DNA from: Planctomycetota bacterium
GTDB taxonomy: Bacteria > Planctomycetota > Planctomycetia > JALXBF01
Assembly (NCBI GenBank): GCA_026991575.1
Contig: JALXBF010000109.1
Coordinates: forward strand, 1-54,247
Direction of reading: 5' to 3'
DNA: 54,247 bases
Shown here: positions 1-54,247 of the stretch, in pieces
How positions within the stretch are numbered: the first letter of the stretch is position 1
How the letters are laid out: every line of letters begins with the position of its first letter
Position numbers and translations under genes: made by a program
The notes under the pieces: model-generated
Database searches by the model: none
Seen by the model: the letters and a program-made list of their open reading frames with translations, nothing else
Told to the model about the DNA's origin: nothing

Positions 1-23
1 GATCCTGCAGCTTGCGTCGGGGG

Positions 24-54
24 GCGGCAGGGGGGCTTTATGCCCCCCTGCCGC
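24..54. repeat. Perfect 13-bp hairpin (repeat copy A)
   Basis: Arms at 24-36 and 42-54 are perfectly complementary over 13 bp around a 5-base AT loop. The arm and flank resemble segments at 309-340 and 682-712, so I treat this as one copy of a degenerate interspersed hairpin family. No T-tract follows, so it is not a classical intrinsic terminator. Confidence 0.6.
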
Positions 55-225
55 TCTGTTGATGGGTAGCGCGGGCGGTACGGGGTTTGTTTTTCTCCTC
101 CGTGAAGAGTCGCCGGTCGCCGGGGACGGGGGCCGCGGCGTCGGCAAGGTGGCATCGCGCTGGCGCCGGGACGACAGCGAAATCCGCTTGCGCACACTGC
201 CTGCCCAAGGAAACTCGACCAACGG

Positions 226-340
226 GGCCGCGGGCGGGATCGACGCGCCCGCGGCCCGGCGGGGAAGTTTTTTTCTTTGGGGGGCCGACGGCACTACCCA
301 TGAACCTTGCGGAAGGGGGGCAAGAAGCCCTCCTGCCGCT
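226..340. repeat. Paired-hairpin repeat copy B
   Basis: A perfect 11-bp hairpin (226-236 with 246-256) is followed about 50 bases later by an imperfect hairpin at 309-340 that resembles copy A. The same order of two hairpins is seen at 631-712. After the second hairpin both copies share a short segment containing AGGCA and then GCTGACGG. Confidence 0.5.
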
Positions 341-630
341 CGTCAAGGCAGGCTAGCACGTATCCCCGCTGACGGTCGATCGCCAAGCAGGATGTACCGG
401 CGGGTGCGTTTGAGCATCTGCAGCGCTCAGGGTAAGCCGGGACGGTGCTTGGGTGTCACGTCGTGCCATCGGTTGGGGTGGTGCCTGGCATGCGCTTAGT
501 GACAGGCGAACCAGAGACGAAGTGATCGGGCAGCCTACTTCAAACGGGCCGCGGGCGGCTTTACCCCGCGCCGGCCGGAGGTTGATTCCGTAGCACCCGC
601 TGGCCTCCCGCAAGATTCTTTGTTGCCGTG

Positions 631-712
631 CCGCCGCGGGCGGGTCGATCAGGCCCGCGGCGGCGCTATCCGTTCAGCCTTGCGGGAGGGGCGCATAAAG
701 CCCCCTTTCGCC
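631..712. repeat. Paired-hairpin repeat copy C
   Basis: A perfect 11-bp hairpin (631-641 with 653-663) is followed by a weaker hairpin at 682-712. The spacing is shorter than in copy B, but the central sequences are recognisably related. Confidence 0.5.
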
Positions 713-1226
713 CACGAGGCACGCTGACGGGTTGATTCGGCGATGCCCGCGGCAGCGTCCGGGCTACGCCTGGTCGCCTGCTGCCGGGCCGATTCAGCAA
801 TTCCCCTCGGCGGGGTTTCGTGGGGAGTCGCCCCGCTGTCCTTGTCGTCTGCGGGTTCGCAAACTGGCCTTCGGACGGTTACTCGCCACCGCGGCGGGGC
901 CGAGCCAGGGAACGCGGAGCTCGCCAGCTGTCTTGGACCCGGTTCCCACGGGTGTTCGGCCCAGTCTCCTTCCAGTCCCCCGCCCGCCACACCACGCAGT
1001 GCCCCGCGGATCCGCATCCCGCAGCGTACCGTCGGCGCCGTACCGGCCCGCCTGCTTGAGCCGTTGCTGCTCATCGTGCGAAAGCAACCACCGACGTCGT
1101 TGCCTGCGTTTCTGCCGCGTCCTTGGATCCAAAACGGTTCCTCCTCGTCGTCCTCCCCGAAATCCTTGCGCGACAGCGACTGAAGCGGACGCCAAGCAAC
1201 CCCGCACACGGAGGGTGAAATCCCGT

Positions 1227-2591
1227 TCAGTTGCCGTCCTGTCCACCATCGCGAATTGCCAGGATCGCATCACGCTCCCACGGCAACAGCTCCAGCGGTG
1301 TCAGCACCTCCGGATCGCCCTCCGTGCACAGGACCGTGTCCTCCAACCGTAGGTGCAGCCGCTCCTTTCTCACCATCAGCAGTGGTTCCACGTTGAAGAC
1401 GACGCCAGGCACGAATGGCTCCGACGCCTTGCCCACATCATGGACGGCCATGCCCGTGTAGTGACCGGCCACCGGCAACAGATACCGCCCGATGCCCAAT
1501 TCCCTGGCCTTCGCCTGCATCGCCCGCAACACATCGAACATTGTCTTGCCCGGCCGCACCATCGCAATGCCAGCGCGGTGCACCTCTACCAGCTTGTCAT
1601 ACAGTTCCGCGTATCGCGGCGGGAACGGACCTGAAACCGGCCAGCACCGGGTAACGTCGGACGTGTAGTAGTGGTAGTCGGGGCCAGCGTCGATCAGCAG
1701 CATATCGCCCTCGGCAAGGGTGCGGTTGTTGCGCATGTAGTGGAGCTCGACCATGTTCGGACCAGAAGCAACGATCGGTGTCCAGGCAGATCCTCTTGCC
1801 CCATGCGTCAGGAACGTTGCTTCGCAGACGCCGGCCAGCTCTGCTTCCAGGATGCCCGGTCGCGTGCGGCGAATCGCCGCTCGTAACGCCAACGCCGTGA
1901 TGCGTGCCGCACGACGCATCAACTCGATTTCCCGTTTGCTCTTGACCCGGCGCATCGCGTCGCTGATCGGCTCAATCGGCTTTAACGCCACCTGCTTGTC
2001 TGCCAACAACTGCCGCAACGCAGCTCGAAACGCTGCTACATCGCCCACCGGCCGGTAGCCGGGTAACAGCGGGAACGGCCGATGAAAGGCATCCCTTGCC
2101 TGTGCCATGCCTTCTCCCGGGTAACTCTGCACGTAGAAGACCTTGCTCGACTCAGCCAGCTCCTTCAGATCGGCAGCCAGCCGGGTAGCCGGCCGGATCT
2201 CCGTGATGCCTCGTGCCCGTAGCTCGTCGCTCTGCCTGTGCACGCGAGCTGGCCAGGGAACGTAAAGCGTGGCGGCAACAGCGACCTGTTTCCGGCCTCT
2301 GCCGCGCACAACCAGCACCGCATCCGGCCCGGCGTAGCCGCTGAAGTAGTAGAACGTGTTGTACTGCCGGAATGGACGGAATCGATCGGGTTTCGGTGCA
2401 CCCTTGAGCACGGCGACGGCCGATGGTCCGAGCTCATCGGCCAGCCGCTCCACGCGAGCCCGGAACTCCTCTGCAGCGAGCCCTTCGGTGACCTGCTCGC
2501 CCCGTGCAGTCCGCAGTGCGCCCACTCCCACTACCAGAAGCAGCGCCAACTTCCATCGGAACGGACACCGGCCTTCGCCACGTCCACGCAT
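1227..2591 (-). CDS. Exported Xaa-Pro aminopeptidase (M24B family)
   Basis: Metallopeptidase that removes an N-terminal residue preceding proline. Residues 1-31 form a signal peptide (basic start, hydrophobic LALLLVVGVGAL), so the protein probably acts outside the cytoplasm. Residues 35-190 match the aminopeptidase P N-terminal domain (FRQYNTFYYFSGY). The C-terminal pita-bread domain keeps all five metal ligands: D301 and D312 (LLIDAG...YTSDVTR), H377 (GHYTG), E402 (FNVEP) and E417 (RLED); H384 in VHD is also kept. At 454 residues the length fits the family. The ATG follows a GAGGAG ribosome site at good spacing. It is monocistronic, ending into the gene-free left end. Confidence 0.9.
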   Translation of the reverse strand: MRGRGEGRCPFRWKLALLLVVGVGALRTARGEQVTEGLAAEEFRARVERLADELGPSAVAVLKGAPKPDRFRPFRQYNTFYYFSGYAGPDAVLVVRGRGRKQVAVAATLYVPWPARVHRQSDELRARGITEIRPATRLAADLKELAESSKVFYVQSYPGEGMAQARDAFHRPFPLLPGYRPVGDVAAFRAALRQLLADKQVALKPIEPISDAMRRVKSKREIELMRRAARITALALRAAIRRTRPGILEAELAGVCEATFLTHGARGSAWTPIVASGPNMVELHYMRNNRTLAEGDMLLIDAGPDYHYYTSDVTRCWPVSGPFPPRYAELYDKLVEVHRAGIAMVRPGKTMFDVLRAMQAKARELGIGRYLLPVAGHYTGMAVHDVGKASEPFVPGVVFNVEPLLMVRKERLHLRLEDTVLCTEGDPEVLTPLELLPWERDAILAIRDGGQDGN

Positions 2592-3374
2592 TGGCTTTTC
2601 TCCTCGACAGGACTTCCCCCGTGCTCACGAGCTTCTCTGAAGCCGAACTCATCCGCACTGTAGGCCTCAGTCTATCCAGCCGGTACGCTCGCTACGCACC
2701 GGCGGTACACGATGAAACCTCTCTGGCGGGAGCTGAGGGGGGCGCGCGTGGGGCAGCGGGTGCCGGAAGGCCAGCTCGGTTCTTGTCGGGTGAGGGAGGG
2801 GCACAGGGCCGGTTCAGCCCGACCGTGCCCAGGCACACAGGCCAGCGCGTGCTGTGCGGCCTATCCTGGTCTGCGATGTTGCGCGGTGCCAAGAGCAGTG
2901 CTTGGCAGGCTCGGTGGCTGATCGCTGGATGTGGCGTCTGACGCCGCGGGACAGGCCGCGGCGTTGGGAAGCAAGGAGACCGATCGGCTACGCGGGGGCT
3001 ATCCACGCCAGCGTTGCCTCCAGGGGGGCTGCCGCTGCCGGCCGTGCACTCACCGAAGCGGCGCGGACGGAAGTCGCACGGGCCAACCCGTTCCGCACGC
3101 GGTCGACCCTCCGGTTTCCCGCGCCGCCTCGCAGCCACCCTATCGGGGGTTGGGTGCATGAGCCGAATTGGCCCAGGGCGCCGCATCGAAGCCGGATCTG
3201 GTACACCCAGAATCTGTTACCATGGAACGCGGTTGCCGTGTGATCTCACGCGCGCGGCACGCGGGTGTCCGGTAATCGGACTGAGTTGCGGTGAGATAGA
3301 ATAGAGAGCACGTTCCAAGCGCGAAAGCACGTGAGCCGAACGCCGAGCTGGGCTTTCCGTCGGCCCGATGGGTC
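2592..3374. other. Intergenic region with one strong hairpin
   Basis: About 780 bases between the divergent aminopeptidase and phosphatase genes. Reading frames in it are Arg/Pro-rich and unconvincing. It should contain both promoters, but I could not identify a clear -35/-10 pair. The only distinct structure is the hairpin at 2941-2964. Confidence 0.5.
2941..2964. repeat. Perfect 9-bp GC hairpin
   Basis: Arms 2941-2949 and 2956-2964 are perfectly complementary with a 6-base loop. No T-tract follows on either strand. Its role is unknown; a leader structure for the phosphatase gene is possible. Confidence 0.45.
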
Positions 3375-4148
3375 ATGATCCGTATCCTGGCTGCTGGCAA
3401 ATCCGTCAAGGGGCCCGTTCGCAAACGGAACGAGGATGCGCTGTTTCTGGACCCAGACCAACGGCTTTTCCTCGTCGCCGACGGCATGGGCGGACAACGG
3501 GGCGGCGAGCGGGCAAGCCAGCTGGCCATGAACGTCTTTGCCGAAACCATCTGCCCCTGGCCCGTTCCACCCGGAGCTCCGGACGAGGCGGTCGAGCAGC
3601 TGCTGCGCTCGGCAATCGTGAAGGCTAACAGCGAGATCATGAGCCTGGCATCGATCGAGCCGGCCTACCACGGCATGGGGACGACCATTGTCTTCGCCTA
3701 CTTCGTCCCGCCGGACCGTGCCTACGTCGGAGGCATCGGCGACAGCCGCTGCTACTACCTGCGCAATAACCAACTCCGCCAGCTCACCGAGGACCACTCT
3801 GTCGACCAGTACCTACGCAAGCACGGCCTGGTCGGCGAGGATCGTGCCATGGCCTCCCGCTTCCGTAACACCCTCTGGAATTACCTGGGTACGAAGGAGG
3901 CCTATGAAGGCACGGACATCCTCGTGCTGGCCGTGCGTCCCAGGGATCGGATGCTGCTGACGACCGACGGGCTCACGTCCGTGGTTAGCGATAGAGAGAT
4001 TGCCGAGCTGCTTCAGCAAGCCAGCACGCCGGACGAAGCCGTCTCGGCACTGGTGGGCGAAGCGCTGGCTCAGGGGTCGCGCGACAACATCACCTGTGTG
4101 GTCATCTTCTTCGAAGAGGCACCCCACGAAGATCAAACCGCGCAATAG
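3375..4148 (+). CDS. PP2C-type Ser/Thr protein phosphatase
   Basis: Metal-dependent phosphatase that dephosphorylates Ser/Thr on proteins, normally opposing Hanks-type kinases in the cytoplasm. All bacterial Stp/PrpC motifs are visible: RNEDA near residue 19, VADGMGG near 35, GMGTT near 97, the GDSR motif near 119, TTDGLT near 196 and GSRDNIT near 237. At 257 residues it is a single catalytic domain without a membrane anchor or sensor. The ATG at 3375 has only a weak ribosome site; it is chosen because RNEDA then falls at the usual distance from the start. Its 3' end overlaps the convergent FAA-hydrolase gene by 16 bases. No kinase gene is nearby. Confidence 0.92.
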   Translation: MIRILAAGKSVKGPVRKRNEDALFLDPDQRLFLVADGMGGQRGGERASQLAMNVFAETICPWPVPPGAPDEAVEQLLRSAIVKANSEIMSLASIEPAYHGMGTTIVFAYFVPPDRAYVGGIGDSRCYYLRNNQLRQLTEDHSVDQYLRKHGLVGEDRAMASRFRNTLWNYLGTKEAYEGTDILVLAVRPRDRMLLTTDGLTSVVSDREIAELLQQASTPDEAVSALVGEALAQGSRDNITCVVIFFEEAPHEDQTAQ

Positions 4149-4978
4149 ACGCCGGTCTCCAGTTTCCCGATACCGTCCACAGCGATCACGATGCGGTCAT
4201 CGTGCTGGAGCGTGAAGTCATCGGGCGGGATGATCCCGGTCCCGGTCAAGAGCACCACCCCCCGTTCGAACCGCTGGTCACGGACCAGCCAGCGGGCCAG
4301 TTCATGAGGTGATCGGACCATCTGCTCCAGAGCAGTCCTACCCGTAAACACGGTCGTCCTGCCCCGCACGATTTCCATTTGAATACTCTTTGTCTGCCAT
4401 GGTTCGAACTCATCGCATGTGACCAGCACGGGGCCAAGCGCACAGCAATCGGCGAACACTTTCGCCTGTGGCAGGTACAGTGGGTTTTCCCCCTCGATGT
4501 CGCGGCAGGAGACGTCGTCGCCGATCGTGTAGGCGACCACCTGACCCGACGGTGCAACGAAGACGGCCAGCTCCGGTTCCGGCACGCACCATCGCGTGTC
4601 GCTGCGCACTCGCACGCGGCCACCGGGGCCAACGACGCGATCGGGCGTCGCTTTCAGGAACAGCTCCGGCCGCTCAGCCCGGTAAACCTTTTCGTAGAAG
4701 AACCCGCCATCATGCGACTCTAGCTTGCGGGCTTCCTCGCTGCGCTTGTACGTCACACCTGCGGCCCACACCTCCTGCCCTTCCAACGGTGCCAGCAACC
4801 GGACGCGCTGAACCGGCCAGCTCCGTGAGCGGTCTACGGCGGCCTCCGCGGCGTCTGCCGGCTCGGGTGCAAGCAACACGTCGGTCAGCCCGACACCGTC
4901 CAACGGATGCACCCACTGCCCCTCGATCAGACCGGCAAACACGCGACCGTCCTCGGCTTCAAAGCGACACAGACGCAT
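4133..4978 (-). CDS. Fumarylacetoacetate hydrolase family protein
   Basis: Cytoplasmic enzyme of the FAA hydrolase/2-keto acid hydratase superfamily, which act on 2-oxo acids or diketones with a divalent metal. The C-terminal core has the characteristic block GDDVSCRDIEGENPLYLPQ (about residues 152-170) and the later GTGIIPP. Family members with the RD.E..NP.YLPQAK pattern include sugar-acid degradation enzymes such as keto-deoxy-sugar-acid hydrolases and dehydratases, so that is more likely than tyrosine breakdown, but the substrate is not readable. The start lies 3 bases after the stop of the upstream membrane glycosyltransferase, so the two are probably cotranscribed. The stop overlaps the convergent phosphatase gene by 16 bases. 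Confidence 0.85.
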   Translation of the reverse strand: MRLCRFEAEDGRVFAGLIEGQWVHPLDGVGLTDVLLAPEPADAAEAAVDRSRSWPVQRVRLLAPLEGQEVWAAGVTYKRSEEARKLESHDGGFFYEKVYRAERPELFLKATPDRVVGPGGRVRVRSDTRWCVPEPELAVFVAPSGQVVAYTIGDDVSCRDIEGENPLYLPQAKVFADCCALGPVLVTCDEFEPWQTKSIQMEIVRGRTTVFTGRTALEQMVRSPHELARWLVRDQRFERGVVLLTGTGIIPPDDFTLQHDDRIVIAVDGIGKLETGVYCAV

Positions 4979-4981
4979 TGT

Positions 4982-6886
4982 TCAACTCCCGTTCACAGCA
5001 CCTGTCCCCAACGGCCGGCGGCTTCTTGCTGGAGGCGGTTCGGAGCCCCCCAACGATGCCCCGCTGCCCGCTACCAGCAAGTACAGGCCGGCTGCAGCCG
5101 CGAGCCACCCATACTCGTAGGCCAGGCGGGCAGCGACCGGACCCGGCCGTTGGTCGTCATAGGCAACGTACACAGGCGGTACAGCCTGCCGATAGAGTGC
5201 TTCTCCCGGTGTCCGCCACACGAGGGGTGTTCTTAGCCCCGCGGGATGCTCGATGCGCAGCACGCTGCCTGCTGTCGCCTGCACCGTCATGCGCCACCAG
5301 CTGCCGCCGGCCGGGCTCAGCCGTAGCGGACGACCGTTAACCGCCACCTGCACCGGGCGGCCGGAGAGCCGAACCGCGAACTCGTACGTTCCCGTCACGG
5401 GCACGTAGACGGCGGCGCTTTTGGTCTGCTGGGGCGGCCGGCCCGAGCCAACGGCTAGATTGGCCAGGGGGCGTGCGGCAAGGCCGACAAGCACTAGCGC
5501 GGCGCCCAACCAGCCCGCCGGCCCGAGCCTCGTTCTCGGGCATGCGGCAACGAAGAACCGGACGAGTTGCGGACCGGCCAGCACACCGGCTCCCACGGCC
5601 AGCACCGCTGCAGCACCGGCTGCGAACCATCCCACCGTGCCGCCGTGTTGGATCAGCTGCACCCACCACCAGTCAGGCCAGTCGGCTTGGCCCGTCGCCA
5701 GGATCGACAGCGTGGGTACAAACAGGTGCTCGGCTTCGGTTGCCAGAGCTGACCGCCAGCCTGCGCGTTCCGCGAACGGGTGGGAACCGGAGGCGACGAG
5801 CTGAAGGAGGATGCTGAATGCCAACACCGTGGCCAGCGCGAACTGGCCGCGCGGGTGAGCTCGGTCCCACAGCTCGGCGACTGCCAGTGCCGTCAGTGGC
5901 AACACGGGCAGCAGCAACCTGGGACCCCAGCAGTAGCCCCCGTGCCAGGTCCACCAGCACGCGACGGCAACCAGGTAAACGGCGGCCGCCGTGACGCTCA
6001 ACCGGACCTGGCGTTGTCCTGACCACGCCAAGCCCCACAGGAGGCCAATGGCACTGAGGGGCGAGAACCAGAGCAGGCCCTTGCCGCTGGAGAAGAGCAG
6101 CCCGTAGAGGCCAGCCAGCGGTGGGGTCAGGAACGTCTCGCCCTGGTACCCGCCGGCCAGCCACGGGTCGCCACGCAGCACGTTCGTCAGCACCGTTAGC
6201 ACACCGCCAACGACTGTGCCGGCGGCCAAAGCCATCCGCTCACCGCGTCGCGTCGCCAGAAGAGCGAACGCCGGGAGCAGCAAGGCCAGGTCCGGGCGGC
6301 ACCAGATGGCAGCCGACCAGCATAAGCTGGTGGCCCCTGCTGGCCAGCCCCGTGCCAGACTGGCCACGGTCGCTGCCAACCAAAAAGCAGCGACCGGCTG
6401 CACGTAAAGCGACCCGGCGTACGCGAAGGCGAGGCTGCCGAGGCCATAAGCGAGCAGCAGAAAGGTGCAGGCTGCCGGGCTGTAGCCCCAGGCAGCGGCG
6501 GTCGTGCCGAGTAGTGCAGCCGTGCCGGCCAGGACAGCGGCGCCGAAGCAGAACAGCACGGCGTCGCGAAGCTGTGTGGCTGCCGCGTTCCGTTCCCATT
6601 GTGGACCGGCGACCAACCGGGCGGCCGTGCGGCCTGCCAACTCAAATGGCACTGCCATCAGCGACGGTAGCGGGCTGTAGCGGCTGTAGCGGCGGTCGTT
6701 GAGCGGCTCGTACAGTTGCCACGAACCCCGCTCCACCAACGATCGGGTCGTCTGGTACACGTGCCCTTCGTCGACGCTGGTGCCGTGTCCCCGGTTGAAG
6801 AGGACTGCCATGCAGAGGATGCCGATCAGCACCGGCCAGCCAGCATGCCGCTTGATTGTTGGAGCCATCGGTGTTGTGGATATCAC
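4982..6886 (-). CDS. Polytopic membrane glycosyltransferase (GT-C fold)
   Basis: 634 residues with about eleven hydrophobic segments. The N-terminal region has a first membrane helix followed by a periplasmic loop beginning SVDEGHVYQTTRSL, the acidic D-E motif of GT39/GT83-like (ArnT/RgtA type) enzymes that use lipid-phosphate sugar donors. A non-membrane stretch near residues 490-580 (TGTYEFAVRLSG...) looks like a beta-sandwich outside the cell, followed by a last membrane helix near 600-620. The likely role is adding sugar to an envelope lipid, polymer or protein; the acceptor is unknown. ATG at 6886 or the in-frame ATG six codons later are both possible starts. Confidence 0.75.
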   Translation of the reverse strand: MISTTPMAPTIKRHAGWPVLIGILCMAVLFNRGHGTSVDEGHVYQTTRSLVERGSWQLYEPLNDRRYSRYSPLPSLMAVPFELAGRTAARLVAGPQWERNAAATQLRDAVLFCFGAAVLAGTAALLGTTAAAWGYSPAACTFLLLAYGLGSLAFAYAGSLYVQPVAAFWLAATVASLARGWPAGATSLCWSAAIWCRPDLALLLPAFALLATRRGERMALAAGTVVGGVLTVLTNVLRGDPWLAGGYQGETFLTPPLAGLYGLLFSSGKGLLWFSPLSAIGLLWGLAWSGQRQVRLSVTAAAVYLVAVACWWTWHGGYCWGPRLLLPVLPLTALAVAELWDRAHPRGQFALATVLAFSILLQLVASGSHPFAERAGWRSALATEAEHLFVPTLSILATGQADWPDWWWVQLIQHGGTVGWFAAGAAAVLAVGAGVLAGPQLVRFFVAACPRTRLGPAGWLGAALVLVGLAARPLANLAVGSGRPPQQTKSAAVYVPVTGTYEFAVRLSGRPVQVAVNGRPLRLSPAGGSWWRMTVQATAGSVLRIEHPAGLRTPLVWRTPGEALYRQAVPPVYVAYDDQRPGPVAARLAYEYGWLAAAAGLYLLVAGSGASLGGSEPPPARSRRPLGTGAVNGS

Positions 6887-7062
6887 GACGCGGAAGACTA
6901 CGGATCGCAGTATTTCGGATGGTCGTTGTGTAGAGGTTTGCCGTGAGCTCGATGACGCGGCAACGGGGACCGAAGCCGATACAGTTTAGCGACCCGCCGG
7001 GCGGAGGCTGCACCAGTTTGCGAGCATGAACCGAACGGCACGGCCGTGTGAGGGCAATGACA

Positions 7063-7962
7063 ATGGGCCGGCGGAGAGGTGTCCTGCTGGGAGCACACCT
7101 ATCGATAAGCGGTGGCTACTATCGGGCGGTGGAGCGTGCGGCGGAGCTGGGCTGCGACACCGTGCAGCTCTTCACACGCAGCAACGTCCAATGGCGTGCC
7201 AGACCACTGACTGAGGAGGACTGCACGCTGTTCCGCCGAGCTCTACGGCGCACGGGCGTGCGGCTGCCGTCAGCCCATGCCAACTACCTGATTAATCTTG
7301 GCAGCGCCGAGCGGGCGAAGCGGGAGCGGTCGATCCGGGCGCTGGTCGATGAAGTGGAACGATGCCATCGGCTGGGCATCGGCTACCTGGTGCTGCACCC
7401 TGGCGCGCATCAGGGTGACGGGGAGCGGCAGGGGATTGCTCGGGTAGCCCGGGCGCTGGACCGGGTGCTCCGCGCGTCGGCGGGCCTGGAGGTCCGCATC
7501 TTGCTGGAGAACACCGCCGGCCAGGGCACGAGCCTTGGCTATCGCTTTGAGCATCTGAAAGCATTGCTTGAGCGTTGCCGAGAACCAGAGCGATTGGGGA
7601 TCTGTCTGGACACGTGTCATCTGTTCGCGGCCGGCTATCCGCTGGCACCGCAGGCCGCTTACGAACGGACCATGGAGGAGTTCGATCGAACGGTCGGTCT
7701 GCGCCAGGTTCGGGTCGTGCACCTGAACGACTCGAAGAAGCCGCTCGGTTCGCGTGTGGACCGGCATGAGCACATAGGGGAGGGGAAGCTGGGCTTGACG
7801 CCGTTTCGGCTGCTGCTGGCGGATCGAGCGTTTCGGGGGCTGCCGATGTACCTGGAGACGCCCAAGGGCGTGCGTAACGGCGTGGACATGGACCTCGTAA
7901 ACTTGAACCGGTTGCGGCGGTTGGTGACCGATACCGTGCCGCGTGGACGGAAACCCGGTTAG
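7063..7962 (+). CDS. nfo: Deoxyribonuclease IV (AP endonuclease, Nfo)
   Basis: Cuts DNA 5' of abasic sites in base-excision repair, using a three-zinc centre in a TIM barrel. The sequence shows GAHLSISGG at the start, then the metal-ligand motifs SAHANY, VLHPGAH, LENTAGQG, CLDTCHLF, HLNDSK, DRHEHIGEG and LETPKG in the usual order. Length (299 residues from this start) is normal. ATG 7063 is preferred because GAGGG sits 8 bases upstream; an ATG at 7057 and a GTG at 7048 lie in the same frame but are spaced badly. It diverges from the glycosyltransferase gene and is followed closely by the amidase. Confidence 0.95.
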   Translation: MGRRRGVLLGAHLSISGGYYRAVERAAELGCDTVQLFTRSNVQWRARPLTEEDCTLFRRALRRTGVRLPSAHANYLINLGSAERAKRERSIRALVDEVERCHRLGIGYLVLHPGAHQGDGERQGIARVARALDRVLRASAGLEVRILLENTAGQGTSLGYRFEHLKALLERCREPERLGICLDTCHLFAAGYPLAPQAAYERTMEEFDRTVGLRQVRVVHLNDSKKPLGSRVDRHEHIGEGKLGLTPFRLLLADRAFRGLPMYLETPKGVRNGVDMDLVNLNRLRRLVTDTVPRGRKPG

Positions 7963-7977
7963 GGCGGGATTCTGGAC

Positions 7978-9348
7978 GTGATCGGGACAATGCGTCTCTG
8001 GCCCGAGCCGCTGGAGACCGTCTCGGGGCTGGCCACGGCGATCCGCGCCGGGGAGCTGAGCGCCAAGGAGGCGGCGGAGCGGTGCATCCGTCGGATCCAG
8101 CGGTTGGAGCACAAGTTGGATGCTTGGGCCTATATCGACTCTGACGATGTCATGGCTCAGGCAGCGTATCTGGACCGGCTGGCTGCCAAGCGCCGTTGGC
8201 TCGGGCCGTTGCACGGTGTGCCCATCGGGATCAAGGACATCATTGACGTTGCTGGTTGGCCGACCGGTTGTGGGTTTCCGCCCTGGCGGGAACGGCGTGC
8301 CCGGCGGGACGCCTGGGTCGTGCGGCGGTTGAGGATGGCTGGTGCGATCATCTTAGGCAAGACCGTCACCACGCAGTTCGCCGCCTTTGATCCCCCACCG
8401 ACCGCTAACCCGTGGCGCCATGACCGCACGCCGGGCGGGTCATCCAGCGGCTCGGCGGCGGCGGTGGCAGCGGCCATGTGTCCGGCGGCGCTGGGCACGC
8501 AGACTGGTGGGTCCATCCTGCGGCCCGCCGCCTATTGCGGTGTCGTTGGGCTGAAGCCGACGTTTGGCAGGGTGAGTGTGCGGGGGGTGTTCCCGTTTGC
8601 GCCCAGGCTCGATCACGTCGGTCCAATCACTCGTTCAGTACGCGATGCGGCCCTGTTGCTGGACGTGCTAGCCGGGCCGGATCCCCGCTCCGTGCGGTCG
8701 TCCCTGACAGCGACGCGGACCGTGGAGGCGTACGACGCGGCGGTTGATCGGTGCCACCTGCGGGTCGGACTGCTGTCGGCTTTCTTCAAGGAGCGCGCTA
8801 CGGAGGACGCTTGGTTGGTGGCGGAGCGGGCGGCGATGCTGCTGGCGCGGTCGGGGGCGCGGATCGCTGCCGTGGAGGAGATCTCTGCCGAGCTGATCGA
8901 AGACGTTCTGGCCGAGCACCGCGTGATCATGACAGCCGAGGCGGCGTTCGTGCACCGTAAGCTGTTCGCCCGGTACCGAGACGAGTACGCACCGCGAATC
9001 GGACAGGTCATCGAGGAAGGCAACCGCGTGTCGGCGGCACAGTACCTGGAGGCGTGCCGCGCACAGGATCGCTTCCGCCGCCTCGTACGCCGGCTCTTCG
9101 ACCGGTACGACCTGATCATCACGCCGGCCACGCCCGATCGAGCCCCAGATCGGTCCACCACGGGACCCCCCGTGTTCCAGTCGCCCTGGAGCTTTGCCGG
9201 CGTACCCACGATCGCTCTGCCGGCACGGCTCTCCGTGGACCAGCTGCCCCTGGGGGTCCAATTGATTGCCAACTGGGGGAGGGAACGCTGCCTGATCCGG
9301 GCCGCTGCGCTGGTGGAGCACTTGCTCCGCGAGGATGCTGGCCAGTGA
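7978..9348 (+). CDS. Amidase-signature-family amidase
   Basis: Hydrolyses a carboxamide using a Ser-cisSer-Lys triad. The catalytic Lys lies in VPIGIKDIID (near residue 84), the Ser pair in the signature GGSSSGSAAA and TQTGGSI (near 158-182), followed by GVVGLKPT. At 456 residues it resembles GatA, but there is no gatB or gatC nearby and the C-terminal part is shorter. A stand-alone amidase is therefore more likely than the tRNA amidotransferase subunit. The start is GTG 15 bases after the nfo stop, so the two may be cotranscribed; an ATG four codons later is an alternative. Substrate unknown. Confidence 0.85.
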   Translation: MIGTMRLWPEPLETVSGLATAIRAGELSAKEAAERCIRRIQRLEHKLDAWAYIDSDDVMAQAAYLDRLAAKRRWLGPLHGVPIGIKDIIDVAGWPTGCGFPPWRERRARRDAWVVRRLRMAGAIILGKTVTTQFAAFDPPPTANPWRHDRTPGGSSSGSAAAVAAAMCPAALGTQTGGSILRPAAYCGVVGLKPTFGRVSVRGVFPFAPRLDHVGPITRSVRDAALLLDVLAGPDPRSVRSSLTATRTVEAYDAAVDRCHLRVGLLSAFFKERATEDAWLVAERAAMLLARSGARIAAVEEISAELIEDVLAEHRVIMTAEAAFVHRKLFARYRDEYAPRIGQVIEEGNRVSAAQYLEACRAQDRFRRLVRRLFDRYDLIITPATPDRAPDRSTTGPPVFQSPWSFAGVPTIALPARLSVDQLPLGVQLIANWGRERCLIRAAALVEHLLREDAGQ

Positions 9349-9440
9349 CCCTGACGGTGCTGCCGGTGCCGTGGCGGCCGCCGAAGCGGCCAGCCGGTGT
9401 AGGATTTAGCGGTAGGCACATTCCAGAAAGGGGGCCTTCG

Positions 9441-12386
9441 ATGCTTCGAAAGCGTTCCCCGGGCTGGTTGCTTTCGGTTTCGCTGGTTGGTCTCCTCGCG
9501 GCAACGGTACCGGCGGCCGAAGAGCAAGAGCAGTTCCTGGAGCGGCTACGCCAGGCGGGTTACCACGACATGGTCGTGGCCTATCTGGAGCGGCTCAAGG
9601 CACGCCCGGAAACGACGCCCGCCGAGCGGGCCGACTACGAGTTTCTCATCGGGCGAGCGCTTCTGGACTGGGCTGCCGATAGCCAGGATCTGACGGAGCG
9701 GGCGGAACTGTTGCAGCGGGCTGAGGCAGTCTTGCGCGACTATGTGGCCAAGCATCCCGAGGGCACGTATGCCGGTGATGCCTCGCTGGAGCTAGCCCGG
9801 CTGCTGTTCGAGCGTGGTAAGCTGGCGGCGGCGCGTGCAGAGCGGGCCGGGGGGGGCGATGAGGCCGGCCAGTTCCTTCAGGAGGCGCGGCGCCTGCTGG
9901 CTGAGGCGCGGGAGGCCTTCCTGGCGGCTGCCGAGGCGTTCCACCGGCAGATGCGGCAGTTTCCGGCATACATCGATCCCCGTCGCTCGATTACCGTTCA
10001 GGGCAAGCGGCTGGCCGGGCGCGAGGCGATCCGACGGAGACGGCAGGCGGAGCTGAACTGGGTGTTGGCCCAGTTCCACGCGGCGCTGGCCGACTACGAG
10101 ATTGCCCAAAGCTATCCGGAAGGCAGTGCCGAATGGCATCGCCAGTTGGAGGCGGCACGCAAGCAGTTTGAGCAGATCTATCAAAGACATCGCATTCTCG
10201 TGGTTGGTTTGCACGCACGGCTCTGGATGGCCCGCTGCTTTGAAGAGGCGGGGGAGGTTCGTCGCGCGGTTGGCTTGTACGACGAGCTGTTGCGGCACGA
10301 CCCTGCCCAGCAGCAGGATCCGGCCGCTCGCGCCGCACTGCGGAGTCTGCAGCGGCGCGTCCGGCTGCAGTGGATCTCCGCGCAGAACAGGCTGAAGAAC
10401 TACCGGCTTGCCTACGACGCTGCGCGCGAGTGGCTGCGGCAGAACCGGACCATTCGCGATGAATCGCTGCGGGCGCGAGCGCTGTGGGAGCTGGCAACTG
10501 CCGCGCGCGAGCTGGCGCGCGCGCTGCCTGAGGGCGATCGAGACCGCCGTCGGCTGCTGCGCGAAGCGATCAACGCATGGGCAGAGCTGGCACGGGGAGA
10601 ATCGCAATACCGCACGCTCGCCGTCGCCGAGCTCCAGCGCTGGGCCGGCAGCCGCGAAGCGGCCCGTACGCACGGCCGGCTGACGTTCGCCGCCGCAGTG
10701 TCGCTGGCCGAAGAAGCCCTGGAACAGGAAAAGTGGCAGGAAGCTGCCCGGTACTTCCGCACCGCCCTCACGCTGGTGCACGAGGCCGACAGCAGCTACC
10801 AGATCGAAAACGCCCGGCTGCGCTACGCGTACACGCTCTATCAGCTGGGAGAGCTGTTCGACGCGGCCGTGGTGGCCGAGCACGTCGCAAGCCGGGCGAC
10901 CGACAGCGGGCTGGCCCGCTCCGCAGCCAACATTGCCATGACTGCCTACTGGAAAGCCTACCGGAACATGTTGACCGCTACCAGGAACCAGGGGCCGCGA
11001 CCATCGGGGGCCGACTCGCTGCGCGCTCGTGCTGAGCGGATGGCTCGCCTGATCGTGGACCGCTGGCCAGAGAGTGGCCCGGCCGATTTTGCCCACTCGT
11101 TGCTGGGCAGCATTGCCTGGGCTGAAGGCAACTGGTTGCGGGCCGCTCGCCACTACGCTGCTGTTAGCATGCGCGCTGAAACGTTCGCGGCGGCTCAGCT
11201 CAGAGCGGCCGAGGCGTGGTGGCAACTCTACGTGCAACGGCTACGGGCCGGCCAAGCACAGGCAGCCAGGGAAGCTCTGGCCCAGGTGGAGAGAACCGCG
11301 GTGGCGGTCCGACAAAGGTACGAGAGCAAGACGGGTGAACCACCCGAACGGAGGCCGCTGGACCTCGTGCGCGCCGATCTGATGCTGGCCCGGGTCAGGC
11401 TGGAGCAGGGGCGGCCAGAAGAGGCCCAGGCCATACTCGAGCCGTACTTCGTGGTCCTTTTCTCCCGCCACGATCTTGCCCCGTTGCGACGGCCGTTCCT
11501 GACCACCCTGTTGCGGCTGCACCTGATGCAGGGCGACGTAGATGCGGCCCAACGGGTGCTCTCATTGCTGGATGAAACGGGCGCGGAGGACCTGAAGGAC
11601 CTGCTGACGGCGCTGGCCCTGCAGCTGGCCGAAAGGGCCGAGCTGGAGGAGGGGCAACGGGCCGGCGAGGCGCTGGCAACGCTGGCGGAACGGATTGCTG
11701 CAGCAGCCGAACCGGACGACCGCGAGGCACTCCGCTGGCTTGTGCCCCCGCTGGAGCGTGTAGGGCAGTATGACGCGGCCGAGAAGGTGTGCCGAAAGCT
11801 GATCGAACTGGCCGGCCAGGACACGCGCCAGCGACGCGCCGCCCAGCTGCTGCTGGCATCCGTGCTGAGGCACAAGGGGCAGTACGCAGCCGCGGCCGAG
11901 CTGCTGGTGTCGCGCGATCGGCGCCGCGGTGTACTCGTGGAAACCCCACGCGCGATCGATGCCATCATGGAGTACGGTAGGATCCTGTCCTGGTGGGCGC
12001 TGTCGGATCCGAGCCGCTGGGACCAGGCGATCGCGCACTGGAACCGCTATGCTCGGCTGCTGAGCATGGCGCGCCGCAAACCGCCCGAGTACTACGAGGC
12101 ATGGGCATACCTGGTGCTGTCCTATGTCGGTAAGTTCCGAAGTAGTGGATCGGGAGATACGAGGACAGCGGCACGGGGGCGAGCGCTGGTGCAGTATGCA
12201 CTGCGGAGCATGCCACCAGCAGGCCTGTCGCAACCGATCGATCCAGCACGCTGGCCCGACCTGGTCGCGTTCGCAAAGAGGGTTGGGTTGCCCATGACGG
12301 AGGGCCGGCCATACAGGGAGTTCCTGGCCGATGTGCTCGATGCGCTTGCCGGCCGATCAGCTGCAACCGGTGCCGCCGTGCGCTGA
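9441..12386 (+). CDS. Large exported TPR-repeat protein
   Basis: 981 residues. The N-terminus (MLRKRSPGWLLSVSLVGLLAATVPAA) is a clear signal peptide. The rest is almost wholly alpha-helical and Ala/Leu/Arg/Glu-rich, with repeated A-x-x-x-Y and L-x-x-G/A-x-x-Y patterns of tetratricopeptide repeats. It is presumably a periplasmic or envelope scaffold. The frame is open upstream into the amidase gene, but the ATG at 9441 with an AAAGGGGG site and the signal peptide behind it fix the start. It is one of three exported TPR proteins in this window (also 30914-31969 and 45449-48571). The specific function is not known to me. Confidence 0.8.
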   Translation: MLRKRSPGWLLSVSLVGLLAATVPAAEEQEQFLERLRQAGYHDMVVAYLERLKARPETTPAERADYEFLIGRALLDWAADSQDLTERAELLQRAEAVLRDYVAKHPEGTYAGDASLELARLLFERGKLAAARAERAGGGDEAGQFLQEARRLLAEAREAFLAAAEAFHRQMRQFPAYIDPRRSITVQGKRLAGREAIRRRRQAELNWVLAQFHAALADYEIAQSYPEGSAEWHRQLEAARKQFEQIYQRHRILVVGLHARLWMARCFEEAGEVRRAVGLYDELLRHDPAQQQDPAARAALRSLQRRVRLQWISAQNRLKNYRLAYDAAREWLRQNRTIRDESLRARALWELATAARELARALPEGDRDRRRLLREAINAWAELARGESQYRTLAVAELQRWAGSREAARTHGRLTFAAAVSLAEEALEQEKWQEAARYFRTALTLVHEADSSYQIENARLRYAYTLYQLGELFDAAVVAEHVASRATDSGLARSAANIAMTAYWKAYRNMLTATRNQGPRPSGADSLRARAERMARLIVDRWPESGPADFAHSLLGSIAWAEGNWLRAARHYAAVSMRAETFAAAQLRAAEAWWQLYVQRLRAGQAQAAREALAQVERTAVAVRQRYESKTGEPPERRPLDLVRADLMLARVRLEQGRPEEAQAILEPYFVVLFSRHDLAPLRRPFLTTLLRLHLMQGDVDAAQRVLSLLDETGAEDLKDLLTALALQLAERAELEEGQRAGEALATLAERIAAAAEPDDREALRWLVPPLERVGQYDAAEKVCRKLIELAGQDTRQRRAAQLLLASVLRHKGQYAAAAELLVSRDRRRGVLVETPRAIDAIMEYGRILSWWALSDPSRWDQAIAHWNRYARLLSMARRKPPEYYEAWAYLVLSYVGKFRSSGSGDTRTAARGRALVQYALRSMPPAGLSQPIDPARWPDLVAFAKRVGLPMTEGRPYREFLADVLDALAGRSAATGAAVR

Positions 12387-12452
12387 GCGAGACGATCTGC
12401 CCCCCTGCGCCATCGAGGACCAACTCCCCGTGAACTCTCATGGCCGAACCGG

Positions 12453-14396
12453 CTACAGCGACCGCAGGTACTCAACGAGGGCTTCCATGTCCTCGCCCTG
12501 AATGTGGGCATGTTCCTCGGCGTTGTGCATGTATACGGCGTCCGCCAGCGTCTTGGCCCGTCCGTCATGCAGCCAGGGACCGTCATCCCAGGTTCCCCTC
12601 AGATCCGGGACATCGTACTCGTCCGGCTGGATCCGATCGCCGTTCGGCAGAACGAGCACGTCGGGCCGACCCTTGCCCGTACCCGGCGCACGACGCACGA
12701 TCAGCACCTCGTCGTGCGGGAAGTGGCACTTGGTGCAGCCGGCAATGTAGTCGCCCTCGAAGATCGCACGGCCGCGTAACGCCTTCTCCGTTAGCTCGCC
12801 GTTTGGCTTGCGGAATGGGTTGGGGACCTTCGGAATCGATAGCACATAGGCTTCCAGCTTGGCGATTTCGTCCGGCAATGGCTTGCCACCACGCATGACC
12901 TGCTCGATCGTCGGGAGGCACTCGTCGTTGCCCACCGTTCGGGCTTCCCCTTGCCAGCGGAACGGGCTCGTACCTGCAATGCCACGCAGCGATTTGATGT
13001 CCTTGAACGTGCCCAGGCCATCATCGGCCAGGTCCCACGCCAGCCGGGCGTTGTGCCCTTCCGGGTGGCACGTCGCGCAGGCGAACTGATTACGGTAGCA
13101 GAACAGCGAGGAGTTAAACAGAATCTCGCCCTCACGCAATCTGCTCCTCTCCGACGGCCCAACAGCGAAGCGACGCACCAGCTCCGACTTGTCCCCCACA
13201 CGAACGGCAGCGACCGTCTCGTTCAGACGCTCGACGACGTAGAGCCAACCGTCTGCCCCCGCAAGGCCCTGCGGATTGGCCGCCACCGTCACGTACTGTA
13301 CCCTGTCCCTGGCAAGCGAGGTGCGGGGACCGGGGGCCGAACTTGCGGTCGGTAACGCATCAAACCGCCTCAACAGCCACGCTGCGTCGATAAGCAGCAC
13401 GCGGTCCGCCGCGCCACACGCCACCACCAACCACCGCCGACCGCCTCCGTCGCGGACCAACACCAGGTCGTACGGATTGGCGTAATAACGTTCAGTAGTG
13501 TCCAGCACGAAGGCACGCACTTGGGGCGATTCGCCCAATCGGATCAGGCCGATAGCGTGGTTCCATGGCGCAGGTTCACCGGCAGCCGGTACGTCGGGTC
13601 GCGGGATCGAGTACGCGAAGGCAATGGTGCGATCGTCCAGGTAAGCGATGCCGCGCAGGTTGGCAGCAGGCTTGACGGGGATCGTCTGCAGCACGTCCAA
13701 GCTGTCGGCCGCCAGCAGCACAACGTACCGCTGCAGACCTGCGGCGTCACAGGTAACGGCTAGCGTGTTGCCGTTGGCGCTGAGGGCCATGTGCCGCGGG
13801 TTATCGGGCAGTCGCCTGCGAGCCACGACGCGTTTGGTCACCGGGTCGATGGCGCAGATCGTTTCGTCCTTGCCCATACAGGTGACATAAACCCGACCGG
13901 TAACAGGGTGCGTGATCAGGTCGAACGGCTGGTTGTCCACGGCGACGTGACAGATCGGGGCCTGAGAGCGAAGATCGAGAACGGTTACCGTGTCCGAGTA
14001 GCGGTTGGCCACATAGAGCGTTTCTCCGTCGGGTGACAGCGCGATCCCGTTGGGGTAGTCCTGGGCCGGCAGTTCGGCCAAGACCGTGCCCTTGGCAGTG
14101 TCGAGCACGATGACCGCTCTGGCGTTACTTGCGGAGACGTACAGACGGCCGCGGTCTGGATCGACTGCCGCACGCAGCGGGGTCCGGTAACGCCGGTCCA
14201 GTTCCGTCGGGTCCGGGGCAACCGTACGGAATGTTTGCGGGACCGCCGAACGATCCTCAACGAGCACGAGTTCTGCTGGCCGAGGCGCAAGAAGCGAAGC
14301 CAGGTCCAGGTAGCCGCTGAGCTGTAGGCTGAGCGGAATGAGCAGCAGTACGAGCAGGATGGCGAGCAGAAGCAGACGTCGCTGCACGCGTATCAT
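12453..14396 (-). CDS. Beta-propeller/diheme cytochrome c fusion, membrane-anchored
   Basis: 647 residues. An N-terminal membrane helix (residues 7-28) anchors the protein or acts as signal. Residues 60-410 contain repeated YVTN/YncE-type beta-propeller blades (DRGRLYVSASN, DGETLYVANRYSDTVTVLD, GRVYVTCMGKDE). Residues 420-647 form a diheme CCP/MauG-like domain with CATCH at 440-444 and CTKCH at 554-558, plus PWLHDGRAKTL near the end. It is a clear paralogue of the protein at 43081-44925: both share LxWDLxDDGLG and GTxPFRWQGEA around the first heme. The ATG at 14396 has a GGGAG site; the frame extends upstream without one. The electron partner and substrate are unknown. Confidence 0.82.
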   Translation of the reverse strand: MIRVQRRLLLLAILLVLLLIPLSLQLSGYLDLASLLAPRPAELVLVEDRSAVPQTFRTVAPDPTELDRRYRTPLRAAVDPDRGRLYVSASNARAVIVLDTAKGTVLAELPAQDYPNGIALSPDGETLYVANRYSDTVTVLDLRSQAPICHVAVDNQPFDLITHPVTGRVYVTCMGKDETICAIDPVTKRVVARRRLPDNPRHMALSANGNTLAVTCDAAGLQRYVVLLAADSLDVLQTIPVKPAANLRGIAYLDDRTIAFAYSIPRPDVPAAGEPAPWNHAIGLIRLGESPQVRAFVLDTTERYYANPYDLVLVRDGGGRRWLVVACGAADRVLLIDAAWLLRRFDALPTASSAPGPRTSLARDRVQYVTVAANPQGLAGADGWLYVVERLNETVAAVRVGDKSELVRRFAVGPSERSRLREGEILFNSSLFCYRNQFACATCHPEGHNARLAWDLADDGLGTFKDIKSLRGIAGTSPFRWQGEARTVGNDECLPTIEQVMRGGKPLPDEIAKLEAYVLSIPKVPNPFRKPNGELTEKALRGRAIFEGDYIAGCTKCHFPHDEVLIVRRAPGTGKGRPDVLVLPNGDRIQPDEYDVPDLRGTWDDGPWLHDGRAKTLADAVYMHNAEEHAHIQGEDMEALVEYLRSL

Positions 14397-15104
14397 AGCC
14401 GGACTCCCGTTCTGCCAGCCCGACCGTGCACGTGGCCGTCTCGGTCGTCCCATCCACCCTATGCAGTTCTTGCTCAGTCGAGACGATCGCACGTATGGTC
14501 GGGCTCGCTACCGCTGTGCCACAGGCAGAAGAACGGACAGTACCGGCGGGCAGCTTGACGTTGCTACCGGTTTATACCCTTCGGTCCAGCGGCCAGTTCG
14601 GAGCGAGGACCAACGGACGACATGATGCAGACGCGGCGGGCCAGAAGCGACGGACGTGGCGTGGGTGCCAGGGGTACGAGTCTTTGCCGATGGTGCAGAC
14701 GCTGTCTGTGTGCGTCGTGAGGGGAGGAGACGGAAAAGCAAGCGGGCGGCGCGTGTGCTCATCGCTCGCCGCTGCGGCCCGAGGCGGGGGATTTGTCCCG
14801 GCTGCCGGTTTGCAGGGAAGCCAATCGCATCGGGCCGGGCCGGTAGCGCTCAGTCGGCGAAGCGTCCGCCGATGGGGTATCGTCGGTGATTCAGCCACGA
14901 CTTGCTCCGGGGCCGTGCATGTGGAAGCTTAGCTGGAGCCGGCCCCGGGGGCTCGGCCAGCAGCCGGGGCCGGCGGGGGCAGGGAAGCGACCCGGGGTTG
15001 GCCGGAGTTCGGCTTCACGCCGTCCCGTGTCTTCGGCTCATCCTCCTGGCGACTAGCTGCGAGGATAGCCGGCGCGATGCCCGCGCCTCTGCTGATGGGA
15101 CCTG
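14397..15104. other. Intergenic region, no gene seen
   Basis: About 700 bases between the start of the diheme fusion and the end of the coiled-coil gene. Short frames on both strands are low-complexity and mutually overlapping. It must contain the promoter for the minus-strand gene at 12453-14396, which I could not place with confidence. A strong hairpin lies at 14938-14974. Confidence 0.5.
14938..14974 (-). terminator. GC-rich hairpin downstream of coiled-coil gene
   Basis: Perfect 11-bp arms at 14938-14948 and 14964-14974 with a 15-base loop. It lies about 130 bases beyond the stop of the minus-strand gene ending at 15105. There is no T-tract, so it would be at most a non-canonical terminator or an RNA-stabilising structure. 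Confidence 0.35.
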
Positions 15105-18405
<3,301 letters not shown>

Positions 18406-18612
18406 TTAGCTCATCTTAGGCGCCGCACGCAGCATGGCCAGGATTCGGGCTCCAGCGCCGGCCGGCGAGCGTCCTGGAGGTTCGACCGCAGCGGATTCCT
18501 TCGTGCCAGTAGCCAGCCGCCAGCGGTAGGATGGAGTGGGAGGACGGTCGGCAACTGGGCTTGCCGGCGTCAAGAACTTCCGGTAGCGTCGTCTGGCCAG
18601 GTCGGAGAGCAC

Positions 18613-19044
18613 GTGCAGGGCTGGAACACGTCGGCGAAAAATCGGTGGTTGCATCTGGCGATTGCCGCGGCCCTGTTTGCTCCCATCGGGATTGCCACGT
18701 TTTTGAGTCCGGACCCGAGGGGCTATGGAACCCATGAGCAACTCGGGCTGCCACCCTGCGGCTTTCGCCTCGTTACGGGCTATCCGTGTCCTGGCTGTGG
18801 CGGTACGACCGCGTTCGTGCTCGCCGTGCACGGCCGGTTTCCGGCGGCGTTCCAGGTGCACGTAGCCGGCGCGACCTCGGCTGTCGTGTGCGGCGTGTCC
18901 GGCGTGACGGAGGTGCTTCTGGCAGCAGGGGTGCTCAAACGCGCCCGCGCGCACCGGATGGTGGCTCTGACCACGATGCTGGTAGCGCTTGCGGCACAGT
19001 TGGCCCTGTGGACCTGGCGAACTGCCTTGCTCTGGCTGCCGTAG
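18613..19044 (+). CDS. DUF2752 family membrane protein
   Basis: 143 residues with three predicted membrane helices. The diagnostic block is PPCGFRLVTGYPCPGCGGTTAFVLAVHGRF, matching the DUF2752 pattern CP....TG.PCPGCG.TRA. The four cysteines suggest a metal site or disulphides near the membrane surface. The GTG at 18613 is chosen because GGAGA sits just upstream and the first helix then starts about a dozen residues in; the frame stays open further upstream through the guaB leader but without family resemblance. Function of the family is unknown to me. A lipoprotein gene follows 56 bases later. Confidence 0.7.
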   Translation: MQGWNTSAKNRWLHLAIAAALFAPIGIATFLSPDPRGYGTHEQLGLPPCGFRLVTGYPCPGCGGTTAFVLAVHGRFPAAFQVHVAGATSAVVCGVSGVTEVLLAAGVLKRARAHRMVALTTMLVALAAQLALWTWRTALLWLP

Positions 19045-19100
19045 CCGGAGCAACTCCGCCAGCGTCCCAATGGCAGTGACGGTTCAGGGAAGGAACGACG

Positions 19101-19757
19101 ATGAGCCAGACGAGGGTACTGCGCAGGAGGCTGTGGAGGCAGGCGGGAGCTGCACTGACGGTGGCCGCTACGCTACTGATAGCCGGGTGCCGTCCAGCAG
19201 CTCTGCTTTACTACCTGCTACTGGCACCGGAACCGAAGATTGCCGCGGAGTTCGACAAGCTCGAGGGCAAGAAGGTCGTGGTCCTCGTCTACGCCACGGC
19301 TGCGGCGCGGTATGCGTACCCAAGCATTGAAGCGGATCTGCGCCGTCACATCGTCCGCGAGCTGCTGAATAACGTCGAAGACATCGAGATCGCCGATCCG
19401 GACGAAGTCGTGGCCTGGTGCTCGAGGAACGAAGGCTTTAGCCTCGCTGAGGTCGGTAAGGAATTTGCCGCTGATTACGTGGTCTACGTCGAAATCCAGC
19501 AGTTCGCCATCTCCGACCCGGCTAGCCCACAGCTGTATCGCGGCCGCGCAGCGGCGACGATCCAGGTTGCCGACGTGCACGATGACGGCGACATCGTGTG
19601 GGAAACGTACCTGGAGTCGGCGTACCCGGCGAGCCGGTCCGTACCGGCCAGCGAGATTTCCGGCACAAAGTTCCGCAATATCTACGTGAAGCGACTGGCA
19701 CGCGAGATCGCGCGGCACTTCTTCCCGTACCGCCCGGAGGAGACGTTCACGATCTGA
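19101..19757 (+). CDS. Conserved lipoprotein of unknown function
   Basis: 218 residues with a lipoprotein signal peptide whose lipobox LIAGC places the modified Cys at residue 30. The mature part begins with a short hydrophobic stretch (LLYYLLLAPEPK) and then a soluble alpha/beta domain (KVVVLVYATAAARYAYP, DYVVYVEIQQF, ETYLESAYP). It resembles small planctomycete envelope lipoproteins but I cannot assign a function. A GGAAGG site precedes the ATG. Its 3' end overlaps the convergent dapF gene by 11 bases. Confidence 0.75.
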   Translation: MSQTRVLRRRLWRQAGAALTVAATLLIAGCRPAALLYYLLLAPEPKIAAEFDKLEGKKVVVLVYATAAARYAYPSIEADLRRHIVRELLNNVEDIEIADPDEVVAWCSRNEGFSLAEVGKEFAADYVVYVEIQQFAISDPASPQLYRGRAAATIQVADVHDDGDIVWETYLESAYPASRSVPASEISGTKFRNIYVKRLAREIARHFFPYRPEETFTI

Positions 19758-20619
19758 GCTGGGCCTGCTCCAGGAGGGACCGATCTAGTCGGCCTTCAAA
19801 AACGCGTTCGGCCGGGCCGGTCATGTACACGCGATTGTCGGCTTCGGACCATTCCAACGTCAGGCTGCCGCCGGGCAGCTCCGCCACCACGCGGCGACCG
19901 GTCCGGCCCGTAAGCGCCGCGACCACGGCCGCGGCACACGCTCCGGTGCCGCAGGCAAGCGTCTCGCCGGCACCCCGTTCCCAAACGCGCAGCCTCAGCC
20001 GATCACGGTCCACGACCATCACCACCTCAACGTTCGCCCGCTGCGGAAAGACGCCCGCTTGCTCCAGTGCCGGTCCCAACTGCGCCAGCGGCACTGTCTC
20101 AGGTGGTTCGTCGACGAACACCACGCAGTGCGGATTGCCCATCGAGACCGCACTCAACCGCACCGTGCCTCCGTTGAGCGAGTAGGGAACTTCCAAAGGG
20201 GGGCAACCGGGTAGCTCGGCCGGGATGCGGTCCGGTTCAAAGATTGGCTCGCCCATGTCCACCCGGACCGCGATCACCTCACCACGTTCGTCTCGCCTTA
20301 CCTCCAGCCGGTGCAAGCCGCGGAGCGAGCGGATCCGGACAATCGGGCCGGCGACCCGGCCGCTTTCCACCAGGTACCTGGCAACGCAGCGGATCCCGTT
20401 GCCGCACATTTCCGCTTCCGAACCGTCCGCGTTGAAGATCCTCATGGCCGCGTCCGCCGACGCATCGGGCAGGATCAGGATCAGCCCGTCGGCTCCGACG
20501 CCGAAATGACGACGGCAGACCACGGGCGCGAGCCGCTGCGGCTCGACCGGTAGCTGCTGCCGGAAGCAGTCGACACAGACGAAGTCGTTCCCCGTGCCGT
20601 GGAGTTTGACAAAATGCAT
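19747..20619 (-). CDS. dapF: Diaminopimelate epimerase
   Basis: Interconverts LL- and meso-diaminopimelate in lysine and peptidoglycan precursor synthesis, using two cysteines as acid/base. Both are present: C72 in MCGNGIRC and C223 in LACGTGACA. Other conserved blocks are FVKLHGTGNDF at the start, FGVGADGLI and SMGNPHCV. From ATG 20619, which has a GGAG site, the protein is 290 residues, normal for DapF; the longer open frame adds unrelated residues. A complete DapF is consistent with a peptidoglycan-containing cell. Confidence 0.96.
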   Translation of the reverse strand: MHFVKLHGTGNDFVCVDCFRQQLPVEPQRLAPVVCRRHFGVGADGLILILPDASADAAMRIFNADGSEAEMCGNGIRCVARYLVESGRVAGPIVRIRSLRGLHRLEVRRDERGEVIAVRVDMGEPIFEPDRIPAELPGCPPLEVPYSLNGGTVRLSAVSMGNPHCVVFVDEPPETVPLAQLGPALEQAGVFPQRANVEVVMVVDRDRLRLRVWERGAGETLACGTGACAAAVVAALTGRTGRRVVAELPGGSLTLEWSEADNRVYMTGPAERVFEGRLDRSLLEQAQLRS

Positions 20620-20744
20620 GGCACCGCTCCGCTGAGGCCGCGTCGGCGTTCGATCCACCGGAGGCCTTCGGTACCATCCTATGACCGGATCACGGCCGGG
20701 GCTCCGGTAGAATCTGGCCAACCGGGCAGGAGAGGATAAGCACG

Positions 20745-21572
20745 ATGAAGTTTGCAATCTGCAACGAGCTGTTTGAAGATTGGCCTCTGGAGCGGATTTG
20801 CGCGTTCGTTGCGCGCACGGGCTACGAAGGCTTGGAGCTGGCCCCGTTTACGCTGGCCTCGCGCATTGACCAGTACCCGACGCAGGCGCGGGAGCAGCTG
20901 CGGCAGACGGCGGCCGACTACGGGCTGGAGATCGTCGGCCTGCACTGGCTGCTGGCCCGTACTGAAGGTCTGCATCTGACCTGTCCCGACGAGCACGTCC
21001 GCGCGAACACGGCGGCCTATCTTGAGGAGCTGGCCAGGGCGTGTCACCAGTTGGGAGGCCACGTGCTCGTCTTCGGCTCACCCAAGCAGCGGAACCTGGA
21101 ACCGGGCGTCACCAGGCAACAGGGCATGAAGTGGGCCGCAGAAGTGTTCCGTGCCGTGATGCCCACGTTGGAAAGGTATAACGTGGTGCTGTGCGTCGAG
21201 CCGCTGGCGCCGGCCGAGACCAATTTCCTGACCAGTTGTGCCGAGGCGTGGGAACTGGTCCAGATGGTCGGCCACCCGAACTGCAAGTTGCATCTGGATG
21301 TGAAGGCGATGAGTGCCGAGCGTGAGCCGGTGCCTGCGTTGATCCGTCGTTGGGCTCGGCATGCCGGACACTTCCACGCCAACGATGCCAATATGCGTGG
21401 ACCAGGATTCGGAGACGTTGACTTCGTGCCCATCTTCGATGCCCTGCTCGAGGTCGGTTACGACGGCTGGGTGTCCGTGGAAGTGTTCGACTTCCGGCCC
21501 GATCCCGAAACGATCGCCATCAAGAGCCTCGAGTACATGCGGGCGTGCCTGCGGAAGCTGGGAGTCGCGTGA
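20745..21572 (+). CDS. Sugar phosphate isomerase/epimerase family (TIM barrel)
   Basis: 275-residue xylose-isomerase-like TIM barrel (AP_endonuc_2 superfamily). Likely metal ligands appear at the strand ends: E in CVEPLAP, D in LHLDVKAM, H in FHANDANM and E in VSVEVFD. Members of this superfamily isomerise or epimerise sugars and inositols; the substrate is not readable. An AGGAGAGG site precedes the ATG. The prolyl oligopeptidase gene starts 32 bases after its stop, so cotranscription is likely. Confidence 0.85.
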   Translation: MKFAICNELFEDWPLERICAFVARTGYEGLELAPFTLASRIDQYPTQAREQLRQTAADYGLEIVGLHWLLARTEGLHLTCPDEHVRANTAAYLEELARACHQLGGHVLVFGSPKQRNLEPGVTRQQGMKWAAEVFRAVMPTLERYNVVLCVEPLAPAETNFLTSCAEAWELVQMVGHPNCKLHLDVKAMSAEREPVPALIRRWARHAGHFHANDANMRGPGFGDVDFVPIFDALLEVGYDGWVSVEVFDFRPDPETIAIKSLEYMRACLRKLGVA

Positions 21573-21604
21573 ACTGCCGTTGCAGTTGCCTACGGAGTGC
21601 CGTG

Positions 21605-23773
21605 ATGAAGACGACAGCCGACAAATCGCCGCTCCGGGTTGTGCTGCTGGTGGCAAGCGTCGTTGTCAGCCTGAGTCTTGGGTCGGCCAGCAGCGGTCTG
21701 AGCGGTGAGGACAAGCCCATGGCCAGCAAGAAGATCAAAAACCCGGAGGAGCCGGTCCGTGAGGTGATCCACGGGGTGGTTGTCGAGGACCCGTTCCGCT
21801 GGCTTGAGGACGGCGACGCGGCCCGGGTGCGCGAGTGGGCCAGGCGTCAGGACCTCCACACACGGAACATCCTCCATGGTCTGCCCTGGTACGAACAGCT
21901 CAAGCAGCGACTGCTTCAGTTGCACCGGCTGGCGGCGATCGGGACACCCACGCCCCGCGGCCAGCGCGCGTTCGTCCTGGAACGCAGCCCGGAACAGATC
22001 CAGTACGTGCTGGCGGTCTACGAGCTCCGTTCCGGGCAGCGGACCGTGTTGGTTGACCCGAACAAGCTGGCTGCCGACGGGACGGTGGCGATCGACTGGT
22101 TCCACGTCTCACCCGATGGCGAACTGGTTGCCTACGGTCTGTCGGAGGGAGGGAGCGAGCGGAGCACACTGCACATCGTGCGTGCCGACGGTAGCAAGCT
22201 CGATGACGTCATCCCCGCCACGCGTGCATGCAGCCTGGCCTGGTTGCCCGATGCCAGCGGCTTCTTCTACACGAGGTACCCGCTGCCGGGCACGGTGCCC
22301 GCGGGCGATGAGAACTACTACAGGCGGGTGTACTTCCACCGCCTGGGCACCGATCCTAAAGCTGACCCGTTGGTCTTCGGTGCCGACCGGGCACGCGAGG
22401 ACTGGCCTGTGGTGGACCTGTCACCCGACGGCCGCTGGCTGGTAATTACAGTGCATCAGGGCTGGGCGCGCAGTGAGCTTTACGTGGCGGACGTCAGCCA
22501 GGAGCCGTACGTCTTCCGCCCCGTGGCCGAGGGCATCGACGCAATCTTCGACGGCATTGCCCTGAACGACCGCATCCTGATCCACACCAACTGGCAGGCT
22601 GCCCGTTACCGGGTGCTGATCGTGAACCCCCGGCAGCCGGACCTGGCGAAGGCCACGGAGTTCGTGCCCGAGCAACAGGACACGTTGCTTGACGTCGCTG
22701 TCGCCGGCGACAGGTTGCTGTTGACGTACCTCCACAACGCCGTCTCCCGGCTTGTGGTCACCCCGCTGGCGGAGTACCGCCCCAGTCCTGTGGCACTGCC
22801 GTCGATGACGACCATTGCCGGCATCGGGGCCACCCGCGGCAGCCGCGACGCGTTCGTGCGGATCCACTCGTTCGTTCGCCCCACGGAGCTGTACCGCCTC
22901 GGACCCGAGGAACAGAAGCTGGTGCTGTGGCGCAAAGTGCAGGCTCCGATCGACCCGGAGCAGTATGAGGTCAAGCAGGTGTGGTACCGGTCGAAGGACG
23001 GTACGCGCGTGCCGATGTTTCTGGTGTTCCGCCGCGACCTGAAGCCGAACAGTCCCATGCCCACAGTACTTTACGGCTACGGCGGGTTCAACATCAGCAT
23101 CACCCCACGGTTCTGGCCGTCGTTGCCGGTCTGGCTTGATTCGGGTGGTTTGCTGGCAGTGGCGAACCTGCGAGGAGGGGCCGAATTCGGTGAGGCGTGG
23201 CACCGGGCCGGGATGCTGCAGAACAAGCAGAACGTGTTCGACGATTTCATCGCCGCCGCTGAGTGGCTGATCGAACAGGGGTACACCAGTCCGGAGCGGT
23301 TGGCCATTATGGGGCGTTCCAACGGCGGACTGCTCGTGGCCGCGGCGCTGACGCAGCGGCCCGAGCTGTTTCGCGCCGTGATCTGCGGCGTGCCGCTGAC
23401 GGATATGGTCCGCTACCACAAATTCCTGATTGCCCGTCTGTGGATTCCCGAGTACGGCGACCCCGACGACCCACAGCATTTCCGCTGGCTGTACGCTTAC
23501 TCACCGTACCACCGCGTTCGACGCGGTGTCTCGTATCCGGCGGTGTTGATCACGACGGCGGAGTTCGACACCCGGGTTGATCCGGCTCATGCGCGCAAGT
23601 TTGCGGCCCGGTTGCAGAACGCGACTGCGGCCGAAGACCGCCCGATTCTGCTAAGAGTCGAGTCCCGTGCCGGCCATGGGGCAGGCCGACCGGTGACGAA
23701 GGTGGTCGATGAGGAGGCGGACGTGTGGAGTTTCCTGTTCTGGCAGCTAGGTATTGAGCCGGCGCTGCCATGA
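21605..23773 (+). CDS. Prolyl oligopeptidase (S9A family), exported
   Basis: Serine peptidase cutting after proline in short peptides. From ATG 21605 it has 722 residues. A hydrophobic N-terminal segment (residues 10-30) suggests export. After it comes the family N-terminal motif EDPFRWLED, a seven-bladed beta-propeller (about 80-440) and an alpha/beta-hydrolase domain. The triad is complete: S572 in GRSNGG, D655 in AEFDTRVDP and H691 in RAGHGAG, with NLRGGAEFGEAWH as the usual preceding block. ACGGAG lies upstream of the chosen ATG. Confidence 0.93.
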   Translation: MKTTADKSPLRVVLLVASVVVSLSLGSASSGLSGEDKPMASKKIKNPEEPVREVIHGVVVEDPFRWLEDGDAARVREWARRQDLHTRNILHGLPWYEQLKQRLLQLHRLAAIGTPTPRGQRAFVLERSPEQIQYVLAVYELRSGQRTVLVDPNKLAADGTVAIDWFHVSPDGELVAYGLSEGGSERSTLHIVRADGSKLDDVIPATRACSLAWLPDASGFFYTRYPLPGTVPAGDENYYRRVYFHRLGTDPKADPLVFGADRAREDWPVVDLSPDGRWLVITVHQGWARSELYVADVSQEPYVFRPVAEGIDAIFDGIALNDRILIHTNWQAARYRVLIVNPRQPDLAKATEFVPEQQDTLLDVAVAGDRLLLTYLHNAVSRLVVTPLAEYRPSPVALPSMTTIAGIGATRGSRDAFVRIHSFVRPTELYRLGPEEQKLVLWRKVQAPIDPEQYEVKQVWYRSKDGTRVPMFLVFRRDLKPNSPMPTVLYGYGGFNISITPRFWPSLPVWLDSGGLLAVANLRGGAEFGEAWHRAGMLQNKQNVFDDFIAAAEWLIEQGYTSPERLAIMGRSNGGLLVAAALTQRPELFRAVICGVPLTDMVRYHKFLIARLWIPEYGDPDDPQHFRWLYAYSPYHRVRRGVSYPAVLITTAEFDTRVDPAHARKFAARLQNATAAEDRPILLRVESRAGHGAGRPVTKVVDEEADVWSFLFWQLGIEPALP

Positions 23774-23782
23774 AAGATGCAC

Positions 23783-23820
23783 AAAAAAGCCCCGTTACCC
23801 GGTGCAACCCGGGCAACGGG
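23783..23820 (-). terminator. Rho-independent terminator of candidate small RNA
   Basis: A 12-bp stem with one mismatch (arms about 23791-23802 and 23809-23820) is followed, on the minus strand, by six T (23788-23783). It is the only hairpin in the window with so clear a T-tract. It could also limit read-through toward the prolyl oligopeptidase gene. Confidence 0.7.
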
Positions 23821-23899
23821 ACCGGAACAGAGAAGAGGCGAGGGTAATGCGGGCATCGCCAGGGCGACTGGAAGGGGGGACAGCCGCCCTTCGCCTCGG
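23783..23899 (-). ncRNA. Candidate structured small RNA (~117 nt)
   Basis: On the minus strand a sigma-70-type promoter (TTGACA at 23933-23928, 16-base spacer, TAGGAT at 23911-23906) would start a transcript near 23899. The transcript opens with GAGGCGAAGGG (23897-23887), which can pair with CCCTCGCCTC (23844-23835) as a closing stem. It ends at a GC-rich stem (23791-23820) followed by six U. No gene lies downstream on this strand, since prolyl oligopeptidase is convergent. I do not recognise SRP, 6S, tmRNA or RNase P features. The combination of promoter, enclosed fold and intrinsic terminator is what supports an RNA gene. Confidence 0.55.
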
Positions 23900-23905
23900 G
23901 TATCC

Positions 23906-23933
23906 ATCCTAACCAATTCCAGTCTGGTGTCAA
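23906..23933 (-). promoter_or_regulatory. Promoter of candidate small RNA
   Basis: A perfect -35 TTGACA (23928-23933) and a -10 TAGGAT (23906-23911, four of six consensus bases) with a 16-base spacer, reading toward the terminator at 23783. Confidence 0.5.
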
Positions 23934-24241
23934 CCGGCGCAGCAGTGCAGTTCGGCTCGTGCCCGCACAGCGGCATTGCAGTTCCCAGGGAGACAGCGAC
24001 CGGCGAGCGGCCGGCGTCGCTTGCCGTGTCGCGGGAGCGAGGAGAGTCACACGGTGTAGGGGGCCGTTGAGCGGTTACGCGTGGGGCCATTGCGCGGTAG
24101 CCAGCTCCAGGGGCTTGCCCGGTCAAGTCAACCACGCGTCGTTGCCACTCCGCCGGCTGCCAGTCTGGACGGAGTGTTCCGTCGTGGCGACGTGCCCGTG
24201 TGTGTGTTGCGGGGGTGCGAGCTCGTTGCGGGGTGCTCTGA

Positions 24242-25342
<1,101 letters not shown>

Positions 25343-25375
25343 TGGCCCGGCCACGGCACGCTCTGGCGAGAAAGA

Positions 25376-25412
25376 CACGACCCCCGGCCCGGTAGGTCGG
25401 GGGTTTGTCGTG
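25376..25412 (+). terminator. Terminator-like hairpin after mdh
   Basis: Stem of CCCCCG (25381-25386) with CGGGGG (25398-25403), extended by inner GG/CC and an outer CACGA/TCGTG pair, followed by TTT. It lies 34 bases after the mdh stop and faces the end of the convergent dnaA gene. Confidence 0.55.
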
Positions 25413-25490
25413 CGCCGCGGCGGCACAGCGATTGTGAACGGGCCCACACGTGCGAGCGAAGCCAGAGATCAGGGGGCGTCGTTGTCGCGT

Positions 25491-26885
25491 CTAGTAGCCG
25501 AGGCTGCGTTCGATCGCCGCCAGGGCCTCTTCCACTGGCCAGCTCGCGCCGCCAATGGTCAGGATGGCGCGATCCTGGAGCCACTGGCGCACGCGCCGCT
25601 CAGCGGCCATGACGGTCGTGTGTAGCCGGCCGCCGAAGTGCTTGCCGATGGCTTCGTACGAGGCGCCCGTGTGCTTGCGAGCCAGGTACATGGCGAGCAT
25701 GCGTGGGTAGGCGATGCTGGTGGCTCGCGATCGGGAACGGATGGTTTTGGTGTCGAGTTGGAAGAGTCGACAGACGGCCCGTTCGATGTCGCGCAGCGTG
25801 ACGCGCTTGACTCTGCGGTGGAGCAGATCGACGAGTGCTTCGCGGGCGGTTTCCACCGTGAGCTTCCGCTGACGCAACGATGCAGCGGCCAGCAGTCGGT
25901 TGACTGCTCCTTCCAGCTCACGCACGTTGCCGATCACATGGTCGATGACAAACTGTTTGACCGGTTCGCTGAGCTGCAGCCCGATGGCGGCCGCCTTGGT
26001 TTCCAGGATCCGGCGTCGGGTTTCGCGATCAGGCAGGGCCAGTTCGCAGGTGAAGCCGGTGACGAGCCGTTCGCGGAGCGGTTCGGAGAGGGCGTTCAGG
26101 AAGCTGGGGTGCTGATCGCAGGTGACCACCACCTGGTGGTTGTTGGAGACGAGTTCGTCGATGGTATGGAGCAGTTCTCGTTGCGTGGCGTTTGTGCGTG
26201 CGATGAACTGGATGTCGTCCAGCAGCAGGAATCGGGTGCTGCGCATTTCCTTGCGGAACCCGCTCAACTTGCGGGCCTGCATGGCTTCGAGGAAGCGGTT
26301 GGTGAATGCTTCGCTGGTCAGGTAGATGGGCCGGCTACTGCCGCGGCGTCGCTGGGTTTGGTGTTCGATGGCGCGGAGCAGGTGTGTCTTGCCGGTGCCG
26401 AACGGGCCGTAGAGCACGAGCGGGTTGAAAGCGCGGCCGGGGTTCTGAGCCACTTGCTTGGCGGCCACCACGGCCAGTTCGTTGCACGGGCCGACGACGA
26501 AGTTTTCGAACCGGTATCGGGCGGCGGGCAGTTTCGTTTCGTCGGACTCGTCGCCTTCGCTGACCGCGGTGCCGTTGGTGGGCCGGCTCTGGCTGGGCGG
26601 TGCGGCCTCATTGCGACGCATCTGGCGGAACAGTTCCGGGTCGACCACGATGCGCACGCGCACCGCGTGCCCTGTGACGCTATGGGCTGCTTCTCTGAGC
26701 AGTCCGAGGAAGTTTGCCGATAGCCAGTCCTGGAAGAAGAGGTTCGGGACGCCTACGACCAGCTCGCCACCATCCAGCTCGAACTTCGTGTTGTCCCTGA
26801 ACCAGAGGTTATAGCGCAGTTCTCCCACGCGCGCAGCCACCTCGCGCCGGATGGCTGCAGCCAAGCCGGTCTCCGTGACTTTCAC
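25491..26885 (-). CDS. dnaA: Chromosomal replication initiator DnaA
   Basis: AAA+ ATPase that opens the replication origin and regulates transcription. From GTG 26885, preceded by GGGGGAAAA, it has 464 residues. Domain I is visible at 1-80 (ELRYNLWFRDN...LVVGVPNLFFQDWL), a short linker to about 120, Walker A GPFGTGKT at 160-167, Walker B LLLDD at 220-224, and the DnaA-box-binding domain IV at about 380-435 (YPRMLAMYLARKHTGASYEAIG). The box signature reads FGGRLHTTV, with Leu where most bacteria have Asp. No dnaN, recF or gyrB is adjacent, so this is an isolated dnaA. The open frame upstream of 26885 lacks DnaA similarity. Confidence 0.93.
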   Translation of the reverse strand: MKVTETGLAAAIRREVAARVGELRYNLWFRDNTKFELDGGELVVGVPNLFFQDWLSANFLGLLREAAHSVTGHAVRVRIVVDPELFRQMRRNEAAPPSQSRPTNGTAVSEGDESDETKLPAARYRFENFVVGPCNELAVVAAKQVAQNPGRAFNPLVLYGPFGTGKTHLLRAIEHQTQRRRGSSRPIYLTSEAFTNRFLEAMQARKLSGFRKEMRSTRFLLLDDIQFIARTNATQRELLHTIDELVSNNHQVVVTCDQHPSFLNALSEPLRERLVTGFTCELALPDRETRRRILETKAAAIGLQLSEPVKQFVIDHVIGNVRELEGAVNRLLAAASLRQRKLTVETAREALVDLLHRRVKRVTLRDIERAVCRLFQLDTKTIRSRSRATSIAYPRMLAMYLARKHTGASYEAIGKHFGGRLHTTVMAAERRVRQWLQDRAILTIGGASWPVEEALAAIERSLGY

Positions 26886-27092
26886 GACTTTTCCCCCAGC
26901 GCTACTTAAAGCACCACACAACCGAGCATCCAGCTCCGTCCCTGCGCACACAGTCCCTGGCGGCGACTGTGGGTGTGTCACGCAGGGGCCCCGGCCATGA
27001 GTGGCCATGACCGGGCAAGGACCGATTGTACCCGCTGCACGGTAGAGGTCAAAAGCTTCCCGGGCGAATTCTTGTCCTTTCCGGCGCGCGAT

Positions 27093-27112
27093 AGCGGTTG
27101 CGCGCAACCGCT
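27093..27112. promoter_or_regulatory. 20-bp perfect palindrome upstream of dnaA
   Basis: AGCGGTTGCGCGCAACCGCT reads identically on both strands. Its size and position, about 210 bases upstream of the dnaA start, suit a dimeric repressor site or an origin-associated element. Confidence 0.4.
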
Positions 27113-27174
27113 GGTGCGCGAAAACCCTGAGAGCGGCAGCAGATTTGCCGGTTGTGCGGCGGCTGTCGATAGCC

Positions 27175-27183
27175 TGTGCATAA
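27175..27183 (-). promoter_or_regulatory. DnaA box (TTATGCACA)
   Basis: On the minus strand the sequence is TTATGCACA, which fits the general DnaA box TTATNCACA. It lies 290 bases upstream of the dnaA start. A second, weaker site, TGATCCACA, occurs on the plus strand at 27574-27582. Confidence 0.45.
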
Positions 27184-27205
27184 CCGGCTGCCGCCGCTGC
27201 ACCGG

Positions 27206-27529
27206 TCACCGCCCCCCCTCAAGGCGCCCGCCTAGCTCTGCCGCCAACTCATCAGCACGCACCAGTTCCCGATCCCGTTTCCCCGGCTGCCAGCGGTAGA
27301 CGGTCAGCGGCCCGAGCTGCTCGGGGGGGCGTGGTTTGTGCTGAGCATGCCGCTGGCTGGCCTGCCCATACAGCAACGCCACGTGCTCCCGGCACGCCAG
27401 AGCGTAGGTCTTCAGCTCCGTCAGCACGCCGTCCGTCCAGCGTGCCGCGATCTTGTACACAGCCGGCTGCTCACAGCCACGCGCGGTGCAACGCACCTCG
27501 TAGTGCCAGCCGTCGTCCTTCTGGCTCAT
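27206..27529 (-). CDS. Small conserved Cys/His-containing protein
   Basis: 107 residues from ATG 27529. The N-terminal half has CTARGC and later CREH, a spacing compatible with a small zinc site (Cys-x4-Cys...Cys-x2-His). The C-terminal half (PLTVYRWQPGKRDRELVRADELAAEL) looks like a helical tail. The frame is open further upstream, but MSQKDD is the natural start. It lies between dnaA and the divergent cobL-like gene. I do not recognise a named family; function unknown. Confidence 0.6.
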   Translation of the reverse strand: MSQKDDGWHYEVRCTARGCEQPAVYKIAARWTDGVLTELKTYALACREHVALLYGQASQRHAQHKPRPPEQLGPLTVYRWQPGKRDRELVRADELAAELGGRLEGGR

Positions 27530-27624
27530 GCCCGCCGTCCCCCGCAAGTAAAATGCTCCAATGTTCCGAACACTGATCCACACCACCGCTAAGTCTAGCC
27601 GAGCGGCGGACGGAGGGTCCGACG

Positions 27625-28875
27625 GTGTCCGAGAAATGGTCCAAGGTGTACATCGTCGGTGTCAGCGACACCGGACTCAGCGGCCTGTCCGATGCTGCCC
27701 GCCATCTGGTGCTGTCTGCTGACCTGCTGGTCGGCGATCCGGACGTCCTGGCCCGGTTCGCGGAACTGGATAGCGAGAAGCAACCTGTCAGCACCGATTG
27801 GGCCCTGGTCTGCGACACGATCGCCCGCCAACTCGGCCACCGTAACATCGTGGTCCTGGCCACCGGCGATCCGCTCTTCTACGGCGTGGCCCGGTACATC
27901 ACGGAGAAGCTGGGGAAGGACCAGGTGGAGATCGTGCCCCATGTCAGCACGATGCAGCTGGCCTTTGCGCGCGTGAAGGAGTCCTGGGAAGACGCCTACC
28001 TGCTGGATCTGGCGCAACGCGACCTGGATGACGTACTGGACCGGATCCGAGTGGCAGCGAAGGTGGGGCTGTTTACGAGCGAGCAGTGGCCGCCGAGCCG
28101 GATCGCACGCGAGCTGCTGGACGCGCAGCTTGACTACTTCACCGCTTACGTCTGCGAAAACCTCGGCTCTCCAGACGAACGGGTCACGCGGGCGGAACTG
28201 GCCGAAGTCGCCGAGATGACTTTTTCGCCGCTCAATGTCATGATCCTGGTGCGCAAGGCGAAGGTGCCGCCGAGGGGGGACCTGCCGCGTAAGCCCGCCC
28301 GCTTCGGCAACCCGGACGACTGGTTCGCGCAGTCCCCGGCCAAGGAAGGACTGTTGACGCACGCCGAGATCCGGGCCGTGGCGCTGGCCAAGCTGGCGGT
28401 GGAACCGTCTAGCGTGGTCTGGGATATCGGTGCCGGTACCGGCGCGGTGGCCATCGAGGCAGCGCTGCTGGCGCCGCAAGGGACCGTCTACGCCGTCGAG
28501 CGGGACGCGGCCGACTTCGACCTGATCCGCTCCAACGCCGAGCGGTTCGAGGTCACCAACCTGGTGCCGATCCACGGCTCAGCACCCGAGGTCCTGGAGC
28601 GGCTTCCGGACCCGGACGCGGTGTTCGTCGGGGCGACGGCGCGCGAACTGGCACCAATCCTGCACGAAGCTTTCCAGCGGCTCAAGCGGGGCGGCCGCCT
28701 CGTCGTGCACGTCGCCACACTGGCAAACCTGAACCAGGCCCTTGCCGAGCTGGGCCAACTACGCCGTGAACCGGACATCTGCCTCCTGCAGGTGGCACGC
28801 GCCGTACATCAGCTGGGCAGCATCCGTTTCGACCCGATCGCCCCATCGTTCCTGATCGCAATCACCAAGGCTTAG
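27625..28875 (+). CDS. cobL: Precorrin-6Y C5,15-methyltransferase (CbiE-CbiT fusion)
   Basis: SAM-dependent enzyme that methylates C5 and C15 of the corrin ring and decarboxylates the acetate side chain in cobalamin synthesis. The N-terminal half (1-205) is the CbiE tetrapyrrole methylase (VYIVGVSDTGLSGL, ATGDPLFYG, HVSTMQLAFAR). The C-terminal half (about 240-416) is CbiT with the SAM site WDIGAGTGAVAIEAALL and YAVERD. The usual S-x-HGR motif of CbiE is absent: the corresponding part reads DLAQRDLDD, so activity may be altered. The start is GTG after a GGAGG site. No other cobalamin gene is in the window; the next gene starts 4 bases after its stop. Confidence 0.85.
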   Translation: MSEKWSKVYIVGVSDTGLSGLSDAARHLVLSADLLVGDPDVLARFAELDSEKQPVSTDWALVCDTIARQLGHRNIVVLATGDPLFYGVARYITEKLGKDQVEIVPHVSTMQLAFARVKESWEDAYLLDLAQRDLDDVLDRIRVAAKVGLFTSEQWPPSRIARELLDAQLDYFTAYVCENLGSPDERVTRAELAEVAEMTFSPLNVMILVRKAKVPPRGDLPRKPARFGNPDDWFAQSPAKEGLLTHAEIRAVALAKLAVEPSSVVWDIGAGTGAVAIEAALLAPQGTVYAVERDAADFDLIRSNAERFEVTNLVPIHGSAPEVLERLPDPDAVFVGATARELAPILHEAFQRLKRGGRLVVHVATLANLNQALAELGQLRREPDICLLQVARAVHQLGSIRFDPIAPSFLIAITKA

Positions 28876-28879
28876 GACC

Positions 28880-29887
28880 ATGAGCACCGCCTCGCTTACC
28901 GCACGGGAACGCATCGAACGAACGCTACGCGGCGAACCGGTCGATCGTGCCCCTGTCGCCACGTGGCGGCACCACCCGCGGCAGGAGGTCACGACGGACG
29001 GGCTCGTCGAAATCACGGTCCGCTATCAGCGTGAACACAACTGGGACCTGGTCAAGATCAACCCCCGGGCCGAGTACCATGCCGAAGCATGGGGCAACCG
29101 CTACGCACTCTACCTGGACGACCACCGCCGGCCCACGCTGCTGGAACACCGGATCACAGAGCCGGCCGACTTCGAGAAACTCGAGGAGCTCGACCCCGAA
29201 GAGGGCGTTCTCGGCGAGCACCTCACCGCGGTACGCCGCATCCGGGAGCAGTTGGGCAACGACGTACCCATCGTCATGACCGTCTTTACCCCGTTGTCCA
29301 TCGCTGCCGAGTTGGCCGGCATCCGCAGGGAAAACCCTGCCCGGATCTTTACCGACCCGGAGCCCCTGCGCGTTGGTCTGGAGCGGATCACACGCACGTT
29401 CGAGGGATTCGTGCGCAGGGTGCTGGAGGCCGGTGCCGACGGCATCTTCCTGGCCACCACGCGGCTCGGCACCAGGAAGTACCTGACCGACGAGCAGTTC
29501 CGCGCCTTCAGCACACCGTACGACCTGCGCATCCTCCAGGCCGCCTCCGCCGGCTGGTTCAACATCCTGCACGTTTGCGGCAGCCAATGCATGCTGGACC
29601 TGACCCGCGACTATCCCGTGCCGGCCTACAGCTGGGACATGGCCGACCGGACCAACCCCGGCCCTGAACTGGTCGCCGTGCAGTGGTGCCGGGTTGCCAT
29701 CGGGGGAATCGATCAGAGGCTGATGAACCGCGCCGACGCCGCGGAGATGATCTGCGCGCAGGCACGCGACGCGTGGCAGCGAGCAGGGGCAGCACGGATG
29801 GTGATCGCCGGCGGCTGCGTGCTGCCCACCGACGTGCGGCCCGAGAACCTGCACCGCCTGAGGCAGTGCGTGGAACAGCTACATTGA
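28880..29887 (+). CDS. Uroporphyrinogen decarboxylase-family protein, MtaA/CmuA-like
   Basis: 335-residue UroD-superfamily TIM barrel. It lacks the RQAGRY active-site motif of true HemE, having APVATWRHHP near residues 24-33. It keeps a His-x-Cys...Cys set, H231 and C233 (HVCGSQ) and C313 (AGGCVLPTDVRPEN), as in the zinc site of methylcobalamin:coenzyme M methyltransferases (MtaA/MtbA) and related corrinoid enzymes. A methyl transfer involving a corrinoid or thiol is therefore more likely than heme synthesis. It is translationally close to the CobL-type gene (4-base gap), which strengthens a corrinoid link. Confidence 0.75.
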   Translation: MSTASLTARERIERTLRGEPVDRAPVATWRHHPRQEVTTDGLVEITVRYQREHNWDLVKINPRAEYHAEAWGNRYALYLDDHRRPTLLEHRITEPADFEKLEELDPEEGVLGEHLTAVRRIREQLGNDVPIVMTVFTPLSIAAELAGIRRENPARIFTDPEPLRVGLERITRTFEGFVRRVLEAGADGIFLATTRLGTRKYLTDEQFRAFSTPYDLRILQAASAGWFNILHVCGSQCMLDLTRDYPVPAYSWDMADRTNPGPELVAVQWCRVAIGGIDQRLMNRADAAEMICAQARDAWQRAGAARMVIAGGCVLPTDVRPENLHRLRQCVEQLH

Positions 29888-29932
29888 CGGCTGGACGATG
29901 GCCTGCAGCGTGCGGCTAGCGGAGAACGCACG

Positions 29933-30676
29933 GTGAGCACGACGATCGAATTGCCCGAGAAGCTGGATGTGATCGCGGTCGGCGCGCATCCGGACGATGT
30001 GGAGATCGCCTGCGGCGGCACCCTGGCCTTGCTGGCCCAGCAGGGCTATCGGGTCGGCATCGTGGACTTGACCGATGGTGAGCCGACGCCGTTGTCTCCG
30101 GGCCCGGAGGCCAGACTAGGCGAAGCCCGGCGAGCTGCCGAGATCCTGGGGGTGCATGTGCGCGAAACGCTGGATCTGCAGAACCGGGCGCTGTTCGATA
30201 GCTTCGAGGCACGCGTGGCACTGGCGCGAGTCCTGCGCCGGTACCGCCCCTCCGTGGTAATCGGCCCGGGTGGCGGCACGCCGATGGCGTCACCGGATCA
30301 CTACCAGGCGATGCTCATCACCGATGCAGCCGTCTTCTACAGCCGATTGACCAAATGGGACGCTCACTTCGACCACTTGCCCCCCCACCGCGTCGCCGCC
30401 CTGGTACACTACTGGCTCGCACTGCGTGGCCCCGAGCCGCTGCCCCAAGGGGGGGCATTCGTGGTTAACATCACCCGTACCTTCCAACGCAAGATCCAGG
30501 CGATCCGAGCGTACGAGAGCCAGTTTCCTCCCGAGAAGGAGTACATCTTCCACGTTATCGAAACGGTCAATCGGCACGCGGGCCTGAGAGCCGGGTTCGA
30601 GTACGGGGAACTCTTCCTGTACCATCGACTCGTCGGCACCGAAGACCTGGTCTCGTTGGTCGTGCCGGAAGGTTGA
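29933..30676 (+). CDS. bshB1: PIG-L/LmbE deacetylase, BshB1-like
   Basis: Zinc-dependent N-deacetylase of 247 residues. The metal motif is AHPDDVEIACGGTLA (near residue 18), and SPDHYQAM supplies the later His. The C-terminal blocks PPHRVAAL and RKIQAIRAYESQF closely resemble BshB1, which deacetylates GlcNAc-malate in bacillithiol synthesis. The normal RHPDHG motif is modified to ASPDHYQ. No bshA or bshC is nearby, so the pathway is inferred. The start is GTG with a GGAG site, 45 bases after the UroD-family gene, so it may belong to the same transcript. Confidence 0.72.
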   Translation: MSTTIELPEKLDVIAVGAHPDDVEIACGGTLALLAQQGYRVGIVDLTDGEPTPLSPGPEARLGEARRAAEILGVHVRETLDLQNRALFDSFEARVALARVLRRYRPSVVIGPGGGTPMASPDHYQAMLITDAAVFYSRLTKWDAHFDHLPPHRVAALVHYWLALRGPEPLPQGGAFVVNITRTFQRKIQAIRAYESQFPPEKEYIFHVIETVNRHAGLRAGFEYGELFLYHRLVGTEDLVSLVVPEG

Positions 30677-30716
30677 CCGGTTTCGGCGGCCAGTTCGGCC
30701 CTGGCTGCAGCGATGG

Positions 30717-30745
30717 TTGTCAACGGTGGTACGGAAACACACAAT
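30717..30745 (+). promoter_or_regulatory. Possible promoter for TPR/sigma-factor region
   Basis: TTGTCA (30717-30722) and CACAAT (30740-30745) are separated by 17 bases, matching five and four of six consensus positions. It lies about 170 bases upstream of the exported TPR gene. Confidence 0.3.
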
Positions 30746-30913
30746 AGCAAGTGTCATGGTAGCCCGACGGGGGTCTCGAGTGACCGCCGTTACTAGAGTG
30801 TGACGCACGCGTTCGATGGTGGTTTGGCCTGGCCGCCCCCGCCACGGGGCCGGGGTGGCCGACCACGTCGCCAGGATCGCTTTTGGTGCGTTGCCGCTAA
30901 AGGAAACCGAACC

Positions 30914-31969
30914 ATGAGACCACTGCTCAGGGAACTGCCGCCATTACTCGCAGCGCTAGTGATCCTGCTGGGCTCGGCTGCAGTGCGCGCGGAGGACAAT
31001 GTCCTGACGCGCGACGGCAAGCGGATCCGGGGCAGCATCGTGTCCGAGTCACGGAGCGAAGTCGTGGTTCGGACGCGCGGCGGCACGACGGAACGGATCC
31101 CCACCGATCAGGTGGAGCGGATTCAGTACGATGGGCCGACCGGCGTGGCACTGACCCAGGCGTTCTTCGCCGAGCGGGCCGGGCGGTTCGAGCAGGCGCT
31201 GAAGCGGTACGATGAGGTGATTCAGCAGAGTGCTGCCGGCTCGCCCCCCCAACTTGCAGCCCGGTTTGGCCGCGTGCGCGTGCTGGCCAAACAGGCGCTG
31301 TTGGACCCGAGCAGGGCAGCGTCCGCGATCCGGGCGCTGCAACAGTTCGTGACTCGTTACAGCTCAAGCCGCCATTACTACCCGGCCCTGGTCCTGCTGG
31401 CGCGCCTGGAGCTTGCCTCGGGTGATCAGAACGCTGCTGCCGAGACGCTGCGCTTGCTGGAACAGGCACCTTTGGCTGGGTTCCGGGCGACTGCGGTGAT
31501 CGAGTCGGCGCGGTTGCAGGCGGAAGCGGGCCAGGCGGCGCAAGCCGAGCAGAAGCTCCGCGCGCTGCTGGAGGAGAAGCTGCCGCAGGAAAGCCAGTGG
31601 CGGGCTCGGTTGGCGCTGGCCGAAGTACTGGCTGCGTCGGGAAAGTTCGACGAGGCGGAGAAGCAAGCCAGGCGTGTGATCGACGCGGTGCCTGCCGAGA
31701 ACGCGGCACTGAACACGGAGGCGTTCCTTGTGCTGGGGCGCATCTACGAGCGGGCCAAGAAGCCGATCGATGCCATCCTGGCCTACCTGTACATCGATCT
31801 CAACTACCCGAACGCGGGCCAGGCACGGGCTCAGGCGCTGGCCCGCCTGGCCGAACTGTGGCAGGAGGTCGGGCGGCCCGATCGGGCACGGCAAGCGCGG
31901 GAACAACTCGTACAGGACTATCCGAACAGCCGCTGGGCACAACAGCTCAAAGCGGCTGAAGACCGGTAA
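30914..31969 (+). CDS. Exported TPR-repeat protein
   Basis: 351 residues from the ATG at 30914 (AAAGGAAA site). A signal peptide (LLAALVILLGSAAVRAE) is followed by a small beta domain with a KRIRGSIVSES / RIPTDQVERIQY pattern seen in exported planctomycete proteins. TPR repeats run from about residue 75 to the end, with a final YPNSRWAQQL motif like that of YbgF/BamD-type repeats. Probably an envelope scaffold. It precedes the ECF sigma factor gene by 95 bases. Function unknown. Confidence 0.75.
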   Translation: MRPLLRELPPLLAALVILLGSAAVRAEDNVLTRDGKRIRGSIVSESRSEVVVRTRGGTTERIPTDQVERIQYDGPTGVALTQAFFAERAGRFEQALKRYDEVIQQSAAGSPPQLAARFGRVRVLAKQALLDPSRAASAIRALQQFVTRYSSSRHYYPALVLLARLELASGDQNAAAETLRLLEQAPLAGFRATAVIESARLQAEAGQAAQAEQKLRALLEEKLPQESQWRARLALAEVLAASGKFDEAEKQARRVIDAVPAENAALNTEAFLVLGRIYERAKKPIDAILAYLYIDLNYPNAGQARAQALARLAELWQEVGRPDRARQAREQLVQDYPNSRWAQQLKAAEDR

Positions 31970-32064
31970 CGATTCTTCCTCCAGCCTGGTTTCCGTCAGT
32001 CAACGGGGGCCGCGGGCAACAGCGTACTACTTCTTGAAGCGTCAACAGGAGGCTCGGGTACCCG

Positions 32065-32685
32065 ATGGCCGACGTAACAAACAGAGGACGGAAACGGGCA
32101 GCGCGCTCCGGGCAGGCGCCTGCGGCGCAGGATTGCACCAAAGGCAGCGACTCGTGGTTGGTGGAACGGGCGCGTAGCGGCGATGAGGATGCGTTTGCCG
32201 AGCTGGTGCGCCGCTATGAACGCCGCGTGATCAAGACGCTCTACCAGGTCGTTGGCAATCTGGAGGTCGCGCGCGACTTGGCCCAGGAGACGTTTCTCCG
32301 GGTCTATCGCTCGTTGGACCAGTTCGATACGTCGCGCCGCTTCGGCCCGTGGCTGTTCCGCGTCGCGGTGAACCTTGCTACAGACTGGATGCGCCGCGGC
32401 CGGCACCTGTCCGTCATGAACCAGGCAACGCAGCGCGGGCTGGAGCCAAGACCGGCCGTGACCCGGCCCGAAGCTGATCAGCGAGCGCTGATTCAAGAAG
32501 TGCGGCATGTTCTGATGATGTTGCCGGAGAACTACCGAATCGTACTCGTGTTACGCGAGTTGCAGGGGCTGTCCACAGCCGAGATCGCCGCCATCACGGG
32601 CAGGAAGGAAGCAACGATCCGCTGGCGGTTGGGGCAGGCACGCCAGATGTTTCGCGATCTATGGGAACAGCGTAACGGTGCATAG
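32065..32685 (+). CDS. ECF-type RNA polymerase sigma factor
   Basis: 206 residues. Region 2 is clear (GDEDAFAELVRRYERRV...ARDLAQETFLRVYRSLDQFD...GPWLFRVAVNLATDWMRR), followed by a short linker and region 4 (LPENYRIVLVLRELQGLSTAEIAAITGRKEATIRWRLGQARQMF). It directs RNA polymerase to a specific promoter set and is normally held by the anti-sigma factor encoded 3 bases downstream. An AGGAGG site lies 12 bases before the ATG. The N-terminal 25 residues are basic and variable. Confidence 0.93.
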   Translation: MADVTNRGRKRAARSGQAPAAQDCTKGSDSWLVERARSGDEDAFAELVRRYERRVIKTLYQVVGNLEVARDLAQETFLRVYRSLDQFDTSRRFGPWLFRVAVNLATDWMRRGRHLSVMNQATQRGLEPRPAVTRPEADQRALIQEVRHVLMMLPENYRIVLVLRELQGLSTAEIAAITGRKEATIRWRLGQARQMFRDLWEQRNGA

Positions 32686-32688
32686 ACC

Positions 32689-33273
32689 ATGGCCAGTTGC
32701 CGTCGCGTCCGGCACAAGCTGGCGCTGTTGGTGGGCGGAGAGCTGGAGCCAATGGAGGTGGCCGCCGTGCGGAGCCATCTGCAAGGCTGCCCTGCATGCG
32801 CGCGCGAGCTGGAGGGCCTGCGCCGGGCGCGCGAGCAGCTTGCGTCACTTGCCACCTGGGACTGGGACCAACTCGGTCCTGGCGTGCTTGACGATGTGCT
32901 GCGCCGCATCCGCGAGGAGGCTCGGCCGGCGGCCGAGAAACGTCCGCTGCTGCGCCGGCTGCTCTGGGTGCTATCAGCGGCAGCCGTTGCAGCAGCCTGC
33001 CTGGCCGTCGTCGTCAGCACCGGAGGATTGCGGCCCGACGCGGGAACGCCGTCGCACCGACCGCAACCGGCCCCCGGCTCGGTCGGCACGGAGCGGCCGC
33101 TGACGAAGCAGGCTCAGTGGCAGTCCGACCACCGCGTACGGTACCGGCTGCAGTGGGCCTCGCAAGCCGGCACACCAGGGCTGGAGCCGATGGACAGGAC
33201 CGGCGATTGCACGTACCGGTTGGACCTGGCCGACGCCGTCAGCGTCGCGCCCGTGAGCGCTCTGGAGTTCTGA
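32689..33273 (+). CDS. Anti-sigma factor with zinc-finger (zf-HC2) domain
   Basis: 194 residues. The N-terminal zinc-binding anti-sigma domain has Cys4 and H-L-Q-G-C-P-A-C (RSHLQGCPACAREL near residue 29). A single membrane helix near 87-108 (LLWVLSAAAVAAACLAVVV) is followed by a short Pro-rich periplasmic part. This is the usual partner of the sigma factor just upstream, sequestering it at the membrane until a signal releases it. The start is 3 bases after the sigma stop. Confidence 0.88.
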   Translation: MASCRRVRHKLALLVGGELEPMEVAAVRSHLQGCPACARELEGLRRAREQLASLATWDWDQLGPGVLDDVLRRIREEARPAAEKRPLLRRLLWVLSAAAVAAACLAVVVSTGGLRPDAGTPSHRPQPAPGSVGTERPLTKQAQWQSDHRVRYRLQWASQAGTPGLEPMDRTGDCTYRLDLADAVSVAPVSALEF

Positions 33274-33420
33274 CACGTTGCGGTTGTTCCCCCCGCACGC
33301 GGGGCAAGCGTGTGATGCCGCACAGGCATTTCGGCCGTACGGGGTACGCTTCGACGACGACGCGGCGGTTGCGTCGCCGGGGACGGCTGACTCAGAGCGG
33401 AGGTCCATCGACTTCGGACT

Positions 33421-34530
33421 ATGGCCCAGCGCGTCCTGACGACAATCCTGTTACCAACCGCGGTCGCCGCACTGTTGTGGCTCGCCGACCCGGACGAACA
33501 CGACTGCAGTAGCTGCGGCGGCGTCTGGGCCGAGGTGCACGAGCGGGCCAGTCGCAGCGTGGTGACGGTCGAGTGCATCGGTCCACGGGATACCGGCTAC
33601 CAGGAAGTGCTCAGCGGGGTGGTGGTCCGTCCGGGGCTGGTTGCTACCGTGGGCCTGGTTCCGGCCAACGCCGGCCAGATGCTTTGCGTGCGCGACGCCG
33701 AGGGCCGCGATCACCCCGCTACCTGGCTCGGTCTGGACCCGCTCACTGGAGTCACCGTTCTTCGCGTCGCGGACCCTGGGCCACCGGCCATGCAAACGGC
33801 GACCGCAGACGTGCGCGTGGGGCAGCCTGTGCTGCTGGTCGGCAACGCCTACGGTCTCCGCCTGTCGGCGAAGGTGGGCTACGTCGCCGGGCGTGAGCGT
33901 ACCGTCACGATCGGTGGCATGCGACTGCACCACCTGCTGCAGTTATCCCTGCCCACTCACCCGGGCGACAGCGGCGCTGTGGTCTGCAACTGCGAAGGTG
34001 AAATGGTCGCGCTGGTTCGCTCCGGGATGGTCGACCCGGCAACCGGACACCCGGTTGAAACGATCGCGTTTGCGGTCCCGGTCCGGCATGTGCTCGCGGC
34101 GGTTGATCGTGTGCTGGCCAACCCGCGCCAGGCGGCCCAGCTTATCGGAAAGCCCGGATATGTCGGAATCGTACTGGCGGAGGACGACGGTCCGGAGCCG
34201 GGCGTGCGGATCGCTCGCGTCGTCCCCGGATCACCTGCCGATCGAGCTGGCCTACGCCGGGGCGACGTGCTGCTTGCCGTGGACAACAAGCAACTGTCGA
34301 CCGCAGATTGCCTGGCCGAGGCGCTGGCCGGTAAGCGTGCCGGCGCGGTTGTTGAGCTAACGGTTCGACGCGGTGCGCAGGTGTTCCGACGGACGCTTCG
34401 GCTGGAGCAGCGGTCGCTGCGGCCGGGCACGCCGCCGCGCAGCGTTGCGGACTTGAGTCGTCGCATTGACCGACTGGAGCAAGAGTTGCGCCGGCTCAAG
34501 GCGCAGTTGCGCCGTCAGGCTCAACCGTAG
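33421..34530 (+). CDS. HtrA-like PDZ protein with incomplete catalytic triad
   Basis: 369 residues with an N-terminal hydrophobic segment (residues 6-22), a trypsin-like domain (about 35-225), a PDZ domain (about 245-325: GVRIARVVPGSPADRAGLRRGDVLLAVD) and a C-terminal coiled coil (SRRIDRLEQELRRLKAQL). The nucleophile motif HPGDSGAVV is present (S184). The His segment reads VATVGLVPANA, where active homologues have TNxHV, and the Asp segment reads LDPLTGVTVLRV, where they have TDLAVLK. Two of three triad residues thus appear lost, pointing to a non-proteolytic sensor or adaptor. It follows the sigma/anti-sigma pair by 147 bases. Confidence 0.75.
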   Translation: MAQRVLTTILLPTAVAALLWLADPDEHDCSSCGGVWAEVHERASRSVVTVECIGPRDTGYQEVLSGVVVRPGLVATVGLVPANAGQMLCVRDAEGRDHPATWLGLDPLTGVTVLRVADPGPPAMQTATADVRVGQPVLLVGNAYGLRLSAKVGYVAGRERTVTIGGMRLHHLLQLSLPTHPGDSGAVVCNCEGEMVALVRSGMVDPATGHPVETIAFAVPVRHVLAAVDRVLANPRQAAQLIGKPGYVGIVLAEDDGPEPGVRIARVVPGSPADRAGLRRGDVLLAVDNKQLSTADCLAEALAGKRAGAVVELTVRRGAQVFRRTLRLEQRSLRPGTPPRSVADLSRRIDRLEQELRRLKAQLRRQAQP

Positions 34531-35114
34531 CGGACCGCTCAACGCGCCAAGCAGTTCTCCAGCAACATACCCCAGCGAGCTTCCGGTGCCGCGTAGCCCC
34601 GGCAAACGCAAACTGCACGTGGCGTGCCGGGGCCGGGGGCGCCGGACCAGTGGGCAGAGTGTGTTGACGTGGTTCGGGCCGAAGGGGCCCTGCGTGCGCG
34701 GCCTCCTTGCCTCACGCCCTCAGGGCGTATCACCCCGCGGGCAGTGTCGATCGAGTGCCCCCGTAGCCACGTTGCCTTTCTGTTTTGCTCCCGACACGCG
34801 GGGCCGAGAATGCCAAGTTGGCTGCGTGCCCGGGCGATCGGCAAACGAATTCCGGCCCGCCTAACGCCATGCGAAGCGTATGGATGCCGTGGCCCGCGTG
34901 GGTCGGTACGTACCGGAAACGTTGGCTGCCCCGCGGCACCATGCGTCCGGCCGTGCGTGGTCCGGAACGCGGTTGGCGCGGACTGCGGAATGTCTGAGGG
35001 GGGTTGTGGCTGCTATGCGGGGTGGGGGTATGATGCTTCAGTGGCCGCTGGCAGCGGTGCGCATGCGGTGGCCAGGGCGACGAGGCGTGCAACAGCACGG
35101 GAGGAGCGGCAGCG
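34531..35114. other. Intergenic region, no gene seen
   Basis: About 580 bases. No protein-like frame. An 8-bp inverted repeat (CCCCGGCA at 34597-34604 with TGCCGGGG at 34625-34632) with a 20-base loop lies about 70 bases after the PDZ gene and may act in termination. A TATGAT near 35029 could be a -10 for the epimerase gene, but no good -35 accompanies it. Confidence 0.45.
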
Positions 35115-35804
35115 ATGGTGCAGCTACCCCCGCTGACGCGCGAACAGGTTCGTGAGATCGATCGGCGCACGATCGAGGAACTGGGGCTTCCAGGCGTGGT
35201 GCTCATGGAGAACGCAGGGCGAGGCACCGCCCTCTGGCTCCGTGAACTCGGCGTGACCGGTCCGGTGGTCATTTGCTGTGGCAAGGGCAACAATGGCGGT
35301 GATGGCATCGTCGTTGCACGCCACCTGGATGCCTGGGGAATTCCCGTGCACCTGATCTTCGTGGCGGATCCGGCCGAACTGCGCGGCGATGCCGCCATCA
35401 ACTTTACCGTCGCCGACCGCGCATCGATCCCGTGGAGTGGTCCCGACCCGGAGTTGACCAGCGACGAGACACAGGCACTGCTGCAGGAGGCCGACTGGGT
35501 GATCGACGCCCTGCTGGGGACGGGCACCCGTGGAAACTTGCGCGGTCCCATCGTTCGAGCGATCGAGAACATCAATCGCTCGCCCGCTCGAAAGCTTGCC
35601 ATCGACCTGCCCAGCGGGCTGGACTGCGATACCGGCCAACCGCTTGGCCCGGTGGTCATGGCCGACTACACGGCGACGTTTGTGGCGCTGAAGGCCGGCT
35701 TCTCAAACCCGTCCAGTCGCCGGTACACGGGTGAGGTTCGTGTGATCGATATCGGTGTGCCGCGGGTCGTGCTGGCATTCTACACCGAGGGGGGGGACCA
35801 CTAG
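35115..35804 (+). CDS. nnrE: NAD(P)H-hydrate epimerase (YjeF N-terminal type)
   Basis: Epimerises damaged (R)-NAD(P)HX to the S form for repair by the dehydratase. 229 residues comprising only the YjeF_N Rossmann-like domain: GLPGVVLMENAG near residue 24, CGKGNNGGDG near 55, IDALLGTGTRG near 132 and AIDLPSGLDCDTG near 164. The fused C-terminal dehydratase domain of bifunctional Nnr is absent. A GGGAGGAG site precedes the ATG. Confidence 0.92.
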   Translation: MVQLPPLTREQVREIDRRTIEELGLPGVVLMENAGRGTALWLRELGVTGPVVICCGKGNNGGDGIVVARHLDAWGIPVHLIFVADPAELRGDAAINFTVADRASIPWSGPDPELTSDETQALLQEADWVIDALLGTGTRGNLRGPIVRAIENINRSPARKLAIDLPSGLDCDTGQPLGPVVMADYTATFVALKAGFSNPSSRRYTGEVRVIDIGVPRVVLAFYTEGGDH

Positions 35805-36311
35805 CAGGTACTTTTCCACGCCACGTGGCCGAACGGCGCAGCGTCCGCGGCACGAGCACGAGCAGCTTCTCAGATCCAGATGCACGCCGGCGTCCCTGCT
35901 GGCCAATGGCGAGGCGTTCCGGAGGCTGTCTAGCCCGCCGATCGTTTGGATCGGCCGATTCGCATGACCCGGGACGATCGCGACCACTGAGCTTCTCATG
36001 ACTCGGAAACCAGACACGGTCGGTTTCGTGCGGTTGGGAGGGTGTGTGTGTGTGTACGCCTTTGGTCGGACGTTCGGGCGAGCGGGGGAATCGCACGGAG
36101 GGGGGGCGGCGTCAGCAGCCCGGCTGGTCGCACTCGATGCAAGCGAGGACACCATGCAGGTTGGGTACCGGTTCTTGACAAAGTGGACACACTTTAGCTA
36201 GATTTAAGATGCCTGCCGCGGTGGCGCATCCGAGGTGCCCCGCACGACGAGAGCGTCCCTCCCACGAGATCCCGCCCACCGAAGTGGCCCTTCGTTCCAG
36301 GAGGTAAGGCC
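35805..36311. other. Intergenic region with promoter for cytochrome genes
   Basis: About 500 bases without a credible gene. It contains a (GT)7 run at 36042-36055 and, near its right end, the promoter at 36175-36204 with an inverted repeat in the spacer. The final 60 bases are the leader of the NrfH-like gene. Confidence 0.5.
36175..36204 (+). promoter_or_regulatory. Promoter of multiheme cytochrome operon
   Basis: Perfect -35 TTGACA (36175-36180), an 18-base spacer and TAGATT (36199-36204). Transcription would start near 36211, about 100 bases before the NrfH-like ATG. The spacer carries AAAGTG (36180-36185), four bases, then CACTTT (36190-36195). A dimeric regulator bound there would overlap the polymerase site. 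Confidence 0.5.
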
Positions 36312-36875
36312 ATGGCGGAGACAGGCCTGCAGCCTGTTGAGCAGCCGGAGCCCTGGCCCAGGAGACGACGCACCGTGCTGGCTCTGGCCCTAGCCGGCTG
36401 CGCGGTCATCCTGGCTGCGGCGGGATGGGTGGGCAGAAGGGTGACGGAGCGGCCCGAGTTCTGTGCCGCCTGTCACGAGATGAGACCGAGCTACGAGCAA
36501 TGGGTCTGCTCCTCCCACTACCAGCCCGAGCTGGGGGTCACGGCGACCTGCCAGGATTGCCACGTGGCCCCCGGCTTCACGGGCGCGTTGCAGAGCAAGC
36601 TCAGGGGACTGGTCCATGTCTACCGGCACCTGACCGAGCCATGGGATCCGATCCGATGGGAGGCCGACCGACTTCGGCGGCAACAGGTGGCCCGCGCGCA
36701 GATCGCTAACGAGGCATGCATCCGCTGTCATAAGCCGCCCGAAATAGCGCCTGCGCTGACCACCGTCGACCACACCAAGGTGGGCCCACGCAGCCGCTGC
36801 GTCGATTGCCACCGCAACCTGATGACGGGCCGTCGTCCGGCAATCCGTCGGCTGGCACACGCAATCGGAGAGTAG
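36312..36875 (+). CDS. NapC/NrfH-type tetraheme quinol dehydrogenase
   Basis: 187 residues: basic N-terminus, one membrane helix (residues 21-40), then a periplasmic domain with four CxxCH heme sites at 51-55, 80-84, 136-140 and 163-167. The first site reads CAACHEM; a Met two residues after the heme His is the axial ligand feature known from NrfH. Such proteins oxidise menaquinol and pass electrons to a periplasmic multiheme reductase. Here the partner is evidently the HAO-family cytochrome starting 3 bases after its stop. The arrangement parallels CycX-Hao of Campylobacterota. An AGGAGG site is upstream. Confidence 0.88.
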   Translation: MAETGLQPVEQPEPWPRRRRTVLALALAGCAVILAAAGWVGRRVTERPEFCAACHEMRPSYEQWVCSSHYQPELGVTATCQDCHVAPGFTGALQSKLRGLVHVYRHLTEPWDPIRWEADRLRRQQVARAQIANEACIRCHKPPEIAPALTTVDHTKVGPRSRCVDCHRNLMTGRRPAIRRLAHAIGE

Positions 36876-36878
36876 ACC

Positions 36879-38210
36879 ATGCTGCCGAACCGCCTCCGTC
36901 GCCGCCGCTGGAAGGCTGCCCTGGCTGGCTTCATCTTGCTGGTTCTTGCGGGGACCGTAGCGGCCCGTCTATGGCGCGGGGACATGGCGGCATCGTCGGT
37001 ATCGCCGCCGGCGCCGGCCGCTGGGCAGGCCGTCGTGCTCAAAGACGCCTACGTGCCGAAAGGGTTCACGGTCCACGAGGCTCAGGCCATCTTTGATGCG
37101 CTCGCCAGGCAGATGCCGCTGGCGGCGGATGCATTCCGCAGAAGCGCCCACTACCGCGAGGGTATGACCTGTGTGACCTGCCATCAGGAGCTGCGCTGGG
37201 ACCAGGCCAGCGGCTCGGTGGATGTCACTTCGCTGGGACGCGTTCCGCCGGAGCGGTGCGGCGAATGCCATGAGCAGGAGTACGACGGTTTCCGAAAGAG
37301 TCGACACTTCAAGGCGGTGACCGTCTTCCGGGAGGTGGTTCGCTACAAGGCGCTGGCCGGCTACCCGGCCATGCAGCAGCAGGGCTGCAATCGTTGCCAC
37401 GAACCGATCGGTCAGAGTTGTTCAGCCTGCCATCCGGCCCACCTCTTCGAGCCGCCCAGACCGCCAAAGGACGAGTTCGGCGGGTGCCAGCGGTGTCACC
37501 TGGGACCCGACCACCACCAGCTCGAATCGTACGTAGCCAGCGTGCACTACCAGGTCGCGCGCGCCCGGGGGGACGGGATCCCTAACTGCGTGTTCTGCCA
37601 CACTGCCGACGACAACAAGCACCACATCTTCCGGATCAAGGGCACCAAGGACCATGGCAGGACAGCGCTGATGGCCAAGTGCACACAGTGTCACACGGAG
37701 CAGTTCGCTCGCCGAGCATTCGAAGGCATCGACGCCATCAAACATGAAACGAACAAGGTTGTCGATGCAGCGCGGCAAATCATTCGGGATCTGTATGCCG
37801 ACGGGATCCTCAACCGCGTCTCTGGCTCACTGACCGACGAGCAGGGCCTGCCCGCTCTGAACCCAAACCTGACCGCTTACGACCAGCATGTCCATCCAAT
37901 CGAGAACTTGATGTTCCGCATGTTCAAATACGATGCCGTGGCAACGATTGCCGGTGCTCAGCACTTCAGCGCAGTACGCACGCACTGGTACGGCCACGCT
38001 CAGCTCATGGAGACTTACAACCGCATCCGGCAAATGGCGCAGGAGCTGCGGTTCATGCATGCGCTGAGCAAGAAACTGGGCGTGCCGCTGCCGTCGATTC
38101 CCGTCTACCGCTACACGCACGAGACCGGCCGCGAGCTGGACGAACCATGGCACGATCCGGTGGGCTACCGCAAGAGATTGGCGGAGTTCTACAGCGAGGT
38201 CAATGAGTGA
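36879..38210 (+). CDS. Hydroxylamine-oxidoreductase-family heptaheme cytochrome c
   Basis: 443 residues with an N-terminal membrane or signal helix (11-29). Seven CxxCH motifs occur at 98, 127, 170, 181, 203, 237 and 268, and there are no other cysteines. The block CQRCHLGPDHHQLESYVASVHY is diagnostic of the HAO family, and CTQCHTEQFARR...IIRDLYADGIL matches the last heme and following helix. Classical HAO has eight hemes, so one appears missing. With an NrfH-like partner it could work reductively on nitrite, NO or hydroxylamine, as proposed for Campylobacterota Hao. Whether the crosslinking Tyr of heme P460 exists cannot be settled by eye. GGAGAG precedes the ATG. Confidence 0.82.
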   Translation: MLPNRLRRRRWKAALAGFILLVLAGTVAARLWRGDMAASSVSPPAPAAGQAVVLKDAYVPKGFTVHEAQAIFDALARQMPLAADAFRRSAHYREGMTCVTCHQELRWDQASGSVDVTSLGRVPPERCGECHEQEYDGFRKSRHFKAVTVFREVVRYKALAGYPAMQQQGCNRCHEPIGQSCSACHPAHLFEPPRPPKDEFGGCQRCHLGPDHHQLESYVASVHYQVARARGDGIPNCVFCHTADDNKHHIFRIKGTKDHGRTALMAKCTQCHTEQFARRAFEGIDAIKHETNKVVDAARQIIRDLYADGILNRVSGSLTDEQGLPALNPNLTAYDQHVHPIENLMFRMFKYDAVATIAGAQHFSAVRTHWYGHAQLMETYNRIRQMAQELRFMHALSKKLGVPLPSIPVYRYTHETGRELDEPWHDPVGYRKRLAEFYSEVNE

Positions 38211-38224
38211 ATGGGTTACCCGGC

Positions 38225-38239
38225 CGACGAAAGTCGTCG
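38225..38239 (+). other. Small hairpin between HAO-like and Gfo/Idh genes
   Basis: CGACGA and TCGTCG (38225-38230, 38234-38239) form a 6-bp stem with a 3-base loop just after the HAO-family stop. It might attenuate read-through or stabilise the upstream message. Confidence 0.3.
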
Positions 38240-38286
38240 CGGGCCGCGGAGCCACTGTCCTGGAGCGAATCGGGAGGAGCTGAGCC

Positions 38287-39606
38287 ATGAGTGATGCTTT
38301 CGGTGCGCTTCATCGCCGCCGTTTTCTGAAGCTATCTAGCGGCATCGCCATTGGGAGCTGGACGGCCGCAGCGGCTACCGCCGCGTCGGCTCGACCAGCT
38401 GTATCGGCTGCTGAGACGGTAACGGTCGCGATTATCGGATGCGGTATTCGAGGTGGCCATCTGCTGCGCGCGTTTCAGCGGGTGCGGGGCTGCACCGTGG
38501 CCGCTGTGTGCGATGTCCATCGCGGCCGCCTGGCCAAAGCGCGCGACGCCGCAGGCAGCAGCGTGATGGCAACCACTGACTATCGCCGCATTCTCGATCG
38601 CAAGGACATCGATGCGGTCGTGGTGGCCACGCCTGATCAATGGCACGTCCTGATAACGATCCACGCATGTCAGGCCGGCAAGGATGTCTATGTCGAGAAG
38701 CCGCTGGGTGTGACGATCGCCGAAGGACGTGCCGCCGTGCGCGCGGCCCGAAAGTACAACCGGGTCGTCCAAATCGGCACGCAGCAACGCAGCTGGCCGC
38801 ACTATGCCGAAGCGGTCGAGATCTTAAGGTCAGGCGAGCTGGGCACCATCAGCGAAGTGAAGGTGTGGGACTATGAGAACCAATACCCAGGCTTTGGGAA
38901 CCCGCCCGACGAGCCGGCACCTGCGGAACTGGACTGGGACTTCTGGCTGGGACCGTCCCCTCTGGTGCCGTACAACCGCAACCGGTATCTCCACCACTAC
39001 TGGTTCTTCGACTACGGCGGTGCCTGGCAAGTCGACTGGGCCGTCCATCACTATGACATCGTCCACTGGGCCATGGGCGTGCGGTGGCCCCGGACGGCGA
39101 CAGCCAGTGGCGGCAAACTGTGCTTTGAAGACAACCGAGAATGGCCCGACACGTTCGAAGGGATTCTCGAGTACGGACCATGTGACCTGGCACCGAAGGG
39201 GTTCGTGCTGCAGTACACGTTCCGAGGGGGCTGTCGGCGGGAGCGGCACAACCACGCCAAACTGTTCTGCGGCACCCACGGTTCAATGCTGCTGGACCGC
39301 AGCGGGTACTACATCCTGGCCGAAACGCACCGCGGACAGCGGGTGATCAAGAGCAGGGAGGTGCGGGCCAAAGAGCCGCCACGTCACCAGGAAGCGTTTC
39401 TGGAGAATGTGCGTGAGCGGAAGCGGCCGTTTGCCGACATCGAGGAAGGCCATTACGCCACGAATCCCGGGCACCTGCTGAACATCGCCTGGCGACTGGC
39501 CAGGAAGATCGTCTGGGACGGCGAAAAGGAGCAGGTCCTCGGCGATGAGGAGGCCAACGCACTGCTTGGGCGGAAGTTTCGCGCTCCGTGGGAGCTGACG
39601 ATCTGA
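38287..39606 (+). CDS. Tat-exported Gfo/Idh/MocA-family oxidoreductase
   Basis: 439 residues. A twin-arginine signal RRRFLKLSSG (residues 10-19) with a following hydrophobic stretch predicts export of the folded, cofactor-loaded protein. The Rossmann domain begins VAIIGCGIRGGHLL (near residue 48), followed by VATPDQWHV and the EKPLG motif with its catalytic Lys. The C-terminal domain carries FFDYGGAWQVDWAVHHYDIVHW. Such proteins oxidise sugars or sugar acids using tightly bound NAD(P) and are very numerous in planctomycetes. It lies 76 bases after the HAO-like gene, so cotranscription is possible, but a shared function is not evident. GGGAGGAG site upstream. Confidence 0.87.
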   Translation: MSDAFGALHRRRFLKLSSGIAIGSWTAAAATAASARPAVSAAETVTVAIIGCGIRGGHLLRAFQRVRGCTVAAVCDVHRGRLAKARDAAGSSVMATTDYRRILDRKDIDAVVVATPDQWHVLITIHACQAGKDVYVEKPLGVTIAEGRAAVRAARKYNRVVQIGTQQRSWPHYAEAVEILRSGELGTISEVKVWDYENQYPGFGNPPDEPAPAELDWDFWLGPSPLVPYNRNRYLHHYWFFDYGGAWQVDWAVHHYDIVHWAMGVRWPRTATASGGKLCFEDNREWPDTFEGILEYGPCDLAPKGFVLQYTFRGGCRRERHNHAKLFCGTHGSMLLDRSGYYILAETHRGQRVIKSREVRAKEPPRHQEAFLENVRERKRPFADIEEGHYATNPGHLLNIAWRLARKIVWDGEKEQVLGDEEANALLGRKFRAPWELTI

Positions 39607-40213
39607 TGCTCGGAGCTGGGAGCTGGGAAGTTGGATGGACAGGCTGCCCGAGGGGGTGAACTCGTCGGCTCTTGGAGCGTGGCTGTCAAAGGTCGTGGTT
39701 CCTTTTGTTGGTGACCCGACGGCCGGGCGCAGGACTCGGAGCCGCGGCAGTCAGTCCTACGGCCACGGGGGCTGCCTGCGACGCTGCGCGCAGGGGGACG
39801 CCGCCACGGGCGCGGCACTGGCTTCTGTTCGCCGACGGAAGTGCTGGCCCGAAGTGCCAGAGCGACCCCGATACTGCCTGCGCCGACCAGGCGAATACCC
39901 CCCACCACGGCTGCCGGGGAAGGGACGATGCCGCTCGGTGCCGCTGGTTAATGGGCCGTTGGGAGCGCGGAACCGGTGTCTTCAAGAATGCCACGGTGAG
40001 AGTGGGACAGGTGAGGGTATCCGGTTCGATCGACCCCCGGCGCAGCTCACGCGGCATGGCGGCTGTGAAAGCCGCTCGAATGGCTGGCCTGAGGAGCTGT
40101 TCTGGTTGAGCGAAGCCGGCGAGGGGGATTGGTCCCCCTTCGCCAGCTCGTTGCGGAGATCTGGTGGGCCGGTACGGCGCTGCGACGGCAGCCCGATCCG
40201 CGGCCTTGCCGTC
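39607..40213. other. Intergenic region between convergent units
   Basis: About 600 bases between the 3' ends of the Gfo/Idh gene and the minus-strand cytochrome operon. Frames across it are low complexity. The hairpin at 40118-40144 is the only clear structure. Confidence 0.5.
40118..40144 (-). terminator. Hairpin after minus-strand cytochrome operon
   Basis: GGCGAGGGGGA (40118-40128) pairs with TCCCCCTTCGCC (40133-40144) around a 4-base loop with one bulge. It lies 70 bases past the stop at 40214. No T-tract follows, so termination is inferred from position. Confidence 0.4.
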
Positions 40214-43027
40214 TCACCGGCTCAGGGCATAGGCCGGGCTGGTCAGTTCCGGGCCGGTGGTTATCCGGACGCGGATGCGCCAGGCACCGGAGAAGTTGTG
40301 CACCTTGAACAGCAGCTGGTTCTCTCCCTTGCGCAACCTTACCGGGATCACGTCCCAGTCATACCAGAAGGGCTGACGTACCAGCCGTTGGATCATGGGC
40401 TGACCGTTCACGAACAGCTCGAACATATCGTCGGCCGTAACACGCACCCAGACCGTCTGGTCTCGGTCAGAAGGCACGATGGCCAGCGCGTACGCAGTGG
40501 CGGGACCGGACGGTCTGAGCACCCGGCCCAGATTCAGGACGCCGGTCGGCTCATCCACGTGAACTTCTTGCCACCCGATCTGGCCGCTCGCTGCCGAGAA
40601 CTTTGCCCCCGGATCGAACCGCTGCTGCTCGGGACCGAAGCGGGTGCGGATGCCGGCTGCGCCACGGTTGTCGAACGGGCCGCAGACGTACCAATCCCTC
40701 ACTTCGCCGGCATTGTCGGTGAGAGTGTGGACGTAGCGGGCAATCAGCTCCACCTCTTCGTCTTTGATCCAGTTCCTGGCCTTTTGCTGCATGTTCCGCA
40801 CGGTCTCGAGCCATTTCGCCATGCTGCGCCTGAGCCCCAGGAACTTCCGAAGGCCATGACACCGCGTGCAGCGCACTTCGGTGGCCTGCTTGCCGTCGGT
40901 GAAGGTGATCTTTGCGTAGTCGGGCTGCCTAGCGCGCCACTGCTGAGCGAGCGCCGCGCTCTGCTTGCGGTTGTAGCCCGGGTACGGGTCTGGACCGGGG
41001 ATGTTGTCCCATTGAGCTCCGAGGTCGATCCACAGAGCGAACAGACGTTTCTCTTCGTCGGTGAGCGGCTCGTCAGGCGGACATTGATTGACTTCGGTGT
41101 TGTACTCGAACGAGTACCCGTACAGCCGCCAGATGAGTGGGCTCTTGCGCGCAAAGCCCGGGTAGATGTACTTGCCGGTGCGGTAGTCGGCCGGGGCACA
41201 CAAGCTTAAGTACGACTTGCTGAAGAACGCCCCGTTGATCTCGTAGGCGCGGTCGGGCATGGTGACGCGCGGGATGAACACGAGCTTGTCACCACCGGAA
41301 AGATCCAGCCCCCCTTCGGCTTTCTTCTCGTTATGGCATCGCACGCACTTGCGTTCGATAATCGGGATCAGGTCGCGGCGGAAGTCGACCGTTTTTCGGT
41401 CTTCGGGCTTGGTTACAAGATCGACTGGTCCGGCGGTGGCGGCCAGCGGCACGCGGTCCAGGAGCGGCGGCCGACTTCGCCGCTCGTGGCAGCCGACACA
41501 GGTGCGATGCTCTCCGGGCCGGACCCAGATCCAGGTGAGCGCATCCTGCAGTGCCATGCCGTTCTCGTCAAGCACCTGAAGATGCAGCACCGTATCGGCT
41601 GGTACCTTGACGTAGAACGAACCGTCGCTGGCCACGGGCGCCTCGCCCACAACCCGCTTCTGTTCGAAGTTGCTGATGGAGTTGGTCGATGAGCCGAAGG
41701 AGGAGAAGCCGATGCCGGGCAGCAGCGTGCGGAAGGTGTCGTTGTCGTCCTCGACACCGAAGCCCTCGATGATCCGGACCCGCTTGATCTGCCCCGGCTT
41801 GATGAACGCTTCCTTGTCCGTCTGACCGATGTAGGCGTTCAGGCACAGCAGCGTTCCCCAGTTCTGATGGCGGGCGATGTTGTGGTCGGGGATGATTGGT
41901 GGTTTGGGCCGAGCTTCCACATAGATCGGGTTCAGTGCCTGGTAGTTCGGGTCGTTGTACACGGGCGCCCCTCGCTTGCGGGCCTCAATATCGAACCAGT
42001 AGATGCCAAACTGCGCCTTGGGCCCCTCAGGGTTGCGGTAGCCGCTCCAGCAGGGCGGCGGTGACCAGCAGACCAGCAGGCGGCCGTCACGGGTCGGGTA
42101 CGGATCGCGATAGCGGCCCCCGGGAGTGTTCGGCCCGTACAGGCGGACGTCAGGAGTCAGATTGACCATGGCCTTGCGATCGTCCGGGTCGCCCGGGGTC
42201 AGTAGCGCGAGCGCGCCGCCGCCGTAGGCATGGTGGAAGACGCTTTCGATGTACACGATCCGCCCGTCGGGCAGCTCGCGCTGTTTCCACCGGAAGCCGC
42301 CGCGATGGTTGCCATAGAAGTCGATGAACTCGGTGCCGTCCGGGTTCATCGTGAACAGAGCGGATGCACCAGAGGTGTGGAACCGCATGCCATGATGTTG
42401 CCAGCTCTGAAACAGCACCCGCCCGTCGCTGAGTACGATGAACTCCGAGTCGGAGCTGAGGTTGAAGGAGATCTGTTCCACGTTGCTACCGTCCGGATCA
42501 CAGCGGTGGACTAGCCGGGCATAGTCGCGGTCATATTCATCCCGCCGCTTGTGCGGATCCATGGCCACATGGCGTGTGGAGCTGAAGATGATCCGGCCGT
42601 CAGGCAGGTAGTACGGCGAGCAGGCGTCGGCCATGCCGCGCGTGATCTGTCGTTTGTTCTTGCCGTCCAGGTCCATCTCCCAGATTTCCCAGCCATCCTG
42701 TGGCGTGCGTCGCCCGGAGAAGATGATCTTGGTGCCGTCGTAGCTGAGCTCCGGTTCGTCGGCACCGTAGAACTCCGGTGTCAACACCGTCAGCTTCCCG
42801 TCCGGGCGGGGGGGCGAGAGCTTCACGATCTCCATTCCGGGCACATGCGCAGACTGCCCGAAGTGGTACATGAACGGCTCGTAGTGGATGCCGGGCCGTC
42901 CGTTCGGACGATTCTTGATCCGCACGAAGATGATCGCCCCTTCGTCCCGGTTCACCTCTTCGGCGTAACTGGCAGGGACGGCCACGATGGCCGCGACGAA
43001 AGGCAGAACTGCTAACCACCACTTCAT
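40214..43027 (-). CDS. Triheme beta-propeller cytochrome, hydrazine-synthase-alpha-like
   Basis: 937 residues with a signal peptide (1-22). Residues 25-350 carry WD40/TolB-like propeller blades (ELSYDGTKIIFSGRR, YLPDGRIIFSSTR, VLSDGRVLFQSW, RELPDGRIVYIES). Heme motifs are CVGCH at 510-514, CVRCH at 561-565 and CTRCH at 720-724. Residues 775-930 form a beta-sandwich (DWYVCGPFDNRG...ADDMFELFVNG). A propeller followed by heme domains recalls the alpha subunit of anammox hydrazine synthase, whose middle domain is found in many planctomycete proteins. In the anammox enzyme, as I recall, a Tyr four residues past the first heme His binds iron; here it is S518. AAGGAG precedes the ATG. The upstream operon partner ends 53 bases before it. 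Confidence 0.75.
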   Translation of the reverse strand: MKWWLAVLPFVAAIVAVPASYAEEVNRDEGAIIFVRIKNRPNGRPGIHYEPFMYHFGQSAHVPGMEIVKLSPPRPDGKLTVLTPEFYGADEPELSYDGTKIIFSGRRTPQDGWEIWEMDLDGKNKRQITRGMADACSPYYLPDGRIIFSSTRHVAMDPHKRRDEYDRDYARLVHRCDPDGSNVEQISFNLSSDSEFIVLSDGRVLFQSWQHHGMRFHTSGASALFTMNPDGTEFIDFYGNHRGGFRWKQRELPDGRIVYIESVFHHAYGGGALALLTPGDPDDRKAMVNLTPDVRLYGPNTPGGRYRDPYPTRDGRLLVCWSPPPCWSGYRNPEGPKAQFGIYWFDIEARKRGAPVYNDPNYQALNPIYVEARPKPPIIPDHNIARHQNWGTLLCLNAYIGQTDKEAFIKPGQIKRVRIIEGFGVEDDNDTFRTLLPGIGFSSFGSSTNSISNFEQKRVVGEAPVASDGSFYVKVPADTVLHLQVLDENGMALQDALTWIWVRPGEHRTCVGCHERRSRPPLLDRVPLAATAGPVDLVTKPEDRKTVDFRRDLIPIIERKCVRCHNEKKAEGGLDLSGGDKLVFIPRVTMPDRAYEINGAFFSKSYLSLCAPADYRTGKYIYPGFARKSPLIWRLYGYSFEYNTEVNQCPPDEPLTDEEKRLFALWIDLGAQWDNIPGPDPYPGYNRKQSAALAQQWRARQPDYAKITFTDGKQATEVRCTRCHGLRKFLGLRRSMAKWLETVRNMQQKARNWIKDEEVELIARYVHTLTDNAGEVRDWYVCGPFDNRGAAGIRTRFGPEQQRFDPGAKFSAASGQIGWQEVHVDEPTGVLNLGRVLRPSGPATAYALAIVPSDRDQTVWVRVTADDMFELFVNGQPMIQRLVRQPFWYDWDVIPVRLRKGENQLLFKVHNFSGAWRIRVRITTGPELTSPAYALSR

Positions 43028-43080
43028 GGCTGTCGTCTCCTTGTAACGGTGCTGGCCACGAGCGCGGGCAGGCGGCGGAC

Positions 43081-44925
43081 TCAGAGGGAAAGCAGGTAGG
43101 CAATCAGGTCCGAGAGCTCTTGCTCGGTCAGCTGCGACGTCTTGCCGTGCTTGTCCTCAGGGTTGTACTTGGTGAAGACCTCACGAAGCGTTCGCGCACG
43201 GCCGTCGTGCAGGTAGGGGGGGCTGTCCCAGATGCCCACCAGCTGCGGGACGTCGAACTGAGTGGGGTAGATCGTGTTGCCGGAAGGCAACTTCAGCGGA
43301 GCGTACCGCCCCTTACCGGTGCCCACGTCGCGCCGCTTGCGGTTCGTGAACTTCGGCCCGCTATGGCACTTGATGCAGCGAGCCTTCCCTTCGAAGATCT
43401 GCTTGCCGCGGCGAGCCGCCTCGCTCAGCGAGCCGTCCGGCATGCGATACGGATTCGGTACCAGCGGCACGGAGCGGACATAGCTTTCCAGCGCCTCCAG
43501 ATCGGCCGGCGACAGGGGGCTCCCGCGCATGGCGAGCGTCACCGTCGGCCCGCACTCATTCGCGCCGATTTCGGCTGCCTCGCCTTGCCAGCGGAACGGA
43601 CCGGTACCGTCCACACCGCGGAAGCTCCGGATGTTCTTGACGTTGCCCAGCCCGTCGTCTTCCAGGTCCCAGCTCAGACCGGTCGTGTGTCCTTCCGGAT
43701 GGCAGCTCGCACAGGAAAACTGACGCTGGAAGCAGAGCGTCGCCGAGTTGTACAGGATCTCGCCACGCCGACGCATCGTGATCCTGGCAGTTTCGCCCAC
43801 CGGGATGCTCGTGCCCACGGTCAGGTGCCCGAGGTCGATGACGGAGAGCGTGTCGGCGAGCCGGTTGGCCACCACCGCCACATCGGCTCGCGGCACCAGC
43901 GCGATGCCATACGGATTGCGCCCCACCGGGATCACCGCCAGCCGATACGGCCGGCTCGCTCCAAGCGGCACATAGCCGCGTTGCCCCTTCAGCCTGCTTG
44001 CTTCCGCCAACAGCCGAGGCAGGTCATACACCAACACCTCATCAACGCCGGCGCAGACCACAAACAACCGACGGCCCTCCGGACCGACGGCTAGCCCGTA
44101 CGGGTTGGCGAAGTAGCGGTGTGCCTCGTCCAGGATCACAGTCTGAACCTGGTCCTTGGAGGCCGTGTACCGGATGAAGCTGATCGCGTTGTTGTTCACC
44201 CAGCCCTGGCGAACCTGCGTCAACGGCACAAACGGCTTGGGAATCAAGTGGGCCACGGCAAGAACGCCGGGGGCTACCTCGATCAGATCCCGTAGGTTGC
44301 TGGCTGGCCGAAGCTCGAAGCGGCCGACGATCTTGCCGCTGGCCAGCTCGATCTGCACCACGGGCCTGCTCAGGTCGTAGGCGTCGCAAGCGACAAACAG
44401 GTACCGACCATCCCGGCTGACGGCCAGGTGTCGCGGATTCTGGGCCACGCTGATGCGACGCAGCAGCGTGCGCTGTGCCACGTCGATTTCCACGACCACT
44501 TCGTCCTTGCCCATGCAGCTAACCCAGAGCCGATCACGCCCGGTCCACTCCACGTCGTACGGTTGGTTCGGCACCGGCACGGTTGCGGCGACCTGGAGGT
44601 CGGGCAGCGTAAACAGGTAGAGCTCGTCGCTGTAGCGACACGCGACCGCGGCCAGCTTGCCGTCGGCTCGTACAGCAACGCCCGTCGGCTCGCGCCCCAC
44701 AGGCGTCTCCCGCACGACCTGGCCGCCGTCCAGGTCAACCAGGCTGACGGAGTTGCCCTGGTGGTTGGTGACGACTACCAGCGCTGTGCCCGGAACGGCA
44801 GCGACCTGAAGCGGCGATCGATAGTGGGGCTGATCGGCCGGCGAGGCGGTAGTGCTGGGCGCCAGGAGCAGGAGCACCGGTAGCAGGAAGAGCAATTGCG
44901 TACGAGGCTGCTGCTTGGCGTGCAT
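43081..44925 (-). CDS. Beta-propeller/diheme peroxidase fusion, hydrazine-synthase-beta-gamma-like
   Basis: 614 residues from ATG 44925 (GGAGG site); the longer open frame lacks a signal peptide. A signal peptide (10-27) is followed by a YVTN-type seven-bladed propeller (about 35-375) and a diheme CCP/MauG-like domain (385-614) with CASCH at 405-409 and CIKCH at 517-521, and PPYLHDGRARTLREV near the end. In some anammox bacteria the beta (propeller) and gamma (diheme peroxidase-like) subunits of hydrazine synthase are fused in this order. It is first in a two-gene unit with the triheme protein downstream, and is paralogous to 12453-14396. Related fusions of other function are common in planctomycetes, so catalysis is not implied. 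Confidence 0.78.
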   Translation of the reverse strand: MHAKQQPRTQLLFLLPVLLLLAPSTTASPADQPHYRSPLQVAAVPGTALVVVTNHQGNSVSLVDLDGGQVVRETPVGREPTGVAVRADGKLAAVACRYSDELYLFTLPDLQVAATVPVPNQPYDVEWTGRDRLWVSCMGKDEVVVEIDVAQRTLLRRISVAQNPRHLAVSRDGRYLFVACDAYDLSRPVVQIELASGKIVGRFELRPASNLRDLIEVAPGVLAVAHLIPKPFVPLTQVRQGWVNNNAISFIRYTASKDQVQTVILDEAHRYFANPYGLAVGPEGRRLFVVCAGVDEVLVYDLPRLLAEASRLKGQRGYVPLGASRPYRLAVIPVGRNPYGIALVPRADVAVVANRLADTLSVIDLGHLTVGTSIPVGETARITMRRRGEILYNSATLCFQRQFSCASCHPEGHTTGLSWDLEDDGLGNVKNIRSFRGVDGTGPFRWQGEAAEIGANECGPTVTLAMRGSPLSPADLEALESYVRSVPLVPNPYRMPDGSLSEAARRGKQIFEGKARCIKCHSGPKFTNRKRRDVGTGKGRYAPLKLPSGNTIYPTQFDVPQLVGIWDSPPYLHDGRARTLREVFTKYNPEDKHGKTSQLTEQELSDLIAYLLSL

Positions 44926-45448
44926 GGCGTGCCTCCAAGCTTCTTGGATTCGCTGGCGGGCCCGGCGGCGGATCGGCGGGTGCGGCAGGAGGAAAGTTAT
45001 TGAATGTCGATCCACATTACATAGATTAGCCGCCGCACGCACCCTGTCAAGACCCCGGCGGCATCGGAGCTGCGGCGAGGCCTGACCGCTCGAGTCGGCC
45101 AGTGTCATACTCAGACGAGCGGTCACCCGGTGGGCTGAAGCGCGCCAGAGCGGCGGCCACGGCGTTGTGCGCCTGGTCGACCCCAGCACCGCTGCGCGGC
45201 TGCGGCTACCGCGGCGGCACGTCACCGTCAGGTCAGCCGGACTGCCTGCGCCGTGCCGGTCCGTGCGCGGCGTCGCTGTACAATAGTGGGCACCCGCGCG
45301 GCAGAACCGACGGGGCCACCTCCAGGCTGAAGACTTCTATCGTGGAGAACACGCGCTGGTCGATCTTAATAGCGGGTGCCCGGACCGCGACCGGTCCGCG
45401 TAGCAACCGCATCTCCACAGCTGGACGTGCTAGCGTGGGTAAACGTCC
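44926..45448. other. Divergent intergenic region
   Basis: About 520 bases between the minus-strand cytochrome operon and the plus-strand TPR gene, so it holds promoters for both. The stretch 44995-45030 is AT-rich relative to its surroundings and carries the candidate minus-strand promoter. I could not place a plus-strand promoter. No protein gene is evident. Confidence 0.45.
45023..45050 (-). promoter_or_regulatory. Possible promoter of minus-strand cytochrome operon
   Basis: On the minus strand TTGACA (45050-45045), a 16-base spacer and TAATCT (45028-45023) lie about 100 bases upstream of the ATG at 44925. The -10 is weak. An inverted repeat AATGT/ACATT (45003-45018) falls near the predicted start of transcription. 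Confidence 0.35.
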
Positions 45449-48400
45449 ATGAGCAGCAGTGTTCAGAAGAGGCCCGTCACCGCCTTCCTGGTTGCACTCC
45501 TGTCCTGCCTGGCCGTCGTTCGGGCGGCTGCTTGGGGCCAAGCGGGAACCGGCGTACAGGAGCGGGCGCCTGATCCCGCCGCGCTTCGGCAGCTGAAGGC
45601 CGCGGCGCGTTTCTTTCAAGAAGGCAAGTACGACTTTGCCGCGGACACGTACCGCGAGTTTCTGAATCGCTACGGGCAGATGCCTGAGGCTGAGGAGGCC
45701 CGCTTCTTCCTGGCCGAATCCCTCATGCTCCTGAAGCGCTATGACGAAGCGCACCGCGCCTACCAGGACTATCTCCAGCGTCATCCCGATGGTCGCTACC
45801 TGCCCTGGGCCCGATTCCGACTCGGCGAGTCGGCGTTTCTTGCCGGACGGTGGCAAGAGGCAATCGAGCAGCTCCGTGCGTACGTCTCGCAGCACGGTGG
45901 CCATCGGATGGTGCCATACGCGGAGCGGTACATCGGTGAGGCGTTGTTGAAGCTGGGCCGCAATGAAGAGGCGGAACGCCAACTTCGGGCCACGATCCGC
46001 CGGTACCCGAAATTGCCGGTGACGGACCACGCTCGCTATGCCCTGGCTCAGCTGTTGGAGGCCCAGCAGCAGCGGGACGAAGCGTTGCAGTTCTACTTGG
46101 TGGTTGGCCAGGGGAACTCATCCGTTGCGGATGACGCGCTGCTGGCTGCCGGCACCATCGAATACGCTGCCGGGCGGTACGCGCATGCGCAGAAGCTGTT
46201 CGAGACGCTGTTGCAGCGGTTTCCACAGAGCAAACTTCGGTGGACGGCTCACTTCAACGCCGGACTCAGCCTGTTTCGTCAAAAACGCTACGCTGCAGCC
46301 GAAGGCCACTTCATGCTGGTTGCCGGCGCACGGAAGGGTGATGAGCTCGGGTTGGAAGCCGCCTACTGGCTGGGCCGCTGTCTGGCCGAGCAGGGCAACG
46401 GCGACGAGGCAGCGCGCCGGTTGGCCGAGCTGGCCGACCAGGCAGTCAAGGCGGGCAAGGTCGATCTGGCGGCGCGCGCACTGTACGAAAGTGCTCGAAC
46501 GCTTGCGCAGAGTGGCGATGTCACAGCGGCCGTGACCCGATACCTGGCGGTTGCAAGCCGCTTCCCCGAGCACGAACTGGCCGAACAAGCAGCCGCGCAG
46601 GCCGTGTTCACCGCGGCACGCAGCGAAGCGAACGCCAGGGCGATCGAGCTGGCCGACAGCTACTTGCAGACGTTCCCCGAAGGCAAACGCCGTGCTCAGG
46701 TGGCGCTGGCCGCTGTGCGCGCCGCGCTGGCGGAGCGCAAGCCGGACGTGGCCGAACGATGGGTCAGGATCGCTTTGCAGGACGGCGACCAGACCGTGAT
46801 CCGCGCCGGTCGGTACTACCGCGCGCTGATCGAGGCTGATCGGGGGGCTTATGCCCAGGCCGTGCAGACGCTCGACCCGTTGCTCACCGATGCCGAAACG
46901 GCGCGGGTCTTGCCGGAAGCCTACTTCCTTGCGGGCCGGTGTGCCTATCAGTTAGGCCGGTATGCAGACGCGCTGAAAGCGCTTGCAGTGTTCTTGCAAA
47001 CGCAGCCCGACGAGGAGTTGGCGGCGCATGCGCGCGCGTACCGCGTGGTCTCCTTAGCGCATCTGGGGCAGTTTGACGGCGTTCTCGAGGAGCTGCAGCA
47101 GTTGGCCGATACGGCGGACGTGCGCATCCCAGCTGCGCTTGCAGCCGCGGACGCCTTCTATGACCGGGAAGCTTATGAGCCAGCTGCGACGTTGTACGGC
47201 ATCGTCGTTGCCGCGGAAGGCGTCGACGAGCAGGACCGGGCCTACGCGCTGGCCGGCCGCGCCTGGGCACGCTTCTACGCGGGCCGGATCGACGAGGCGT
47301 TGAGCGATGCCGACGAGTTCCTCAAGCGATACGCGGACCACAAGTTGGCGGCCGAAATGCTTCTCTTGACCGGCTTCGCCCACAAGCAGGCTGGAGCGAT
47401 CGACAAGGCGCTGGCAGCGTTCGATCGTCTCGTGAGACGCTACGCCGACAGCGATCTGGTGGTCGATGCGCTGCTTGCGCGCGCCCGGCTGCTGGTGCAA
47501 GCGGACCGGTCCGCGGAGGCACTGGCCGCGTATGCCGACGCGCTCGCCATCCTCCGCAGCGGTCAGCAGAGCAGCCGCGCGGGGCGGAGCAAGGAGGACT
47601 CTGATCGCGACCTGGCCGGGGTGCTCGGCGAGTATGCCTGGGCGCTGTGGAAGGCGGGCAAAGTGGACGAGGCGATAGCGCACTATCGTGAGTTAATCCA
47701 GCGCTTCCCCGACGCGCCCGGCACGGCCAAGGCCGAGCTGAACCTGGCCCAGCTGCTGCTGGACCGCAACGACCCGGTGGCACGCCAGGAGGCGGTAGCT
47801 CTAGCTACAAAGCATCTGTCGGCCGGTGATTCGGAGTTGCGGGCCGAGGCATCGTTCCTGCTGGCCCGCGCCGCTTTTGCGGAGGCGGACTGGTCGCAGG
47901 TGGAGAAACACTGCCGCAACTATCTGGAAATCGCCGCCGACGGTCCTCGCGCGGCTCAGGTCTACTACATGCTGGTCGAGGCCCTCTACGAGCAGCAGAA
48001 GGGCAACGAGTTGGGCGACACGCTACAACGGGCCCTGGCCGTGACGAACCAGGACGCGCCATGGCGGGGCCGGTTGCTGCTGCGACGGGCTCAGTGGCTC
48101 ATCGGCCAGCGAAGATGGCAGGAGGCGATCGAGGCGCTGCGGCCGCTGCTGGGCGATCCGTCGAATTCTCTGCGACCGGTTGCCGAATACTACAGAGGTA
48201 GGGCGCTGTACGAGCAGGGCAAGCTCAACGAGGCGCTCGCTGCGTTCAAGGAGGCGCTGGCGGCGGAGGATGCTGAGTTAGCGGCGCGGGCGCAGTTCAT
48301 GATCGGCGAGACGCTGTTTGCGCAGCGGCAATTCCGTGCCGCGATCCGCGAATTCCTAAAGGTAGACCTGGTCTATGACGTTTCACGCTGGCGAGCCGCG

Positions 48401-48571
48401 GCTCTGGTGGAAGCGGGCAAGTGCTACGAGCAGCTCAGGGAATGGCGTGCCGCGCGGGAGGTGTACGAGAGGGTGCTGAAGGAGTTTCCTGACGAGCCGG
48501 TGCGGCAGGAGGCCGAACGCCGGCTGAAAGCGATCCAGACCATGTCTGCGATGCGAAAGGGCACCGGTTAG
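45449..48571 (+). CDS. Very large exported TPR protein (YbgF/BamD-like repeats)
   Basis: 1040 residues with a signal peptide (AFLVALLSCLAVVRAAAWG). From residue 45 to the end it consists of TPR units with motifs such as YDFAADTYREFLNRYG, RYDEAHRAYQDYLQRHPDG and GKVDEAIAHYRELIQRFPDAPG. The spacing and the RYP/RFP endings are those of envelope TPR proteins of the CpoB/YbgF and BamD type. It is the first gene of a run with ExbB-, ExbD- and TonB-like genes, with a 33-base gap to the next start, so it probably acts as the periplasmic scaffold or partner of that energised complex. Confidence 0.83.
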   Translation: MSSSVQKRPVTAFLVALLSCLAVVRAAAWGQAGTGVQERAPDPAALRQLKAAARFFQEGKYDFAADTYREFLNRYGQMPEAEEARFFLAESLMLLKRYDEAHRAYQDYLQRHPDGRYLPWARFRLGESAFLAGRWQEAIEQLRAYVSQHGGHRMVPYAERYIGEALLKLGRNEEAERQLRATIRRYPKLPVTDHARYALAQLLEAQQQRDEALQFYLVVGQGNSSVADDALLAAGTIEYAAGRYAHAQKLFETLLQRFPQSKLRWTAHFNAGLSLFRQKRYAAAEGHFMLVAGARKGDELGLEAAYWLGRCLAEQGNGDEAARRLAELADQAVKAGKVDLAARALYESARTLAQSGDVTAAVTRYLAVASRFPEHELAEQAAAQAVFTAARSEANARAIELADSYLQTFPEGKRRAQVALAAVRAALAERKPDVAERWVRIALQDGDQTVIRAGRYYRALIEADRGAYAQAVQTLDPLLTDAETARVLPEAYFLAGRCAYQLGRYADALKALAVFLQTQPDEELAAHARAYRVVSLAHLGQFDGVLEELQQLADTADVRIPAALAAADAFYDREAYEPAATLYGIVVAAEGVDEQDRAYALAGRAWARFYAGRIDEALSDADEFLKRYADHKLAAEMLLLTGFAHKQAGAIDKALAAFDRLVRRYADSDLVVDALLARARLLVQADRSAEALAAYADALAILRSGQQSSRAGRSKEDSDRDLAGVLGEYAWALWKAGKVDEAIAHYRELIQRFPDAPGTAKAELNLAQLLLDRNDPVARQEAVALATKHLSAGDSELRAEASFLLARAAFAEADWSQVEKHCRNYLEIAADGPRAAQVYYMLVEALYEQQKGNELGDTLQRALAVTNQDAPWRGRLLLRRAQWLIGQRRWQEAIEALRPLLGDPSNSLRPVAEYYRGRALYEQGKLNEALAAFKEALAAEDAELAARAQFMIGETLFAQRQFRAAIREFLKVDLVYDVSRWRAAALVEAGKCYEQLREWRAAREVYERVLKEFPDEPVRQEAERRLKAIQTMSAMRKGTG

Positions 48572-48604
48572 GGGCCCCGAGGTGTGTGGAGAGGTCACGA
48601 GCCG

Positions 48605-49453
48605 ATGAAGCGAACGTTCTGGCCGCTGTCACTTGTTGCTGGAGCTGTTATCTTTGGCTTGTTCGTGTCGCCCGTGTTCGCCCAGCAGTTCACGGCGGCG
48701 AAGGTGTTGGAGGGGCTGATCCCCGACGAGGCGAACCCGATCGTGGCGATCCTGCGCCGCGGTGGGGTCCTGATGTATCCGATCCTCGGCTGTTCGATCC
48801 TCCTCGTTGCGGTCGCGCTGGAGCGGCTGATTGCCCTGCGGCGCGCGCGTGTGATTCCACAGCCGTTCGTGGACCGCTTCCTGGCCGATCTGCGTGAAGG
48901 CCTCTTGGACCGGGACGCGGCGCTGTTGCGGTGCCGCAGCGACGGCAGCCCTGTCGCACGTGTTCTGGAGCACGCGGTCCGCCGCTGGGGGCGACCGGCC
49001 GTGGAGATCCAGCAGTCGGTCGCCGAAGGGGGGCAGCGCGAAGTGCTCGAACTGCGCCGGAATCTACGTGTGATCAACGGCATCTCGACCGTGGCACCGC
49101 TGCTCGGCCTCCTTGGCACAGTGATCGGCATGATTCGCTGCTTTGCCGAAGTGGCCGCTCAGACCGACGCCATGGGTAAGCCCGAGGCGCTGGCCCAGGG
49201 CATCTACGTGGCGCTGTACACGACCGCGTTCGGTCTGAGCGTCGCGATCCCAGCACTGATCGTGTACTACTACTTCCTCGGGCGGGTGGATCGGCTGGTG
49301 GCCGAGATCGACGCGCTGGCTCAAGAGGTGATCGAGCTGGTTGCCGGCGACGGGGCGGTTGCGCCGGTACGGGGGATCGTGCCGGCCGACGGTGATCATC
49401 GGCCTCAGGTGCGTACCGCCAAGACGGTCCACTCCGCACGACAGAGCGCGTGA
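48605..49453 (+). CDS. MotA/TolQ/ExbB proton channel family protein
   Basis: 282 residues: a hydrophobic N-terminal segment (possible signal or extra helix, 7-27), then a membrane helix near residues 60-75 (YPILGCSILLVAVALERL), a cytoplasmic loop, and the paired conserved helices near 155-175 (VAPLLGLLGTVIGMIRCF) and 195-225 (ALYTTAFGLSVAIPALIVYYYF). It would form the proton-conducting pentamer with the ExbD-like product. The ATG at 48605 is preferred; an upstream GTG in the same frame is poorly placed. Its stop TGA overlaps the GTG start of the next gene. Confidence 0.9.
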   Translation: MKRTFWPLSLVAGAVIFGLFVSPVFAQQFTAAKVLEGLIPDEANPIVAILRRGGVLMYPILGCSILLVAVALERLIALRRARVIPQPFVDRFLADLREGLLDRDAALLRCRSDGSPVARVLEHAVRRWGRPAVEIQQSVAEGGQREVLELRRNLRVINGISTVAPLLGLLGTVIGMIRCFAEVAAQTDAMGKPEALAQGIYVALYTTAFGLSVAIPALIVYYYFLGRVDRLVAEIDALAQEVIELVAGDGAVAPVRGIVPADGDHRPQVRTAKTVHSARQSA

Positions 49454-49935
49454 CGCGAACTTCCAGCGGGAGCAGCCGGGCGATGTTGTCGGGAACCCAG
49501 CAAGACGACCTGCCCACGCTGAACATGACCCCCCTGATCGACATGGTCTTCCTGTTGATCATCTTCTTCCTCGTGGGTACACGATTCGAACAGTACGAGA
49601 ACGAACGCAGGCTGGACCTGCAGGTGCCCGAGGTCGCAGCGGCCCGTCCCATGGTGTCCGCACCGTCGCAGTTGGTGATCGAAGTGACACGCGACGGGAC
49701 GATCCGCTGGGCAGGTTCGCCTGTGTCGCTTCCAGAGCTGGCGAAGCGCCTGGCCGAAGCGTTGCAGGACGATCCAGACCGTGCTGTGCTCATCCGGGGC
49801 GACGGCCGCGCAACGCTACAGCCGGTGGCTGACGTGCTCAGCATCTGCCAGCAGCAGGGCGTGCGCCACCTTGGTGTGAGCGTGCGCGAGCGGCGGCAAC
49901 GGCCCGAGCGGTTACAGGAGCAGCGGTCGGAGTAA
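49450..49935 (+). CDS. ExbD/TolR family biopolymer transport protein
   Basis: 161 residues with one membrane helix containing the essential Asp (TPLIDMVFLLIIFFLVG, about 27-43) and a periplasmic domain (QLVIEVTRDGTIRWAG...VLIRGDGRATLQPVADVLSICQQQGV) of the ExbD/TolR fold. It couples proton flow through the ExbB-like channel to work on a TonB- or TolA-like partner. The GTG start overlaps the ExbB-like stop by four bases; ATG 49483 is the alternative. A strongly charged C-terminal tail (RERRQRPERLQEQR) ends the protein. Confidence 0.92.
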   Translation: MTRTSSGSSRAMLSGTQQDDLPTLNMTPLIDMVFLLIIFFLVGTRFEQYENERRLDLQVPEVAAARPMVSAPSQLVIEVTRDGTIRWAGSPVSLPELAKRLAEALQDDPDRAVLIRGDGRATLQPVADVLSICQQQGVRHLGVSVRERRQRPERLQEQRSE

Positions 49936-49939
49936 CGCG

Positions 49940-52420
49940 ATGACAAACCTGGTAGCGGTCCTGGTGTGGCTCCTGCTCCTGGTGATCGTCGTGGGTCTGA
50001 GCCTGCTGCTCTGGACCCGGTGGGGCCAGTACCGGCCGTTCGCCAAGTGCCTGGGGCTGTCGATCGTGTTGCACGCGGCGCTGCTGCTGTTCGGCAGCAC
50101 AGTTGAGCTTGCCCACCGCCTCAAGCAGCCTGAAGAGCATCCCGAGGAGGTCGTCTGGCTGGAACGGGTGGAGACGGAGGCGATCGATGAGTTCGTCGGG
50201 CTAGGCGGCGACGCCCCCCTGAATGAGCCGTGGGATCGGCTCACGCCCGCGCGTGACCTGACCAGTCCGGAACTGGACTACACGCCGCCGACCGTCACGC
50301 CCCCTCAGCCGACGCGCGCACGGCGTGAACCGGTGGTGATGGATCGGTCGCGGCCTCTGCCGGACTCCCCGAACCCCATCGACCAGACTGCTGACCCCGA
50401 GTTGCTGGCCAGGAGGGAGCGGATCCGTCCGGAGCAGCTTCTGCCTAACGCGACGCTCACTCCCGGCGTGCCGGACGTTACGGACCGGGCTACCATGCCG
50501 CCCATGCCGGTCAGCGGACCGCTGACAGCACCGGAAACGGTGCAGCACATGCCTCGACTGCCCCGGCGCGGGACTGAGCTGACGCTGGATTCGCCCGTCG
50601 GGTTGCCTGATCCGCAGCTGCGGATCGAGCCTCATGAGCTCAGCGAGCCGGTGGCCCGCCGCGACCTCAGTCGTCAGCCATCGGCCGGTCCACCGGCGCT
50701 GGCCGATGAGCTACCGCTTCGGCCCGAAGTGCCTGAGCAAGCGGAGCACGCACCCGCTCCGAGCAGCCGTGCACAGGGCTTGGTCACCGCTGACCCCCTG
50801 CCGCAACAGCCGGTCGCGGAAGCGGGCATGCGGAAGCGTACCCGACGTTCAGGGCGACAGCGCCTCGAACGCCTGGCCGCCAAGGCCTCCATACCAGACG
50901 TGGTTTCGATTGAGCGGACCAACCCGAAGGTGGCCGGATTCGGCGAGCGGCCGGCCACCGCTGCACGCAGGGATGCGGCCGAGCAGGGCAGTGGCATTCC
51001 CAGGGAGGCGAGCCGAACAGGGCTGAGTCCCGAGGTGGCGGAAACTGCTCGCCGTGTGCCACAGCAAGATCGGCTCCGGCAGATGCCGACGGCTGGATTG
51101 CTGGGGCCGACGTCCCATGCGGCGGCTGGAACCGGCCAGCGGCCGGTGCGGCGCCGGTTGCAGTCCCGGCCGGGGTTGCGACGGCTGGACGAACGGCTTA
51201 CTGCCCGACCGCTGCCGGCGGTGAGTGAGCCGGAGGAGGTGGTCGGCCATGGCATTCCGGCACGCTCCAAGGCCGCACTGGCCGCCGTGCCAAGCGAGCT
51301 GCGTCTGAGGGTCAGTCCGCAGCGACGCGAGATTCTGCTGCGCCGCGGTGGTTCGCCGGAGACAGAGCAGGCGGTGGAAGCTGCGCTGGCCTGGCTGGCA
51401 GCGCACCAGAGCGCCGATGGTCGGTGGGATGCGGACGGGTTCGCGGCAGCTTGCCCCAAGGTCCAGCCCTGTGGCGGTGAGGGGACGCTGGCGCAGGGGG
51501 ACACGGCGATCACTGGCCTGGCGCTCCTGGCATTCCTCGGGGCGGGACACACCCACCAGGGCGGACCGTATGCGGAAACGGTCGCGGCCGGGCTCAGATG
51601 GCTCGTTGCACAGGAGACGGGCGATGGAGATGTGCGGGGCGGGGGCCGGATGTACGCCCAAGGAATTGCCACGATCGCGCTGTGCGAAGCGTACGCGCTG
51701 AGCCGCGATCCGGCATTGCGGGCGCCAGCACAGCGGGCCGCACTGTTCGTGGCTCGGGCGCAGAACCCGGCCACGGGCGCCTGGCGATACCAGCCGCAGG
51801 CCGTAATCGGCGACACGAGTGTCTTCGGCTGGCAGCTCCTAGCACTACGCTCCGCGAAGTTGGCCGGGTTTGAGATCCCGGCGGTCGTCTGGCAGCGGGC
51901 ACGCGCGTGGTTGCCGCGCGTAAGCTGGGGCAAGGCCGGAGGACTGGCCTCGTACCTGGAACGGTCCGTCGACCGCCATGGCCCCACGCCGCCGATGACC
52001 GCCGAAGCGCTGGCGTGCCGCCTCTTTCTCGGAGCCGCACCTGAGGACCCGCAGGTCCAGGAAGCGGTTGCCTACCTGTTGGAAAACCTGCCCGACTACC
52101 GCCTGCGAAACGTCTACTACTGGTACTATGCGTCCCTGTCCTTGTCGCAGGTCGGGGGGCGGCCGTGGCAGCTTTGGAACGAGCAGATGAAAGCAATCTT
52201 GCTGCGCACGCAGCGACGTAGCGGCCACGCCAAAGGCAGTTGGGACCCTGCATACAACGTGGCGTGGGACACCGTAGGGGGCCGAATCTACACAACCGCC
52301 CTGAGCACACTGTGCCTGGAGGTCTATTACCGCTACGCCTACCAGGAGCCGCTGGTGGCCACGCCGTCCGCTCAGAAGAGTCCCGCGACTGCCCGGACCG
52401 CCCGCCGCGACGAGCGCTAG
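49940..52420 (+). CDS. TonB-like membrane anchor fused to alpha/alpha-toroid domain
   Basis: 826 residues. Two membrane helices (4-26 and 36-54) are followed by a long Pro/Arg-rich disordered linker (about 60-450), as in TonB/TolA proteins spanning the periplasm. Residues 460-795 look like a squalene-cyclase/prenyltransferase-type alpha/alpha toroid (EQAVEAALAWLAAHQSADGRWD, AQGIATIALCEAYALS, DTSVFGWQLLALRSAKLAG, YYWYYASLSLSQVGGRPW). There are no catalytic DxDD residues of cyclases, so it is probably a binding fold. Position 5 bases after the ExbD-like gene suggests it is the energised component of that complex. An odd architecture. Confidence 0.78.
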   Translation: MTNLVAVLVWLLLLVIVVGLSLLLWTRWGQYRPFAKCLGLSIVLHAALLLFGSTVELAHRLKQPEEHPEEVVWLERVETEAIDEFVGLGGDAPLNEPWDRLTPARDLTSPELDYTPPTVTPPQPTRARREPVVMDRSRPLPDSPNPIDQTADPELLARRERIRPEQLLPNATLTPGVPDVTDRATMPPMPVSGPLTAPETVQHMPRLPRRGTELTLDSPVGLPDPQLRIEPHELSEPVARRDLSRQPSAGPPALADELPLRPEVPEQAEHAPAPSSRAQGLVTADPLPQQPVAEAGMRKRTRRSGRQRLERLAAKASIPDVVSIERTNPKVAGFGERPATAARRDAAEQGSGIPREASRTGLSPEVAETARRVPQQDRLRQMPTAGLLGPTSHAAAGTGQRPVRRRLQSRPGLRRLDERLTARPLPAVSEPEEVVGHGIPARSKAALAAVPSELRLRVSPQRREILLRRGGSPETEQAVEAALAWLAAHQSADGRWDADGFAAACPKVQPCGGEGTLAQGDTAITGLALLAFLGAGHTHQGGPYAETVAAGLRWLVAQETGDGDVRGGGRMYAQGIATIALCEAYALSRDPALRAPAQRAALFVARAQNPATGAWRYQPQAVIGDTSVFGWQLLALRSAKLAGFEIPAVVWQRARAWLPRVSWGKAGGLASYLERSVDRHGPTPPMTAEALACRLFLGAAPEDPQVQEAVAYLLENLPDYRLRNVYYWYYASLSLSQVGGRPWQLWNEQMKAILLRTQRRSGHAKGSWDPAYNVAWDTVGGRIYTTALSTLCLEVYYRYAYQEPLVATPSAQKSPATARTARRDER

Positions 52421-52670
52421 CGCGGAATCCCGGCGTCGACCCAGTTCGAACGCATTCGGTGCCGAATGCAACAGCATGCCCGCCGTGCGGTACCCTGACC
52501 GGGAAGGCAGCCGCAATCCAGAGGTCAGCTGTAGCGAGCAAGCGTTGGGCTGCTGGTGCCGCCCCCCCGTGGAATAGTCCCGGTCAAAGCGGGAAGAGCC
52601 TCAGTGGTCGTGAGCGTGACGGCCGGCGGCAGAGAGGGGTCGTGGTGGTCGGGCGAGGGCAGGCCAGTGG

Positions 52671-53042
52671 CTAAGGTACATCGCTGACCGGATCGGCGGC
52701 CGTCGTGGTCTGCTGACGGCCCTCGTCACCTGGCTGGCCGTCGCGTCTGCTTTCCGTTTGCTGGGCTGCTTTGCCTGACGGGGCGTCTGCTTCCTTCTCC
52801 TCTTCTTCGTCAGGCAGCTCGAACTTCGGTGCTGTCGGCTCCTCACGCTCAGTTGGAGCAGGGACATACCCGACCGGCTCGGACTCGTAGCTGTCCGCGT
52901 TCCATTCGTTCAGGCCCTTCTTGAATTCCGTGATGCCCCGGCCCAGCGAGCGAGCCACTTCCGGCAGGCGCTTGCCGAACAGTAGCACCGCGATGAACAG
53001 GATGATTACCATCTCCCACGGGCCAGGACTGAAACCGAACAT
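52671..53042 (-). CDS. tatA: TatA/TatB-family twin-arginine translocase protein
   Basis: 123 residues: an N-terminal membrane helix (PWEMVIILFIAVLLFGKRLPEVARSLG), amphipathic helix (RGITEFKKGLNEW) and a long acidic, low-complexity tail (ELPDEEEEKEAD). It forms the export pore for folded Tat substrates. The FG-x-RLPE hinge is canonical. ATG 53042 has a GAGAGG site; a GTG one codon earlier is also possible. It is the last of three TatA-like genes in a row. The long tail suggests it might serve a TatB-like role; no tatC is present in the window. Confidence 0.88.
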   Translation of the reverse strand: MFGFSPGPWEMVIILFIAVLLFGKRLPEVARSLGRGITEFKKGLNEWNADSYESEPVGYVPAPTEREEPTAPKFELPDEEEEKEADAPSGKAAQQTESRRDGQPGDEGRQQTTTAADPVSDVP

Positions 53043-53096
53043 CACCCTCTCTCCCGGAAACTTGCGCTGCCTGGGGTGGGGAACTGCTCAGAATGG

Positions 53097-53315
53097 CTAC
53101 GTTTGCTTCTGTTCGGCGTGCTCAACCTTGCCCGCGTTCTCAATCTCCTCCTCGATGCCCTGCATGCCCTTCTTGAACTCGGTCACGCTGCGGCCCAGCG
53201 AGCGCATCACGCTGGGCAACCGGTTCCCGAACAGCAGCAGCATGATGAACGCGATGAGGAGCAGCTCGTAGCCGCCCGGCATGCCGAAGATTGCCAACAT
53301 CGACGAACCGAACAT
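53097..53315 (-). CDS. tatA: TatA-family twin-arginine translocase protein
   Basis: 72 residues from ATG 53315, preceded by GGGAGTGG. Membrane helix ELLLIAFIMLLLFGNRLPSVMRSLG followed by the amphipathic helix RSVTEFKKGMQGIEEEIE. A typical minimal TatA. It precedes the longer TatA-like gene by 54 bases and presumably shares its transcript. The GTG five codons upstream in the same frame is less likely. Confidence 0.87.
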   Translation of the reverse strand: MFGSSMLAIFGMPGGYELLLIAFIMLLLFGNRLPSVMRSLGRSVTEFKKGMQGIEEEIENAGKVEHAEQKQT

Positions 53316-53357
53316 GAGGTCCACTCCCACTTGCCGGCAGCTGCTGCGCCGGCCAGT

Positions 53358-53642
53358 TCACGGTCGGGTGTGCCATCTAATCCAGTATACGAGAGCGAGC
53401 ATGACGACGAAAACGGCCCCGCCAATCCAGCTCCGGTACCGCTGAAACCACGGGCGGTACACGCGGTAGAACCAGGTGTTTCGAAACAGGCGATAGGTGA
53501 GCGGTCCGACGATGGGGAGCCGCTCGCCAAACAAGAGCAGCCCGAGTACCACGACCAGGCACAGCTCCCACTTGCCTGCCATCGCCAGAGGCAGGTCGCA
53601 GGCACCTGAGCTCTGCAGATAGTGGGTGGGCTGCTGTGGCAT
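53358..53642 (-). CDS. Divergent TatA-like protein with a second membrane helix
   Basis: 94 residues. The first helix and hinge (WELCLVVVLGLLLFGERLPIVG) match TatA, but the amphipathic helix is replaced by a basic aromatic stretch (RLFRNTWFYRVYRPWFQRYRSW) and a second membrane helix (GGAVFVVMLALVYWIRW). This is not a normal TatA topology. It is first in the three-gene run, with GGAGCGG before the ATG. It could be a Tat accessory or a degenerated paralogue. Confidence 0.65.
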   Translation of the reverse strand: MPQQPTHYLQSSGACDLPLAMAGKWELCLVVVLGLLLFGERLPIVGPLTYRLFRNTWFYRVYRPWFQRYRSWIGGAVFVVMLALVYWIRWHTRP

Positions 53643-54012
53643 GGCCGCTCCACGTGTGCTCGCCGTTTCATTCTAAGCCGGTGTCTCTGGCACGCGGGCT
53701 GTGCCCGGCCGCACACCGCTGCGCCAGCACGTCACGCCGTCCGCGACCCTCTGGCCAGGATGCCACCTTGACGTACCGAACAAATCGTCGTAACCTTTCG
53801 ATACAACGATATTGGGTCGCCATGCCGCTGCTCCAGGACTTGAGTGCCTGGCAGGGCGGTGGCACGCTGTGTGCTATTAGCCTGGCGCGGGGGCGCGGCC
53901 TGACGCTTGGGCCGACGACGCAGCGGAAGCCCTTAGTGCCGTGCTCCGCCGCGAGACTCAGTGCTCTGAAGGCAGCAGCAGCGCTAGGCCTGTGATGGCC
54001 GGGAGGTGGATC
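53643..54012. other. Divergent intergenic region
   Basis: 370 bases between the Tat genes and the flavoprotein. It is AT-richer near 53775-53820, where a 9-bp imperfect inverted repeat lies (separate entry). A TTGACG at 53769-53774 could be a plus-strand -35, but the -10 is poor. No protein gene seen. Confidence 0.45.
53784..53810. promoter_or_regulatory. Inverted repeat in Tat/flavoprotein intergenic region
   Basis: ATCGTCGTA (53784-53792) and TACAACGAT (53802-53810) form an inverted repeat with one mismatch and a 9-base centre. Its position between divergent genes suits an operator. The identity of any regulator is unknown. Confidence 0.3.
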
Positions 54013-54247
54013 ATGGCGGGCAGACCGAAAGTCCTGGTGCTCGGCGGCGGCTTCGGTGGTCTGGAAGCAGCCTTCTACCTGCGCTGGAAGCTACGCGATC
54101 AGGTCGACCTGACGCTGGTCAACGATACCGAGAACTTTGTGTTCCGGCCGAATACGATCTACATCCCGTTTGGCGAGCCGCCTGAGAAGTTCCTGATTCC
54201 GTTAAGCAAGCCGGCGGACCGCCAGAAGATCGAGCTGGTTGTCGACC
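54013..54247 (+). CDS. Sulfide:quinone oxidoreductase/NDH-2-type flavoprotein (5' part)
   Basis: The gene runs off the window; 78 codons are present. The N-terminus has the FAD-binding motif VLVLGGGFGGLEAAFYL and the early block ENFVFRPNTIYIPFGEPPEKF, which resembles sulfide:quinone oxidoreductases and related type-2 NADH dehydrogenases. The active-site cysteines that would separate SQR from NDH-2 lie beyond the window. A GGGAGG site precedes the ATG at 54013. Confidence 0.75.
   Translation, partial: MAGRPKVLVLGGGFGGLEAAFYLRWKLRDQVDLTLVNDTENFVFRPNTIYIPFGEPPEKFLIPLSKPADRQKIELVVD

Follow-up and report, generated by a model that had tools for sequence, protein, structure and literature searches.

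The window analysed here, the whole 54,247-nucleotide stretch of DNA from a Planctomycetota bacterium, contains two adjacent minus-strand genes whose products resemble the subunits of hydrazine synthase (HZS). The upstream gene (43081–44925) encodes a fused beta-gamma-type protein of 614 amino acids with two hemes, P0002, and the downstream gene (40214–43027), 53 nt away, encodes an alpha-type protein of 937 amino acids with three hemes, P0001; both were identified from open-reading-frame calls together with sequence and structure matches, and all features of the pair described below lie on the minus strand. P0002 begins with a signal-like N-terminus followed by a 7-bladed, YncE-like propeller, of which residues 37–363 (43837–44817) align to HZS beta (5c2v_B), and ends in a diheme CCP/MauG-like domain that matches the MauG and MbnH families (8e-14 and 7e-11). 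Its CxxCH sites at residues 405 and 517 were assigned by motif and alignment to heme gamma-I (CASCH405–409, 43699–43713) and heme gamma-II (CIKCH517–521, 43363–43377). P0001 consists of a propeller, an HZS_alpha middle domain (PF18582, 94 bits against a cut-off of 26.6), three CxxCH sites at residues 510, 561, and 720, and a C-terminal beta-sandwich. The first two sites correspond by motif and alignment to heme alpha-I (CVGCH510–514, 41486–41500) and heme alpha-II (CVRCH561–565, 41333–41347), and the third (CTRCH720–724, 40856–40870) lies in a C-terminal cytochrome c domain with a weak SorB-like match (E 0.006). The sandwich, at about residues 775–930 (40238–40705), is supported by predicted strands. 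It is a common planctomycete add-on, since dozens of further proteins from related genomes contain a match to this region.

The best PDB relatives of the pair by sequence (phmmer) were HZS alpha (7.3e-64), gamma (7.2e-39), and beta (3.2e-34). In Foldseek searches with the predicted models, the top match of P0002 was the HZS beta propeller, 5c2v_B (E 5.6e-29, TM 0.87 on target), and those of P0001 were the HZS alpha chains 5c2v_D (4.1e-42) and 5c2v_A (9.0e-42), with a TM of 0.67 on target. This similarity is far beyond chance, and the common ancestry of the pair with HZS alpha and beta-gamma is certain. A sequence-only reading of this DNA had described a propeller fused to a diheme peroxidase-like domain, a propeller with three heme motifs, an extra third heme and beta-sandwich, and a resemblance of the whole unit to HZS beta-gamma plus alpha, all of which agree with these assignments.

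Heme-site residues and the HAO-like neighbour

Residue roles in HZS were taken from published descriptions (PMC12758564, PMC12607021) and mapped onto the pair by alignment. The proximal ligand of heme alpha-I, alpha-Tyr591, aligns with Ser518 of P0001 (41474–41476), exactly the substitution named in the sequence-only reading, and is Thr in the four orthologues described below; in the alignment, P0001 has no counterpart of the long HZS insert after heme alpha-I. In the gamma domain, gamma-His144 is replaced by Trp446 (43588–43590), a CCP/MauG-type residue at a position whose role is given in PMC12758564, and gamma-Asp168 is replaced by Thr461. By the same alignment, gamma-Cys165, which makes a third covalent bond to heme gamma-I in HZS, is kept as Cys458 (43552–43554) in 5/5 orthologues, and the corresponding bond is predicted here. 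This region was modelled poorly, with pLDDT below 50 for residues 412–467, and the modelled gamma-I pocket was set aside as evidence because its confidence was too low. The loop that holds the distal ligand of heme alpha-II in HZS, His772, aligns with a loop of P0001 that has no His and carries Cys649 (41081–41083); it reads MPP in most other homologues and CPP in 5/5 members of the window group, Cys649 being invariant among them. From the alignment, Cys649 is probably a ligand of heme alpha-II, with a predicted His/Cys ligation. SoxAX, TsdA, and DsrJ are examples of sulfur enzymes with ligation of this type. The position of alpha-Cys303 is His241 in P0001 and His or Gln in the orthologues, and is not diagnostic, since it also varies among true anammox genera.

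Profile searches confirmed homology to all three subunits, with the equivalog cut-offs missed. P0001 scored 288 bits against NCBIfam NF052339 (alpha, cut-off 800) and P0002 scored 218 bits against NF052342 (beta-gamma fusion, cut-off 1250), and no match to hydrazine dehydrogenase (NF052343) above cut-off was found in five genomes, the best reaching 82 bits against 900. Because the catalytic residues are gone and the scores fall far under the equivalog cut-offs, the pair is, as judged from sequence, an HZS homologue and not a hydrazine synthase. Identity as hydrazine synthase, considered in the sequence-only reading, therefore falls away, and an anammox identity was ruled out by the residues, the cut-offs, and the missing hydrazine dehydrogenase match. 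The fallback offered in that reading, namely an ancestral or repurposed enzyme with a different substrate, is consistent with both the residues and the operon context.

An NrfH/NapC-like tetraheme gene (36312–36875, plus strand), recognized by family match and heme motifs, and an HAO-family gene with seven CxxCH motifs (36879–38210, plus strand; PDB HAO match 1.8e-16) together resemble quinol-linked reductive HAO pairs. The sequence-only reading had placed an HAO-family cytochrome next to the HZS-like pair; the gene exists, but it is on the opposite strand with another gene in between, and the window HAO-like protein was absent from all eight homologue genomes searched. It is thus not part of a conserved system, and the HAO/NrfH neighbourhood was ruled out as functional context. 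HAO-family matches are present in the window genome, where another such gene lies at G000:C114, and in two of the orthologue genomes (G424 and G425), with none in the other two (G426 and G626).

Relatives and the upstream sulfite reductase paralogue

A scan of GTDB representative genomes for conserved motifs of the HZS alpha C-terminus returned three close alpha orthologues, in metagenome-assembled genomes labelled Pirellulaceae or Planctomycetaceae, as well as remoter alphas in Phycisphaerae and other planctomycetes (41–43% identity), FG-GAP-linked clusters of other phyla, and anammox genes. A fourth close orthologue, that of G626, was added by a later class-wide search. These four are 58–65% identical to the window alpha. 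Only G626 and the window genome carry an alpha gene at this level among 398 genomes of the class, which makes the lineage a rare one. Loci L103–L105 and L152 were rejected as full orthologues, as their beta-gamma falls in another clade without equivalents of Trp446 and Cys458. A separate observation from a Scalindua-type genome (L068, G408) is an hzsA copy above cut-off with three in-frame stops (2 TGA, 1 TAG), which points either to an error in the assembly or to decay of the gene.

The alpha tree unites the window clade and the FG-GAP homologues with anammox HzsA in one group (100/100), from which the generic planctomycete HZS_alpha proteins are separate. Inside this group, anammox joins the FG-GAP homologues (99/98), and the alternative topology uniting anammox with the window clade was only marginally rejected (AU p 0.049); given the long anammox stem, the branching of anammox within the group is uncertain. 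In the beta-gamma tree, P0002, its orthologues, and a paralogue at 12453–14492 form a clade (99) that joins anammox and the FG-GAP homologues with support of 89. Ranked by pairwise score, the window alpha belongs with the closest relatives that HzsA has outside anammox. A claim that it is the closest held among the first 392 sampled planctomycetes and not overall, since a Latescibacterota FG-GAP-type alpha scored 281 bits against Kuenenia HzsA and the window alpha 252 bits.

The beta-gamma and alpha genes are adjacent in all four close orthologues, and thus in 5/5 members with the window included, down to 50% beta-gamma identity, and the order in each is beta-gamma followed by alpha, which is the anammox gene order. 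The sequence-only reading had considered such adjacency unusual outside anammox, which is not supported, as similar pairs have been published for several phyla and were recovered here. The paralogue at 12453–14492 (minus strand) encodes a 679-residue beta-gamma-like protein, 41% identical to P0002, with a membrane-anchor-like N-terminus; it has no alpha partner alongside and has retained both the Trp and the Cys found in the gamma-I pocket. A second, generic-type pair, with alpha before beta-gamma, is found on contig C65 of the window genome (L226, 4207–8681), and this genome carries further beta-gamma-like genes.

Directly upstream of the pair in 4/4 close orthologues (G426/L102, G424/L224, G425, and G626/L235) is a gene for a divergent siroheme sulfite reductase (SiR) paralogue of the CysI type, in an operon-like arrangement with the pair; in G425, the cluster is divided by a contig break between L225 and L101. 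This pattern was first noticed in three orthologues and was also present in G626/L235, which was retrieved afterwards. The L102 copy passes PRK13504 (544 bits versus 457) and scores only about 150 bits against NirA. Taking the L102 copy as reference, the cluster SiRs of the other three genomes are 45–55% identical to it, and the second, ordinary SiR copies of the orthologue genomes about 38%. The siroheme/4Fe-4S cysteines and a Lys-x-Lys motif, which is usually absent from nitrite reductases, are kept in 4/4 cluster SiRs. The Arg of GDVxRNV, which by our count corresponds to E. coli CysI Arg153, is Cys in three cluster SiRs and Gly in one, and Arg in every second SiR copy examined. Lack of this sulfite-binding arginine weakens a plain sulfite reading.

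The cluster SiR has no visible signal peptide and the beta-gamma/alpha pair looks exported, so that the two would not meet directly. A search of the window genome for the cluster SiR gave no orthologue, the best matches being NirA-like (27–28%); the functional partner would thus be lacking in precisely this genome, unless it is encoded in the roughly 2% that the assembly does not cover. In G425, the cluster SiR also divergently adjoins a generic beta-gamma/alpha pair (L225, 2–6444), and the two HZS-like pairs may be neighbours there. A tryptophan-halogenase-like flavoprotein is encoded near the SiR-betagamma-alpha cluster in two genomes (L224, 9858–11192, minus strand; L225, 6469–7716, plus strand).

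Proposed function of the pair

Comparison of sequence and structure establishes common ancestry with HZS, a shared domain architecture, and an anammox-like gene order, together with loss of the HZS-specific catalytic residues. The pair most likely encodes an exported, periplasmic HZS-fold redox complex, composed of alpha and a fused beta-gamma with five c-type hemes, in a planctomycete without evidence of anammox. We consider it reasonably probable that this complex is a redox enzyme for a small sulfur or nitrogen oxyanion and not a hydrazine synthase. The likeliest substrate class would be a sulfur oxyanion of the sulfite or thiosulfate type; nitrite, NO, or hydroxylamine would come next, and sulfur specifically is a tentative assignment. 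Sulfur is indicated, each time weakly, by the SiR paralogue, by the Cys that is invariant in the ligand loop of heme alpha-II, and by the SorB-like third heme domain, while the HZS heritage indicates nitrogen, and the Trp at gamma-I permits peroxide chemistry, to which the gamma-I pocket would be equally suited. In the proposed mechanism, heme gamma-I, with His409 as proximal ligand and Trp446 and Cys458 close by, would activate either a small inorganic oxyanion or the product of its reduction, and the intermediate would travel along the propeller to heme alpha-I, which would have an ordinary His ligand in place of the Tyr/Zn arrangement. The alpha hemes may then complete the chemistry or carry electrons, which would enter or leave via heme gamma-II, the probably His/Cys-ligated heme alpha-II, and the extra cytochrome c domain.

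The nitrogen branch of this explanation can be weighed separately, as a reductive enzyme for NO, nitrite, or hydroxylamine that would carry out the HZS gamma half-reaction with no N–N bond formed; nitrite or hydroxylamine would then be the substrate of the SiR paralogue. Siroheme reductases of the SiR type can also accept nitrite, and the HAO-family matches, present in the window genome as well as in G424 and G425, would suit such a role. Heme gamma-I of HZS binds NO and has been proposed to reduce it (PMC12607021). The cluster SiR, however, matches sulfite reductase far better than NirA and retains its Lys-x-Lys motif, and G426 and G626 have no HAO-family match; we regard this branch as possible but on the whole unlikely. 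Somewhat less likely again is a peroxide-dependent enzyme, in which the MauG/CCP-like domain would use H2O2 on a protein or small-molecule substrate held by alpha. Trp446 occupies the conserved tryptophan position of CCP and MauG (PMC12758564) and the MauG and MbnH family matches point the same way, but the conserved Cys458 suggests a triple-linked heme of the HZS type, and the conserved upstream SiR gene would be left unexplained. That these are generic planctomycete propeller-cytochromes with an incidental pairing is very improbable: planctomycetes commonly encode beta-gamma-like and HZS_alpha-like proteins, the window genome with its C65 pair and additional beta-gamma-like genes included, but the adjacency kept in every member largely refutes such a reading, and the tree separates the alpha from the generic clade with full support. 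That the pair is a working hydrazine synthase of an anammox planctomycete so far overlooked, for which the three homologous subunits, their order, Cys458, and the HAO-family genes nearby and at G000:C114 might speak, is extremely improbable given scores of 288 of 800 and 218 of 1250 bits, the changes of Tyr591 to Ser518, His144 to Trp446, and Asp168 to Thr461, the missing His772 and heme alpha-I insert, and the five genomes in which no hydrazine dehydrogenase match reached the cut-off.

A bolder reading is an enzyme system not yet described, in which the HZS-fold periplasmic complex and a repurposed siroheme reductase would jointly form or cleave a bond between inorganic sulfur and/or nitrogen species of small size. 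We think this quite unlikely; if true, such a bond-forming or bond-breaking system would reveal the chemistry that gave rise to hydrazine synthase.

Comparison with known systems

Hydrazine synthase was long believed to have no relatives, and we know of no published HZS homologue with a known function. The functional clue provided by the present lineage is a gene order with a divergent SiR, conserved across four genomes despite 45–55% SiR identity, which hints at the role of such enzymes before anammox evolved. The questions of HZS-like function and of HZS origin thereby become testable with a defined gene set and substrates. These results also caution that hzs-like matches in planctomycete genomes should not be taken as anammox.

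HZS-like pairs outside anammox are already known (Suarez et al. 2023, PMC10732223; Hagglund et al. 2025, PMC12758564). Features that we did not find in those two accounts are a lineage that combines anammox gene order with the lack of an FG-GAP gene, which could not be matched to the published clades and for which some overlap with clade IV is still conceivable, the upstream SiR gene with an altered active site, and the invariant Cys.

Compared with CysI and other SiRs, the upstream gene of L102 passes PRK13504 and the cluster and siroheme cysteines are present in all four copies; the cluster SiR differs in being a second, divergent paralogue with Cys or Gly at the Arg153 equivalent, and in being absent from the window genome. 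In Phycisphaerae UBA1845, Suarez et al. described a fused hzsBC-like gene beside an hzsA-like gene, proposing possible anammox and assigning copies of low similarity to a broader family of enzymes (PMC10732223). The window pair shares this adjacency, while in UBA1845, compared by description, hzsA lies immediately upstream of hzsBC and the window order is reversed.

Hagglund et al. reported HZS-like pairs from several phyla outside anammox, described clades I–III, and concluded from missing residues that such pairs are unable to make hydrazine (PMC12758564). The window pair fits the description of this family, with a co-located alpha and fused beta-gamma in which HZS residues are missing. With clades I–III it shares this composition, a Trp at gamma-144, the lack of Tyr591, and membership of a common alpha-tree supergroup. 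In those clades, alpha precedes beta-gamma, an FG-GAP gene lies between them in I and II, and the beta-gamma of clade I carries 8 additional hemes (PMC12758564), whereas the window group has beta-gamma before alpha with no gene between and no FG-GAP gene, the window beta-gamma has 2 hemes, and an SiR gene lies upstream in the orthologues. The FG-GAP/CRTAC1-linked clusters recovered here were from Latescibacterota, KSB1, Omnitrophota, Neomarinimicrobiota, Gemmatimonadota, Calditrichota, and Acidobacteriota. One genome, probably a Thermogutta (G010), suggests that clade IV of Hagglund et al. may be the generic group, outside which the window alpha falls.

Compared with HzsABC of anammox bacteria (PDB 5C2V), the window pair lacks equivalents of Tyr591, His144, Asp168, and His772 and the heme alpha-I insert, scores far below the equivalog cut-offs, and has an extra third heme and beta-sandwich in alpha. 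It shares with HzsABC the alpha propeller, the middle domain, hemes alpha-I and alpha-II, the beta propeller, the diheme CCP-like gamma with its Cys165 equivalent, and the beta-gamma-alpha order, and its beta and gamma are fused as in some Scalindua.
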